42,558 bases of DNA from a virus, in IMG/VR virus record IMGVR_UViG_3300009537_000975, positions 1-42,558 of that record; one strand, given 5' to 3'. The position numbers and the translations under genes are program-made. Shown here piece after piece: positions 1-42,558 of this stretch. The notes beneath the pieces were generated by a model. The model saw only the letters and a list, made by a program, of their open reading frames with translations, was not told where the DNA came from and did no database searches. Positions within the stretch are counted from its first letter, which is position 1, and every line of letters begins with the position of its first letter.

Positions 1-137
1 TTCCACCATCTGAGCACACCATATGGGTTTGCACTTCCTGCTGTGTGGTGCACATAAATTGTAGTCTTGGACACCGCTTCTCGAATGTATTGACCACTCT
101 CAAGCGGTGTCCATTTGATTTTCTCTAGTATACTCAT
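1..137 (-). CDS. N-acetylmuramoyl-L-alanine amidase (endolysin), N-terminal part, cut by window edge
   Basis: Only the first 45 codons lie in the window; the gene runs off the left end. It starts with ATG at 137, overlapping the TGA of the upstream gene as ATGA. The translation carries IYVHHTAGSANPYGV at about residues 27-41, followed by RWW. This matches the first zinc-ligand segment (hydrophobic-HHTAG) of the amidase_2/PGRP fold, which cleaves the amide between N-acetylmuramic acid and L-alanine in peptidoglycan. The likely role is host lysis or a virion-associated lysin. The family call rests on a single motif because the remaining zinc ligands and the catalytic region are outside the window. 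Confidence 0.75.
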   Translation of the reverse strand, partial: MSILEKIKWTPLESGQYIREAVSKTTIYVHHTAGSANPYGVLRWW

Positions 138-934
138 TCCTCTTCTCTGACCAATACGATGCTGACTCCGCCTCCACGAGGGCCTTGTTTGAACACAGGA
201 ACAAATCCCTCAAGCGATGGATTGGCGGCTATCGCCCTTTTCATCTTGTTTTCTTTCCTTTTCAACCAATTTTCGTATTGAGATTGAGTACGAATGTTGA
301 GCGAGTCTGCTGCACGAGAAACATCAACCCATATCTGTCTCTGTCCATCAATCACTTTATCCTTTTGAAGCATACCCACTTGTCCCTTACCACCGAACAC
401 TTTGCGAATTGCTTTCATTGCTCGCGCTCGCTCCGGACTTGGACCTGACCCCTTGATGCCAGCTGCCTTTCTATCTTCTTCTCCGAACGCGTTCTCATCT
501 ACCGCCGCGGCGAGGATATCATCAACGAGCTGCGCCATCTCCATCCCCTTAATGTTCTTTTCTGAGTAGAATTTTTGAAGCACAGGGATCAACTTAGTTT
601 GCGCTGAACGCAATTTCTTGAGCGGCAGCTTTGCCAGTTTATGAACCAGCTCCATGTGCTCTTCCCTGCCACCTTTCAGCAGGCGGTGAGCAAGCGACAC
701 TCCTATTTTCTTTCCAATTGGATGGTCTGGTGCTGCTTTCCGTGGCGTCTTTTTGCCGGCCTTTTGCGGCTTCACTGCCACTAACTTTCCGTTCACCGAT
801 TTAGCCACCACCTTATTCGTGCTTGGGTCCGCATATCTCCCAAAGCCAATAGACTTGAGTCCACGTTTCTTTGCTTCCTCGCCTGCGGTGGCTTCTAGTA
901 GTAGGTCTGCATAGAAATCAATTAGTTTACGCAT
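134..934 (-). CDS. Lysine-rich probable virion/internal head protein with CTS-like N-terminus
   Basis: A 266-residue basic protein of unknown function. Seen: the N-terminus ends in LLLE at residues 11-14, then comes a module EAKKRGLKSIGFGRYADP (residues 20-37) followed by VVAK and VNGKLV. The same module is in the gene at 2920-4605. The middle is helical and charged. Known: T4 internal head proteins carry a roughly 10-residue capsid-targeting sequence removed by prohead protease gp21 after L/I-x-E. Inferred: this protein is packaged in the prohead and trimmed after E14. It overlaps the next upstream gene by 8 nt and the amidase start by 3 nt. Alternative: a tail or baseplate-associated protein. 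The function is unproven. Confidence 0.6.
   Translation of the reverse strand: MRKLIDFYADLLLEATAGEEAKKRGLKSIGFGRYADPSTNKVVAKSVNGKLVAVKPQKAGKKTPRKAAPDHPIGKKIGVSLAHRLLKGGREEHMELVHKLAKLPLKKLRSAQTKLIPVLQKFYSEKNIKGMEMAQLVDDILAAAVDENAFGEEDRKAAGIKGSGPSPERARAMKAIRKVFGGKGQVGMLQKDKVIDGQRQIWVDVSRAADSLNIRTQSQYENWLKRKENKMKRAIAANPSLEGFVPVFKQGPRGGGVSIVLVREEE
779..877 (-). repeat. Shared module copy 1 (N-terminal domain of the gene at 134-934)
   Basis: Codes for residues 20-52 (EAKKRGLKSIGFGRYADP ... VVAK.VNGKLV). It aligns almost residue for residue with residues 23-56 of the protein at 2920-4605. This is a repeated protein module rather than a nucleotide repeat. A related but weaker stretch occurs inside the middle gene. 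Confidence 0.7.
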
Positions 935-2918
935 TGCCGTGTGCTCCTAGCTTAACAGCACCCATACTGTGATGCGGTGGGTAACGCATTGGGATATAGC
1001 CGCTGCCCTGAGATACTGCTCCCTTTGAAGTCTTCGGATGTACCTTCTGGAACGCCCTTGACTTTGGCGAATAGTCTTTCTTGAGTATGTCGGCCACTGT
1101 TGCTGCTACTGTTCCTGAATTCTCGTTGGAGATGTTGTAGGCTCGTTCCAATCTCTTTTCGATGGCACGTATCGCTACCGCATACGGCTTACCAGCAAAT
1201 GCCCTCTGAGCAAATGCTAGTATCTCTTTCCACCGGCTATCAATGATATCCAACTCTTGTTGAGTTAGTTCACCTCTACCTAAATCAGTTTTGACGGGGT
1301 TAGTAGGAACACGGATGTTACCACCGTGACTCAATGAATGTGGTTCTACTCCTTCATTAGTCCATCGCTTTTGATAAGAGGAACGACTTGTACCTGGCTT
1401 TCTCTTCATGCCGCCAGCTCCACCAACCCACGCACCAACCTTAATTGGCGTAGTCAATAGTTCAACATCCTTAATGGATTGTTTGTTCTGACGAGCCATT
1501 CTGCGGAATCTTACATCCTTCATGAATTCTCGTTCTGCAGCCTGCTGATTCGGTGCATTGACGATTGAGGAATATGACCAACCGTTGCCAACCGCGTTGA
1601 CTTCAAAGTTCTTGGTGCCGGCTTCGTTGAGTCGTTCCGCCAAATCAATGTCGGAACTTCCACATTTAGGACACTTAGCATTCCAGGAACCAGATGACTT
1701 GAATTTCTTACCACACTCTTGACATTGGACGCTAAGTTTTTCGGCTTCAATCACTACTGACTCATTGGCGTACTCAATAGCAACCCAACCTAACGGCGTC
1801 TGCGCAACATAATAGCCTTTCTTTCCAAATCCCATTCGCTTGGCTTCACCGTGTGCTTGAGATTCTTTTTCGTGGTAGTCAGTTTGACGAGCTCCATAGG
1901 GTGTTTTTTCTGCTTCCGTTACAACAGATTCGTTCCAGCGGGAAGCCATATCTTTGAAATTTCGTTTCGCTTGTCCTATATCTGGTAGCGTCCAAGTTTC
2001 ACTTTGGGGTGGGCTAAACTTACGACCAAGTGTATCGCGAACCCACCATACTTGTATTTTATTCCCGTATCGGTAGATTACTCCGTCCTTGACTTCTTTC
2101 TTTTCATCAGCAACTTTGCGAATGTCACTGCTTGACTTATGAATTCCATTGCGAGGAGCTGCTTCACCTACCATGTTCCTAACAATTTCGCCCATTGCCA
2201 TCTTCTTACCTTGACGGCGCACTTTCTTTCTTGGTGCTCTACGCATGTCACGACCTGTGTTACTGGTTTTCTTTGTCTTTCCCCACTCTGTGCTGCCTGA
2301 GGTTTTCTTGAGTCCATCCTCTTTAAGTCCGTGAGTCTTGAGGAAATTGCTAGCTTCGTCTGGCGTCATACCGCCCGACACGCCAGCCATTGCTGGATTC
2401 ATCTTGAGTGTGTCACGTGCAACCTTGACACGATTGCGAAATGCTGGGTCTGACTTCATGCGATGTGCAGCACTAGTTCTTGCCACTCTTTGTCCCCGAC
2501 TTTCACCAACTTCGCCTCGACGTTCTGGATTCTCTTCACCTTCCTTTCCCTTTTCTTCCTCTGATTCCGGCTCCTCAGGCTCCGGCGGTTCTTGATCTTG
2601 ACCGAATGCAGCGACTACTTTCTTTCCAAGAGGCGACTTTGCCTGTAAGAACATCGGCATACTGATCTGCTCTATGTCCTTTTCGTATTCATCCTCTTTC
2701 TTGTTTGGTTCCGGGCCGACTTGTGGTTGTGCTGCAGCACCAGCACCAACACTACCCCCTCCCATCCCTGTGTCTTGGAATGGAGAGCGTGGTTGTTGTT
2801 GCTGTTGCTGACTTACTTCACCATCTCTTGCCACCGCGGAGTCGGTCTTTTTCTTGTCGCCGGGACCCTTGGTCTGTTCGTCAAGAATGTTTTGGACTAT
2901 CTCTTTATATTTGGTCAT
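927..2918 (-). CDS. Large modular, charged protein with zinc ribbon; probable virion/internal protein
   Basis: 663 residues, not recognised as a known enzyme. The N-terminus MTKYKEIVQNILDE ends in L-D-E at residues 12-14, the same position as the L-x-E of its downstream neighbour. Residues 20-240 are low complexity: a Gln run near 37-42, Gly/Ala-rich and Glu/Pro-rich tracts, then strongly basic. Two nearly identical decapeptides, NESVVTEAEK (329-338) and NESVVIEAEK (385-394), separate small segments. A zinc ribbon follows, with C399-x2-C402 and C416-x2-C419. Residues 356-370 (EAKRMGFGKKGYYV) weakly resemble the module shared by the flanking genes. It reads like several short domains strung together by protease-like linkers. 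Overlap and spacing place it in one transcription unit with both neighbours. Confidence 0.6.
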   Translation of the reverse strand: MTKYKEIVQNILDEQTKGPGDKKKTDSAVARDGEVSQQQQQQPRSPFQDTGMGGGSVGAGAAAQPQVGPEPNKKEDEYEKDIEQISMPMFLQAKSPLGKKVVAAFGQDQEPPEPEEPESEEEKGKEGEENPERRGEVGESRGQRVARTSAAHRMKSDPAFRNRVKVARDTLKMNPAMAGVSGGMTPDEASNFLKTHGLKEDGLKKTSGSTEWGKTKKTSNTGRDMRRAPRKKVRRQGKKMAMGEIVRNMVGEAAPRNGIHKSSSDIRKVADEKKEVKDGVIYRYGNKIQVWWVRDTLGRKFSPPQSETWTLPDIGQAKRNFKDMASRWNESVVTEAEKTPYGARQTDYHEKESQAHGEAKRMGFGKKGYYVAQTPLGWVAIEYANESVVIEAEKLSVQCQECGKKFKSSGSWNAKCPKCGSSDIDLAERLNEAGTKNFEVNAVGNGWSYSSIVNAPNQQAAEREFMKDVRFRRMARQNKQSIKDVELLTTPIKVGAWVGGAGGMKRKPGTSRSSYQKRWTNEGVEPHSLSHGGNIRVPTNPVKTDLGRGELTQQELDIIDSRWKEILAFAQRAFAGKPYAVAIRAIEKRLERAYNISNENSGTVAATVADILKKDYSPKSRAFQKVHPKTSKGAVSQGSGYIPMRYPPHHSMGAVKLGAHGNA

Positions 2919-2919
2919 T

Positions 2920-4605
2920 CTATGCTCCGTATACAGCTTTATTAGCTTCCTTCAATTCCTTGGCAAATCTGTTGTCAAGAGTCATTTCAAACTTGATTGA
3001 TCCACCATATCCTACACCATCTTCACGAATATTGATTTCCGCAATGGGAATAAACTTCTTTGGGCCTGCTTGGTATGCAATAAATGGAGGCGGGCCCTTT
3101 CGAGAAACCAACCTTTCTTTAATGATTTCAAAATCTCTAGTTCCAAATAGTTGCTCCACAACTTTCGGGTCCATAGAATACGGACCAATTGCCATGGATT
3201 CTTCGCCCTCTGCTACTGCCTTCAAAGGAAACTCATTGCGGATTTCATCTAACATTCCTTTTTGTAGACGCCTATTTTTGGAAATCGCAATTACAGCATT
3301 TTCTGCATACTTTCTGTGTGCAGAATTGCTGGCCCCCAACAGCTTCTTTGCGGTTGGGTCACCCGCCCTCGCCAAATCCACCACTGCCTTAAGCATAACC
3401 TTGCGTGCAGCTCTGTTTGGCCTTTTCATCTGAGCTAGCTTCGATACGTCAGTAATTTTCTTGCGGCGCATCGTCTTTGCTAACTCTGAGTTAGGATTCT
3501 TTTTAATGTAATTTTGAATCTTTCTCAGTTTGGATGCCGTAAATTTTTGAAGAGCTTGAGTCTGTTTTTTGCTGTACACTCGCGGATCTATTTGTGCTGG
3601 AAGATTTGGATCCCACTCTATAAACTTTCCTGTTCCACTGTTGAGAAAATTAACGTGCACATCTTTCTTCAAAGACACTTCATCAAGAATTTCTCCCTTT
3701 GACGTTCTGACTTTGAAATATACGTCAGTGCTGAAACCTTTGTTGTCGTGATAATTTTGAAGACCCAGAGCTTCAACCTCACCCTCTGTATCCCAGGCAG
3801 CATTGACAACCTCGGCTTCTGGGCCATATTGGCGTCTTAATCTATTCAAAATGGCCCTTCTGTTATTCCTAGCTGACTTTATCCAAGATATATCTACGAT
3901 AGATTTACCTTTTGGATTTTGTTTCTTGTTTTGCTTGACGTGTTCGATTAGTTCATCGTAAAATCTTTCTGCAGCGGCATCGTCCATAGTAACGCCCATC
4001 ATCGTCATCATTTCACCAGCTTGTGCAGAAATCCGACCTTGGCCGCCTGGAATGTCGGAAAAATATGACCATCTGGCGGTCCTGGAACTGGCCTCGGAGT
4101 TGAGCATGCGTTCCAGCACATCTACATACCGTGGAGCGAACTTGCCACTTTTATATTTTCTTCCGAGTTTTTTATAATCGTTTGTCAACCAATTACCTTT
4201 GTTTTTGACCGCAAACTCTTTATTGCTAGGCTTAAGGGAGGCGAGAAAAGTTTTCGTCTTAGAAGTGTCAACACTTCTCAATGTCTTATCTTTTCCACCG
4301 ATTATTCTTTGTCCCTTTACATCTGTTTCATGTGGTTCTGGCTTGGTGTCTAATTTTGTGGCAGGAGTTTGTGGCTCTTTTTTTGCAGGCGATGGAGGCC
4401 GCTTTACGGATGGGTGTTTTGCTCCTTGAGGAGTCATAACCAATTGGCCATTGACGGTTTTTGCTACAACTGTCTGAGGATCGGCAGGATCTACATAACG
4501 ACCGTATCCGATCCCTTTTAATCCACGTCTTTTCGCCTCGTCAGATGCTTTGGATTCGCGGAGATATACTAAAAAATCATCTCCGATTACGTCCCAATGA
4601 ACCAT
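2920..4605 (-). CDS. Lysine-rich probable internal head protein with possible nuclease-like core
   Basis: 561 residues. I start it at ATG 4605, which has GGGGAA upstream, rather than at an upstream TTG (4626). The N-terminus contains YLRE at residues 14-17 (L-x-E), followed by the shared module EAKRRGLKGIGYGRYVDP (23-40) with VVAK and VNGQLV. In the central region, a segment with FSTDVYFKV, then ILDEVSLKK and NFLNSG, looks like the D...(E/S)xK arrangement of PD-(D/E)xK-like folds; this is only a resemblance. The rest is basic and helical. The stop is TAG at 2920-2922. It lies directly downstream of the holin candidate and just upstream of the zinc-ribbon modular protein. Role inferred: a packaged, possibly injected, DNA-binding protein. 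Confidence 0.6.
   Translation of the reverse strand: MVHWDVIGDDFLVYLRESKASDEAKRRGLKGIGYGRYVDPADPQTVVAKTVNGQLVMTPQGAKHPSVKRPPSPAKKEPQTPATKLDTKPEPHETDVKGQRIIGGKDKTLRSVDTSKTKTFLASLKPSNKEFAVKNKGNWLTNDYKKLGRKYKSGKFAPRYVDVLERMLNSEASSRTARWSYFSDIPGGQGRISAQAGEMMTMMGVTMDDAAAERFYDELIEHVKQNKKQNPKGKSIVDISWIKSARNNRRAILNRLRRQYGPEAEVVNAAWDTEGEVEALGLQNYHDNKGFSTDVYFKVRTSKGEILDEVSLKKDVHVNFLNSGTGKFIEWDPNLPAQIDPRVYSKKQTQALQKFTASKLRKIQNYIKKNPNSELAKTMRRKKITDVSKLAQMKRPNRAARKVMLKAVVDLARAGDPTAKKLLGASNSAHRKYAENAVIAISKNRRLQKGMLDEIRNEFPLKAVAEGEESMAIGPYSMDPKVVEQLFGTRDFEIIKERLVSRKGPPPFIAYQAGPKKFIPIAEINIREDGVGYGGSIKFEMTLDNRFAKELKEANKAVYGA
4438..4539 (-). repeat. Shared module copy 2 (N-terminal domain of the gene at 2920-4605)
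   Basis: Codes for EAKRRGLKGIGYGRYVDP ... VVAK.VNGQLV, residues 23-56, directly after the L-R-E site. The pairing of a cleavable-looking leader and this module in two genes of one cluster suggests a common targeting or DNA-binding unit. Confidence 0.7.
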
Positions 4606-4712
4606 GCTGTTCCCCAAGGGGCACAACTACGCCCCAAGCCATAAGTTTACCACAGATATAAATAGTGGTTAAGTCTTACAAAACCTTAGGGCGTAGGAAT
4701 CTATGTAACTAT
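4606..4712. promoter_or_regulatory. Intergenic gap with candidate promoter element A (4651-4669)
   Basis: This is a 107-nt gap between two minus-strand genes. On the minus strand it contains ACCACTATTTATATCTGTG (4669-4651), which nearly repeats an element upstream of the holin candidate (5041-5022). The outer ACCAC and a downstream GTGGT can also pair as a short dyad. A second small inverted repeat, GGGGC/GCCCC with an 8-nt loop, lies near 4619-4636, just before the ribosome binding site. The position, 46 nt upstream of the start at 4605, fits a promoter or operator, but no phage sigma consensus is proven here. Confidence 0.35.
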
Positions 4713-5000
4713 CTACTTGACTTTCGGAAGTATATTATACGCACCGAAGGCCAGACCAGCGGTAATCGCCGTGTTTATCATGTCTGCCTGCCACGCCAAA
4801 GCGTCCACAGGTAGTGCAAGTCCCAATAGTCCGTTAAGCTTGGTAACTCCAAACGCAATGACAAGTACGATTGCCTGTTTTGCCGCTTTCGGTAGGCCAT
4901 CTACCCAAGTTGAAGCCTTGCGTAGAACCGTCACTGCAAGAGTGGTTACGAAACCAGACGCAACGACTATAAGGCCTGATAAAAGTTCAGCAAATTCCAT
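4713..5000 (-). CDS. Small membrane protein, holin candidate
   Basis: A 95-residue hydrophobic protein. Three membrane-spanning stretches can be read: about residues 5-25, 41-62 and 74-91. They are separated by short charged loops (RKAST...KAAK near 28-41), and the tail ends in KVK. Length and topology fit a class I-like phage holin, which would form inner-membrane lesions to release endolysin. An endolysin amidase gene lies at the other end of the same cluster. ATG at 5000 has GGAG 9 nt upstream. The stop is TAG. Alternatives: another small phage membrane protein such as a superinfection-exclusion or lysis-timing factor. There is no sequence signature that settles this. Confidence 0.5.
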   Translation of the reverse strand: MEFAELLSGLIVVASGFVTTLAVTVLRKASTWVDGLPKAAKQAIVLVIAFGVTKLNGLLGLALPVDALAWQADMINTAITAGLAFGAYNILPKVK

Positions 5001-5021
5001 ATGTTAGTCTCCGTTAAAGTT

Positions 5022-5041
5022 CACAGATACAAAAAAGTGGT
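5022..5041 (-). promoter_or_regulatory. Candidate promoter/operator element B upstream of the holin candidate
   Basis: On the minus strand the sequence ACCACTTTTTTGTATCTGTG lies 22 nt before the start at 5000. It matches element A (ACCACTATTTATATCTGTG) apart from a 1-nt length difference and a few bases in the A/T core. The repetition, orientation and position just ahead of two adjacent late-type genes suggest a shared transcription signal. Nearby dyads, AAGTG-gt-CACTT (5035-5046) and CTCCGT/ACGGAG (5010-5015 and 5060-5065), may add operator character. Confidence 0.4.
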
Positions 5042-5076
5042 CACTTCCGACCAAAATAGACGGAGTAACCACAGTA

Positions 5077-5112
5077 ATAAGTAGCCTGCTGCACACTATT
5101 ACGGCTACTTAT
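5077..5112 (+). promoter_or_regulatory. Perfect 10-bp inverted repeat in the divergent intergenic region
   Basis: ATAAGTAGCC (5077-5086) and GGCTACTTAT (5103-5112) are perfect reverse complements around a 16-nt loop. The hairpin ends 23 nt before the ATG of the only plus-strand gene and lies in the 135-nt gap between divergent genes. No T-run follows on either strand, so it is unlikely to be an intrinsic terminator. It could be a regulator-binding dyad or a 5' leader structure. Just after it, TATTTATA (5119-5126) precedes the GGGG ribosome-binding stretch. Confidence 0.5.
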
Positions 5113-5135
5113 AGAATGTATTTATAGGGGAACCC

Positions 5136-6131
5136 ATGGCAGATATTGATGTTAGACCAATTGCGGATAACGAACTTCCACAGATAAAAGATTGGATTCT
5201 CAACCAACATTATATCAAAAGGTGGCCCACGGCCGTGCGACATAAGATGGGAGTTTATCTCAATGGGAAACTAGTCGGTACTCTACTTTATGGACTTCCT
5301 CTTTACCCCAAGTCGGGCACATCTCTTTTCCGTGACGAAAACAATCAACCCATGATGCAGAACAACCAAGTTCTAGAACTGCTTCGTGCGTTCACAACAG
5401 ATGAGGCAAAGGGAGCCGTTGACAATCTTGGTAGCATGGTAGTCGCCAAAGGAAATGAGTACATCAGCAAACACGGACGAACTAAAGATGGTAAGCCCAT
5501 TCATGCCATTTTGAGTTACGCTGACCCTGAAGCTGGCCATAAGGGAGGTGTCTACAAGGCCACTAACGCAGCGTACCTTGGCCCACAAGCAGGCGGGAAG
5601 GTGCTTGTCATCCGTGATCCCAAAACCGGCAAGGCTATTGAAGCTCATAGTATGTCAGTCAAGAATGCCTACGGGACTGTCTCTCTTGAGAAGCTTCAGC
5701 AGAATCCCAAGTTGAGAGGGGCGAAGTTAGATTGGCGCCGCACAGAGGGTAAGCACAAATATATCTGGGCGATGGGTAAGGATCAAAAGGAACGAGATAA
5801 GCTAATGGCCCACTTGGTTCCTCAAATGTATTCATATCCAGATCCAGAACGGCCTTCTAAGCCTATTCCCAACGAGGCGAAGAAAAGGTTTCAGAAGCGA
5901 CAACAACAAACTCAACAGCAAAAGAAAGGAAAAGCTCTTGAGTCCAAGCGCGGAGTTATCAAGAAACTGCTTCAAACCAAAATCAAAAATCCAGAAACAG
6001 GCAACCAGATTCTAGTGGCTACCGCTCTCAGATATGATAAGAGCCATCCTGCAAATAGGACGGCTCGTCACATAGTAAATGCCTATTCTCAAAAGCATGG
6101 CATTAAGGTGGCCCCATCTAAATTAGTTTAG
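5136..6131 (+). CDS. Mom-like acyltransferase-fold protein with C-terminal virion-type module
   Basis: 331 residues, and the only plus-strand gene. The first 190 residues follow the Mom/GNAT-like pattern: NQHYIKRWP (23-31), GKLVGTLLYG, a charged strand with NLGSMVV (97-103), then SYADP (127-131) and GHKGGVYKATNAAYLG (134-149). Phage Mu Mom uses this fold to make N6-(methylcarbamoyl)adenine in phage DNA, which protects against restriction. After a Gln/Lys-rich linker (about 235-270) comes a separate segment with TKIKNPETGNQ, RYDKSHPANRTA and a helical tail. I read this as an independent domain, possibly for virion or DNA association (inference). ATG at 5136 has AGGGGAA 4-5 nt upstream. It converges on the dNMP kinase gene 9 nt away. 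Two further Mom/DruA-like genes lie at 34246-35690. Confidence 0.7.
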   Translation: MADIDVRPIADNELPQIKDWILNQHYIKRWPTAVRHKMGVYLNGKLVGTLLYGLPLYPKSGTSLFRDENNQPMMQNNQVLELLRAFTTDEAKGAVDNLGSMVVAKGNEYISKHGRTKDGKPIHAILSYADPEAGHKGGVYKATNAAYLGPQAGGKVLVIRDPKTGKAIEAHSMSVKNAYGTVSLEKLQQNPKLRGAKLDWRRTEGKHKYIWAMGKDQKERDKLMAHLVPQMYSYPDPERPSKPIPNEAKKRFQKRQQQTQQQKKGKALESKRGVIKKLLQTKIKNPETGNQILVATALRYDKSHPANRTARHIVNAYSQKHGIKVAPSKLV

Positions 6132-6140
6132 TGCATATCC

Positions 6141-6716
6141 TTAGCTATCTTCGTCTGAATATTCCCACCCAATCCTTTGAAAAATCTCATGTAGTTGTAG
6201 ATCTAAATCTGGATCGCCTTCGTCATTGAATAGTATGTCGTCAAATACTTCATCTTCCATCTCTAACATCTCTGCTTCTGACAGATGTGCTCTCTGCGTT
6301 GCGTCAAGCGTTGTGCAGCCTGAGCGGTGCGGCGCCTTGATGCGAAGAACGTAACCAGCCAAGTCCTCCTGGATGAAACCTATCTCGCTCCAGAAACGAA
6401 CATCAGGAATGCAAAATCTAGTCACTCCCCAGTGATACTCGAAAATATCCATCCATGCCTTGAGCGTATCACACCATACCCCATCACCGTAAACTACTCT
6501 ACCAAGTTCCGTTCCCACCATCTGTAGCATCGTCCGTATATGTGGAGGCTTCGTGATAAACGCCTCTTCGAATGTCAATGCTCCCTTGCCAATGAGATCG
6601 GCTTTGAAATGCCAAGCTAGTGATACTTGAAAGAATCCCTGAGGCTTCAAGTAGTTGAGGTATACAAAATCTTTTCCCGAACCGGCAAACCCACTTAGTC
6701 CAATTACTTCAGCCAT
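6141..6716 (-). CDS. Deoxynucleoside monophosphate kinase (T4 gp1-like)
   Basis: 191 residues; T4 gp1 is about 240. The P-loop is GFAGSGKD at residues 9-16. It is followed by the typical dNMP-kinase segment MLQMVGTELGRVVYGDGVW (about 63-81), then CIPDVRF and VLRIKAP, which fit the substrate lid and dNMP-binding parts. The predicted reaction is phosphorylation of dNMPs, possibly including a modified dCMP, to dNDPs for phage DNA synthesis. The acidic tail EYSDEDS is distinctive. ATG 6716 has AAGGAG 6 nt upstream and overlaps the upstream protease-like gene by 13 nt. Confidence is good for a P-loop nucleotide kinase and somewhat lower for the exact substrate. Confidence 0.82.
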   Translation of the reverse strand: MAEVIGLSGFAGSGKDFVYLNYLKPQGFFQVSLAWHFKADLIGKGALTFEEAFITKPPHIRTMLQMVGTELGRVVYGDGVWCDTLKAWMDIFEYHWGVTRFCIPDVRFWSEIGFIQEDLAGYVLRIKAPHRSGCTTLDATQRAHLSEAEMLEMEDEVFDDILFNDEGDPDLDLQLHEIFQRIGWEYSDEDS

Positions 6717-7300
6717 CCTGAATCTCCTTCTGTTGTAACGAATGCGTGTGGTGGAACCACCATTGGAGAGAATTCCGCCGCTGCATCCAATGCTGTTTTG
6801 ATTCTGGTTTTAGCGGACTTGATTTTACCTTTAGTAGAAAAGAGACTACCAAGAGCGTACTCTTCTCCAGCGCCTGTTGCGTGTTCTTCGTTCTTCCAAC
6901 CAATAACTGCGAAATCTTCTTGGAGAGTGAACAAAGAGCCCCTGAAACCGATTAGGAACACACCTGCGAATTGCTCCTCTTGTTCGTGATATAGCTGAGT
7001 GAGTCCGCGTTCTTTGAACAACGACCTACAGGACTCTGCAAAAACTTCAACCATCCACGCATTGATATTCATATCAGGATCAAACTTAGGAATCTGCAAT
7101 GAATACTTCAAGAGCTGCAACATTCTAAAGCTTCCACACCCACCCATCACCAAATACTCTGTTCCTTCTCCGGCACACTCTACCTCAGACATAAACACTT
7201 TCGGGTCAGATACTCTTTGGTAGTGATACTCCGATCCGCCGAACGAATCACCTCCAATGATAATCTTCTCTCCCTCTTTTATTCCCACTATACACGTCAT
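6704..7300 (-). CDS. Proteasome beta/HslV-like N-terminal-threonine hydrolase
   Basis: 198 residues starting MTCIVGIKEGEKIIIGGDS. ATG 7300 is chosen because it has AGGAG 7 nt upstream and overlaps the upstream stop as ATGA. Removing Met exposes Thr1. Counting from it, Asp falls at 17 (GGDS) and Lys at 33 (SDPKVF), exactly the catalytic T1/D17/K33 spacing of 20S proteasome beta subunits and HslV. Later, TGAGEEYALGSLFS fits the conserved GSG-YA-L segment of the family. Known members form rings that degrade unfolded proteins with an ATPase partner such as HslU. No such unfoldase is seen in this window. Inferred roles: cleaving host or phage proteins, or acting with a host ATPase. It sits between the dNMP kinase and a small unknown gene. 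Confidence 0.85.
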   Translation of the reverse strand: MTCIVGIKEGEKIIIGGDSFGGSEYHYQRVSDPKVFMSEVECAGEGTEYLVMGGCGSFRMLQLLKYSLQIPKFDPDMNINAWMVEVFAESCRSLFKERGLTQLYHEQEEQFAGVFLIGFRGSLFTLQEDFAVIGWKNEEHATGAGEEYALGSLFSTKGKIKSAKTRIKTALDAAAEFSPMVVPPHAFVTTEGDSGWLK

Positions 7301-7503
7301 GCATCTTCTCCTAGTCGTAATACTTTGAGTTCTATGTAACAATAGTCTTCCATTTCCTCAAGTTTACGAATTGTATCGTCCCGTAATGACTTGAAGTCGG
7401 CACATTGCGTGTCGCCACCAATGTCTATTTTTACTTGATCGTAACCGTCGGCCGTTTTACGCACTTCCTTTTTGGTGGCCCACCATCTTAATTCATATTT
7501 CAT
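7297..7503 (-). CDS. Small hypothetical protein
   Basis: 68 residues, unrecognised. It begins MKYELRWWATKKEVRK, is rich in charged residues, and has a predicted strand-helix-strand character ending in YIELKVLRLGEDA. GAGGATG precedes the start. Its stop overlaps the start of the proteasome-like gene as ATGA, so the two are probably translationally coupled. It could be a partner or adaptor of that hydrolase, but nothing in the sequence proves this. Confidence 0.6.
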   Translation of the reverse strand: MKYELRWWATKKEVRKTADGYDQVKIDIGGDTQCADFKSLRDDTIRKLEEMEDYCYIELKVLRLGEDA

Positions 7504-7529
7504 TTGTAATTCATCCTCGACAGAATATC

Positions 7530-8381
7530 TTACTTAAATCTAATCCCTTTAACGGTTGTGTCAATAGGCGACTTCGCGTTCGCTCTAAATCGTGAGTTAT
7601 CAACTAAGTTAGGGATAAACCCCCACTTGTACATAAAGGATTGTACCGCTTCTCCCTCGCTTCTTTTAAATAACTCTGATTCTGCATCGCCACGGTTCTT
7701 TGTGGCGATACTTCCGAAGTGATAAAGATGCGCGCCGTAGTATCTCACAAATTTTAATTGATTTGTAAGTTCACACTTGAGCCAAAAATCCACGTCACAC
7801 CAAAACGGACTCTGATAAAATGTGTCAAATCCACCTACTGCCATATACCACCGCTTGCTAATGGCAAAGGGAAAAATACGGCCATCCTCCGTATATCTCT
7901 TTGGATCGCTTCTTTTGGTAACCGCAATTTCGTTCTCAAAGGTTAGCCATTCATCATACTTAAATTCCGAGGCCTTGCGCCCCAGATCATTAACAGTGAA
8001 GTTGAATATGCTCGGAACAGCTTCCACTTGGTTAACGGTGAGTGCCATATTTTCGGGAGACTCAGTTCCACAGATACCCGCATAAATTCTTTCATCCCAT
8101 TTATTCCCAAATACATTGTCGTCGTTCATGATGAATACGAACTCGTTGCTAGCGTTCATTACGCCCACATTGAGTGCGTATTGCATCCCCCGATTCTGTG
8201 GAAGATTCAAAATTCCAATTTTGTCTTTGTACTTTTCTATGACCTGCTGTGATTCTTCGGGATAACCGTCCACCACGACTACAATCTCTGTATCCTTTCG
8301 AACCTTATTCTCGACTGCTGATCTTAAACAGAGGTCTAAGTGGTCAGGCATCCGATACGTTGGAATAATTGCGCTAAGCAT
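7530..8381 (-). CDS. Family 2-like glycosyltransferase (GT-A)
   Basis: 283 residues. The start MLSAIIPTYRMPDHLDLCL, then EIVVVVDG, NRGMQYALNVGV and FIMNDDNVF (the DxD-type metal/nucleotide-sugar site), is the classic order of GT2 glycosyltransferases. The acceptor half contains a SDPKRYTEDGRIFPF stretch and GGFDTFY. It would transfer an activated sugar to a glycan acceptor in the cytoplasm. No membrane segment is evident. This is the last gene of the glycan island in transcription order, and it abuts the sulfotransferase gene (1-nt overlap). Confidence 0.85.
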   Translation of the reverse strand: MLSAIIPTYRMPDHLDLCLRSAVENKVRKDTEIVVVVDGYPEESQQVIEKYKDKIGILNLPQNRGMQYALNVGVMNASNEFVFIMNDDNVFGNKWDERIYAGICGTESPENMALTVNQVEAVPSIFNFTVNDLGRKASEFKYDEWLTFENEIAVTKRSDPKRYTEDGRIFPFAISKRWYMAVGGFDTFYQSPFWCDVDFWLKCELTNQLKFVRYYGAHLYHFGSIATKNRGDAESELFKRSEGEAVQSFMYKWGFIPNLVDNSRFRANAKSPIDTTVKGIRFK

Positions 8382-8968
8382 TAGTATCTGTAGTCAAATT
8401 GTGATAAGTCCATGTGATACATCTGAAGTATCACATCCCTTGTTTCGTCGTCGTATAAATCATGGTAGTCAATCGTCGGTTCAAACGGGAATGCCATTTC
8501 CGTTCCGAAAATACCCATATCACTCAGTATGGAAAGATAGTCTCCTATAATGTTCTCGTGCCTTCCAATCCGATTGATGTGTGGAGAGAGAAAGTCTACT
8601 TGCGGTCGCAAGTGAGATTCATGTGCATATGGGTCATCTTCAAATTGCTCTGGAAGGGATAGCACCCACGATTTGAATTCTACGCTCTTGTCACTACTAG
8701 ATAGCCACTGTGCTGCTATTCTCTCATATGGATTCCGAACAAACGCAAAAGAGAAGTAATCCTCCATATCCATAGCTTTGTCGGGGTCAGCCTTACGGAT
8801 AGCTCTCTGCAATTCTTTGTATGTTAGATAGTGGCCTGCAACGGGATAAGAGTGCAAGAATGGTTGGGGTGTAAATCCTATCAGTCTCAAACAGTTGTCT
8901 ATGTCAACTCCGCCCGTTTGCGGTATGCGAATGAATACCACCTTTTGACCGCTCCGTTCGTATATCAT
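8381..8968 (-). CDS. Carbohydrate sulfotransferase-like protein
   Basis: 195 residues. FIRIPQTGG (12-20) fits the 5'-phosphosulfate-binding loop of PAPS-dependent sulfotransferases (usual form F-h-x-PKTGGTS). FAFVRNPYERI (74-84) is the near-invariant 3'-phosphate-binding strand-helix. The C-terminal segment, with DLYDDETRDVILQMY and FDYRY, resembles the end of sulfotransferase_2 family members. The expected reaction is transfer of sulfate from PAPS to a sugar hydroxyl. The 5' loop has Gln in place of the usual Lys at PQTGG, which could affect activity. It is coupled to the SDR gene upstream by a 4-nt overlap, in keeping with a late decoration step on the glycan. Confidence 0.78.
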   Translation of the reverse strand: MIYERSGQKVVFIRIPQTGGVDIDNCLRLIGFTPQPFLHSYPVAGHYLTYKELQRAIRKADPDKAMDMEDYFSFAFVRNPYERIAAQWLSSSDKSVEFKSWVLSLPEQFEDDPYAHESHLRPQVDFLSPHINRIGRHENIIGDYLSILSDMGIFGTEMAFPFEPTIDYHDLYDDETRDVILQMYHMDLSQFDYRY

Positions 8969-10065
8969 ATGATTTCTCTCATCTTCTCGCCGTCAAGCTC
9001 CGCAACTTCCTTCCAGTAGCCATCTTCTAAAGCATCTTGGCGCCAGTATGGGTAGAGTTCGCTGTCTAGCTCGTAGTTAGTCCAGATGACTCTTTCTCTC
9101 TCCGGCTGTTCCAAAACCCACTTCCACATCTTCTTGACTCCCTCGTACAAATCAGTACGATGCTCAAAGTTAAGAATCTCTTGAGACTTGTGGTAAGTAG
9201 AGAACGCATACTTCACTTCATGCCGTGGTGGTAGGTGAATGATGGGCGAGTTGTCTGTATTGATACCTAATTCATACGCAGTATCAACTACTGTCTGTGC
9301 CAGATCGTTAATGCTGTATTCGTGAATGCCGCCTAGGTTGATTATCTGCTCTGACGCTTCTTTCTTCCATGCTGCTTTCCACATTGGTTCTAGCGAATCA
9401 TCAATGTAGCTGAACGCCCTCTTCTGTTCGCCGTCACCAAACACAGTGACCGGGTCACCTTTGAGAACCTTGTACATGAAGATACCAATGACGTTCCGAT
9501 ACGGGTCCCAGATGTTCTGTTTGGCACCATACACATTATGTGGCCTGAGAATACAATAGTCTAGACCGTGTTGTTCAGCTGCAATTTCAATGTCTCGTTC
9601 ACAGGCGGCCTTTGCCACACCATAAGGATCAATCGGATTTCTCAAATCGTTTTCACGAAACGGCGCTTGGCCATCACCATAGACCGCCATCGTAGACGTA
9701 AACACCAGTCGGTCAATCTTATGCTTAATGCAGCAATTGATGATGGTCGCCGTGGCAACTAAGTTGTTGATGTAGTTATACCGGCGGATAAACGGGCTCA
9801 AGCACTCAGCTGCATAGGCGGCGAAGTGGAATACATAATCCGGCTTGTGTTTCTCGAAAATTGCGTTCATTGACTCGCTAGCAGAGACATCGCATTCAAA
9901 AAAGATGACTTTCTCATTTACATTCTCAATGAAACCGCCACTCAAGTCATCAATGCCGATGATAGTTGCGCCTGGCACGTGCTCCACAATATAATCTGCG
10001 AGGCGTGAACCCATTAGGCCCGCTGCGCCTGTGATCAATACTACGGGTGGTCTGCTGTTACTCAT
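8965..10065 (-). CDS. NAD-dependent sugar-nucleotide epimerase/dehydratase (extended SDR)
   Basis: 366 residues. The NAD-binding motif GAAGLMGS is near residues 13-20. TSTMAVYG gives the catalytic Ser/Thr segment, and YGVAK gives the Tyr-xxx-Lys pair. RPHNVYG and the C-terminal FGDGEQKRAFSYIDD are typical of UDP-glucose 4-epimerase-like SDRs. The product is probably an epimerised or dehydrated nucleotide sugar; the exact substrate cannot be read from sequence. It overlaps the GMD-like gene upstream by 4 nt, suggesting that the two could act in sequence on a GDP-sugar. The 40-residue C-terminal extension rich in Trp, Tyr and Glu is unusual. Confidence 0.82.
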   Translation of the reverse strand: MSNSRPPVVLITGAAGLMGSRLADYIVEHVPGATIIGIDDLSGGFIENVNEKVIFFECDVSASESMNAIFEKHKPDYVFHFAAYAAECLSPFIRRYNYINNLVATATIINCCIKHKIDRLVFTSTMAVYGDGQAPFRENDLRNPIDPYGVAKAACERDIEIAAEQHGLDYCILRPHNVYGAKQNIWDPYRNVIGIFMYKVLKGDPVTVFGDGEQKRAFSYIDDSLEPMWKAAWKKEASEQIINLGGIHEYSINDLAQTVVDTAYELGINTDNSPIIHLPPRHEVKYAFSTYHKSQEILNFEHRTDLYEGVKKMWKWVLEQPERERVIWTNYELDSELYPYWRQDALEDGYWKEVAELDGEKMREII

Positions 10066-11075
10066 ATTACTACCTCAATAGGCCAGTTTTCTAGACGTGG
10101 ATAGCCAGTTTCATCCCACGCCGCAATTAGCATCTCGTCTACCATTTCCTCAAAGGTGTACATCGGTCGCCAACGTAATATATTAAACGCCTTAGTTGGA
10201 TCACCTTTAAGATACCAAATCTCGTTGGGCCTAACAAATTTCGGATTCATTACTATATGCTTTTTCGGGTCTAACTGCAACCTACCGAATACGTGCATAA
10301 TGAAATCCTCTAAGTAGTGTGGTTCGCCAGTAGCAATCACAAAATCATTCGGCTGCTCTTGCTGAAGCATCAACCACATAGCCTTCACATAGTCTGACGC
10401 GTGTCCCCAATCTCGCGCCACCTTAAGGTTTCCAAGCTCGAGCGTTTCCGAATTTCCCGTTGCGATGGATACGGCACCTTGTACAATCTTCTGTGTCACA
10501 AACGCTGATCCTCTGCGCGGAGATTCATGATTGAACAGAATTCCACTGGTGGCGAACATGCCGTATACTTTACGATAGCTGGTCACCATATTGTGTGCAA
10601 ACAATTTGGCAGCGCCATAAGGACTTACTGGACGCATCGGGGTGTCTTCGTTCTGTGACTTGTCATTTTCATGCGAGGTGCCAAACATTTCAGAAGTGCT
10701 AGCCTGATAAAATCTAATGTTATTGTTATGTGCTCTACACGACTCTAATACATTCAATGCTCCGAGGGCATTAACCTGCATTGTATATACCGGCATATCA
10801 AAGCTGATTCTTACTTGACTCTGGCCTGCTAGGTTGTAAACTTCATGTGGGTTTGATGCTTCCACTGCTGCTCTAACAGAGGCGCTATCAGTCACATCTG
10901 CATACTCAAAATTGATTTCACTCTCAAGATGTTTAGAGTTTCCCAACTCTTCTTCTTGGACGGCCTTTCGGCGAATCGTTCCAAAAACTTCGTAATCCTT
11001 AGCAAGAAGATGTTCGGCTAAATAGCTACCGTCCTGTCCCGTGATACCAGTAATCAGTGCTCTACGTTTTTCCAT
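10062..11075 (-). CDS. gmd: GDP-mannose 4,6-dehydratase-like enzyme (GMD/DmhA family)
   Basis: 337 residues. TGITGQDGSYL (9-19), YNLAGQSQV, YQASTSEMFG, YGAAK, FNHESPRRG and RDWGHASDYV appear in order and are diagnostic of GDP-mannose 4,6-dehydratases. The reaction is GDP-mannose to GDP-4-keto-6-deoxymannose, using bound NADP. Because GmhA- and HddA-like heptose genes occur in the same island, the substrate could instead be GDP-D-glycero-D-manno-heptose, as for DmhA enzymes that make 6-deoxyheptose (inference). AAGGAA lies 8 nt before ATG. The next SDR overlaps by 4 nt and is a candidate for the following epimerase/reductase step. Confidence 0.9.
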   Translation of the reverse strand: MEKRRALITGITGQDGSYLAEHLLAKDYEVFGTIRRKAVQEEELGNSKHLESEINFEYADVTDSASVRAAVEASNPHEVYNLAGQSQVRISFDMPVYTMQVNALGALNVLESCRAHNNNIRFYQASTSEMFGTSHENDKSQNEDTPMRPVSPYGAAKLFAHNMVTSYRKVYGMFATSGILFNHESPRRGSAFVTQKIVQGAVSIATGNSETLELGNLKVARDWGHASDYVKAMWLMLQQEQPNDFVIATGEPHYLEDFIMHVFGRLQLDPKKHIVMNPKFVRPNEIWYLKGDPTKAFNILRWRPMYTFEEMVDEMLIAAWDETGYPRLENWPIEVVI

Positions 11076-11078
11076 ATT

Positions 11079-11219
11079 CTATTCCTTAAATGCATCTGTT
11101 GGGCCGCCACAAGTTGGACAGCATATCAATTTACCCCATATACCTCTATCGGTCTGGCGGTGAACAAACCAATCACACTTAACGCAGAAAATCTTATAGA
11201 GGACTTTGAATCCGGGCAT
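11079..11219 (-). CDS. Small zinc-ribbon protein
   Basis: 46 residues. I found it by reading the 118-nt interval upstream of gmd. It encodes MPGFKVLYKIFCVKCDWF, then a basic turn, and CCPTCGG; CxxC pairs at residues 12/15 and 33/36 form a zinc ribbon. ATG 11219 has GGGAG 7 nt upstream; another in-frame ATG at 11234 has a poorer site. The stop is TAG at 11079-11081, 3 nt before the gmd ATG, which fits operon coupling. It overlaps the 3' end of the broken homing-endonuclease frame by about 26 nt. The function is unknown. Confidence 0.7.
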   Translation of the reverse strand: MPGFKVLYKIFCVKCDWFVHRQTDRGIWGKLICCPTCGGPTDAFKE

Positions 11220-11439
11220 TTGTAAATCTCCCATTTTTGTTTCTCAATCTATTTTTCACAGCTTCACTCTGTGCTGGACATTTCTTTCCAGTTCGTCGGC
11301 GGTTAGCTTCGGCTATCTTTTCTCTCGCTTCTTTTGTCCATAATCTTTTTCTATTAAGTTCTCTTAGTGCAGGCCTCTTTTTTCCTAACCACGGACCAGG
11401 CTTGCCGCGCAATGCTAAACTTATTCTTCGCTTCGTTAT
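11194..11439 (-). pseudogene. C-terminal NUMOD3-type part of the interrupted GIY-YIG endonuclease
   Basis: This is an open frame of 82 codons, directly continuous with the GIY-YIG frame after a single TAG at 11440-11442. It reads ITKRRISLALRGKPGPWLG and then WTKEAREKIAEANRRRTGK, which match the repeated TKxKIS-A-G-K pattern of NUMOD3 DNA-binding modules found behind GIY-YIG domains. There is no stop until 11194. A TTG at 11412 could in principle restart translation, but no good ribosome site is evident. It is best read as the severed DNA-binding half of a homing endonuclease. Confidence 0.7.
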
Positions 11440-11742
11440 CTAAGGAAGAGAACCATTTTCACCACCCGGCAATATGTTATACACATTCTTATCGGCGGCT
11501 ATTCTTGTAGTCTCTTCCTTGTTCAATTCTTCTATGGTATCAACTTCGCACACTACATTAAATTCAAAGTTAGATTCACCGTATTTATTCCACGCTCTTT
11601 GCAAATGCCTATTCTCATGCACGCAGCTGCGAAGTTTAGACCGATGGGCTCGCCACCTACCACGGGGATCTTTTTGTATCGTTTGCCCTATTAACTTTCT
11701 TCCATTCAATTTGTTTGTTATCTCATAAATGGAACCAATCAT
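11440..11742 (-). CDS. GIY-YIG homing endonuclease, truncated by an amber codon
   Basis: 100 residues from ATG 11742, which has AGGAG 9 nt upstream; an upstream alternative would lie deep inside the neighbouring gene. The GIY strand is GSIYEITNKLNGRK and the YIG strand is KLIGQT (17-22). RGRWRAHRS supplies the Arg/His region, LQRAWNKYGESNFEF is the family signature helix, a Glu-containing helix follows near 71-78, and the frame ends YNILPGG. Such proteins nick DNA to spread their own gene. It ends in TAG exactly where NUMOD3 modules begin. It overlaps the end of the GT9-like gene by 20 nt, as an inserted free-standing homing gene would. Confidence 0.8.
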   Translation of the reverse strand: MIGSIYEITNKLNGRKLIGQTIQKDPRGRWRAHRSKLRSCVHENRHLQRAWNKYGESNFEFNVVCEVDTIEELNKEETTRIAADKNVYNILPGGENGSLP

Positions 11743-12652
11743 ACTTAAAATCTCCTGCTGTTTTTTCTCCCCCAAAAACCGCTAACATTTCGTTCGTAAC
11801 TTCTCCGTCCGTTAAATATGGATTTAGATCAATGTGTCCGGCGTCAGGAAAATAATATCGTGGTCCTAATTTTGGCTCTGTAATTTTCTTGATTACACCG
11901 TTGATACCATAGAGTTGCCACACAAAATCACTCGTCAATATTGTTTTTGTTCCTACTCCACAGGCAACATTAGCCAATCCACCTTCGGCGCCGATGAAAT
12001 ATTCTGCTCTCTTTATGACCGATGTATCCCACAGAAGGGATCGGTAAACATCTTCCTCCGTACCCCATCTGCGTGACACGTCAGTAGTGGTGATACCAGG
12101 TACCAAACCTACCTCAACCAAAGTAAATTCTTCAGCCAAATCTGAAACAATGCGTTCTGTGTTTCTCAGTCTGCCGCCGTATCCCTTAAACGGAACATCT
12201 ATTCCCTTAGTGTATTCCTCTAGAGTGAACCCATACGCCTTTGCTCTCCAGCTATCTAATTGCATAACTGCAGTGAACGGGTCGGGATATGTCTCTGCCA
12301 CCTTCTCGTCCAGTTCGGGGTCAGTCCAAATCTCGAATTCTGTATCGGGATTTTGTACCCCACATTCCCTTTGGAATTGTAGAGGCGGTGGAATGTCCTT
12401 GCGAGTCTCCGTCAGCTCAAATTCCTTGTCATAACCGCTGATGTGAATTCCATGTAGCGGATGATGTGAAGGATAAGCTAGCATGATAACGTTATCAATG
12501 TAAGGATTCAGATTAAGTAGTTTCTCAACTTGTCTAATTCCACACGACATATCCACAATTTCGAACTGCCCTTCTTCTTTGAGTTTCTTGGCAACGCTGC
12601 TAGCAAACAGCACATCGCCCATAAAACCATACGGTTTAATCAGTGCTCTCAT
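11723..12652 (-). CDS. GT9/heptosyltransferase-like glycosyltransferase
   Basis: 309 residues. It starts MRALIKPYGFMGDVLFASSVAKKL, like the N-terminal strand-loop-helix of ADP-heptose:LPS heptosyltransferases (xRxxGxGDxLxxxP). The C-terminal YFIGAEGGLANVACGVGTK corresponds to the GT-B nucleotide-sugar-binding segment. It would transfer a heptose-like sugar to a glycan acceptor. It overlaps the DUF6165 gene upstream by 17 nt, and its 3' end overlaps the homing endonuclease start. The middle is more divergent than in true WaaF/WaaC, so donor specificity is open. Confidence 0.72.
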   Translation of the reverse strand: MRALIKPYGFMGDVLFASSVAKKLKEEGQFEIVDMSCGIRQVEKLLNLNPYIDNVIMLAYPSHHPLHGIHISGYDKEFELTETRKDIPPPLQFQRECGVQNPDTEFEIWTDPELDEKVAETYPDPFTAVMQLDSWRAKAYGFTLEEYTKGIDVPFKGYGGRLRNTERIVSDLAEEFTLVEVGLVPGITTTDVSRRWGTEEDVYRSLLWDTSVIKRAEYFIGAEGGLANVACGVGTKTILTSDFVWQLYGINGVIKKITEPKLGPRYYFPDAGHIDLNPYLTDGEVTNEMLAVFGGEKTAGDFKYDWFHL

Positions 12653-13046
12653 CTGTCTCCGCCTTAGTATAATCGGTGTACTCTTTTTCTTCTACAAGTA
12701 ACGATTTAGTTTCCTCATTGATTCTGCGCTTGATAGCAGCTCGGTCGTCATTTATCAAATAAACGGAACGAGCCAGCTCAACAAAGTTTTCATCAAATTC
12801 TTGCTTGGCTTCCTTCTCTCTAATCTTGTCCTCAATAATCCAAAGAGCAGAGTTGACTTCTAAAAGCTCATTGTAGTCGTCACTGAGCAACCATTCATCT
12901 AGAGAATTCTCTATCGCTGAATCTAGCAGACACGCCAGTTCTCGTTGAACGTTCTCTTTCTTTGGCCCTTCAGCAAGCTTATTCAGTTTGATTTCTAGAA
13001 TAGTCATCTTATCCAATAAGTCACCGTTGCTGATTTCTACTTTCAT
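12636..13046 (-). CDS. DUF6165-like protein
   Basis: 136 residues. The start MKVEISNGDLLDKMTILEIKL closely matches the N-terminal signature of DUF6165 proteins (xxxSNGELLDKITILEIKLxRI), which I recall as often encoded in surface-polysaccharide loci. The rest is a charged, helical, probably coiled-coil body. The role is unknown; its place between a methyltransferase-like gene and a heptosyltransferase-like gene supports a function in glycan assembly or in partner binding. Confidence 0.75.
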   Translation of the reverse strand: MKVEISNGDLLDKMTILEIKLNKLAEGPKKENVQRELACLLDSAIENSLDEWLLSDDYNELLEVNSALWIIEDKIREKEAKQEFDENFVELARSVYLINDDRAAIKRRINEETKSLLVEEKEYTDYTKAETDESTD

Positions 13047-13054
13047 AATCTACC

Positions 13055-13696
13055 TCACTTGCTTTTTCGCTGATACGATTGCTTATAGCATAAGCCGCCT
13101 TCTCCTAATGGAATGAATTCGAAACCATGATCCACTAACCACTTATCAATCAGGGTATGATCGTATTGGTCTGTGTTATCAAACTGAAATACTGCACCCA
13201 CAGGAGCTCGGGCTTCGAAGAATTCAATCTCCACTTGAACCGACTCGTTATTGTGCGGCCCATCGAAGTAGACGTATGCGTATTCATTGACTACCGAAGA
13301 TGTGTAGTCGTGAACGGGAATACCAGTAGCAAACCGCTCGAAAAATTCCACATCTCTCATAATAAACAGAAGAAATTCTTGGTTCGTTATAGAGCACCAA
13401 TTGTACAAGTCTCGTAGAGTTTCTCGCTTCATTTCATTGGTATAGTCTATCCTACGATATCCACCGTGGTCGTGGTACTCTATGTTACCCCACGGGTCAA
13501 TTCCCACATGCACTCGTTTGTCATCATTGTGTTGACACGAACTCATAATCGTGGCGCTTCCCAATCCCCGGCGAACTCCGATCTCGCACGTCAATCCTGG
13601 TACGCCCTTAATCAGTTTAGCACCATCCTCCATCACAAAATATGCTTCGTCAGGAGCATCTCCGTGAAAGTCAATTCCATCTACGTTCATTGGCAT
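13055..13696 (-). CDS. SAM-methyltransferase-fold protein, paralogue of the gene at 23009-23650
   Basis: 213 residues. VPGLTCEIGVRRGLGSATI (33-51) is the motif I glycine-rich SAM loop. VGIDPWGNIEYHD, RDVEFFERFATGIPVHD and YVYFDGPHNN follow. The same string of motifs in the same order is found in the protein at 23009-23650, so the two are paralogues within one island. The likely job is O-methylation of a sugar, but methyltransferase-24-like folds are sometimes non-catalytic. GAGG lies 8 nt before the ATG. Confidence 0.7.
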   Translation of the reverse strand: MPMNVDGIDFHGDAPDEAYFVMEDGAKLIKGVPGLTCEIGVRRGLGSATIMSSCQHNDDKRVHVGIDPWGNIEYHDHGGYRRIDYTNEMKRETLRDLYNWCSITNQEFLLFIMRDVEFFERFATGIPVHDYTSSVVNEYAYVYFDGPHNNESVQVEIEFFEARAPVGAVFQFDNTDQYDHTLIDKWLVDHGFEFIPLGEGGLCYKQSYQRKSK

Positions 13697-13719
13697 TTAG
13701 TTTTCCTCATTGTTAATTG

Positions 13720-14838
13720 TCATGCCTCTCGTAATACTCCTAGTTCGCGCATTCGTTTTTCCGCTTCAAGATAGGTGTTTCTAAGGCCTGGTTGTTCGCA
13801 AGCCCATTCTATATACGAGAGAACGATTGCATCTTGGCTTTCTAACGGACACCACCCAAACTTAGTGAGAGCTGATGCGTCAGAAAAAATGTGGCGGGTA
13901 TCGCCCATGCGGTACAAGCTCGGCACAACTGGCTCAGGCACCAAATAACCTAGCCCAGATTGGTTGATAACCATATCAGCTAATTCTCGCACGGTCACCT
14001 GCCGCATACCACCTACATTAAAAGACTGACCATGCATTTCTGGATTATCCAGAGGCAGCAAGTTGGCCGACACAACATCAAACACCGACACATAGTCACG
14101 CAACTGACACCCATCTTCAAAACAAACTGGACTCGCGTTGTTCAATACAGAAACCACAAAAGATCGTAGTGCGCCTGAGTATGCATTTCGGAATGACTGC
14201 CGTGGCCCTTGAACGATGGAGTATCGGAACGCCACGGACGGGATGCCGTATCTCTCGCCAAACGCTCTGGCCATGTCATCTTGGTCACGTTTCGAAAAAG
14301 CATAAGCGTTGTGCGGGTTCATGGTTTCTTCAGGAGTCCATTCCGGTTGTATCTCGGCTACACACTCAGGACAGAGATGGTTCCATGAGGCTCGTTCAAG
14401 TTGTTCTGGTGACCGTGGGCCTGGATAGATGGTGCCGTGCTGCTCGCACCAATAACGGCCTTCACCATAGACAGCCTGTGATGAACCCATCACCACTAGT
14501 TCGACATTTCCTCTGTCCGCTACAATTAACTCGTATAGAAGTGCTGTGCCGCCAGAGTTGGTAGTGAAGAATGTAGAAAAGTCAGGCAGATGGTCCTGAT
14601 ACGCCGCCATATGATACACTACAGACACTCCATTAAGTGCCTGCCGCATCACATTTCTATCTCGTACATCGCCGTGAATGAATTCTATTTCGGATGATAG
14701 ATATGATGGCACCTTTCCGTCATGTACTGGCGGTAAAAGAGAATCCAATACCCGCACGTCATATCCACGTTCCAACAGTGCATCTACTGTATGGGAACCG
14801 ATGAATCCGGCTCCACCAGTTACAAGAACTCGCGTCAT
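13720..14838 (-). CDS. dTDP-L-rhamnose 4-epimerase-type SDR with metal-binding-like insert
   Basis: 372 residues. GGAGFIGSHTVDA (8-20) binds NAD, MGSSQAVYG (117-125) holds the catalytic Ser, and YAFSK (179-183) the Tyr-xxx-Lys pair. Between Ser and Tyr lies a 50-residue insert with WCEQHG (C131, H134), YPGPRS and HLCPEC (C156, C159), a zinc-knuckle-like loop. I know this insert from the WbiB-type dTDP-L-rhamnose 4-epimerases, whose C-half also has GPRQS and EDGxxxRDYV as here. The product would be dTDP-6-deoxy-L-talose. RmlA and RmlB are present in the island, but RmlC and RmlD are not seen in this window. Confidence 0.75.
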   Translation of the reverse strand: MTRVLVTGGAGFIGSHTVDALLERGYDVRVLDSLLPPVHDGKVPSYLSSEIEFIHGDVRDRNVMRQALNGVSVVYHMAAYQDHLPDFSTFFTTNSGGTALLYELIVADRGNVELVVMGSSQAVYGEGRYWCEQHGTIYPGPRSPEQLERASWNHLCPECVAEIQPEWTPEETMNPHNAYAFSKRDQDDMARAFGERYGIPSVAFRYSIVQGPRQSFRNAYSGALRSFVVSVLNNASPVCFEDGCQLRDYVSVFDVVSANLLPLDNPEMHGQSFNVGGMRQVTVRELADMVINQSGLGYLVPEPVVPSLYRMGDTRHIFSDASALTKFGWCPLESQDAIVLSYIEWACEQPGLRNTYLEAEKRMRELGVLREA

Positions 14839-14839
14839 A

Positions 14840-15796
14840 TTACTGTGCCTTTTCCAATAGGTCTTCCGCTACATTTTCGGTGGTAAGATTGTTATACAAA
14901 TACTGACGGGTCTGTTGAGACACGTTAACATACTCGTCCCACATTTTCATATCAAAAATGAACTCTGTGAAATCTACATTGGTTATGGTGTTTCTGTCAT
15001 CGTACTCAAAAGTCATACGGGGGTCAAATTTTCCCATATGCAACCCAGGCAAATTCAACACTGTTTTCATTGCTATGCGTGGAAATGGAACCATTGTGTG
15101 TTGTGGTAGATTCTCAATATCCAAGAACAACGGCAATGTTCCGTTAGCCATAATCTCGTAGTGACGCATGCAATCCCAACCAGCTTTCTTCCATGTCAAT
15201 GCGAACATTGACTCTTGGTACATTTGGTAGTATGCCTGCTCATCATTATAGATATACGTGCTTGCTGCACCCGGAATCAGTGGCGCTATCAATCTAGTCT
15301 TATTGACTCCGCCCTTGGAGATCTTCTCTCGGGGAATGGAAAACGAAATTGGAACCAGGCTGCTCCCCCATTTCGAATCGTCGGGTATCTCTCTCTTGAA
15401 GTAGATTCCTTCGCCAATCAAATAATCCTTTACGTTTGTAGGATCGGCACCATCAATGAGAAAAATCTTGTTGATAGGGTAGTTTTCCTTTACCAATTCC
15501 CAATAGTGCAGATGCTCATTTTCCGCATAACAGCTGTTCACACAACCATATATAATTAGGTCGAAGAATTTGCTTTTGATTTTTCCTCCGATATCCGTTC
15601 TGTCAATCTGAGAATCATGCAGAGTCCGGTACAGAGTAAATCCTCGGCCGTGGAACGATTTAGGCGGAGCATACTGGTACATCTGCTCTGCCTTTGGTAC
15701 ATCTACTACCGTGTCGCCCAAAAGCGAACGAAGTCCGTGCAGAACACTGTCTGCCAGAAAATCAGGAATTGGAGGTGCTACATATAGGATGTTCAT
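14840..15796 (-). CDS. Putative GT-B glycosyltransferase
   Basis: 318 residues from ATG 15796, chosen because it overlaps the upstream stop as ATGA. The N-terminal half starts MNILYVAPPIPDFLAD. The C-terminal half has FALTWKKAGWDCMRHYEIMANG followed by PLFLDIENLPQHTM, a pattern I associate with exostosin/GT-B-type transferases (GxDxxRxYEIMANG). No donor motif identifies the sugar. It is 1 nt from the rhamnose-epimerase-type gene downstream and is probably co-translated with the SDR upstream. Confidence 0.6.
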   Translation of the reverse strand: MNILYVAPPIPDFLADSVLHGLRSLLGDTVVDVPKAEQMYQYAPPKSFHGRGFTLYRTLHDSQIDRTDIGGKIKSKFFDLIIYGCVNSCYAENEHLHYWELVKENYPINKIFLIDGADPTNVKDYLIGEGIYFKREIPDDSKWGSSLVPISFSIPREKISKGGVNKTRLIAPLIPGAASTYIYNDEQAYYQMYQESMFALTWKKAGWDCMRHYEIMANGTLPLFLDIENLPQHTMVPFPRIAMKTVLNLPGLHMGKFDPRMTFEYDDRNTITNVDFTEFIFDMKMWDEYVNVSQQTRQYLYNNLTTENVAEDLLEKAQ

Positions 15797-16611
15797 ATCA
15801 GTTCCGGGAGCCATTCTTTTGAGGTTTTGTATTTCGGTGTGAAGCCTAGGCTGAATAACTTTGTAGCATCCATATACATAGATTTCACTTGGACTATCTT
15901 ATGAAAGTCCGGAGTTGGCACTGCCTCTATTGGACTACTCGACTTCAATAAAACCTTGGCGTCGGTGATAACATCCCACAACATTGTCGGATATCCAGTG
16001 CCGATGTTGTATATTGTGTTCAACTCGCCTTTGGTTATAACCAAGTTAATGGCATTTATACAATCGTCAATATGAATGAAGTCTCTAGTCACATATCCTC
16101 CCTCATATAGATTGACGGTTTCATTCATCTTCAGTTGTGTTATCATGTACTGAAGAGCGTTCCTTCTAACTGATACTTTAGAAGCATTAGCTCCAACAAC
16201 ATTGGCGAGTCTAAGTATTCTGTACTCCATTCCCACGGTCTGACAATATGAAATGAGAAGTTGTTCAGCTGCCCGCTTGGTGATGGAATAGAATCCTTTG
16301 GGATTGCAATAACCATCTTCTTTAGCAGGCAAGTCTGTATCTCCGTACACAAACCACGATGATATGAAGTTGAATGTGGTGTCTTCTGGATTTTCAATAT
16401 TTCCGATCACATCCATCAGTGTCTTGAGGTTCGTGTCAATGTCCTTTTGCAAATCTTTGAAGACATTGTAATTGTCTATCGTTGAAATAAAATATAGGAT
16501 GTTGCTTGTTTGGGGGCGGTAATTGTTTCTTGCATTGAGTACGCACGGGTACTTCGCAGCATACTCAGATCCAATGAAGCCAGATCCACCAAAAACGTTT
16601 ACGTTCTCCAT
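15793..16611 (-). CDS. NAD-dependent SDR, probable 4-keto-deoxysugar reductase/epimerase
   Basis: 272 residues. I choose ATG 16611 over a GTG 9 nt upstream because GAGGTG is then properly spaced. VFGGSGFIGSEYA at the start binds NAD; FISSWFVYG carries the catalytic Ser and YSITK the Tyr-xxx-Lys; LRLANVVG and RDFIHIDD follow. It is short for an extended SDR and resembles RfbJ/RfbS-like CDP-abequose/paratose synthases in its position directly after a 3-dehydrase. Inferred reaction: reduction of the 4-keto group of a 3,6-dideoxy-4-keto sugar nucleotide. Confidence 0.7.
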   Translation of the reverse strand: MENVNVFGGSGFIGSEYAAKYPCVLNARNNYRPQTSNILYFISTIDNYNVFKDLQKDIDTNLKTLMDVIGNIENPEDTTFNFISSWFVYGDTDLPAKEDGYCNPKGFYSITKRAAEQLLISYCQTVGMEYRILRLANVVGANASKVSVRRNALQYMITQLKMNETVNLYEGGYVTRDFIHIDDCINAINLVITKGELNTIYNIGTGYPTMLWDVITDAKVLLKSSSPIEAVPTPDFHKIVQVKSMYMDATKLFSLGFTPKYKTSKEWLPELI

Positions 16612-17897
16612 TTTGAACACACCTCATCAATGTATCTTAGAATCTCTACGTCATAGTGGGGCGGGCACCCAAGAAAGAAAACCTCATCTAACACACGGTT
16701 AGCATTGGGGTACTCTCTGTAATAACCAAGATGCGAATAGCCTGGGTGCAACAGAATGTTTCCAGCAAAGTAGTTTCTGGTTTGTATCTTATTGCTTTCA
16801 AAGTGTTGCTGCAAACGGTTCTTGTAAGATGGGTCTACAATCATTGGGATGCCAAACCACGACGGCTCTGCTTGGGGCAGATTATAAACCACACTGCAAA
16901 TATCAATATGTTTTTCAACAAACCCAGCGATGATGTGCTTGTGTGTGTTTCTGCGGCGGGTTATCTCATCTACCTTTTTCAGTTGTGCCAGGCCCAATGC
17001 TCCCTGCAAGTCCAGAGGCTTTAGGTTGTATCCCATTGACGAAAAGAGGTATCTGTGGTCAACCACCCCATCGTAATTGTCCAACCATTTGCTAAATCTC
17101 TCTCCACACGTTCCACAAGGTAGTAAATTGCCCGCCCCGACGCAGTAACAATCTCTTCCCCACCAAGAAATGCTTCTGCATAGTTTAGTGAATTTCTCGT
17201 TGTTTGCACTAATCATTCCACCTTCTCCGGTGGTTATATGATGTGCCGGATAGAAAGAAGACGACCAACAGAAATAGAAATCTCCAAGTAACTTGCCACC
17301 CCACTTTGAACCAAGACTATCGCAGTTATCACCTATGAGAAGTATTTCTTGGCCTCTCTTGCTATTAGTTATATCGGCCAGTTTCCACATATCTGGTGGG
17401 TTGCCCAATACAGGCGACACAAAGATGGCTCGAGTCCGCGGCGATATCTTCTTTATTACTTCCTCAAGGTCGAAATTCAATGTCTCCCATTCAATGTCTG
17501 CAAATACTGGCGTCAACTTGTTTTGAACAATGGGGGCTATCGTTGTAGGGAATCCCGCTGGAGATACGATAATCTCATCTCCATCACCCCATCCAAAATA
17601 CTTCTTGAGAGCCGCTAACATTACTAGATTAGCTGAACTGCCCGAATTTACCATAACTGAAAATAGGGAGTTGAATTTCTTGGAAAATGCCACTTCAAAT
17701 TTATGAACATGTTCGCCCGATGCTAACCACTTGCCATTCAGAAACGCATCTATAGCCATCTTCAACTCGTTCTGATCATAGAACGGGCCAGAGTAGTATA
17801 CCGGCGTTTTTCCTGGTTCAAAGTTGTCATTCTTCCACGCCCATTTAGGAGAGTGGTCTTTTAACAACTTCTCTATAGCTTCCATTGGTACAGTCAC
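16599..17897 (-). CDS. E1/RfbH-type 4-keto-6-deoxysugar 3-dehydrase (PMP, [2Fe-2S])
   Basis: 432 residues, in the DegT/DnrJ/EryC1/StrS aminotransferase fold. The usual catalytic Lys is replaced by His in FYPAHHITTGEGG (His220). This is the hallmark of the 3-deoxygenating enzymes: E1/RfbH (His220 in Yersinia E1) and ColD. Cysteines C192, C250, C252 and C261 give C-x57-C-x1-C-x8-C, almost the C-x57-C-x1-C-x7-C [2Fe-2S] motif of E1. Family knowledge: PMP-dependent C3 dehydration, with electrons from an E3 reductase. No reductase gene is seen here. A GTG start at 17897 has GAGGAG upstream and overlaps the rmlA stop as GTGA. The substrate is inferred to be the product of RmlB or GMD. Confidence 0.88.
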   Translation of the reverse strand: MTVPMEAIEKLLKDHSPKWAWKNDNFEPGKTPVYYSGPFYDQNELKMAIDAFLNGKWLASGEHVHKFEVAFSKKFNSLFSVMVNSGSSANLVMLAALKKYFGWGDGDEIIVSPAGFPTTIAPIVQNKLTPVFADIEWETLNFDLEEVIKKISPRTRAIFVSPVLGNPPDMWKLADITNSKRGQEILLIGDNCDSLGSKWGGKLLGDFYFCWSSSFYPAHHITTGEGGMISANNEKFTKLCRSISWWGRDCYCVGAGNLLPCGTCGERFSKWLDNYDGVVDHRYLFSSMGYNLKPLDLQGALGLAQLKKVDEITRRRNTHKHIIAGFVEKHIDICSVVYNLPQAEPSWFGIPMIVDPSYKNRLQQHFESNKIQTRNYFAGNILLHPGYSHLGYYREYPNANRVLDEVFFLGCPPHYDVEILRYIDEVCSKWRT

Positions 17898-18778
17898 AGA
17901 ATCTCCTCGTTTAGATATCTTCCGTACTCTGAATTGATAGTCATTTTCCGGCAGGTCGCAATTAAGCTAGCTCGACCAATCCATCCATTGTTGTATGCAA
18001 TTTCATGAGGGCTACCAACCATTATTCCTTGATGCTGTAAGCCTTGTATAAGATGGGCCGCATCTAATAGAGACTTCGGAGAACCCGTATCAAACCACAT
18101 AATTCCACGAAGCAATTTAGCGTAGTCCATTTGCCCTTCTCTTATGTATAAATTGTTGAGATCGGTTATTTCCAATTCATCTCTGCTTGATGGAGTTAAA
18201 GATGCAACTCTGTCATATACATCCCGCGGATAGAAATAAAGTCCAGTCACAGCCCAATTTTCTCTACTTGTGATAATAGGTTTTTCTACGATGTTGACTA
18301 GTTGTTCATCATTTATTTCGGCAATGCCAAACTTATGAGCTTCTGACGAGCTGACTCTCTTCAAAACTATACAAGCAGAATCTTTCGCCATCAAATCAGA
18401 CAACAGCTTAGACATATACGCACCATAGAATATGTTGTCACCAAGAATCAATACATTCTTATCGTAATCGTTAATGTTCACCCATTCTCTGGCCACGTTA
18501 AAAGCATCCGCAATGCCGGCTGGCTTTTCTTGTGTAGCAAATGTTATGTTGATACCCAGTTCCTCAAGAGAGTTCTCAAACAACTTCTGGAATTGAGGCT
18601 TTTCTGATGGAACCGTAATAATCACATAGTCTCGTATCCCCAACAGCATCAGAGTAGTTAGAGGATAATAGATTAGTGGTTTGTCAAATACCGGCAGCAG
18701 TTGTTTCGTAATTGCTAATGTGGCCGGATACAGTCTAGTTGACCGTCCGCCTGCTAAAATGATTCCAAGTGTACGCAT
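17894..18778 (-). CDS. rmlA: Glucose-1-phosphate thymidylyltransferase
   Basis: 294 residues, the family's usual length. LAGGRSTRLYPAT is the nucleotide-binding signature, followed by KQLLPVFDKPLIYYPL. GDNIFYG, IVEKP, WAVTGLYFY, LEITDLN and WFDTGSPKSLLDA occur in order, as in RmlA/RfbA. It makes dTDP-glucose from dTTP and glucose-1-phosphate. The signature has Ser in place of the common Gly (GRSTRL versus GxGTRL), a change also seen in RmlA proteins. It overlaps rmlB by 25 nt and the 3-dehydrase by 4 nt. Confidence 0.93.
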   Translation of the reverse strand: MRTLGIILAGGRSTRLYPATLAITKQLLPVFDKPLIYYPLTTLMLLGIRDYVIITVPSEKPQFQKLFENSLEELGINITFATQEKPAGIADAFNVAREWVNINDYDKNVLILGDNIFYGAYMSKLLSDLMAKDSACIVLKRVSSSEAHKFGIAEINDEQLVNIVEKPIITSRENWAVTGLYFYPRDVYDRVASLTPSSRDELEITDLNNLYIREGQMDYAKLLRGIMWFDTGSPKSLLDAAHLIQGLQHQGIMVGSPHEIAYNNGWIGRASLIATCRKMTINSEYGRYLNEEIL

Positions 18779-19743
18779 TTCTTAACCCACTCCAAATTAT
18801 CGTGATACCATTGTATTGTAGTATTTAGTCCGATTTCAAATAGCGTTTGTGCTGCCCACCCCAGTTCGTTCCGTATCTTCCCAGCGTCCATTGAATATTT
18901 GAAATCGTGCCCCGGCCTATCCTTAACGAAAGAGATTAAACTGTACGGCTTATCCATAATGTTGAGTACAGTTCTGACAAGACTCAAGTTGTCTATTTCA
19001 TTCGATGAACCTATGTTGTACCTCTCTCCCAATACCCCATCAGTACAAACGGTGTGAATCGCTGAGCAATGGTCCTCCACAAAAATCCAATCTCTAACGT
19101 TAGCTCCAGCACCATACACGGGAATTTGCTTGTCATGCATCGCCTTCAGAATAATAACAGGGATGAACTTCTCTGGAAATTGATACGGCCCATAGTTGTT
19201 AGAGCAATTGGTGAGTATTGCTGGTAGTCCGTAAGTTCTACGAAACGCCCTAATCAAGTGGTCACCGGCTGCCTTAGTAGCTGAGTATGGGTTGTTGGGT
19301 TTGTACGGGCTTTCTTCAGTAAACGATTCCTTTTGGTCTGCTTTCAGATCGCCGAAAACCTCATCAGTAGACACATGAACAAACCTTACATCTTCGTTGC
19401 CTTCATCGTGATATCGTTGAATTTCTACGATAAAGTTATACGTTGACACCACGTTCGTATCAATGAACACCTTAGATTTAGCTATAGCTCTATCTACATG
19501 AGTCTCTGCTGCAAAGTTGACAATGATATCAGGTCTGTGATTTTTCAGCATCATATGAATGGTGGGCGAGTCGCCAATGTCTGCCTGATAAAAGGTGCAT
19601 CGGTCAGGCCAATTAGGTATTGTGGCTCCCGCATACGTCAATTTGTCCACACAGATAACGTTCCAATTAGTATTTCGATAAATGTACTCAAGAAAGTTGT
19701 AACCTATAAAGCCAGAACCACCCGTTACAAGAATTGTTGTCAT
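18754..19743 (-). CDS. rmlB: dTDP-glucose 4,6-dehydratase
   Basis: 329 residues. VTGGSGFIGYNF binds NAD; FAAETHVDRAI, FVHVSTDEVFG (the catalytic Thr-Asp-Glu triad) and NPYSATKAAGDH (Tyr-xxx-Lys) follow; then NYGPYQFPEKFIPV, RDWIFVEDH and RPGHDFKY complete the family set. It converts dTDP-glucose to dTDP-4-keto-6-deoxyglucose, the branch point for rhamnose, talose and 3,6-dideoxy sugars. Transcription order is glycosyltransferase, rmlB, rmlA, 3-dehydrase, SDR, a plausible complete assembly line except for the E3 reductase. Confidence 0.94.
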   Translation of the reverse strand: MTTILVTGGSGFIGYNFLEYIYRNTNWNVICVDKLTYAGATIPNWPDRCTFYQADIGDSPTIHMMLKNHRPDIIVNFAAETHVDRAIAKSKVFIDTNVVSTYNFIVEIQRYHDEGNEDVRFVHVSTDEVFGDLKADQKESFTEESPYKPNNPYSATKAAGDHLIRAFRRTYGLPAILTNCSNNYGPYQFPEKFIPVIILKAMHDKQIPVYGAGANVRDWIFVEDHCSAIHTVCTDGVLGERYNIGSSNEIDNLSLVRTVLNIMDKPYSLISFVKDRPGHDFKYSMDAGKIRNELGWAAQTLFEIGLNTTIQWYHDNLEWVKKCVHLESF

Positions 19744-20684
19744 AGTAAAAATACCTCTTCAAATTTCCTTATCACGTTTTCTGGATTGTACCACAAATAC
19801 GCATTCCAATCTCCCTTAACTAACTCATCTCTATCCATGTGTGTAACGATATCAATGAGACTCTGTTTGTCGTGGTAAAGTATTGCTTTGTCTCCCAACA
19901 TCTCAATATGCGCTCGGTGATCATGTCCACTGTATGTCAGAACTGGCTTGTTGTTTATCGAAAATTCCCCAATGGTATAGCCAAAGGTTTCTCCGCCTAT
20001 GCGAGCATGAATACACACGTCGCAAGTGTTGACAAATCCCGCCTTCTTGTCCATATCTGACGTACCTTCAAGATGAAGTATGTTCGGCGACGGCGGCGCA
20101 AATGGGTCAATGTTCATAAACAGAAAGTAAATGTTCTTGTGGGACTGAGCAATTTCACGAATCGCCTCGTGCACAAACGGAAGTGCAAAACTATCTCTCC
20201 CTCCCATATATCCCAATACCAATGCATCTTTTGGTATATTCAGAAACTCACGATAGTCTCCCTTGCCTTTAGCGTCCATAGTAATGATGTGAGGAACAAA
20301 TGGACATTGACCTCCTGAAGCTGCTCGAGCCAACCACTCTGAAACGTATGCGTAAACTTCACCATGCGGTTGATAAAACCAAAAGACAGCATGGACCACA
20401 TTCTTAACGCCGGAAACCAGTTTCCCATCATTCTGCCCGGACTTCAAATAATAGATTACGTCTATTCCGTTATCTCTCACGAATTGCTCTGTTTGACCGA
20501 AGTGGTCATACAGCAGTATTGGAAACCTATCTTTGAAGGCGGGTAAAGACTCGTTGGGGCTTGCCCCATTGATTACTAGATACGACTCATTTCCCAGAAT
20601 GGTTTCGTTGTAAGTGGCGTAATCACGCAGCGTTATTGACGAACCACGAAAATCCAGCTGTTCTGAATGGAATGCTACTTTCAT
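19740..20684 (-). CDS. GT4-like glycosyltransferase
   Basis: 314 residues. The N-terminal half is poorly conserved (MKVAFHSEQLDFRGSS). The C-terminal half has LGYMGGRDSFALPFV, then CDVCIHARIGGETFGYTIGEF and NNKPVLTY, which fit the GT-B donor domain with the E-x7-E motif of family 4 (E in GGETFGYTIGEF). It transfers a sugar from a nucleotide sugar to a lipid or glycan acceptor. It is coupled to rmlB by a 4-nt overlap and to the GmhA-like gene upstream by 4 nt. Confidence 0.75.
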   Translation of the reverse strand: MKVAFHSEQLDFRGSSITLRDYATYNETILGNESYLVINGASPNESLPAFKDRFPILLYDHFGQTEQFVRDNGIDVIYYLKSGQNDGKLVSGVKNVVHAVFWFYQPHGEVYAYVSEWLARAASGGQCPFVPHIITMDAKGKGDYREFLNIPKDALVLGYMGGRDSFALPFVHEAIREIAQSHKNIYFLFMNIDPFAPPSPNILHLEGTSDMDKKAGFVNTCDVCIHARIGGETFGYTIGEFSINNKPVLTYSGHDHRAHIEMLGDKAILYHDKQSLIDIVTHMDRDELVKGDWNAYLWYNPENVIRKFEEVFLL

Positions 20685-21313
20685 TCTAATTCCTCTGGAT
20701 ACATTTCTCCCACCGTGACTGCATAAGGATTATTGAGAGCAAGCCATTGCGTGACTATATGTCCCACCACAAGTTGCATGTCTTCAGCTATCTGCATATC
20801 GTCAACCGCAACGTGAATCGGGTTGTCCACCATACCTTTGGCCTTTCCACCATCAAAGCCAAGTATAGCGTGTGTCTTAACTAACATCTCTTTGGCCTGT
20901 TTAATTGCTGCTAAGATGTTGAGTGAATTACCACTACCAGAAAGAGCGATCAGCACATCATATGGTTGTGCCTGCGCCTTCAATTGCGTTGAAAATGTCT
21001 TTTCGTAACTTTCATCATTTGCTATACAAGTAAGAACAGCCGGGTTAGCAGTCAATGACACAGCATTTAATCCTTTACCAATCTTCTTTGACACGGGGTA
21101 TATGAGGTCATTTGCTAGGTGAATGGAATTTGCTGCACTTCCTCCATTTCCACAAAGAAAGACCTTATGGTTTCCAATCCAACAACGGCGTAAGTCATCA
21201 GCTAGACATTCAATGTTTGGCCCAATGAAAGACAGACCTTCATCGTAGTGTAACGTCTTATACCACCGCGTTATGTATTGTCTGAATACGTTAGCGAAAG
21301 GTGTCTTTATCAT
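20681..21313 (-). CDS. gmhA: Phosphoheptose isomerase (SIS domain, GmhA-like)
   Basis: 210 residues. VFLCGNGGSAANS (51-63) and ALSGSGNSLNIL are the two SIS sugar-phosphate loops. EDMQLVVGHIVTQWL gives the catalytic Glu/His helix seen in GmhA. It would convert sedoheptulose 7-phosphate to D-glycero-D-manno-heptose 7-phosphate, the first step of GDP- and ADP-heptose synthesis. It is directly followed by the HddA-like kinase in the opposite coordinate direction with an ATGA overlap, so the pair is one pathway block. A GmhB phosphatase and a guanylyltransferase are not seen here. Confidence 0.88.
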   Translation of the reverse strand: MIKTPFANVFRQYITRWYKTLHYDEGLSFIGPNIECLADDLRRCWIGNHKVFLCGNGGSAANSIHLANDLIYPVSKKIGKGLNAVSLTANPAVLTCIANDESYEKTFSTQLKAQAQPYDVLIALSGSGNSLNILAAIKQAKEMLVKTHAILGFDGGKAKGMVDNPIHVAVDDMQIAEDMQLVVGHIVTQWLALNNPYAVTVGEMYPEELE

Positions 21314-22287
21314 TTGGTATCCTCGTGCACTATTGTGCTACCGGCGTGTGATACATCGAATTTAAAAATCTGCATGTAGTTCATTTTAGCAAAGAAATCC
21401 GGCTGACTTTCAATCGGAACGTACATCATTAGAAATCCTCCGCCACCTGCTCCTAAAAGTTTGCCTGCGGTTGCGCCTGCTGATATGCATAGTTTATACA
21501 AGTCGTTTATGTATCCGTTACTGATGAGGCCGGATGTTTGCTTTTTGAGTTCCCAGTTCTCCTGAAGTGCCAACGGGAACTGGTCTACGTTATGTTTCAA
21601 TAATTCACGATGTAATTGGTCAGTAACATCACGCATCTTCAACAGATATTGCTTGGTGATATCCATTTGAGCCACAACATCTGTGAGAATACTAGAAGCG
21701 GATCGCTCCGCGCCCAAGTAAATGAACAACAGATTGTCCATCATCGAACGTATCAAATCTTCATCAATTAAAATCGGCGAAACTGACACCGTGCCATCTG
21801 CTGAAAATCGGAAGTAATTCATCCCCCCAATACTTGCTGCGTACTGATCTTGCTTCCCTATGGGATTTTTCAGAATGTCAATCTCTATCTTACAGGCCTC
21901 TCTAGCTAATCGTTCGGGATACGCTTTCACTCCCTTAAACTGGTTGAGAGCGTTAAGTAAGCCAACAGTAAACGAGCTAGACCCTCCCAATCCCATCTTT
22001 TTAGGAATGTCAGACATATAGAAGATTTCAATGGTGTCGCGAAGGCCTACGAGCTTCATCGCTTCTTTGATTCTCTCGTTCTTGATTTCTTCAATAGAAG
22101 ATACCAACTCGTTACTTGAATATGCTAGTCGAATCTTGCCATCAAGCCGTTCGTGGGCGGCCACATAAACGTATCTACTGATTGTAGTGCTAATGACACA
22201 TCCGTACTCATTCTGTTCGTAGAAAGCGGGTAAGTCGGTACTGCCTCCAACGAAGCTTACGCGCAATGGTGTCTTAGATAGAATCAC
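21310..22287 (-). CDS. hddA: D-glycero-D-manno-heptose 7-phosphate kinase (GHMP kinase, HddA-like)
   Basis: 325 residues. It starts MILSKTPLRVSFVGGSTDLP, typical of HddA and L-fucokinase-type GHMP kinases. The ATP loop GLGGSSSFTVGLLNAL is at 99-114. DILKNPIGKQDQYAASIGG and GAGGGGFLMMYVP supply the remaining GHMP motifs. The predicted reaction phosphorylates heptose 7-phosphate at C1. Together with GmhA this leads toward GDP-heptose, consistent with the GMD-like dehydratase elsewhere in the island. It overlaps the next glycosyltransferase by 4 nt. Confidence 0.88.
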   Translation of the reverse strand: MILSKTPLRVSFVGGSTDLPAFYEQNEYGCVISTTISRYVYVAAHERLDGKIRLAYSSNELVSSIEEIKNERIKEAMKLVGLRDTIEIFYMSDIPKKMGLGGSSSFTVGLLNALNQFKGVKAYPERLAREACKIEIDILKNPIGKQDQYAASIGGMNYFRFSADGTVSVSPILIDEDLIRSMMDNLLFIYLGAERSASSILTDVVAQMDITKQYLLKMRDVTDQLHRELLKHNVDQFPLALQENWELKKQTSGLISNGYINDLYKLCISAGATAGKLLGAGGGGFLMMYVPIESQPDFFAKMNYMQIFKFDVSHAGSTIVHEDTK

Positions 22288-23012
22288 TCTGCCGCCCTCT
22301 TGAATTTGTCATACTCAGTCCTGCTTGGATATTCACTGACTTCCCCATACACATCTATCAATCCTTGTTGTATTGGTATGTTGTCTTTGTTTATGCGCTG
22401 ATCGTTGAACGGATAAATGTACTCGTAGTTGGGACCCCATTTCATCGTAATGTACATGGCGTTGTATTTGCCCGTTTCTTTTAGTATGTCGCCCTCTACC
22501 TTAGACGACAAACTACAATTCAGGTCTGCGTCATAATTCATCGGCAACAGTTGTTTGTTCAGCAACTTCATTCGGTGCTTGTAGTCATTATCTTCGCAAC
22601 CACCAAAGATGAAGTTCTCGTCAAAGTCACCTACCTCACGAAACAAGTCTTTGTGCATACCAAACAAAGCAAACTCAAACGAACGATTATAACCGCCTAC
22701 GAATACATCGTTGGTGATGTTTGCCCAGATGTTGTTCAGCATTGCCTGTGTGAACATACCATCATCTTGGCCAACAATGATTTTGTCCAATTCCATATGG
22801 TCAAAGGCGATGTGAGATAACAGATTCAGGCCGCCAGCGCAACCGATATTTCGGGTCGTGGCATACACTTTCTTATCCAACAGTCTCTTTGGAAAAACTT
22901 GGGAACCGTTGTCAACTATACAGAAACGGGTATCCTCAGAATAGTTGGAAGGATTGAACCATCTATCAAAATAGCCAATTCCACGATATGTCAGAATGAA
23001 CACATCAGTCAT
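22284..23012 (-). CDS. GT2-like glycosyltransferase (GT-A)
   Basis: 242 residues. MTDVFILTYRGIGYF, FCIVDNGS, TTRNIGCAGGLNLL and IIVGQDDGMF (DxD-like) follow the GT2 order. The acceptor half has GDFDENFIFGGCEDNDYKHRM, the typical G-FDE-F...ED-D segment. The C-terminal third is acidic and rich in Tyr and Asn, with no match I recognise. It sits between hddA and a methyltransferase-like gene and is coupled to both by 4-nt overlaps. Confidence 0.78.
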   Translation of the reverse strand: MTDVFILTYRGIGYFDRWFNPSNYSEDTRFCIVDNGSQVFPKRLLDKKVYATTRNIGCAGGLNLLSHIAFDHMELDKIIVGQDDGMFTQAMLNNIWANITNDVFVGGYNRSFEFALFGMHKDLFREVGDFDENFIFGGCEDNDYKHRMKLLNKQLLPMNYDADLNCSLSSKVEGDILKETGKYNAMYITMKWGPNYEYIYPFNDQRINKDNIPIQQGLIDVYGEVSEYPSRTEYDKFKRAAE

Positions 23013-23650
23013 AGAGTGTGCCTTTCCTTCACATAGCCCAACTTGTGAGTGCGGCCGGCAATATCAAGACGAAACCCTCTTTCTTTCATTAGTCGGTCAA
23101 CTGGCGCATGGTCATATTGTCCTATGTCATCAAACACTATTACTCCGCCTAGAGCCATGCGTGGGATGAAAAACTCCGCTTCTCTTATCACTAACGGCGT
23201 AGTATGCGGGCCGTCAACGTGAACCAGACAATACTCTGTTATACCTACCGGGTCTTCGTCAAACACCGGCACGCCGTCAGCAAACCTACGCATAAACTCT
23301 ATGTCAGTCATAGGATAGAAATAGAAGTCATATTCCTTCTCTGCACACCACCTACCCAGGTTAGCCATCATATTGGCCTTTACTGTATTGGAGTAATTCC
23401 ACCGGCGAGTAGACCCAAACACATCATCGTAAGGAATGTTTCCATATGGGTCAATCATCAAATACTTCTTATGCTTTCCTATGGCATTCATCAAGAGGAA
23501 GGTGCCGAAGCCGTGTAAACCACCTATCTCACAGACAATACCGGGAACGTTCTTTATCTTCTCAGCTGACCCCAACAGCACCTCATATTCGGCGCCGTCA
23601 CCTTCTATGTCGTACTTCTCGGCTAACTTTTTGATTTCTTCTACGGTCAT
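23009..23650 (-). CDS. SAM-methyltransferase-fold protein, paralogue of the gene at 13055-13696
   Basis: 213 residues. Motif I is VPGIVCEIGGLHGFGTF; it is followed by LMIDPYGNIPYDD, MTDIEFMRRFADGVPVFDED, LVHVDGPHTTP and FDDIGQYDHAPVD. Every one of these has a counterpart at the same place in the 13055-13696 protein. Probable sugar O-methyltransferase or a related SAM-fold protein. Coupled on both sides (ATGA with the gene downstream). Confidence 0.72.
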   Translation of the reverse strand: MTVEEIKKLAEKYDIEGDGAEYEVLLGSAEKIKNVPGIVCEIGGLHGFGTFLLMNAIGKHKKYLMIDPYGNIPYDDVFGSTRRWNYSNTVKANMMANLGRWCAEKEYDFYFYPMTDIEFMRRFADGVPVFDEDPVGITEYCLVHVDGPHTTPLVIREAEFFIPRMALGGVIVFDDIGQYDHAPVDRLMKERGFRLDIAGRTHKLGYVKERHTL

Positions 23651-24585
23651 AAGTTCTCCAAGTCTGCAATGCGAATCAGATTGTGTACAATGTTGGGATC
23701 AGAACAATTTCTAATGTACCATTCTCTGGCGTTGTCTGCAATACTCTTGAGGAAGGCATTATCATTGACTACTTCCTTGTGTCGCTCCAACATTGCGTCA
23801 GCAACCGCTTCGTGACTATACGGCGTCAAGTAGTACGGGTCTAGATCAATATCCACCGACACATAATGTACGTCGGGGATGAGCGGGTCGTGTTGCTCGA
23901 CTCTTAACTTAGGACGAAGGAGCGGAACGCCAATCCCAAACATTTCTATGTCTCTAAAGCAAATATCTCCGCCAATGTTCATTCCCAAACCCAACACTAA
24001 CTTCTGGGTAGCCAACTCCGCAATGAATTGGTCGAAGGGAAGGCGGCCCATGTTAATTGACACTTCATTCGGGTACTTCTGTTGCAGAATTATAATACAT
24101 GAACGCTGAGGATATACCGTTCCTCTGAAATAGAGCTTGTCTTCCAATTTCGCACTATTGCGATACTTTTGGATCGAGTCATAATTGAGCGTACCAAACT
24201 GCCAAATGGTTTCGGGATAGTAGCCGGCTCGTATTAACTCTCGCTTATGCTGTAACGATTCAGGCAAATCCTTGTCCACCCTGAAAGAATTGTATTGACC
24301 ACAGGTGGCGCCAGCGAACTCGGCCAAGGCTACAAACGGCATTATGTCTGTGCATACATCGCCAAACTCTGATATGTGAAACCATCCAGTTTCGGCGTTC
24401 TCAATTATGGAGATAGAACCGTGAGGAATTTGGACGCCTCTGTATTTACTTTCCGGCGCAGTAGAAAGATTCAGCTTCACTTCATGCTTCCTGCCCAATT
24501 CTTCCACTAGCCCGTGAGTCATTCCATTGTCGAATCTGTGGTCTGGCAAACCGTAATGGTAGGCGTAGATATTGAATTTCTTCAT
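23647..24585 (-). CDS. Putative glycosyltransferase (CAP10/exostosin-like)
   Basis: 312 residues from ATG 24585, which overlaps the upstream stop as ATGA; an ATG 15 nt upstream is less well placed. It starts MKKFNIYAYHYGLPDHRFDNG. The C-terminal half has LYFRGTVYPQRSC, then KLVLGLGMNIGGDICFRDIEMFGIGVPLLRP, an arrangement I associate with glycan-transferring CAP10 or exostosin-like proteins (xxFRGxxxxxR ... CFRxxEMxGxGxPLLR). The identification is moderate; it is clearly part of the glycan operon. Confidence 0.55.
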   Translation of the reverse strand: MKKFNIYAYHYGLPDHRFDNGMTHGLVEELGRKHEVKLNLSTAPESKYRGVQIPHGSISIIENAETGWFHISEFGDVCTDIMPFVALAEFAGATCGQYNSFRVDKDLPESLQHKRELIRAGYYPETIWQFGTLNYDSIQKYRNSAKLEDKLYFRGTVYPQRSCIIILQQKYPNEVSINMGRLPFDQFIAELATQKLVLGLGMNIGGDICFRDIEMFGIGVPLLRPKLRVEQHDPLIPDVHYVSVDIDLDPYYLTPYSHEAVADAMLERHKEVVNDNAFLKSIADNAREWYIRNCSDPNIVHNLIRIADLENL

Positions 24586-25361
24586 GCTACCTTTCTCCAA
24601 ACTCTGTTGTGACCAACAGCAAACAACTCGGTAAATCGGTCATCTTTCATCACGGTATTTTCCACCGCTTGTGTAACTTCCGCAAGTCCTTTAGACCAAT
24701 GTTCGTTTTTTTCTAACCACTTGCGCGAATGTTCATTTGCCTCTAGAGGGAGATTGAGATTACAACTTGCATCGTCAATAACCAACAAACCATTCATCTT
24801 GGTCATCTCTGCATAGTGCTTAACGTCACTTATCACAGTGTCATATTCGTGGCCGCCATCAATGTAGACCACATTAAACGGTGCTTCAAGACCAGTAGTG
24901 TAGATGACCGCCTCATCCGTTGAGTTTCCAACTATGAGCTTGAGGTTATTAGTTGGTTGTTTAGCAAATGCGAATGTCTTTGCAATGTCCTGTTCAAAAT
25001 CTGGATCGCCGGGATGAGTGTCGCCAAATCCTATAGTAGAAAGAGCAGTGACTCCGTACATCATTCCCTCTATTCCAAGTCGGCTCGCTAGTAACGCTAC
25101 CAAAGCTGGAATTTGCCCTCTGTAGACGCCTATCTCAAGGAATTTGAAGTCCTGCGGTAATTGCGTGGTAATGAGATTCCACATCCAGTAGAATTGGGTT
25201 TCACCGTAACCATGCTTGTTATCCAAGATCCATTTCCTAAGAGTAATCAGTTCTGGATCTTCTTCTATACGTCGAAACATATCATCTCTGACCGCAGTGT
25301 GAAACTCTAAGGTATCTTCGTATGCGGCTACTAGCCCATCGAATGTATCGAATGCTTTCAT
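24582..25361 (-). CDS. Class I SAM-dependent methyltransferase
   Basis: 259 residues from ATG 25361 (TGATG overlap with the upstream gene; a TTG one codon earlier is rejected). FKFLEIGVYRGQIPALVALL is motif I. LIVGNSTDE and NVVYIDGGHEYDTVISDVKHY are the later Rossmann strands of the methyltransferase_24 group, and LLVIDDASCNLNL follows. Probable O-methylation of a sugar in the island's glycan; cephalosporin-hydroxylase-like relatives exist in cell-wall loci. It is not close to the paralogous pair at 13055 and 23009. Confidence 0.8.
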   Translation of the reverse strand: MKAFDTFDGLVAAYEDTLEFHTAVRDDMFRRIEEDPELITLRKWILDNKHGYGETQFYWMWNLITTQLPQDFKFLEIGVYRGQIPALVALLASRLGIEGMMYGVTALSTIGFGDTHPGDPDFEQDIAKTFAFAKQPTNNLKLIVGNSTDEAVIYTTGLEAPFNVVYIDGGHEYDTVISDVKHYAEMTKMNGLLVIDDASCNLNLPLEANEHSRKWLEKNEHWSKGLAEVTQAVENTVMKDDRFTELFAVGHNRVWRKVA

Positions 25362-26089
25362 CAATCCGTCCTAACAACATAGTTTGTACTTTTGACCCAA
25401 CGTACATTCTCTTGTTCTTCTACCTCAAACATCTCTGCCGTGGCATAGAGGTTCTTGTATCCAACGTGCTTGTACTCATGCGCCTTGTGTAGCAATTCAC
25501 GCCCTTGCACGAAATCCATATATCTGTCATCGCTGGGACCTGGACAGTTGTCTTTGTGATGCAACACATAGAAAGTTCCGACTTCGTTCCTAATCACTGG
25601 TATGTTCGCCCACTTGAATCTCTCCCTCACATCCTCGTCCTCATTGCCCCAACCAATATACATCGGGTTGAATCCATTGATTGCTTCAAAGTGGTGGCGC
25701 TTCATTGCTATAACACCACCGTAGAAGTTAGGGTCTACTTCCCTTTCGAAATCTCTGTAGCCTGACGGTATGTCGTGATATTCTCGGCGGGCATCCATCG
25801 CCTCGTTCAGGAAGATTCCCTTACGATGTGGTAACACTGGATATTCGCCAACTTCATAGCTCACATCGTCAGTTGGAAGCCAATCTACTTGGTGAAATAT
25901 CAGCGTGTCGCCCTTTGCGTATGCATATCCCACATTCTCAACACATGCAATGCGGAAATTATCGTTGTCGTTCTGCTCCGATACAATTATCTCGTATTCT
26001 TTGCTCTTAAATACCTCTTGCAATCGGGGTAGTAGTACCTCTAACTGGTCACGTCTGTCTCTGTATGGAATGATTATACTATAGTCCAT
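25361..26089 (-). CDS. GT7/GT2-type glycosyltransferase (galactosyltransferase-like)
   Basis: 242 residues. IIIPYRDRRDQLEVLLPRL, NVGYAYAKGDTLIFHQVDWLP, FYGGVIAMKRHHFEAINGFNP and IGWGNEDEDVRERF occur in the order found in beta-1,4-galactosyltransferase-like (GT7 C-domain) enzymes, including the metal/donor Asp of VDWLP and the acceptor-loop GWGxEDED. It would add a hexose to a GlcNAc- or Glc-like acceptor. It overlaps the next gene upstream by 11 nt. Confidence 0.78.
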   Translation of the reverse strand: MDYSIIIPYRDRRDQLEVLLPRLQEVFKSKEYEIIVSEQNDNDNFRIACVENVGYAYAKGDTLIFHQVDWLPTDDVSYEVGEYPVLPHRKGIFLNEAMDARREYHDIPSGYRDFEREVDPNFYGGVIAMKRHHFEAINGFNPMYIGWGNEDEDVRERFKWANIPVIRNEVGTFYVLHHKDNCPGPSDDRYMDFVQGRELLHKAHEYKHVGYKNLYATAEMFEVEEQENVRWVKSTNYVVRTD

Positions 26090-26930
26090 ATCTCTCCTCT
26101 ACCGCCTCTTTCAAGCCAGGAACTCTGTCCCATTGGTGAACTAGATAAAACAGCACTTCCTCATTTGTGTAAGCCAATCCGTCTTTGATTATTGGTTTAG
26201 GTTCTAGTAGGTGAGGCCATACATGCGACCTTGAAGGTTCGAGCGTTGATGCGCATTGACAACTCCACGCCGATGCGAAGTCTACTCGAACCGCATCAAA
26301 TAGGTTCCCATTCATCAGTAATCCGAATGAACTTTGGTCATTGGGGATATAACGACCTTCTCCCATTGAAAAGATTAACAAGGCCAAATCGCGCATTGCA
26401 TCTGCTCCACCAGCAATTGTTCCCACATTGTATACGGTATGATTCTTAGCGTACTCTAACACATAAGGACCGAATCCCTGCAGCATATTGTCTTTGTTCC
26501 AGTGCTCGTCCTTGTATAGAATGCCTTCGCTTGGTGCAACAATTTGTCTTATGGTAGACACATGATCATTCAACCACTCAGACGGGTTTCTCTGGAATAT
26601 CACATCTCTCACGTCGGTAGTTATGACTCTATCGTATGGTATTAATGGATTTCCTGCTAAGAATTGCCACAGGTGGAAGAATCGCATTTGATGACATTGC
26701 GTGTCACGTCCACCAGCGTTATGGTCAATTGGCCTTCCGTGGTTGTCGCTGTTGGTGTGAAGCAACGTAACATCTAATTTGGTTGCTTCCCTGGAAAAGG
26801 TATCCATGTCGGCACGATAGACTAACAGCACTACGTCGCCGTCGAATCCGCTGTCTCTAATAGACTGTGCCCACGGCTTGATCTTGTCCCAGGTGTATAG
26901 GTCGGATGCTCCGAATAGTAAATCTTTCAT
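26079..26930 (-). CDS. Putative GT-A glycosyltransferase
   Basis: 283 residues. VITTDVRDVIFQRNPSEWL (about 103-121) is the D-x-RDVxFQ-xxP donor-site pattern of several GT-A families (for example DUF616-like transferases). NVGTIAGGADAMRDL and YIPNDQSSFG fit the same fold. No exact sugar specificity can be read. It is flanked by a galactosyltransferase-like gene and a small Cys/His-rich protein. Confidence 0.62.
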   Translation of the reverse strand: MKDLLFGASDLYTWDKIKPWAQSIRDSGFDGDVVLLVYRADMDTFSREATKLDVTLLHTNSDNHGRPIDHNAGGRDTQCHQMRFFHLWQFLAGNPLIPYDRVITTDVRDVIFQRNPSEWLNDHVSTIRQIVAPSEGILYKDEHWNKDNMLQGFGPYVLEYAKNHTVYNVGTIAGGADAMRDLALLIFSMGEGRYIPNDQSSFGLLMNGNLFDAVRVDFASAWSCQCASTLEPSRSHVWPHLLEPKPIIKDGLAYTNEEVLFYLVHQWDRVPGLKEAVEERYGL

Positions 26931-27199
26931 TTCTGTGTTCTTTTTGATAAGTCGTACGGCGATGAAATTTTTTCATACCGCTTTGGTTCTATGTTTTCTA
27001 TGATAAAGTTTTGGTTGTGTTCAATATCTAACAGCCTAAGCTCGGCATCCCTATCGCTAGACTCTGACCCAAAAATCTGTTTACGAAAGTCACAAGAATC
27101 ACATTCTGCAAAATAGTCAAAATTATGATTGCCTGTGCAATATTGATGACCACACCAACCATCGCCTGTTCTTGTAATGGAAAGTTTATGGCGTTTCAT
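26927..27199 (-). CDS. Small Cys/His-rich protein
   Basis: 90 residues, unrecognised. DGWCGHQYCTGNHNFDYF and AECDSCDFRKQ give a CxxxxC plus CxxC cluster consistent with a zinc-binding site in the first half; the second half is charged. It is coupled by a 4-nt overlap to the glycosyltransferase downstream. Confidence 0.6.
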   Translation of the reverse strand: MKRHKLSITRTGDGWCGHQYCTGNHNFDYFAECDSCDFRKQIFGSESSDRDAELRLLDIEHNQNFIIENIEPKRYEKISSPYDLSKRTQK

Positions 27200-27223
27200 T
27201 TGGAGCCTCCTGTTCGTAGTATG

Positions 27224-27973
27224 TCATATCACATCTTCCCAATTCTGAAATTTGGTTCCATGTAAATGAGCCGCCCACTCAGGCATTGCATGAGTGGACT
27301 TAGTTGGAATGGGCTGAATAAGTGCCCGTCCCTTTTGTCTCAACTCAAGAAATATGTTCATATCAAACGGGTAGGTCCCTTGTGTGTACTTAGACCAAAC
27401 GTCTGCATCTTGCTGTAAGATGTATACCCACGAAGCGAATGTCATTGTGGTGCTGTTTGTCAGCATCCAATAAGAGCTGTCAGTTACAAACACCTTTGTT
27501 TCTTCGGCCCCATCCTCGCCGATTAGGGGGTTTCCTCCCTTTGAGGCGGGGATGTATTTGTCGGGATGGTTGTAGAGCGTGACATACGGAGCTTTTCCCA
27601 ATCCTTCAACCAAGGTATTTCTCGCGCCGAGTAAGTGGATGTAGTCGTCTTCGACAAAGTAAACTTGTTCTCTGTCGTCAAGTTTGAGCGCCTCTTCAAA
27701 TACAAGTCGGAAGGACGCCGCGCTGCTACCCGCGGAAGACCTGCGTACAGTGATATTGTAACCAGTAGGCCGATCAGGAGTCCCGTTATACCGTAGAGCA
27801 ATATCACTGAATTTTTCATACGTTTCATCCTTAACATTATCCAGTAACAGCATTACGTTGTCACCTAGTTCGTTGAAATGGCTTAAAAAATTGGTAAGGC
27901 AACCTTCCTTGGTCGCCTTATCAAATCGTAACTTCGGGTAACTTCCGTCACTGAGTCTATAGAATATCTGCAT
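27224..27973 (-). CDS. Putative GT-A glycosyltransferase
   Basis: 249 residues. YFVEDDYIHLLGARNTL (about 105-121) provides an EDD metal/nucleotide-sugar site. VTDSSYWMLTNSTTMTF and YPFDMNIFLELRQKGR with PIPTKSTH complete a pattern I have seen in uncharacterised viral glycosyltransferases, but the family is not firmly named. It overlaps the hypothetical gene upstream by 17 nt. Confidence 0.58.
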   Translation of the reverse strand: MQIFYRLSDGSYPKLRFDKATKEGCLTNFLSHFNELGDNVMLLLDNVKDETYEKFSDIALRYNGTPDRPTGYNITVRRSSAGSSAASFRLVFEEALKLDDREQVYFVEDDYIHLLGARNTLVEGLGKAPYVTLYNHPDKYIPASKGGNPLIGEDGAEETKVFVTDSSYWMLTNSTTMTFASWVYILQQDADVWSKYTQGTYPFDMNIFLELRQKGRALIQPIPTKSTHAMPEWAAHLHGTKFQNWEDVI

Positions 27974-28427
27974 CTGGCACTACGGGAGTTTTGGGTTCGT
28001 CATCCATTCTCACTTCACTCAATTCGTCAGGCTCTCTACTTGTGTTGTATGAGATAATCTTGACATTGCTCATTTTGTCTCGGTCGTATGTGCGATAGGC
28101 GTTCCATCGCTTAAGCCAAGGCTTGTCAACATAAGTCTTATAGAATTGCTCTGGTGCCAATGCCCCCGTTACATCAAACAACGGAAGCAAATCTCTACGA
28201 GGAACATGCTGTATATCAAGTCCATGAACCTTACCTTCCCATTCAGGATGGACGATAAACACCCAACGGGTCTTGTCCTTGTAAGTAAAAGCGATAACCA
28301 TACCACGAACAAAATCACTCCGGTACGATTCCAAATCCTCATCTAAAAAATTCGGAAGATGCTCATTGCGAAAATCCTTGAGTGCTCTACTCTCCCGCTC
28401 TTTGCTGGGAACGCTTTCTCTAGTCAT
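27957..28427 (-). CDS. Hypothetical protein with charged tail
   Basis: 156 residues. A central segment, FVRGMVIAFTYKDKTRWVF with VHGLDIQHVPRRDLLPLF, is reminiscent of phage proteins of unknown role that I cannot name. The C-terminal 35 residues are acidic and proline-rich. It overlaps the GT4-like gene upstream by 8 nt. Confidence 0.58.
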   Translation of the reverse strand: MTRESVPSKERESRALKDFRNEHLPNFLDEDLESYRSDFVRGMVIAFTYKDKTRWVFIVHPEWEGKVHGLDIQHVPRRDLLPLFDVTGALAPEQFYKTYVDKPWLKRWNAYRTYDRDKMSNVKIISYNTSREPDELSEVRMDDEPKTPVVPDADIL

Positions 28428-29892
28428 TTACTTCCTCACCTTCCTTGGATATTGCTCCCTCAGATTCCATCATCTCATGAGAGGCTGCCTTTGCGCCAAC
28501 AGCGGCCTCAGCTTTTACTCCACTAGGAGCTTCCATGCCATGTTTCTCGGCTTTCAGTTTATCTTTTTCCTCAGGCTTCTTCAATTCAATTTTCTTCAAC
28601 TTCGGAAGATCGGGCAACTTCAATTCCACTTGGTCGGGAATGTGAAACTCAGGAATGTATTTGCTGAACAGCTCATCGGTTTCTTTCTGAATCTGTTCGA
28701 AGCTGAATCGTTCTGAGTTTCTTTTCCCCATTTTAGCTCCGCGTTGGATAAATTGCGGATAATTCTTCCAGACGTGATGCATGTAGTTGCCTGCCATCTG
28801 GTAGTCAACTTTAAACCAACGCGTTCCTTTGTTAATCATTCCTTCCCACACTGCTGACTGATCCACTTCCTCCAACTTACCCGGCAATAACACCGCTTCA
28901 TCGGGCGTAAGAAAGTCCATGTGACCCGACCAACCTGAAGCAATGATGGGTTTGCCCGTTACGCTCGCTTCAAGCAGTGGTCTTCCAAATCCTTCTCCCT
29001 TAGTGAATGTGACAAACGCTTTTACCTTCGGGTGGTTGTTAAGACTATTCATCTCTTGATCAGTCATATGACCAAACAGCAGATAAACACTTGGAAGATT
29101 TTTGCCTCTTACGGACGCCTTTACAGCGTCAATCCTACTGAGCATTTCTTCTCGTTCCAATACGGAAAAACCAGCACCACTGGTTTTGAGGATCAACGCA
29201 GGCCGATTCTTCTTAGGAACTTTGCGAAACACTTCCAGGAACACTTTGATAAGCATTCCTACGTCTTTGCGGTCTGCGCCAATATTACCACTAAGCCAGT
29301 GACCCACAAACAGGAAACAGAAATTCTCTTTCACCTTATCCATTGCTTGATTGACGGCAGGAACTATTTCGGTTTTTGGAATTTTACGGAAGATGTTGGG
29401 ATCTATGCAATTGTGCAAAACCTCTACGGGCTTCTCGTTTCGGAGATTGCCAAGTAGGTTTCCGTTTTGATCTTTCTTGTCATAAGTGGTAAACGATAGC
29501 ACCTTTTTAGAATGCTCCGAAATGGTGAAAGTTACATCCATCTTGTTCATTCCTTCAATCCATTTTGGGTCACACGCGGTAGTCTCAATGCCGGCGGTCA
29601 TGCCAATGTTGAATTTTCCCACCCGTTCAAATTCGTTGGGAACTGTAATGCTAACGAAGATTTCAGGCTGCCTTGGTAGATTGTTTTTCATAATGGTTCT
29701 ATCTACGATAGGCTTGTCTCTGGGATCATCATTAGTGAGCGCGTTCATTGGTGTTTGTCCCCACGGACACGACCAAATGCTGATATCCCACTTATCAAGA
29801 TTGATGAGATGACGGCAAATGTCTCTTGCCATATCTCCATAACCAGATCGCGTTCCTACAGGAGCGCGGATAAGCATTATAGGTTTGCCCAT
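28420..29892 (-). CDS. GT4-like glycosyltransferase with long charged C-terminal tail
   Basis: 490 residues. The first 400 form a GT-B enzyme: RAPVGTRSGYGDMARDI, EVLHNCIDPNIF, CFLFVGHWLSGNIGADRKD, VYLLFGHMTDQEM and the donor motif FTKGEGFGRPLLEASVTGKPIIAS (E-x7-E). The last 75 residues are a Lys/Glu/Pro tail (ELKLPDLPKLKKIELKKP..., then an Ala/Glu-rich end) that is unusual for the family and might anchor the enzyme to a complex or a virion component. It overlaps the small gene upstream by 16 nt. Confidence 0.8.
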   Translation of the reverse strand: MGKPIMLIRAPVGTRSGYGDMARDICRHLINLDKWDISIWSCPWGQTPMNALTNDDPRDKPIVDRTIMKNNLPRQPEIFVSITVPNEFERVGKFNIGMTAGIETTACDPKWIEGMNKMDVTFTISEHSKKVLSFTTYDKKDQNGNLLGNLRNEKPVEVLHNCIDPNIFRKIPKTEIVPAVNQAMDKVKENFCFLFVGHWLSGNIGADRKDVGMLIKVFLEVFRKVPKKNRPALILKTSGAGFSVLEREEMLSRIDAVKASVRGKNLPSVYLLFGHMTDQEMNSLNNHPKVKAFVTFTKGEGFGRPLLEASVTGKPIIASGWSGHMDFLTPDEAVLLPGKLEEVDQSAVWEGMINKGTRWFKVDYQMAGNYMHHVWKNYPQFIQRGAKMGKRNSERFSFEQIQKETDELFSKYIPEFHIPDQVELKLPDLPKLKKIELKKPEEKDKLKAEKHGMEAPSGVKAEAAVGAKAASHEMMESEGAISKEGEEVND

Positions 29893-30155
29893 GCCGTCTC
29901 CCTTTCAAATCCTGTTAGCCGTTCTATTTCTTCAAATTGCTCACTGAAAGCCTCCACTTCAGCATCTATCTTATTTACACATTTTGGTCGTAGTTCTTCG
30001 TTTCTCAAACCCACTGTGTACTCACAAAGAAATTCTCCGTCCATCATCAAACTATTCTTCTCAATAGCAAAAGTATGGCCGGGATACATCTTTCCAGCCA
30101 TGTGCAAAAATGACTCTCCTACTCTTGACTTTCTTTCTTCTAGAGGTTTGGCCAT
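29877..30155 (-). CDS. Small hypothetical protein
   Basis: 92 residues, unrecognised. Starts MAKPLEERKSRVGESF and has a mixed strand start and a helical end. It overlaps both neighbours by 16 nt and so is likely co-translated with the GT4 gene. Confidence 0.58.
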   Translation of the reverse strand: MAKPLEERKSRVGESFLHMAGKMYPGHTFAIEKNSLMMDGEFLCEYTVGLRNEELRPKCVNKIDAEVEAFSEQFEEIERLTGFERETAWANL

Positions 30156-30340
30156 TCCATAGCCTCCAATGCGTTGACCCCATACAACTCTGTTCGTGCA
30201 ATCATTGCATCCAAATGATCGGCGCCTTCGGCAAGTTTCTCATATGCCCGCTTCCAAGAGATGTTCAGTCCCTCAATTTCAGATTGAGCTAGTGCTTTCC
30301 TGCGAATCTCTTGTAATTCCTTTCTGCTGAAATTGTTCAT
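30140..30340 (-). CDS. Small hypothetical helical protein
   Basis: 66 residues from ATG 30340 (TGGAGAA upstream and an ATGA overlap with the preceding gene); a longer start 17 codons earlier would run inside that gene. Strongly helical: FSRKELQEIRRKALAQSE, then HLDAMIARTELYGV. Unknown role. Confidence 0.58.
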   Translation of the reverse strand: MNNFSRKELQEIRRKALAQSEIEGLNISWKRAYEKLAEGADHLDAMIARTELYGVNALEAMEWPNL

Positions 30341-31770
30341 ATGGTTTTCTCCATTACAAAGCGTGATGAACGGTTGCTTCTGTCCTGCCACATTTCCATT
30401 GCTTTATCCATTCCCTCTATGAAACACTGCCCCATTCCTTCAGCTGTGTATCCTTCCTCAATAGCATATTGACGGCCCAACTTTCCTCTACGTTCTCGTT
30501 CTTCGGGCGTCATCTTGTAGAACTCTAGGATTTTGTCGCCAGCGTCTGCCCAATCACATCGGTCATCGAAGATGTACGGAGTCTGCGGAGAACCAATTAG
30601 GCCGCGTTGTGCCGGAAACACAGGCAAAACCCATTCGCCATGCTTCTTGTATTTACCAACTGCATTAGTTCCGAAGTCATAATTGAAATGCTTATCGGGA
30701 TGGAGGTACACTCCGTTCTTAGTCATGAATCCACATTGGTCTTGCAATCCTCCTGTCACATTGATAATGACCGGACTTTCTGCACACATTGACTCAAGTG
30801 TTCCAATTCCAAATCCTTCGTTTGAGGCGATGTTGATTGTTACATCAGCGATATTGTACAGAATGTTCAACTGCTGAGGCGACAGTCGGTCGGTAGAGAA
30901 CACCGCTTTAATGTCTGGTGCGCAATCACGAATAACCGCAGGCAGATCGGTGCCGTTTTCATCAACAGGCTGGGTGTGCATAACCAAGCGACACCGATCT
31001 GCCTGTTCCTTTGGTAGTTTATGCGTGAAATGTTGGAAGGCCAGAATTACGTCACCCGGCATCTTTCGTCGGATGTTTCGGTTGTTCCAAAACAGAACGA
31101 AATCTACCTTGTCGTTACCGAACATCTTCTTCCGCATTGCTTCAATTTCTTTCTTCTCGTCTTTTGTAGTTAGCTTGCGGAACAGTCTGGTATCTACTCC
31201 GTGTGGAACGTAGCTGATTCGCCAGTCGTCAATTTTGCCCTTGTCTTTCCCATTTTGCCACACTTGCTTGACAATGTTATAGGTTTGCTTGGAAATACAT
31301 CCGATCCAATCACAAGAGCGATAGAAATTTTCGTTGTATTTCGGATATGGCGTATCATCCCAAATATGGTAAAAGAAAATCGGACAGTGTTCACGAATCT
31401 CATTCTCCATACGATAAAGCCAGACCCAAAACCGTGGGTCTGTGAAGTGAAGGATAGAATCCGGCTTCTCATTCATTAGAAGATACCGAATTATTTCTGG
31501 ATCTCCATAGCCTGTAAACGGATACAATTTCACTTTTGCGTCATTTATTCCAGCTTCTTTTCCCACGGCGTCGGACATATCGAAGAGCTTTCCCTGTTCA
31601 GGATGCTTGACCGCCGCTCCCAGTTGCACCCAGTTATATCTGTGTGCTGTTTTGACTACAATCTCTTTTGACATTACTCCAACGCCACTTGTCATACGCA
31701 TATCGTCAGAGAGAAGTAAAATAGTCTTGCGTTTTTCACGGGGAATCCATCCCGGCTTCTTTTCGGTCAT
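30337..31770 (-). CDS. GT4/GT1-like glycosyltransferase
   Basis: 477 residues. ILLLSDDMRMTSGVGVMSKE, SYVPHGVDTRLFRKL, VDFVLFWNNRNIRRK and INIASNEGFGIGTLESMCAESPV (E-x7-E donor helix) define a GT-B family-4-type enzyme. It is probably the first glycosyltransferase of the island to be translated, since the RHH regulator gene lies 1 codon upstream with a 4-nt overlap. The donor and acceptor cannot be read. Confidence 0.8.
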   Translation of the reverse strand: MTEKKPGWIPREKRKTILLLSDDMRMTSGVGVMSKEIVVKTAHRYNWVQLGAAVKHPEQGKLFDMSDAVGKEAGINDAKVKLYPFTGYGDPEIIRYLLMNEKPDSILHFTDPRFWVWLYRMENEIREHCPIFFYHIWDDTPYPKYNENFYRSCDWIGCISKQTYNIVKQVWQNGKDKGKIDDWRISYVPHGVDTRLFRKLTTKDEKKEIEAMRKKMFGNDKVDFVLFWNNRNIRRKMPGDVILAFQHFTHKLPKEQADRCRLVMHTQPVDENGTDLPAVIRDCAPDIKAVFSTDRLSPQQLNILYNIADVTINIASNEGFGIGTLESMCAESPVIINVTGGLQDQCGFMTKNGVYLHPDKHFNYDFGTNAVGKYKKHGEWVLPVFPAQRGLIGSPQTPYIFDDRCDWADAGDKILEFYKMTPEERERRGKLGRQYAIEEGYTAEGMGQCFIEGMDKAMEMWQDRSNRSSRFVMEKTI

Positions 31771-31949
31771 TCATTCTCCTTGTCTTGTTCACGAATCACA
31801 TCGGCAAAACTGCCAGAAAATTCACCATTCAAAAGTCGTTCAAATAGTCGCTTAGCCACACGGCTCATTGGCACTTGTTCGTGCGCACACCGTTTCCTAA
31901 GTTTGCGTATCACTTCAGCGTCTACTCTAATGGTTGTTGTTTCGGTCAT
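31767..31949 (-). CDS. Ribbon-helix-helix DNA-binding regulator
   Basis: 60 residues from ATG 31949, chosen over GTG 31955 because AAAGG then lies 5 nt upstream. TETTTIRVDAEVIRKLRKRC is the beta-strand and first helix of a MetJ/Arc/CopG-type fold, and VPMSRVAKRLFERLL is the second helix. RHH dimers bind tandem direct repeats; here TGTAGATAA occurs twice at a 10-bp step directly upstream. It sits at the head of the glycan island, so it may control it. Confidence 0.78.
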   Translation of the reverse strand: MTETTTIRVDAEVIRKLRKRCAHEQVPMSRVAKRLFERLLNGEFSGSFADVIREQDKENE

Positions 31950-31957
31950 ATTCACCT

Positions 31958-31976
31958 TTATCTACACTTATCTACA
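31958..31976 (-). promoter_or_regulatory. Tandem 9-nt repeat upstream of the RHH gene, candidate operator
   Basis: On the minus strand, TGTAGATAA is repeated with one intervening base (31976-31968 and 31966-31958), a period of exactly 10 bp. The second copy borders the ribosome-binding AAAGG of the RHH gene, and the pair lies in the short gap after the macrodomain stop. Direct repeats one helical turn apart are the classical arrangement for RHH dimers such as Arc or MetJ. Inferred: autoregulation, by repressing transcription or blocking ribosome entry. Confidence 0.5.
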
Positions 31977-31983
31977 ATAAGTA

Positions 31984-32439
31984 TCATGGTTTCGGCGGAT
32001 AAAGCCAAATGGTTTTATCTGGCTCTCTCTGAAATTGTTTTATTATTTCCTGAGACACATCGTCCCATTTCAAACCACCCAATCCGCACCCAAGTGCCGG
32101 GATAGCAACAGAATGAACCTCATGCTCATTCATTGTCCTAATGAGAGCAGAGATTCCTTTTCGTATGTACTCCATTTTAGACGGGTCTTTCCAATCAACT
32201 TTAGTCGGGAGATTAAAGATGTAAAGCAACTCGTCATAGGTGTCAATCACCCAAACAAAAATCTTGCCTGGCTTCAATTCTCCTTGGCTGCACTTTTTCT
32301 TGTATTCCGTTTCCATTTCAGGATAGAAGTTAGCGAACCTTTTTGCAAGGCCTGCTCCCATTACACCTACGCAGTTAACTGGATTAACAATTCCTTGTGT
32401 GTCCGCCTCAAATATGTTGCCGTCCACGATACGGATCAT
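31984..32439 (-). CDS. Macrodomain protein (DarG/ALC1-like ADP-ribose-binding/hydrolase)
   Basis: 151 residues, the length of a single macrodomain. GIVNPVNCVGVMGAGLAKRF (16-35) matches the DarG/TARG1-like subtype (NxVNxVGVMGxGxAxxF), and SVAIPALGCGLGGLKWDDV is the second ADP-ribose loop. Known DarG-type proteins remove ADP-ribose from DNA thymidines, countering the DarT toxin, which acts against phages. Inferred: counter-defence, or processing of ADP-ribose products made during infection. It precedes the RHH gene by 34 nt. Confidence 0.88.
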   Translation of the reverse strand: MIRIVDGNIFEADTQGIVNPVNCVGVMGAGLAKRFANFYPEMETEYKKKCSQGELKPGKIFVWVIDTYDELLYIFNLPTKVDWKDPSKMEYIRKGISALIRTMNEHEVHSVAIPALGCGLGGLKWDDVSQEIIKQFQREPDKTIWLYPPKP

Positions 32440-32804
32440 TTGTCCTCCTCTACCACCATTTCGTATAGGAATTCAACCATATCAAGTTGATGGCCACAAA
32501 ACGACCACCCGTAATGTGCTCTGTGACATCTACCAACTTCCCAAAAGTTTTCACCACATTTACCTAAATACAGAGTGCCTTCTTTGATTCTATCATCTTC
32601 ACTAGATTTTCGCTGACACGGAACGTACTCACCCTTCTTACGTCCAGTTCCCTTGCACGCCGGACAGTCTGGGTCTGGTTCTTCCCAACTGCAACACCCG
32701 TAAGTGCAACCGCATGTGTGATCATAGGGACCTGTTGGTGAAGTAAACGGGCCCAAAGGAACAGGAATCAGTTTTATGTTAGGTGGAGTAATGTAGCAAG
32801 TCAT
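32436..32804 (-). CDS. Cys-rich protein with DnaJ-type zinc motif
   Basis: 122 residues. CGCTYGCCSWEEPD followed by CPACKGTGRKKGEYVPC resembles the CxxCxGxG repeats of DnaJ-like zinc fingers, with further Cys/His in GKCGENFW, GRCHRAHYG and FCGHQ. Function unknown. A TGA/ATG overlap couples it to the macrodomain gene. Confidence 0.65.
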   Translation of the reverse strand: MTCYITPPNIKLIPVPLGPFTSPTGPYDHTCGCTYGCCSWEEPDPDCPACKGTGRKKGEYVPCQRKSSEDDRIKEGTLYLGKCGENFWEVGRCHRAHYGWSFCGHQLDMVEFLYEMVVEEDK

Positions 32805-33019
32805 TTTAACGTAATCCTTTCAATTGGAATTCGTACTTCAAATGTTCGTGGAAAATACTCTCCATTGCGAGCCATATCTTCTGATGCAATAACGACAACT
32901 ACGAATGTATCTCCACGGTTAGTGAACGGTGCTTTCTTGATGACAGCTGGTTCCGCAAACGGAGTGCCGTCATCAATGACACACTTACGACCGGGCGTGT
33001 GCTTCTTTTTCTTTTTCAA
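32801..33019 (-). CDS. Small hypothetical protein with non-ATG start
   Basis: 72 residues. The only in-frame start codon is TTG 33019, directly after an in-frame TGA, and the ribosome site is weak. The amino-acid sequence (VIDDGTPFAEPAVIKK, then TFVVVVIASEDMARNG) still looks protein-like and overlaps the next start as ATGA. It overlaps the upstream gene by 35 nt. Confidence 0.5.
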   Translation of the reverse strand: MKKKKKHTPGRKCVIDDGTPFAEPAVIKKAPFTNRGDTFVVVVIASEDMARNGEYFPRTFEVRIPIERITLK

Positions 33020-33155
33020 TTTTGAAGTCTTCGCTCATCACTACATCGGTTCCGTACTTTGTCGTACATCGGCGAAGCAAATCTGTGCTATTCTCATCGG
33101 TGTCTACAAACTCACCGTAGAGGAACGCTTCATACCGTGAATTTTTCTTATTCAT
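32985..33155 (-). CDS. Small hypothetical protein
   Basis: 56 residues from ATG 33155 (GAGGTAT upstream). Starts MNKKNSRYEAFLYGEF and is charged throughout. Unknown role; overlaps the next gene upstream by 8 nt. Confidence 0.55.
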   Translation of the reverse strand: MNKKNSRYEAFLYGEFVDTDENSTDLLRRCTTKYGTDVVMSEDFKIEKEKEAHARS

Positions 33156-33369
33156 CTCTATACCTCGTGCAGTCAACTGTTCTGTCATTAGCTACAATGC
33201 GATACTTGTATCGTTCTACCCGTTCAATGGCGCCTGCATCATATAAAGCAGTAAGCAACTTACCCAAGTTACCGGGTGCCCATCCTGGAGCGTAAAATTC
33301 GCTGATAGCAATTCCTCTGGGCGAAGTGTCAGCCATCATAGGATTGCTGTCTCTCATTCCATCACTCAT
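33148..33369 (-). CDS. Small hypothetical protein
   Basis: 73 residues. ATG 33369 is preferred over an upstream in-frame start because AAGGAG lies 6 nt before it. The segment APGNLGKLLTALYDAGAIER with VERYKYRIV looks like a winged-helix-type arrangement, but this is weak. Overlaps the nuclease gene by 8 nt. Confidence 0.58.
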   Translation of the reverse strand: MSDGMRDSNPMMADTSPRGIAISEFYAPGWAPGNLGKLLTALYDAGAIERVERYKYRIVANDRTVDCTRYRDE

Positions 33370-34246
33370 CCCAAACTCCTTCCGAGCAATGCTCTGTTTT
33401 GTTGTATGGGCAAAAGCGACACGACGATTTAGACGGTGTTGCTTTAACCTTTGCTGTATCGGGGTATTCGTAGGCGATGTTAGCCTCACCTAAGAAATTG
33501 TCAAACTCGTTCATTGCCTTTTTAACCGACACAGATTTGTGAGGCGGAACAAACGGACTAACTCTCGGAATTGGATACGGTGATCCCATAAACAACTTCC
33601 TCTTGAGAATTAGGAATTCCACGACAATCAAATCCTCGTCAACCTTAAACTTCTTTGAGTAGTACCGTTTGTAGATGAGCAGTTGATTCGTCTTTGACTT
33701 GTCTTTTTTAGCGTACTGATTCCACCCCTTCGTGGAGGTTTTCAAGTCAATGATTTTAATGACCCCAGTTAACTTGTGGCGCAAGATGATATCTAGATAG
33801 CCCTTGAACCGCAATTTATCTCTGACTTGAATACTGAGCGGTACTTCTATACCCTCTAGCGTCCACTCCACTGTGGGGAAGAATTTGTCAACGTGCTCCT
33901 GAATGTAACGGAGAATCTTACAACCATCTTCGTAAAACTCCATCAACGTAGGTTTGTCACAAACGAACAACTTCTGATCGTTTTCCTCAACGGTAGTTCT
34001 CTTGAAGTGTTTGATCATATTGTCTTTGAGAATATCACCCAAGTCCATCGTGCGGCCAACTAACTTTGACTTGTTGAATATGATGTTAAGCCAATGTTGA
34101 ATAGTATCATGCATTGCTGATCCAAAGACACTGTGAATGCTATCTTCGCCAGGCAACACCTTATCAATGTATGTCAACTTCCATTGTAACGGGCAATCCG
34201 ACCACATCTTGTACTGACTGTACGAAACAGTTCGTGTTCTACCCAT
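33362..34246 (-). CDS. PD-(D/E)XK nuclease of the Cas4/RecB type
   Basis: 294 residues from ATG 34246 (a TTG one codon earlier is rejected). RTVSYSQYKMWSDCPLQWKL puts Cys18 near the N-terminus, and FGSAMHDTIQHW is the RecB-family helix. GYLDIILRH followed by IKIIDLKTSTKGWNQY gives the D...(D)xK catalytic core plus the QxxxY-type segment. CRFCPYNKTEHC (C276, C279, C287) supplies three more cysteines, so a Cas4/AddB-like [4Fe-4S] cluster is likely. Expected role: 5'-to-3' exonuclease or recombination nuclease. It overlaps the Mom/DruA-like gene upstream by ATGA. Confidence 0.82.
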   Translation of the reverse strand: MGRTRTVSYSQYKMWSDCPLQWKLTYIDKVLPGEDSIHSVFGSAMHDTIQHWLNIIFNKSKLVGRTMDLGDILKDNMIKHFKRTTVEENDQKLFVCDKPTLMEFYEDGCKILRYIQEHVDKFFPTVEWTLEGIEVPLSIQVRDKLRFKGYLDIILRHKLTGVIKIIDLKTSTKGWNQYAKKDKSKTNQLLIYKRYYSKKFKVDEDLIVVEFLILKRKLFMGSPYPIPRVSPFVPPHKSVSVKKAMNEFDNFLGEANIAYEYPDTAKVKATPSKSSCRFCPYNKTEHCSEGVWDE

Positions 34247-34863
34247 CAAAGTAACCTTACGAATATCATCTTCTGTGGTGATTCAACAAACTCCCTTAGA
34301 AGATACTTCACTTCGCCTGATTTGAATGTTCTCACTTCCACACCATCCTTAATTTCATCTCTGTCTTTTCCGTATAGAGTTCTCATTGCCAATGAAGTTC
34401 CTGCGGTCATGCCAATCATTGACCAATTGTCTGCCTTGTACATCGCTCCACTGCGAGGCGGAAGAACAAAACACTGAAGAGCTTTCAATTCGTCCCCATA
34501 TCGTTCTTTCCACCATTTCCGGGCATCGTACCTAAGCAATTTCAGAAACTTAGTGCCGGCGTTTCTATCTTCGTGGCCACTTAGGCAATACACTATGTTG
34601 TTACCTAATTCGTTAAAGCTGATAGAGTTCGACTCCATGAATTCTCTTATCGTTGTCGGCCAACCAAATGCTGACGCCAATCCCCACACACCTACAACCC
34701 GTGAATCCTCAAACAGCATCCAATACAACTTGCGTGAAGGTCTATCACTCCATTTGATATATGAGTGATTGTCGTTGACAAATTTCTTGGCAAGCATTCG
34801 TTGTTTGGGTGTAGTAATTCGCTCAATCCTGTGTCGTAGTTCAGACCAACGAAACCAATCCAT
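34246..34863 (-). CDS. DruA/Mom-like acyltransferase-fold protein
   Basis: 205 residues. NDNHSYIKWSDRPSRKLYW (30-48), VVGVWGLASAFG (56-67), then NAGTKFLKLLRY (101-112) and CFVLPPRSGAMYKADNWSMIG (131-151) follow the order of DruA/DUF4338- and Mom-type proteins: H-x-Y entry loop, GNAT-like strands, and YKADNW near the end. Known Mom modifies adenine. DruA is part of the Druantia defence system. Inferred: a DNA- or nucleotide-modifying or anti-restriction protein. It abuts its relative at 34863 as TAATG. Confidence 0.68.
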   Translation of the reverse strand: MDWFRWSELRHRIERITTPKQRMLAKKFVNDNHSYIKWSDRPSRKLYWMLFEDSRVVGVWGLASAFGWPTTIREFMESNSISFNELGNNIVYCLSGHEDRNAGTKFLKLLRYDARKWWKERYGDELKALQCFVLPPRSGAMYKADNWSMIGMTAGTSLAMRTLYGKDRDEIKDGVEVRTFKSGEVKYLLREFVESPQKMIFVRLL

Positions 34864-35690
34864 TAGAAATCAAAAAACTCCTTAGACTTTTCGTAAGTCC
34901 ACACCTTCCGTTCGTTGCGAATGAAGGCTTTGTTGCTTTCACTGCTGATTTCAGGATTGTAGTTGATCTTGGGGCAATTCTTCCATTCACCCGTATCTAA
35001 ATCCTGAATCTTCCACTCCAAATCTTTGTCTTTCGGATAGGCGATATTCCACTCTACTGTAGATTCCTTGAGCAACTTCTTTTGCTCTCTCTTATCACAT
35101 AGGAATTGAATGTACCTAAATTGCTTTCCCTTGTAGTGGTTCCATCCGAATTCTTTCAATTGTGCCTTGGTTGGTCGGTGACCGTACTTCGCATCCTTCT
35201 GCTGTAACTTACTTGTAATTCCTTGTGAGCTTCGGGGGTGAATTCTCTCGCCCTCACTCGACATATACAAGTCTGTCCAGATAAATCCGCCATATAGAAA
35301 GTTGGCTGACTGATAGACGTAGCCTGGCTTTCCAAGTGTTCCGTCCGCCCAGGTGAATAGGATTTTCTTGTCGGTACGATTCTGTTTGATCCATCGAAGC
35401 GTCCGACTCAGGAAGACTGATTCCGAATTTTTCGGCATATCCTCATGCATACACATCTTGCCGATTTCGTAGTAATCCTCCGCCCTAAGTGAAGGAAACA
35501 ACACTCTAATGGTGTGGAGCGGACGCACACCCCAACCCAAAGTAATAACACCAACTAGCTCATCGCCGATGAAACCGCCAAGGTAAACATCGGTGAGCCG
35601 TGGCATAATTTTTGAGTAGTGGAACTTGAAGATCAGGGAGAGAGCTTCTACCTTATCAATCTCCCTTACTTCCAGCTTGGTTATCTTCAT
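34863..35690 (-). CDS. Mom-like adenine-modification protein
   Basis: 275 residues from ATG 35690, where GAGGAAG lies upstream; a longer in-frame start (35780) would overlap the neighbour by 125 nt. FHYSKIMPRLTDVYLGGF (23-40), DELVGVITLGWGV (43-55), PKNSESVFLSRTLRWI (86-101), FTWADGTLGKPGYVYQSANFLYGG match the Mom family closely. It would install N6-(methylcarbamoyl)adenine or a related group. The last 80 residues are basic and may hold a DNA-binding part. Overlaps the upstream gene by 35 nt. Confidence 0.78.
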   Translation of the reverse strand: MKITKLEVREIDKVEALSLIFKFHYSKIMPRLTDVYLGGFIGDELVGVITLGWGVRPLHTIRVLFPSLRAEDYYEIGKMCMHEDMPKNSESVFLSRTLRWIKQNRTDKKILFTWADGTLGKPGYVYQSANFLYGGFIWTDLYMSSEGERIHPRSSQGITSKLQQKDAKYGHRPTKAQLKEFGWNHYKGKQFRYIQFLCDKREQKKLLKESTVEWNIAYPKDKDLEWKIQDLDTGEWKNCPKINYNPEISSESNKAFIRNERKVWTYEKSKEFFDF

Positions 35691-35964
35691 CTTGTACCGA
35701 AACTTCCTCAGTAAGCTGCTTAGTCGCCACTTCCTCCCAAGCCGGTTCCCACTCTGTTCTGAGTGCGCCATGTTTATCAAATGCTTCTCGTAGTTCCTGT
35801 GGGATTGTGTTGTTCTCTATCCTCAACATCTTAATCCCATCTTTGCGAGTTTCGGGCCTGCCGTCTACTATCCCTTCCCAAACTAACTCGTTATCTTGGT
35901 TGTATGCCTTGACCCAAAAGCTGTAAAATTGTAGGCTGCCTACACCTATTTTAGTCTGACTCAT
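35656..35964 (-). CDS. Small hypothetical protein
   Basis: 102 residues from ATG 35964 (CGGAAG upstream). MSQTKIGVGSLQFYSFWVK is beta-like, then WEGIVDGRPETRKDG and a Gln/Glu-rich acidic tail. Unrecognised. Overlaps the cupin gene by 14 nt. Confidence 0.58.
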   Translation of the reverse strand: MSQTKIGVGSLQFYSFWVKAYNQDNELVWEGIVDGRPETRKDGIKMLRIENNTIPQELREAFDKHGALRTEWEPAWEEVATKQLTEEVSVQDEDNQAGSKGD

Positions 35965-36283
35965 TTCTTCCGTACCTATCTTCAATGACGGTTGTTTCAC
36001 CAGTTTGTGGCGTAGAAACTTCAATCACCTTCGCCTCTTCTAACGCCACCATGCGGTAAACATCACCGGGAATGAAATGCTTCTTCTCACCTGGATACAT
36101 TTTCTGCTTGTTTGTGTTGTGATGTACTAGCAGTACGCCTTCGTCAAGGTAAATGTTGGTGTGACGAAGCGCATGTTTTTGTAGACTTGTAGCTTCACCT
36201 TTTTTGATAGTCAGAATCTTGCCCTGATAAAAGGGAGTATGTGCAAATATGTTGACGTTGCCCCACGGTTTCTCTTTAATCAT
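35951..36283 (-). CDS. Cupin of the type II mannose-6-phosphate isomerase/ManC C-terminal group
   Basis: 110 residues. KPWGNVNIF, KILTIKKGEATSLQKHALRH, YPGEKKHFIPGDVYRM, IEVSTPQTGETTVIEDRYGR reproduce the single-cupin pattern of the ManC/RfbM C-terminal domain (KPWG-L-KxG-SLQxH-H-P-G-DxYGR). Such domains isomerise fructose-6-phosphate to mannose-6-phosphate in bifunctional enzymes. Alone it may be a regulator or isomerase supplying GDP-mannose for the GMD-like enzyme (inference). Confidence 0.8.
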   Translation of the reverse strand: MIKEKPWGNVNIFAHTPFYQGKILTIKKGEATSLQKHALRHTNIYLDEGVLLVHHNTNKQKMYPGEKKHFIPGDVYRMVALEEAKVIEVSTPQTGETTVIEDRYGRNESD

Positions 36284-36654
36284 GGTAACCTCGCTAGGAA
36301 ATCAATTCCATCTTGAAGGTCAGTGAAGTAAGCATCTGCTAACCACTCAAACAGACGCAAATGGTTCCGGTGTCTTTCGCTAACTGCAGATATCTCGTCC
36401 ACGAAGATGATTCTCTTGCCTAGTCCCTTTCCGTATCCCATTTCTCCGCACAATCCATAACCACTTGGATTGCCCTCTTCGAAATAGCCAAATACCCAAT
36501 CACAATTAGCCACCATGCCGAAATCCCATGCGCTGTATAAAGGCCATTCGTTTAGATGGTGGTCACGCGGATCGTAGTAAGTGTGGTGCTCAACTGCTCG
36601 TCTGACAATATTCTGCCATCCGGTTCTCATTCCACCTGCCAGATAGATTTTCAT
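36280..36654 (-). CDS. Nucleoside 2-deoxyribosyltransferase-like protein
   Basis: 124 residues. MKIYLAGGMRTGWQ is the family's N-terminal loop, DFGMVANCDWVFGYFEEGNPSGYGLCGEMGYGKGLGK gives the nucleotide-binding E (in GxxxE) and Asp positions, and IIFVDE completes the strand. It may move deoxyribose between bases or act in a nucleotide-sensing or defence context. Coupled by 4-nt overlaps on both sides. Confidence 0.72.
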   Translation of the reverse strand: MKIYLAGGMRTGWQNIVRRAVEHHTYYDPRDHHLNEWPLYSAWDFGMVANCDWVFGYFEEGNPSGYGLCGEMGYGKGLGKRIIFVDEISAVSERHRNHLRLFEWLADAYFTDLQDGIDFLARLP

Positions 36655-37133
36655 TTGACCACCTTTTTGATTTTCTTCGGGTCTGTGCCGTACATTTCAA
36701 GTATGCGTTTCATGCAATTTTTGCCTTCCGACGTGGCAATATACAAATCAGCATACGCCTCCGCCTCTACTTCACTGACTTGGAAATGTTGAGCAATCAA
36801 TTCAACTACCCAACCTTCATGCCTATTTTCGCCTTTACCCTTGACATACTTATTCCATTGCTTCCTGCGAGGAAGCATCTGACTATAAAACAAGTAAGAC
36901 TCACGCTCCGTTAAAGGACCGTAGAGCTTTTGAAACTCATTGACTAACTCAACATAATCCATGTTCATGCTGAGCAGACGATTTATCATATAGACGCTGT
37001 ACGATTTTCTGTTAACGTCATCTAGCCTGTCCCAATAATCAATCGCCTGGTTCGTCTGAATTGCGTTCAGATGTTCGAACAGGGTCGTTGTCTTCAGCTT
37101 CGCTGTCTTTGTCTTTGCTTTTCTTTTTGCCAA
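36651..37133 (-). CDS. Clamp-loader small subunit (T4 gp62-like)
   Basis: 160 residues; T4 gp62 is 187. TTG 37133 is the apparent start, with GGGAG and AAGG in the 10 nt upstream; no ATG occurs before residue 48. LFEHLNAIQTNQ, VYMINRLLSMNMDYVELVNEFQ, MLPRRKQWNKYVKGKG and WVVELIAQHFQVSEVEAEAY match the gp62 order in cyanophage-type loaders. It partners with the ATPase at 37868-38788 to load the clamp. Its first 95 nt overlap the end of the preceding small gene in another frame. Confidence 0.78.
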   Translation of the reverse strand: MAKRKAKTKTAKLKTTTLFEHLNAIQTNQAIDYWDRLDDVNRKSYSVYMINRLLSMNMDYVELVNEFQKLYGPLTERESYLFYSQMLPRRKQWNKYVKGKGENRHEGWVVELIAQHFQVSEVEAEAYADLYIATSEGKNCMKRILEMYGTDPKKIKKVVK

Positions 37134-37215
37134 ATGCCTTCTCCCAATTTGAAGTCAACTGCTTTTCCGAACAGTAGTCTATGGAGAAAGGGCGTTGATT
37201 ACTTCCCTTCCCCAT
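37039..37215 (-). CDS. Small conserved-type phage protein, nested overlap with gp62-like gene
   Basis: 58 residues from ATG 37215 (AAGGAAG upstream). MGKGSNQRPFSIDYCSEKQ is a pattern I know from short phage proteins of unknown function (MGKGSNxRP). The charged C-terminal half shares 95 nt with the start of the gp62-like gene in another frame. Confidence 0.68.
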   Translation of the reverse strand: MGKGSNQRPFSIDYCSEKQLTSNWEKAFGKKKSKDKDSEAEDNDPVRTSERNSDEPGD

Positions 37216-37582
37216 CTTCCTTGTCCGGCAAAACAATCTCTAATCCAGGCAGCTGGCTGCCTTCGATCTTTTCCTCGTTTACTTGTGGAGCAGGTGGGCC
37301 GTCGCCCTTAAACCAACCACCTAAGCCGGCCAAAAGCTCTTTCGGGATCTGGTTACACACTATACAAGTAAATGCCTTCATAGGGATGTAGCCTTGTTTG
37401 CCCGTCGGCGAAATGAGTGCTGGCATGTGCTTCAACAAGATCACCTCTTGGAACGTGAAGTTTCCACATTCACATTTCACATCATCCAATTCATTTGGAC
37501 TGACATTGATCTGTGCTTGAGGTGGGGTTTCGCCCATACCAGGCATCCCTGACCCAGGCGGTTGTATAAATCCTTGATTCAT
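37199..37582 (-). CDS. Zinc-ribbon phage protein
   Basis: 127 residues. VKCECGNFTFQEVILLKHM and FTCIVCNQIP give CxC/CxxC-type ligand pairs, with LISPTGKQGYIP between. I recall similar small proteins near the clamp-loader genes of T4-like phages, function unknown. It overlaps the small gene downstream by 17 nt. Confidence 0.65.
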   Translation of the reverse strand: MNQGFIQPPGSGMPGMGETPPQAQINVSPNELDDVKCECGNFTFQEVILLKHMPALISPTGKQGYIPMKAFTCIVCNQIPKELLAGLGGWFKGDGPPAPQVNEEKIEGSQLPGLEIVLPDKEDGEGK

Positions 37583-37591
37583 TCTATTCTC

Positions 37592-37858
37592 CTATTGTGT
37601 TTTTAGACCTTCAAAGAAGTCTTTTCTGTCTGCCCATTCTACAGCGGCTACTGCTAGTGCTGCCACCTTTATCATGTTTCTACGAAACTCCAACAAGTCA
37701 GCGGGATGTTCGTCACAACAATAAAATGCCTTTCCGGCATACGCAGTGATGAACGCAATCCACTCGTTAGGGCCGTGTTGGTCGTCGTGGGCGTGTCCGC
37801 CCCAACGTCCGTCTTGATATGCCCGTTCGTCTTTTATCTCTTGTAGTATGTTATCCAT
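37592..37858 (-). CDS. MazG-like all-alpha nucleotide pyrophosphohydrolase candidate
   Basis: 88 residues. ILQEIKDERAYQDGRWGG, HGPNEWIAFITAYAGKA and FRRNMIKVAALAVAAVEWADR form the E-xxx-ERxxQ-W-H-EW helical pattern of small phage proteins related to the all-alpha NTP-PPase superfamily. Possible role: hydrolysing unwanted dNTPs. Support is by motif only. Confidence 0.55.
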   Translation of the reverse strand: MDNILQEIKDERAYQDGRWGGHAHDDQHGPNEWIAFITAYAGKAFYCCDEHPADLLEFRRNMIKVAALAVAAVEWADRKDFFEGLKTQ

Positions 37859-37867
37859 CGTGTTCTC

Positions 37868-38788
37868 CTATTTCTGCAACCGCAACACATTGGTTAGTGT
37901 CGCCATCATATTAATTTCGTGATCTACTACGTGCGCATCGTTGACTTGTCCTTCAGCAATGGCCAAGATGACTTCAGAAATGTTATTCGGGCTGAGTTGA
38001 TCAACCTTGTCAAACAATAACCGATACAACGGAGCGAAATCTCTCACCCTTGAGTCGGCTAAAATCTGTCTTACCTCTTGGAACTTGGCTTTAGAGGGAG
38101 AATCACTTAAGAGCACTTGTACGATGTGTGTCTTGTAATCACTCTCTGCTATTTCTCGTTCCTCAACATTAAGAGTGCCATTCTTGGAGTGACTCTGACA
38201 ATCGTTAATGATCTGTCTCAAGTCTGGATAGTGTGCATCCACCAATAATGCCATATCCTTGGGAGTGAACTTGACTTCCTCTTTCTCAAGAATGCCTGCC
38301 ACGTGCATTGCCGCCTGTTTGCGTGACGGTGGAACAATCTCAAAGACCTGACACCGGCTGATTAGCGGTTGAATCACTCTGTCTCTGTAATTGGCCGTTA
38401 GAATGAAACGACAGGTCTTGCTGAATTGTTCCATTAGATTGCGTAATGCTGCCTGGCCTTGTGGAGTCACAAAGTCTGCTTCGTCCAACACTGCTATCTT
38501 GAGTGACTTGAAACCTATCCCACTCGCGAAACCCTTGAGTTTGTTACGGACTGTCTCAACGTTATTTTCGTCAGAGGCATTGATAAACAGAAAATCACAC
38601 TCAATCGTGTTGACGATGATTTTGGCTGCTGTTGTCTTTCCAGTTCCAGCAGGGCCATAGAGCAATAGATGCGGTATGTCACCTTCATCTAGCCATCCCT
38701 CCAATTTCTCTATGAAGTGTTTGTTTCCTATGTAGCCTTTGGTAGACGTAGGACGATATTTTTCAACCCACAAGTAGTGTTCACTCAT
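37868..38788 (-). CDS. Clamp-loader ATPase (T4 gp44/RFC small-subunit-like)
   Basis: 306 residues from ATG 38788 (GAGG upstream; GTG 38800 rejected). WVEKYRPTSTKGYIGN is the RFC N-terminal box, LLYGPAGTGKTTAAKII (42-58) is Walker A, AVLDEADFV (99-107) Walker B, and ISRCQVFEI (143-151) supplies the SRC arginine finger. It hydrolyses ATP to open and load the sliding clamp, with the gp62-like subunit, onto primed DNA. The two genes are separated here by three small genes, whereas in T4 they adjoin. Confidence 0.93.
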   Translation of the reverse strand: MSEHYLWVEKYRPTSTKGYIGNKHFIEKLEGWLDEGDIPHLLLYGPAGTGKTTAAKIIVNTIECDFLFINASDENNVETVRNKLKGFASGIGFKSLKIAVLDEADFVTPQGQAALRNLMEQFSKTCRFILTANYRDRVIQPLISRCQVFEIVPPSRKQAAMHVAGILEKEEVKFTPKDMALLVDAHYPDLRQIINDCQSHSKNGTLNVEEREIAESDYKTHIVQVLLSDSPSKAKFQEVRQILADSRVRDFAPLYRLLFDKVDQLSPNNISEVILAIAEGQVNDAHVVDHEINMMATLTNVLRLQK

Positions 38789-39161
38789 TTTCGTCCTCAC
38801 GCACGTATAGTCGTGCTATCTCACAGAGAGCGACGAATACAGCATCTTTGTCTTTCTCTAATGTGCCAAGTTCAGCATACGGGACTAAATCAGGGTGTAT
38901 CCGATTTTCAGGATCATATGTTTCACCATAAACCCAACCTCTATCTAGATATGCTTGCATCCACGAACCGTGCAACTCTTCTGGTGACGCGGAACGTGAA
39001 GGTCCACTCTGCCGTTCAATGATATGAATAAATTGTTCACGAAAATCAGCTTCTCGTTCTGTCCAAGTCGCCGGAATGATTGGTGCCCCAGCGGCGATAG
39101 CGGCCAATCGTGCCGCCTCATACACGAATATACTTCTTCGTTCGTTGATATCATTCATCAT
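38781..39161 (-). CDS. RyR-domain protein
   Basis: 126 residues from ATG 39161 (GGGAG upstream; a longer start is rejected). SPEELHGSWMQAYLDRGWVYG with HPDLVPYAELGTLEKDKD is the RyR domain signature found in many phage and bacterial proteins. The domain is a small ligand-binding fold of uncertain role, sometimes linked to nucleotide sensing. The N-terminal helix is YEAARLAAIAAG. Confidence 0.75.
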   Translation of the reverse strand: MMNDINERRSIFVYEAARLAAIAAGAPIIPATWTEREADFREQFIHIIERQSGPSRSASPEELHGSWMQAYLDRGWVYGETYDPENRIHPDLVPYAELGTLEKDKDAVFVALCEIARLYVREDENE

Positions 39162-39465
39162 ATTCTCCCTCATAGGGGTCTTCTATTTTGTCAACCTTTA
39201 CTTCCCATCCACGAGCGATCAATTCCTCAATCAGCTGCTCGTTGGACATATCACCACATAACGGATGCTCACCCCACTCAAAACCAAGCACCTCTTCACC
39301 ACGGACAGCAGACCATTTATCACCATCTATTTCCCCAACTCGTACACTACACCAATTCCAACGGAATCGAATGTAAACCGGCCGGCCATCATCCAACTTA
39401 GCATCCCATTGTGATGGACACGCAATACAGGTTCTAGTTAGTTCGACTATTTTCATTTCACTCAT
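39151..39465 (-). CDS. Conserved-type hypothetical protein
   Basis: 104 residues. TCIACPSQWDAKLDDGRPVY with IRFRWNWCSVRVGEIDG is a pattern of small bacterial and phage proteins (CPSQWxxxxxDGRxxYxRFRW) of unknown function. Overlaps its neighbours slightly on both sides. Confidence 0.65.
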   Translation of the reverse strand: MSEMKIVELTRTCIACPSQWDAKLDDGRPVYIRFRWNWCSVRVGEIDGDKWSAVRGEEVLGFEWGEHPLCGDMSNEQLIEELIARGWEVKVDKIEDPYEGEYDE

Positions 39466-39988
39466 CTCTATGATTCCATTTCACCATACCACAAGTCGGA
39501 CATTTCTCTCCCTTGCGATAGTCTTCCTTGTATTCTGGCGCAATTGCAAATGGAAGTTGTGTAGTGCGAAAAGCAGATTGCCAATCTTCGCTGTCGGCCC
39601 ATGCCAAGTCGGCTCGACGCTGCAACTCAACCAAGGGGGATGTACCCTCAATCGGCTCTCCACTTTGATTCAGGAATCCTAGTCCCAATTCAAATGCTAC
39701 CATTGCTTCAAATGCCGCACCACGGGAGCGTTGCCAACCATGCAACTGACAAATCGCATCACTCTTAAGAAGTAGTTCCACATCACGCCTCATGAATTCA
39801 CTTCTGAGGGTTTCGTCGGAATCCATTCCAGTTTCTTCATTGACTCGCACGGGGTTGTATACTTTCCACCCTAAGTCTTGGAGAATCTTTTCAACTCTGT
39901 AGAATTCGGGGGCATTCAGCTTTGGGACTCCGGACATTGGCCCGGAAAGATAAACGGTTCCAGTTAAAAGGCTAGTGATGCGGTTCAT
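39458..39988 (-). CDS. DUF4406-like protein with C-terminal zinc knuckle
   Basis: 176 residues. VYLSGPMSGVPKLNAPEFYRV, LGWKVYNPVRVN, MRRDVELLLKSDAICQLHGW, SRGAAFEAMVAFELGL fit DUF4406, related to nucleoside 2-deoxyribosyltransferases (compare 36280-36654). The tail CPTCGMVKWNHRD is a CxxC knuckle, an addition to the usual domain. The substrate is unknown. Confidence 0.72.
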   Translation of the reverse strand: MNRITSLLTGTVYLSGPMSGVPKLNAPEFYRVEKILQDLGWKVYNPVRVNEETGMDSDETLRSEFMRRDVELLLKSDAICQLHGWQRSRGAAFEAMVAFELGLGFLNQSGEPIEGTSPLVELQRRADLAWADSEDWQSAFRTTQLPFAIAPEYKEDYRKGEKCPTCGMVKWNHRDE

Positions 39989-40001
39989 AATAATTTTTCT
40001 C

Positions 40002-40220
40002 CTAACGATAGTTGCGGCGTTCTAATTCACGACGGCGTTTCTTGCACTTCGAACAAACCGCTATATAGGGGCCGTGCAGAAATCTAGCTGCCGGATCTCC
40101 AAGAACATTCTGTTTCCACCAACCAACAAACCGTTCCCATCGTCCGGTTTCGTGAAGAGTCACCCAAGTGCTACCGCAGTAACATTTGAGTGATACTCTT
40201 TCTCGTCTTCGTTCACTCAT
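40002..40220 (-). CDS. Small zinc-ribbon protein
   Basis: 72 residues from ATG 40220, which overlaps the upstream stop as TAATG. LKCYCGSTWVTLHETG and VCSKCKKRRRELERRN give two C-x-C/C-x2-C half-sites and a strongly basic end suited to nucleic-acid binding. Unknown role. Confidence 0.62.
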   Translation of the reverse strand: MSERRRERVSLKCYCGSTWVTLHETGRWERFVGWWKQNVLGDPAARFLHGPYIAVCSKCKKRRRELERRNYR

Positions 40221-40483
40221 TAGCCTGCCTCCTGATCTTTCAGCCATGCAAGGGCTTTTCGCAATTTCTTCTCAACTTCAGAGTCAAGCAGAGAGGGGCG
40301 TTGAGATTGCCAACGTTCGCCTGTAAGAAAATTGCGGCCGCGGACAATGACTCCGCCTATTGACGACTGTGCAGTTTTTATCTCGCCAATCAATCCGTGG
40401 TGACAAACCGCCAATCTTCCAATCAATTCGTTTAAGTCCATTGGCTTACATTCCTTTTCAAAAGTAGTGCCCGTATACTTCAT
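40220..40483 (-). CDS. Small hypothetical protein
   Basis: 87 residues. ATG 40483 overlaps the upstream stop as ATGA; an alternative ATG at 40441 with AAAGGAA upstream may be used instead. DLNELIGRLAVCHHGLIGEI with GGVIVRGRNFLTGERW looks like a small beta-rich protein I cannot name. Confidence 0.58.
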   Translation of the reverse strand: MKYTGTTFEKECKPMDLNELIGRLAVCHHGLIGEIKTAQSSIGGVIVRGRNFLTGERWQSQRPSLLDSEVEKKLRKALAWLKDQEAG

Positions 40484-41670
40484 CGGCCAATATCTCCCAA
40501 ATAGCATTTCTTAGCTTCATCCCAACTCATGCCAATCATCTGATTGTAGTACAGCAATTCCGGCTTCAGTGTACCGTTCGCATGTAGCTTCTCATATCTC
40601 TTGACTGCTTTCTTTTTCCACCATTCCACCACACCGTCTATGTCTTTCGTTATTCGTTCGCCCATTATCAAATCTTCGAACTCAATTTCAGTACGAAGGA
40701 ATTCTCTTGTGTTGGTGTAGAGTGGTGAATAGAACACCCCACGATTGAACCCGTGAGCATATCGCGATGCTTTGATACTTGAATACTTAAAAATCAAATC
40801 AATGATTTTCTGCTTGATACCAGTAACCGGCCCAACTATACCCTCTTTAACAGTAGCTCTAATATATTCTTCGGGATGATTGTCCTTGATCCAGTGATGC
40901 CATTCTTTGTACACATCATCGTCAGGCTTGAGGTAGATTTTACCCTTAGTTTCTCCCAACGTTTTCCAATACGGGATACCGTTGTACATTGACGAGGCGC
41001 CGTACAAACTAGTCGTAGTTAGTCCTACTAATGGTTCGCCAGTAACGCTCAACCACGCATCTCTCACTACCTTCGTAGTTAAGAGTGACGCAATTAACTT
41101 GCCACCCAATAGATTGAATCCTGCCGGCTGAGTTGGAACGATACAAGTACCGATTGCGGAGTTCTTGAGCCTTCCCTTATCCAGCTTATGCTCGTTGTTC
41201 CATCCCATCCACTTGTCACGGGCGGACATTGCGATCACATCACTAGAAATAGAAGATAGCCCAAGATAAGCGCCACTGGTATCGTCGTAAATCAAAAACT
41301 TGAGGACGCGTCCGGGATTTTGGTCAAACTTCATCGAACTAACGAACACCCGAAGCATCAACCATTCTTCCATTAATTGCTGATCTTCTTCAGGATCGAT
41401 GTAATGGATTCTAGGTTCTATAGCCAGTATCTCTGCTCTAGTCAAATCTACATCATCTATATTAGTCGGAGTCCAAATCTTTGCCTTGACAACCTCTGAC
41501 CGATTGATAAACCGGCGATATTCTTGAACCTCTTTCCACTTCTTGTACAGAGTGTGCTCGTATACATCCTGCGTTTTGAGCATCTCCATATGCAGGCGAA
41601 ACTTTTCCCGTAGTGTGTCTACAGTAGTTGGTTCTATGTCAAAGAATTCACTTGGTAGAAAATCATTCAT
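40480..41670 (-). CDS. DUF4338/DruA-related large protein
   Basis: 396 residues. After an acidic N-terminal region come FLIYDDTSGAYLGLSSIS, SDVIAMSARDKWMGW, NSAIGTCIVPTQPAGFNLLGGKLIA, VGLTTTSLYGASSMYNGIPYW and KTLGETKGKI. This is the order of DUF4338-like proteins, distantly related to DruA. It is bigger than the small relative at 34246. Possible defence or DNA-modification role (inference). Overlaps the small gene upstream by 8 nt. Confidence 0.72.
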   Translation of the reverse strand: MNDFLPSEFFDIEPTTVDTLREKFRLHMEMLKTQDVYEHTLYKKWKEVQEYRRFINRSEVVKAKIWTPTNIDDVDLTRAEILAIEPRIHYIDPEEDQQLMEEWLMLRVFVSSMKFDQNPGRVLKFLIYDDTSGAYLGLSSISSDVIAMSARDKWMGWNNEHKLDKGRLKNSAIGTCIVPTQPAGFNLLGGKLIASLLTTKVVRDAWLSVTGEPLVGLTTTSLYGASSMYNGIPYWKTLGETKGKIYLKPDDDVYKEWHHWIKDNHPEEYIRATVKEGIVGPVTGIKQKIIDLIFKYSSIKASRYAHGFNRGVFYSPLYTNTREFLRTEIEFEDLIMGERITKDIDGVVEWWKKKAVKRYEKLHANGTLKPELLYYNQMIGMSWDEAKKCYLGDIGR

Positions 41671-41917
41671 CTGGTAGTAGTTTTCTCAACTCTTCGACCG
41701 CTTCCTGATCCCCTCTGACATACAAGATGGCCTTGTCGTAGTCTACGTCAATATGTTCATTGGTAACGTGATTTTGCCACTCCGCATAACCATGAATACC
41801 ATCAATCCACATCATCCAATCACTAGTTTTGATTTTCCAGGGGCCTAGCTTTGGTTCGCGCGCTTTGATTTCTTCTGAAGTCATTTCCAGTTCTATTTCT
41901 GGAATGTTGTCTTTCAT
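41663..41917 (-). CDS. Small hypothetical protein
   Basis: 84 residues from ATG 41917, overlapping the clamp stop as ATGA. IELEMTSEEIKAREPKLGPW, DWMMWIDGIHGYAEW and AILYVRGDQEAVEELRKLL are acidic and helical. Unrecognised; could be a clamp-associated protein by position only. Confidence 0.58.
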   Translation of the reverse strand: MKDNIPEIELEMTSEEIKAREPKLGPWKIKTSDWMMWIDGIHGYAEWQNHVTNEHIDVDYDKAILYVRGDQEAVEELRKLLPDE

Positions 41918-42558
41918 CACGACAACTTGATCTCAACCAAATAATACTCTACGGTGAATCCGTCAATGTCAAACGAGATGAACGAAAGTCCCTTCTCAGA
42001 AACCTTCATCGTTCCACCACGGGCTTCCTTGTTCGCCAGTAAAATGTCTTTCATGTACCGTGCTGAGAAGCTGACCTCTCTACTCAATCCTTCGCCTTCG
42101 CTCAAGTCAACAGTGAACGCCACTCTGTTTGTGTTTTGATTCTTGGAGTAACCAAGAATGACTTGCGTCTTGTCATCTTCTGTCAATACTGTGAAAGTTT
42201 CCACATCAGGAAGTGCGTTCTTGCCCTTGACGAACGTGTTCATGAACTTGCTGTCAAGAGCTACCCCAATCGAAAACTCAGGAAGTGCCTTCACATCCGG
42301 CACGTCTGGAATGACGCTAGGTTCGGCAAGAACAAAAGTCACCTTAGTTGCAGCATCCCGCAACCCAAGCGACTTTGGACTATCTTTTACCTTATTTACC
42401 GTAACCTGAATGTCTTCGTCCAACACACCCATCATACCACGCAGAGTAGCGGTGTCAAAAATGGCGTACTCGCCCTTTTCAAATCCGGCCTCTGTCGTAA
42501 CGACAATGCCTAGAACGTTCTTGTCGTCGGAAATAAAGCTTGTGCTTAGCTTCTTCTT
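41917..42558 (-). CDS. Sliding clamp (T4 gp45-like), N-terminus cut by window edge
   Basis: 213 residues are present and about 15 are missing at the right edge; T4 gp45 has 228. Reading to the edge gives KKKLSTSFISDDKNVLGIV, then YAIFDTATLRGMMGVLDEDI, a typical clamp repeat. SFSARYMKDILLANKEARGG and FISFDIDGFTVEYYLVEIKLS form the C-terminal repeat and strand. It is the processivity factor and, in T4, also the activator of late transcription. The order clamp, ATPase, small subunit follows T4. Confidence 0.85.
   Translation of the reverse strand, partial: KKKLSTSFISDDKNVLGIVVTTEAGFEKGEYAIFDTATLRGMMGVLDEDIQVTVNKVKDSPKSLGLRDAATKVTFVLAEPSVIPDVPDVKALPEFSIGVALDSKFMNTFVKGKNALPDVETFTVLTEDDKTQVILGYSKNQNTNRVAFTVDLSEGEGLSREVSFSARYMKDILLANKEARGGTMKVSEKGLSFISFDIDGFTVEYYLVEIKLS

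What the first reader, a model, noticed from the sequence alone, without database searches (positions are those of the whole stretch)
134..4605. Three adjacent proteins start with a short peptide ending in L-x-E, like T4 capsid-targeting sequences
Seen: the N-termini end in LLLE (E14), ILDE (E14) and YLRE (E17) in three consecutive genes. T4 internal proteins and Alt carry such a leader, cut by prohead protease gp21 after L/I-x-E. Two of the proteins then share the same module. If true, this cluster encodes injected internal head proteins, including one with a nuclease-like stretch.
Basis: partly seen in the sequence, partly recalled or inferred. Interest (0 to 1): 0.82.

Follow-up and report, generated by a model that had tools for sequence, protein, structure and literature searches.

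The report
Virus cargo proteins with packaging tags
Three neighbouring genes of an uncultivated T4-like virus of bacteria most likely encode proteins that carry a short removable address label, are loaded into the virus head and are then injected into the host; two of them also share a small extra domain that related viruses attach to many different injected enzymes.

Summary
In detail: genes C (134-934), B (927-2918) and A (2920-4605), all minus strand, begin with 14-, 14- and 17-residue leaders ending in L-x-E, and A and C share a ~40-aa module. L-x-E alone is weak evidence (three in a row in 7.7% of shuffles), but other evidence supports the interpretation. (i) The leader-plus-module unit starts unrelated enzymes in T4-like phages: NMNAT-like cytidylyltransferases, zeta-like kinases, protein kinases, an Alt-like ADP-ribosyltransferase, an HD phosphohydrolase and nuclease-like proteins. 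(ii) In Synechococcus phage S-CREM2 the two module proteins and five further leader proteins were found in virions by mass spectrometry. (iii) A gp21-type protease occurs in 10 of 11 module-bearing records, and the aligned gp23 cleavage site keeps [LI]-x-E|A in the two relatives compared. A's body defines a new family (>=109 IMG/VR contigs, no isolate found) with an invariant D...ExSxK motif; nuclease activity is inferred, not confirmed by fold search. Not shown for this phage: virion presence, cleavage, injection, or a gp21 gene (the 42.5-kb contig has no head genes). B is the weakest member. Best reading: T4-type capsid-targeted, probably injected cargo; a new variant of a known kind.

The parts
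4555..4605 (-). Gene A leader, residues 1-17 MVHWDVIGDDFLVYLRE; predicted gp21 cut after E17
   Evidence: relative L016 keeps W4, IG, F-x-x-F-L-x-E|S; hydrophobic at positions 4 and 7 as in T4 CTS (PMC9026906)
4432..4554 (-). Gene A module (residues 18-58), predicted one helix plus four strands
   Evidence: profile of 43 copies; AlphaFold pLDDT about 85 over residues 21-50; no PDB fold match
2923..4323 (-). Gene A body (residues 95-561), new family, nuclease-like
   Evidence: L054 31% identity; >=109 IMG/VR contigs, 80 kept, 40-52% identity; AlphaFold mean pLDDT 82
3667..3732 (-). Invariant motif in gene A: S292, D294 ... E309-x-S311-L-K313, PD-(D/E)XK-like (inferred)
   Evidence: alignment of 46 sequences; strands 295-301 and 304-313
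2877..2918 (-). Gene B leader, residues 1-14 MTKYKEIVQNILDE
930..2876 (-). Gene B body, low-complexity N-half then small segments separated by NESVV[TI]EAEK-type phi-x-E sites (E335, E391)
   Evidence: segment 431-488 (1455-1628) homologous to L016 protein (E 4e-9); zinc ribbon 395-424 (1647-1736; HypA-like hit below Pfam cut-off)
893..934 (-). Gene C leader, residues 1-14 MRKLIDFYADLLLE; predicted gp21 cut after E14
767..889 (-). Gene C module (residues 16-56), homologous to that of gene A
137..766 (-). Gene C body, basic (pI 10.1), no relatives found
5949..6128 (+). NPxTG module at the C-terminus of the neighbouring Mom-like protein; the same module lies between leader region and body in several A-family proteins

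Best explanation
The three genes encode cargo of the virus head. Each N-terminal leader acts as a T4-type capsid-targeting sequence: it docks the protein into the prohead core, and the phage's gp21-type protease then cuts after L/I-x-E, so the proteins mature at A15 (C), Q15 (B) and S18 (A) and stay inside with the DNA. They are then injected at infection. After cutting, A and C start with the shared helix-plus-four-strand module, which related phages put on many different cargo enzymes; it may hold cargo in the head or on DNA. A then carries a probable PD-(D/E)XK-like nuclease body. Shown here: leaders, the shared module, its spread over unrelated enzymes, virion detection of relatives (published), gp21 and conserved gp23 cut sites in relatives. 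Inferred: packaging, cleavage and injection in this phage; the module's role; nuclease activity. Confidence by step: capsid targeting about 0.8 for A and C, about 0.6 for B; injection about 0.65; nuclease about 0.5.
For: Leaders match T4 IPII/IPIII (MKTYQEFIAE|A, annotated 10-residue propeptide) in hydrophobic positions 4 and 7 (Y4/F7 in T4; W4/I7 in A, Y4/I7 in B, L4/F7 in C) and in the final L/I-x-E. S-CREM2 virion proteome (PMC10665884 Table 3): module proteins ORF12 and ORF14 and leader proteins ORF6, 13, 15, 136 and 154 were all detected; with the T4-derived pattern [FYW]xxF[LIMF]xE in the first 18 residues, 4 of 4 proteins are in the set of 52/219 detected (Fisher P=0.003). Of 43 module copies, 36 have phi-x-E within 20 residues upstream against a null mean of 14.8, maximum 24. 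gp21 (PF03420) in 10/11 module-bearing records; gp23 sites aligned with T4 FLTE|A: S-CREM2 LLTE|A, L017 contig LIDE|A. Cargo variety: Zeta_toxin-type kinase, HD_4, CTP_transf_like, Pkinase/APH (weak), ADP-ribosyltransferase matching Alt-like phrog_802. A, B and C rank 3rd, 5th and 1st by pI among 45 window proteins of 120+ aa, median 5.6.
Against: No gp21 or head gene on the window contig, a fragment. L-x-E alone does not predict virion proteins (13/52 vs 37/167, P=0.40). The leaders are longer than T4's 10 and lack the exact F-L-x-E core. B lacks a convincing module (3.8 bits, near the top of 500 shuffles). Among contigs with A-family proteins only 5 of 17 show gp21 (fragments), and most of those proteins have a different N-terminal region instead of this leader and module. 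No PDB fold match for A or the module.
Confidence: 0.75

Rival explanations
1. The leaders are coincidental hydrophobic N-termini; A, B and C are ordinary cytoplasmic or DNA-metabolism proteins made during infection, and the shared module is a domain such as a DNA-binding module with no link to the capsid.
For: L-x-E alone is common. The A family lies next to gp32-, RecA- and helicase-like genes as judged by reading. Related small modules also occur on the Mom-like protein.
Against: Module- and leader-bearing proteins of S-CREM2 are in purified virions. Module copies are preceded by phi-x-E far above the null. The same N-terminus on many unrelated enzymes fits a tag.
Confidence: 0.15
2. The proteins are virion-targeted but structural (prohead core or scaffold components like T4 gp22, gp67, gp68), cut by gp21 and not injected effectors. 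Most plausible for B.
For: B is low-complexity, basic and has several internal phi-x-E sites separating small segments, as core proteins cut into many fragments do (PMC9026906).
Against: A and C share an N-terminal unit with proteins of recognisable enzymatic domains. A has an invariant catalytic-looking motif. The cluster is not next to head genes on this contig.
Confidence: 0.2
3. The module, not the leader, is the packaging signal, and the L-x-E peptide is only a linker or trimming site.
For: Some modules are internal (L012, L018, L050, L054), and some lack a clear leader directly before them.
Against: S-CREM2 virion proteins ORF6, ORF13, ORF136 and ORF154 have the leader but no module found. 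The T4 10-residue leader suffices for targeting (PMC9026906).
Confidence: 0.1

Closest known systems
T4 internal proteins IPI-IPIII and their capsid targeting sequences (CTS)
   Same: N-terminal propeptide with hydrophobic residues 4 and 7 ending in L/I-x-E; basic proteins; clustered and diverse
   Different: Leaders 14-17 instead of 10 residues; A and C carry an extra folded module; proteins are much larger; no sequence homology to IPs found
T4 Alt (injected RNA polymerase ADP-ribosyltransferase)
   Same: Large enzyme carried in the head; relative L040 couples this module to an Alt-like ADP-ribosyltransferase (phrog_802)
   Different: A, B and C themselves have no ADP-ribosyltransferase domain; A looks nuclease-like
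S-CREM2 virion proteins ORF6, 12, 13, 14, 15 (SAM lyase, phrog_3561 protein called Cas9, APH-like kinase, two unknowns)
   Same: A gene cluster of leader proteins, two with the same module, all found in virions
   Different: Different bodies; S-CREM2 ORF12 was read by eye as HNH-like rather than PD-(D/E)XK-like; only remote relation to the window phage
phrog_3561 (unknown function)
   Same: Its first ~70 positions are the shared module; matches A (3e-6), C (2e-4), L014 and L054
   Different: The rest of the profile (S-CREM2 ORF12 type) does not match A or C
phiKZ/SPN3US inner-body and ejection proteins
   Same: Cargo propeptides removed by a gp21-related protease before ejection
   Different: Propeptides mostly 111-254 residues; different protease specificity and unrelated cargo

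Membership tests
T4-type CTS-bearing internal head proteins | N-terminal propeptide of about 10-19 residues | tested here: met
   14, 14 and 17 residues; range from PMC9026906
T4-type CTS-bearing internal head proteins | Propeptide ends in the gp21 motif L/I-x-E | tested here: met
   L-L-E, L-D-E, L-R-E
T4-type CTS-bearing internal head proteins | Hydrophobic or aromatic residues at positions 4 and 7, important for targeting | tested here: met
   A W4/I7, B Y4/I7, C L4/F7; T4 IPII/IPIII Y4/F7; importance from PMC9026906
T4-type CTS-bearing internal head proteins | gp21-type prohead protease in the same genome | tested here: inconclusive
   Absent from the 42.5-kb fragment, which has no head genes; present in 10/11 module-bearing records
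T4-type CTS-bearing internal head proteins | Protein present in the virion with the propeptide removed | not testable with these tools
   No virions of this phage; relatives were detected in S-CREM2 virions but their mature N-termini were not reported in the text read
T4-type CTS-bearing internal head proteins | Basic, DNA-compatible protein | tested here: met
   pI 9.86, 9.60, 10.10; window median 5.60
T4 Alt / IP sequence families | Sequence homology to IPI-III or Alt | tested here: not met
   No Pfam, PHROG or phage-record match beyond the module
PD-(D/E)XK nuclease (gene A body) | D ... (D/E)-x-K catalytic residues conserved in homologs, on adjacent strands | tested here: inconclusive
   Invariant D294, E309, S311, K313 in 46 sequences; strands 295-301 and 304-313; but the acid is two residues further from K than in the canonical motif
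PD-(D/E)XK nuclease (gene A body) | Recognisable fold match to known nucleases | tested here: not met
   No significant PDB fold match; only uncharacterised viral models match

The most novel reading that the evidence does not exclude
The helix-plus-four-strand module is a transferable second tag of T4-like phages that, behind a gp21-cut leader, marks injected effectors. With it one could list injected enzymes (kinases, (p)ppGpp-hydrolase-like HD proteins, NMNAT-like enzymes, zeta-like kinases, ADP-ribosyltransferases, nucleases) from sequence alone, and gene A is the first recognised member of a widespread injected nuclease family of uncultivated phages.
Probability: 0.45. Interest if true: 0.78.

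Novelty: new variant of a known kind. Interest (0 to 1): 0.62.

Why it matters
Which proteins a phage injects with its DNA is hard to learn, especially for uncultivated phages. A sequence-readable tag (gp21-cut leader plus shared module) would let injected effectors be listed across marine and freshwater T4-like phages, explain why metabolic enzymes such as NMNAT-like cytidylyltransferases and kinases keep appearing in cyanophage virion proteomes, and offer leaders and modules for protein delivery by T4-type capsids. A full-text search of the held library found one paper with both 'capsid targeting' and 'cyanophage', a T4 review whose relevant passages do not describe this.

Tried and rejected
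L-x-E alone as evidence: rejected, no predictive power in S-CREM2. Searching viral contigs with single window proteins A and C: nothing; alignments of the module or of the A body were needed. Searching 85k bacterial and archaeal genomes with module alignment A2: no relatives, consistent with a virus-borne module, though only two exact degenerate patterns were scanned. Pfam, PHROG, PDB-sequence and PDB-fold matches for A, C and the module: none informative. A full module in B: only a borderline 3.8-bit trace. B and C homologs among the 80 A-family loci: none. The A-family N-terminal region as a shared tag on other proteins: not found. The weak staphylokinase-like Pfam line for A (E 0.07) was ignored as chance.

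Full report
Observation. The window is a 42,558-base IMG/VR virus record with T4-type replication genes; a gp44-like clamp loader is at 37868-38800 (phrog_168), and the open frame at 41917-42558 reads as a sliding clamp (by eye). Three adjacent minus-strand genes lie at its left end: A (2920-4605, 561 aa), B (927-2918, 663 aa) and C (134-934, 266 aa). A and C share a module, D/E-EAK-K/R-RGLK-x-IG-F/Y-GRY...VVAK-S/T-VNG-K/Q-LV. As a statistic, L/I-x-E alone is weak: three in a row in 7.7% of shuffles, and in a phage with a measured virion proteome it does not predict virion proteins (P=0.40). The stricter pattern phi-x-x-phi-[LIMF]-x-E is rare (4 of 60 window proteins, three of them these; 0.13% of shuffles give three in a row), but it was partly chosen after seeing the data.

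Relatives of the leader and module. tblastn against phage records found the A and C N-termini, at significant E-values, on Kyanoviridae proteins: the NMNAT-like cytidylyltransferase (leader MKKFSDFL[ST]EA) and an S-CREM2 protein annotated as Cas9-like endonuclease; a shorter query also reached a kinase and a Xanthomonas phage X1 protein. A profile collected 43 module copies from isolate and IMG/VR loci. The module is usually N-terminal behind a leader ending in phi-x-E, sometimes internal behind such a site: 36 of 43 copies have phi-x-E within 20 residues upstream; random positions in the same proteins give 14.8 on average, 24 at most. Related sequences and duplicate contigs are included, so the copies are not independent.

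What is attached to it. Pfam and PHROGs recognise Zeta_toxin-type P-loop kinase (L012, L018, L050), HD_4 phosphohydrolase (L014), CTP_transf_like (L007, L053), a weak protein kinase/APH match (L021) and an ADP-ribosyltransferase matching the Alt-like phrog_802 (L040). Alt is a known head-borne, injected T4 enzyme (PMC9026906), so L040 links the module directly to a known injected class. The S-CREM2 'Cas9' protein matches phrog_3561 over most of its length; by eye it has an HNH-like stretch.

Virion evidence from a relative. In S-CREM2 (PMC10665884, Table 3) mass spectrometry of purified virions detected 52 of 219 predicted proteins. Both module proteins (ORF12, ORF14) and leader proteins ORF6 (SAM lyase), 13, 15, 136 and 154 are among them. 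Taking the pattern from T4 IPII/IPIII ([FYW]xxF[LIMF]xE in the first 18 residues), 4 of 4 carriers are detected, P=0.003; widening to 27 residues gives 5 of 6. A second proteome, S-SZBM1 (PMC9146016), also contains a cytidylyltransferase; I did not check that it carries the module.

The protease. PF03420 (gp21) is present in 10 of 11 module-bearing records, the exception being a 98-kb fragment. Where gp23 could be aligned, the T4 site FLTE|A corresponds to LLTE|A in S-CREM2 and LIDE|A in the L017 contig. The 36.6-kb contig of L012 and L017 has at least six genes starting with an MKLxxLLxE-like leader near gp21 and gp23, among them a 5'-nucleotidase-like protein. The window contig holds no head genes, so its own gp21 cannot be tested.

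Gene A. Its body has a 31% homolog in L054 behind an internal module. A profile of the two found at least 109 IMG/VR contigs with relatives, 80 kept at 40-52% identity; L054's body found none among 50,697 phage records. Across 46 sequences W271, D272, S292, D294, E309, S311 and K313 are invariant. AlphaFold (mean pLDDT 82) puts D294 just before one strand and E309/S311/K313 on the next, flanked by helices, as expected for a PD-(D/E)XK core, but Foldseek finds no PDB relative and only uncharacterised viral models. Nuclease activity is therefore an inference, and A is not filed as a family member. Most of these homologs have other N-terminal regions, frequently ending in phi-x-E by eye, followed by alternative small modules. 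One of these, NPxTG, also forms the C-terminus of the window's Mom-like protein.

Genes B and C. C is a module plus a basic body without relatives. B has the leader, a low-complexity half, a zinc ribbon, two near-identical NESVV[TI]EAEK sites and a segment shared with an L016 protein. L016 is the closest relative found: its dNMP kinase is 63% identical to the window's and it carries a gene A-like N-terminus. B could be a core or scaffold-like substrate cut at several sites rather than an effector.

Module structure. With 20 sequences AlphaFold predicts one helix and four strands at pLDDT about 85, without a PDB match. A role in holding cargo in the head or on DNA is a guess from the positive charge.

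Comparison and novelty. The working principle is that of the T4 CTS: propeptide length, hydrophobic positions 4 and 7, terminal L/I-x-E and basic cargo are met (PMC9026906). Virion presence and cleavage in this phage are untested. No homology to IPs or Alt was found for A, B or C. I therefore file it as a new variant of a known kind: CTS-type cargo with a shared extra module and a new widespread cargo family.

Noticed in passing
5136-6131 (+): Mom-like DNA modification protein (PF25680, phrog_1384), second most basic protein of the window, with a C-terminal NPxTG module shared with A-family proteins of other phages; possibly also head cargo.
   Followed up: partly
34863-35780 and 34246-34863 (-): A second Mom-like protein (phrog_1384, 1.5e-39) and an adjacent basic protein that may be related.
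   Followed up: partly
6704-7342 (-): HslV-like peptidase family match (phrog_1040, 5e-13) in a phage.
   Followed up: no
7530-31770 (-): Long run of nucleotide-sugar, glycosyltransferase and methyltransferase-like genes, resembling the sugar clusters described for jumbo cyanophages (PMC7824862).
   Followed up: no
L012 and L017 (IMGVR_UViG_3300037264_001396): At least six genes in one 36.6-kb contig start with MKLxxLLxE-like leaders on unrelated proteins, next to gp21 and gp23.
   Followed up: partly
L055-L134: A-family proteins carry different interchangeable small modules (GYGRY, NPxTG, VKNKKSG, KYKxKDG types) between the N-terminal region and the body; role unknown.
   Followed up: partly
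L002:7875-10484: S-CREM2 virion protein annotated Cas9/Csn1 is a phrog_3561 protein with an HNH-like stretch; the Cas9 label looks unsupported.
   Followed up: partly
L014:9986-10678: Module fused to an HD_4 phosphohydrolase, possibly a (p)ppGpp hydrolase-like injected enzyme.
   Followed up: no
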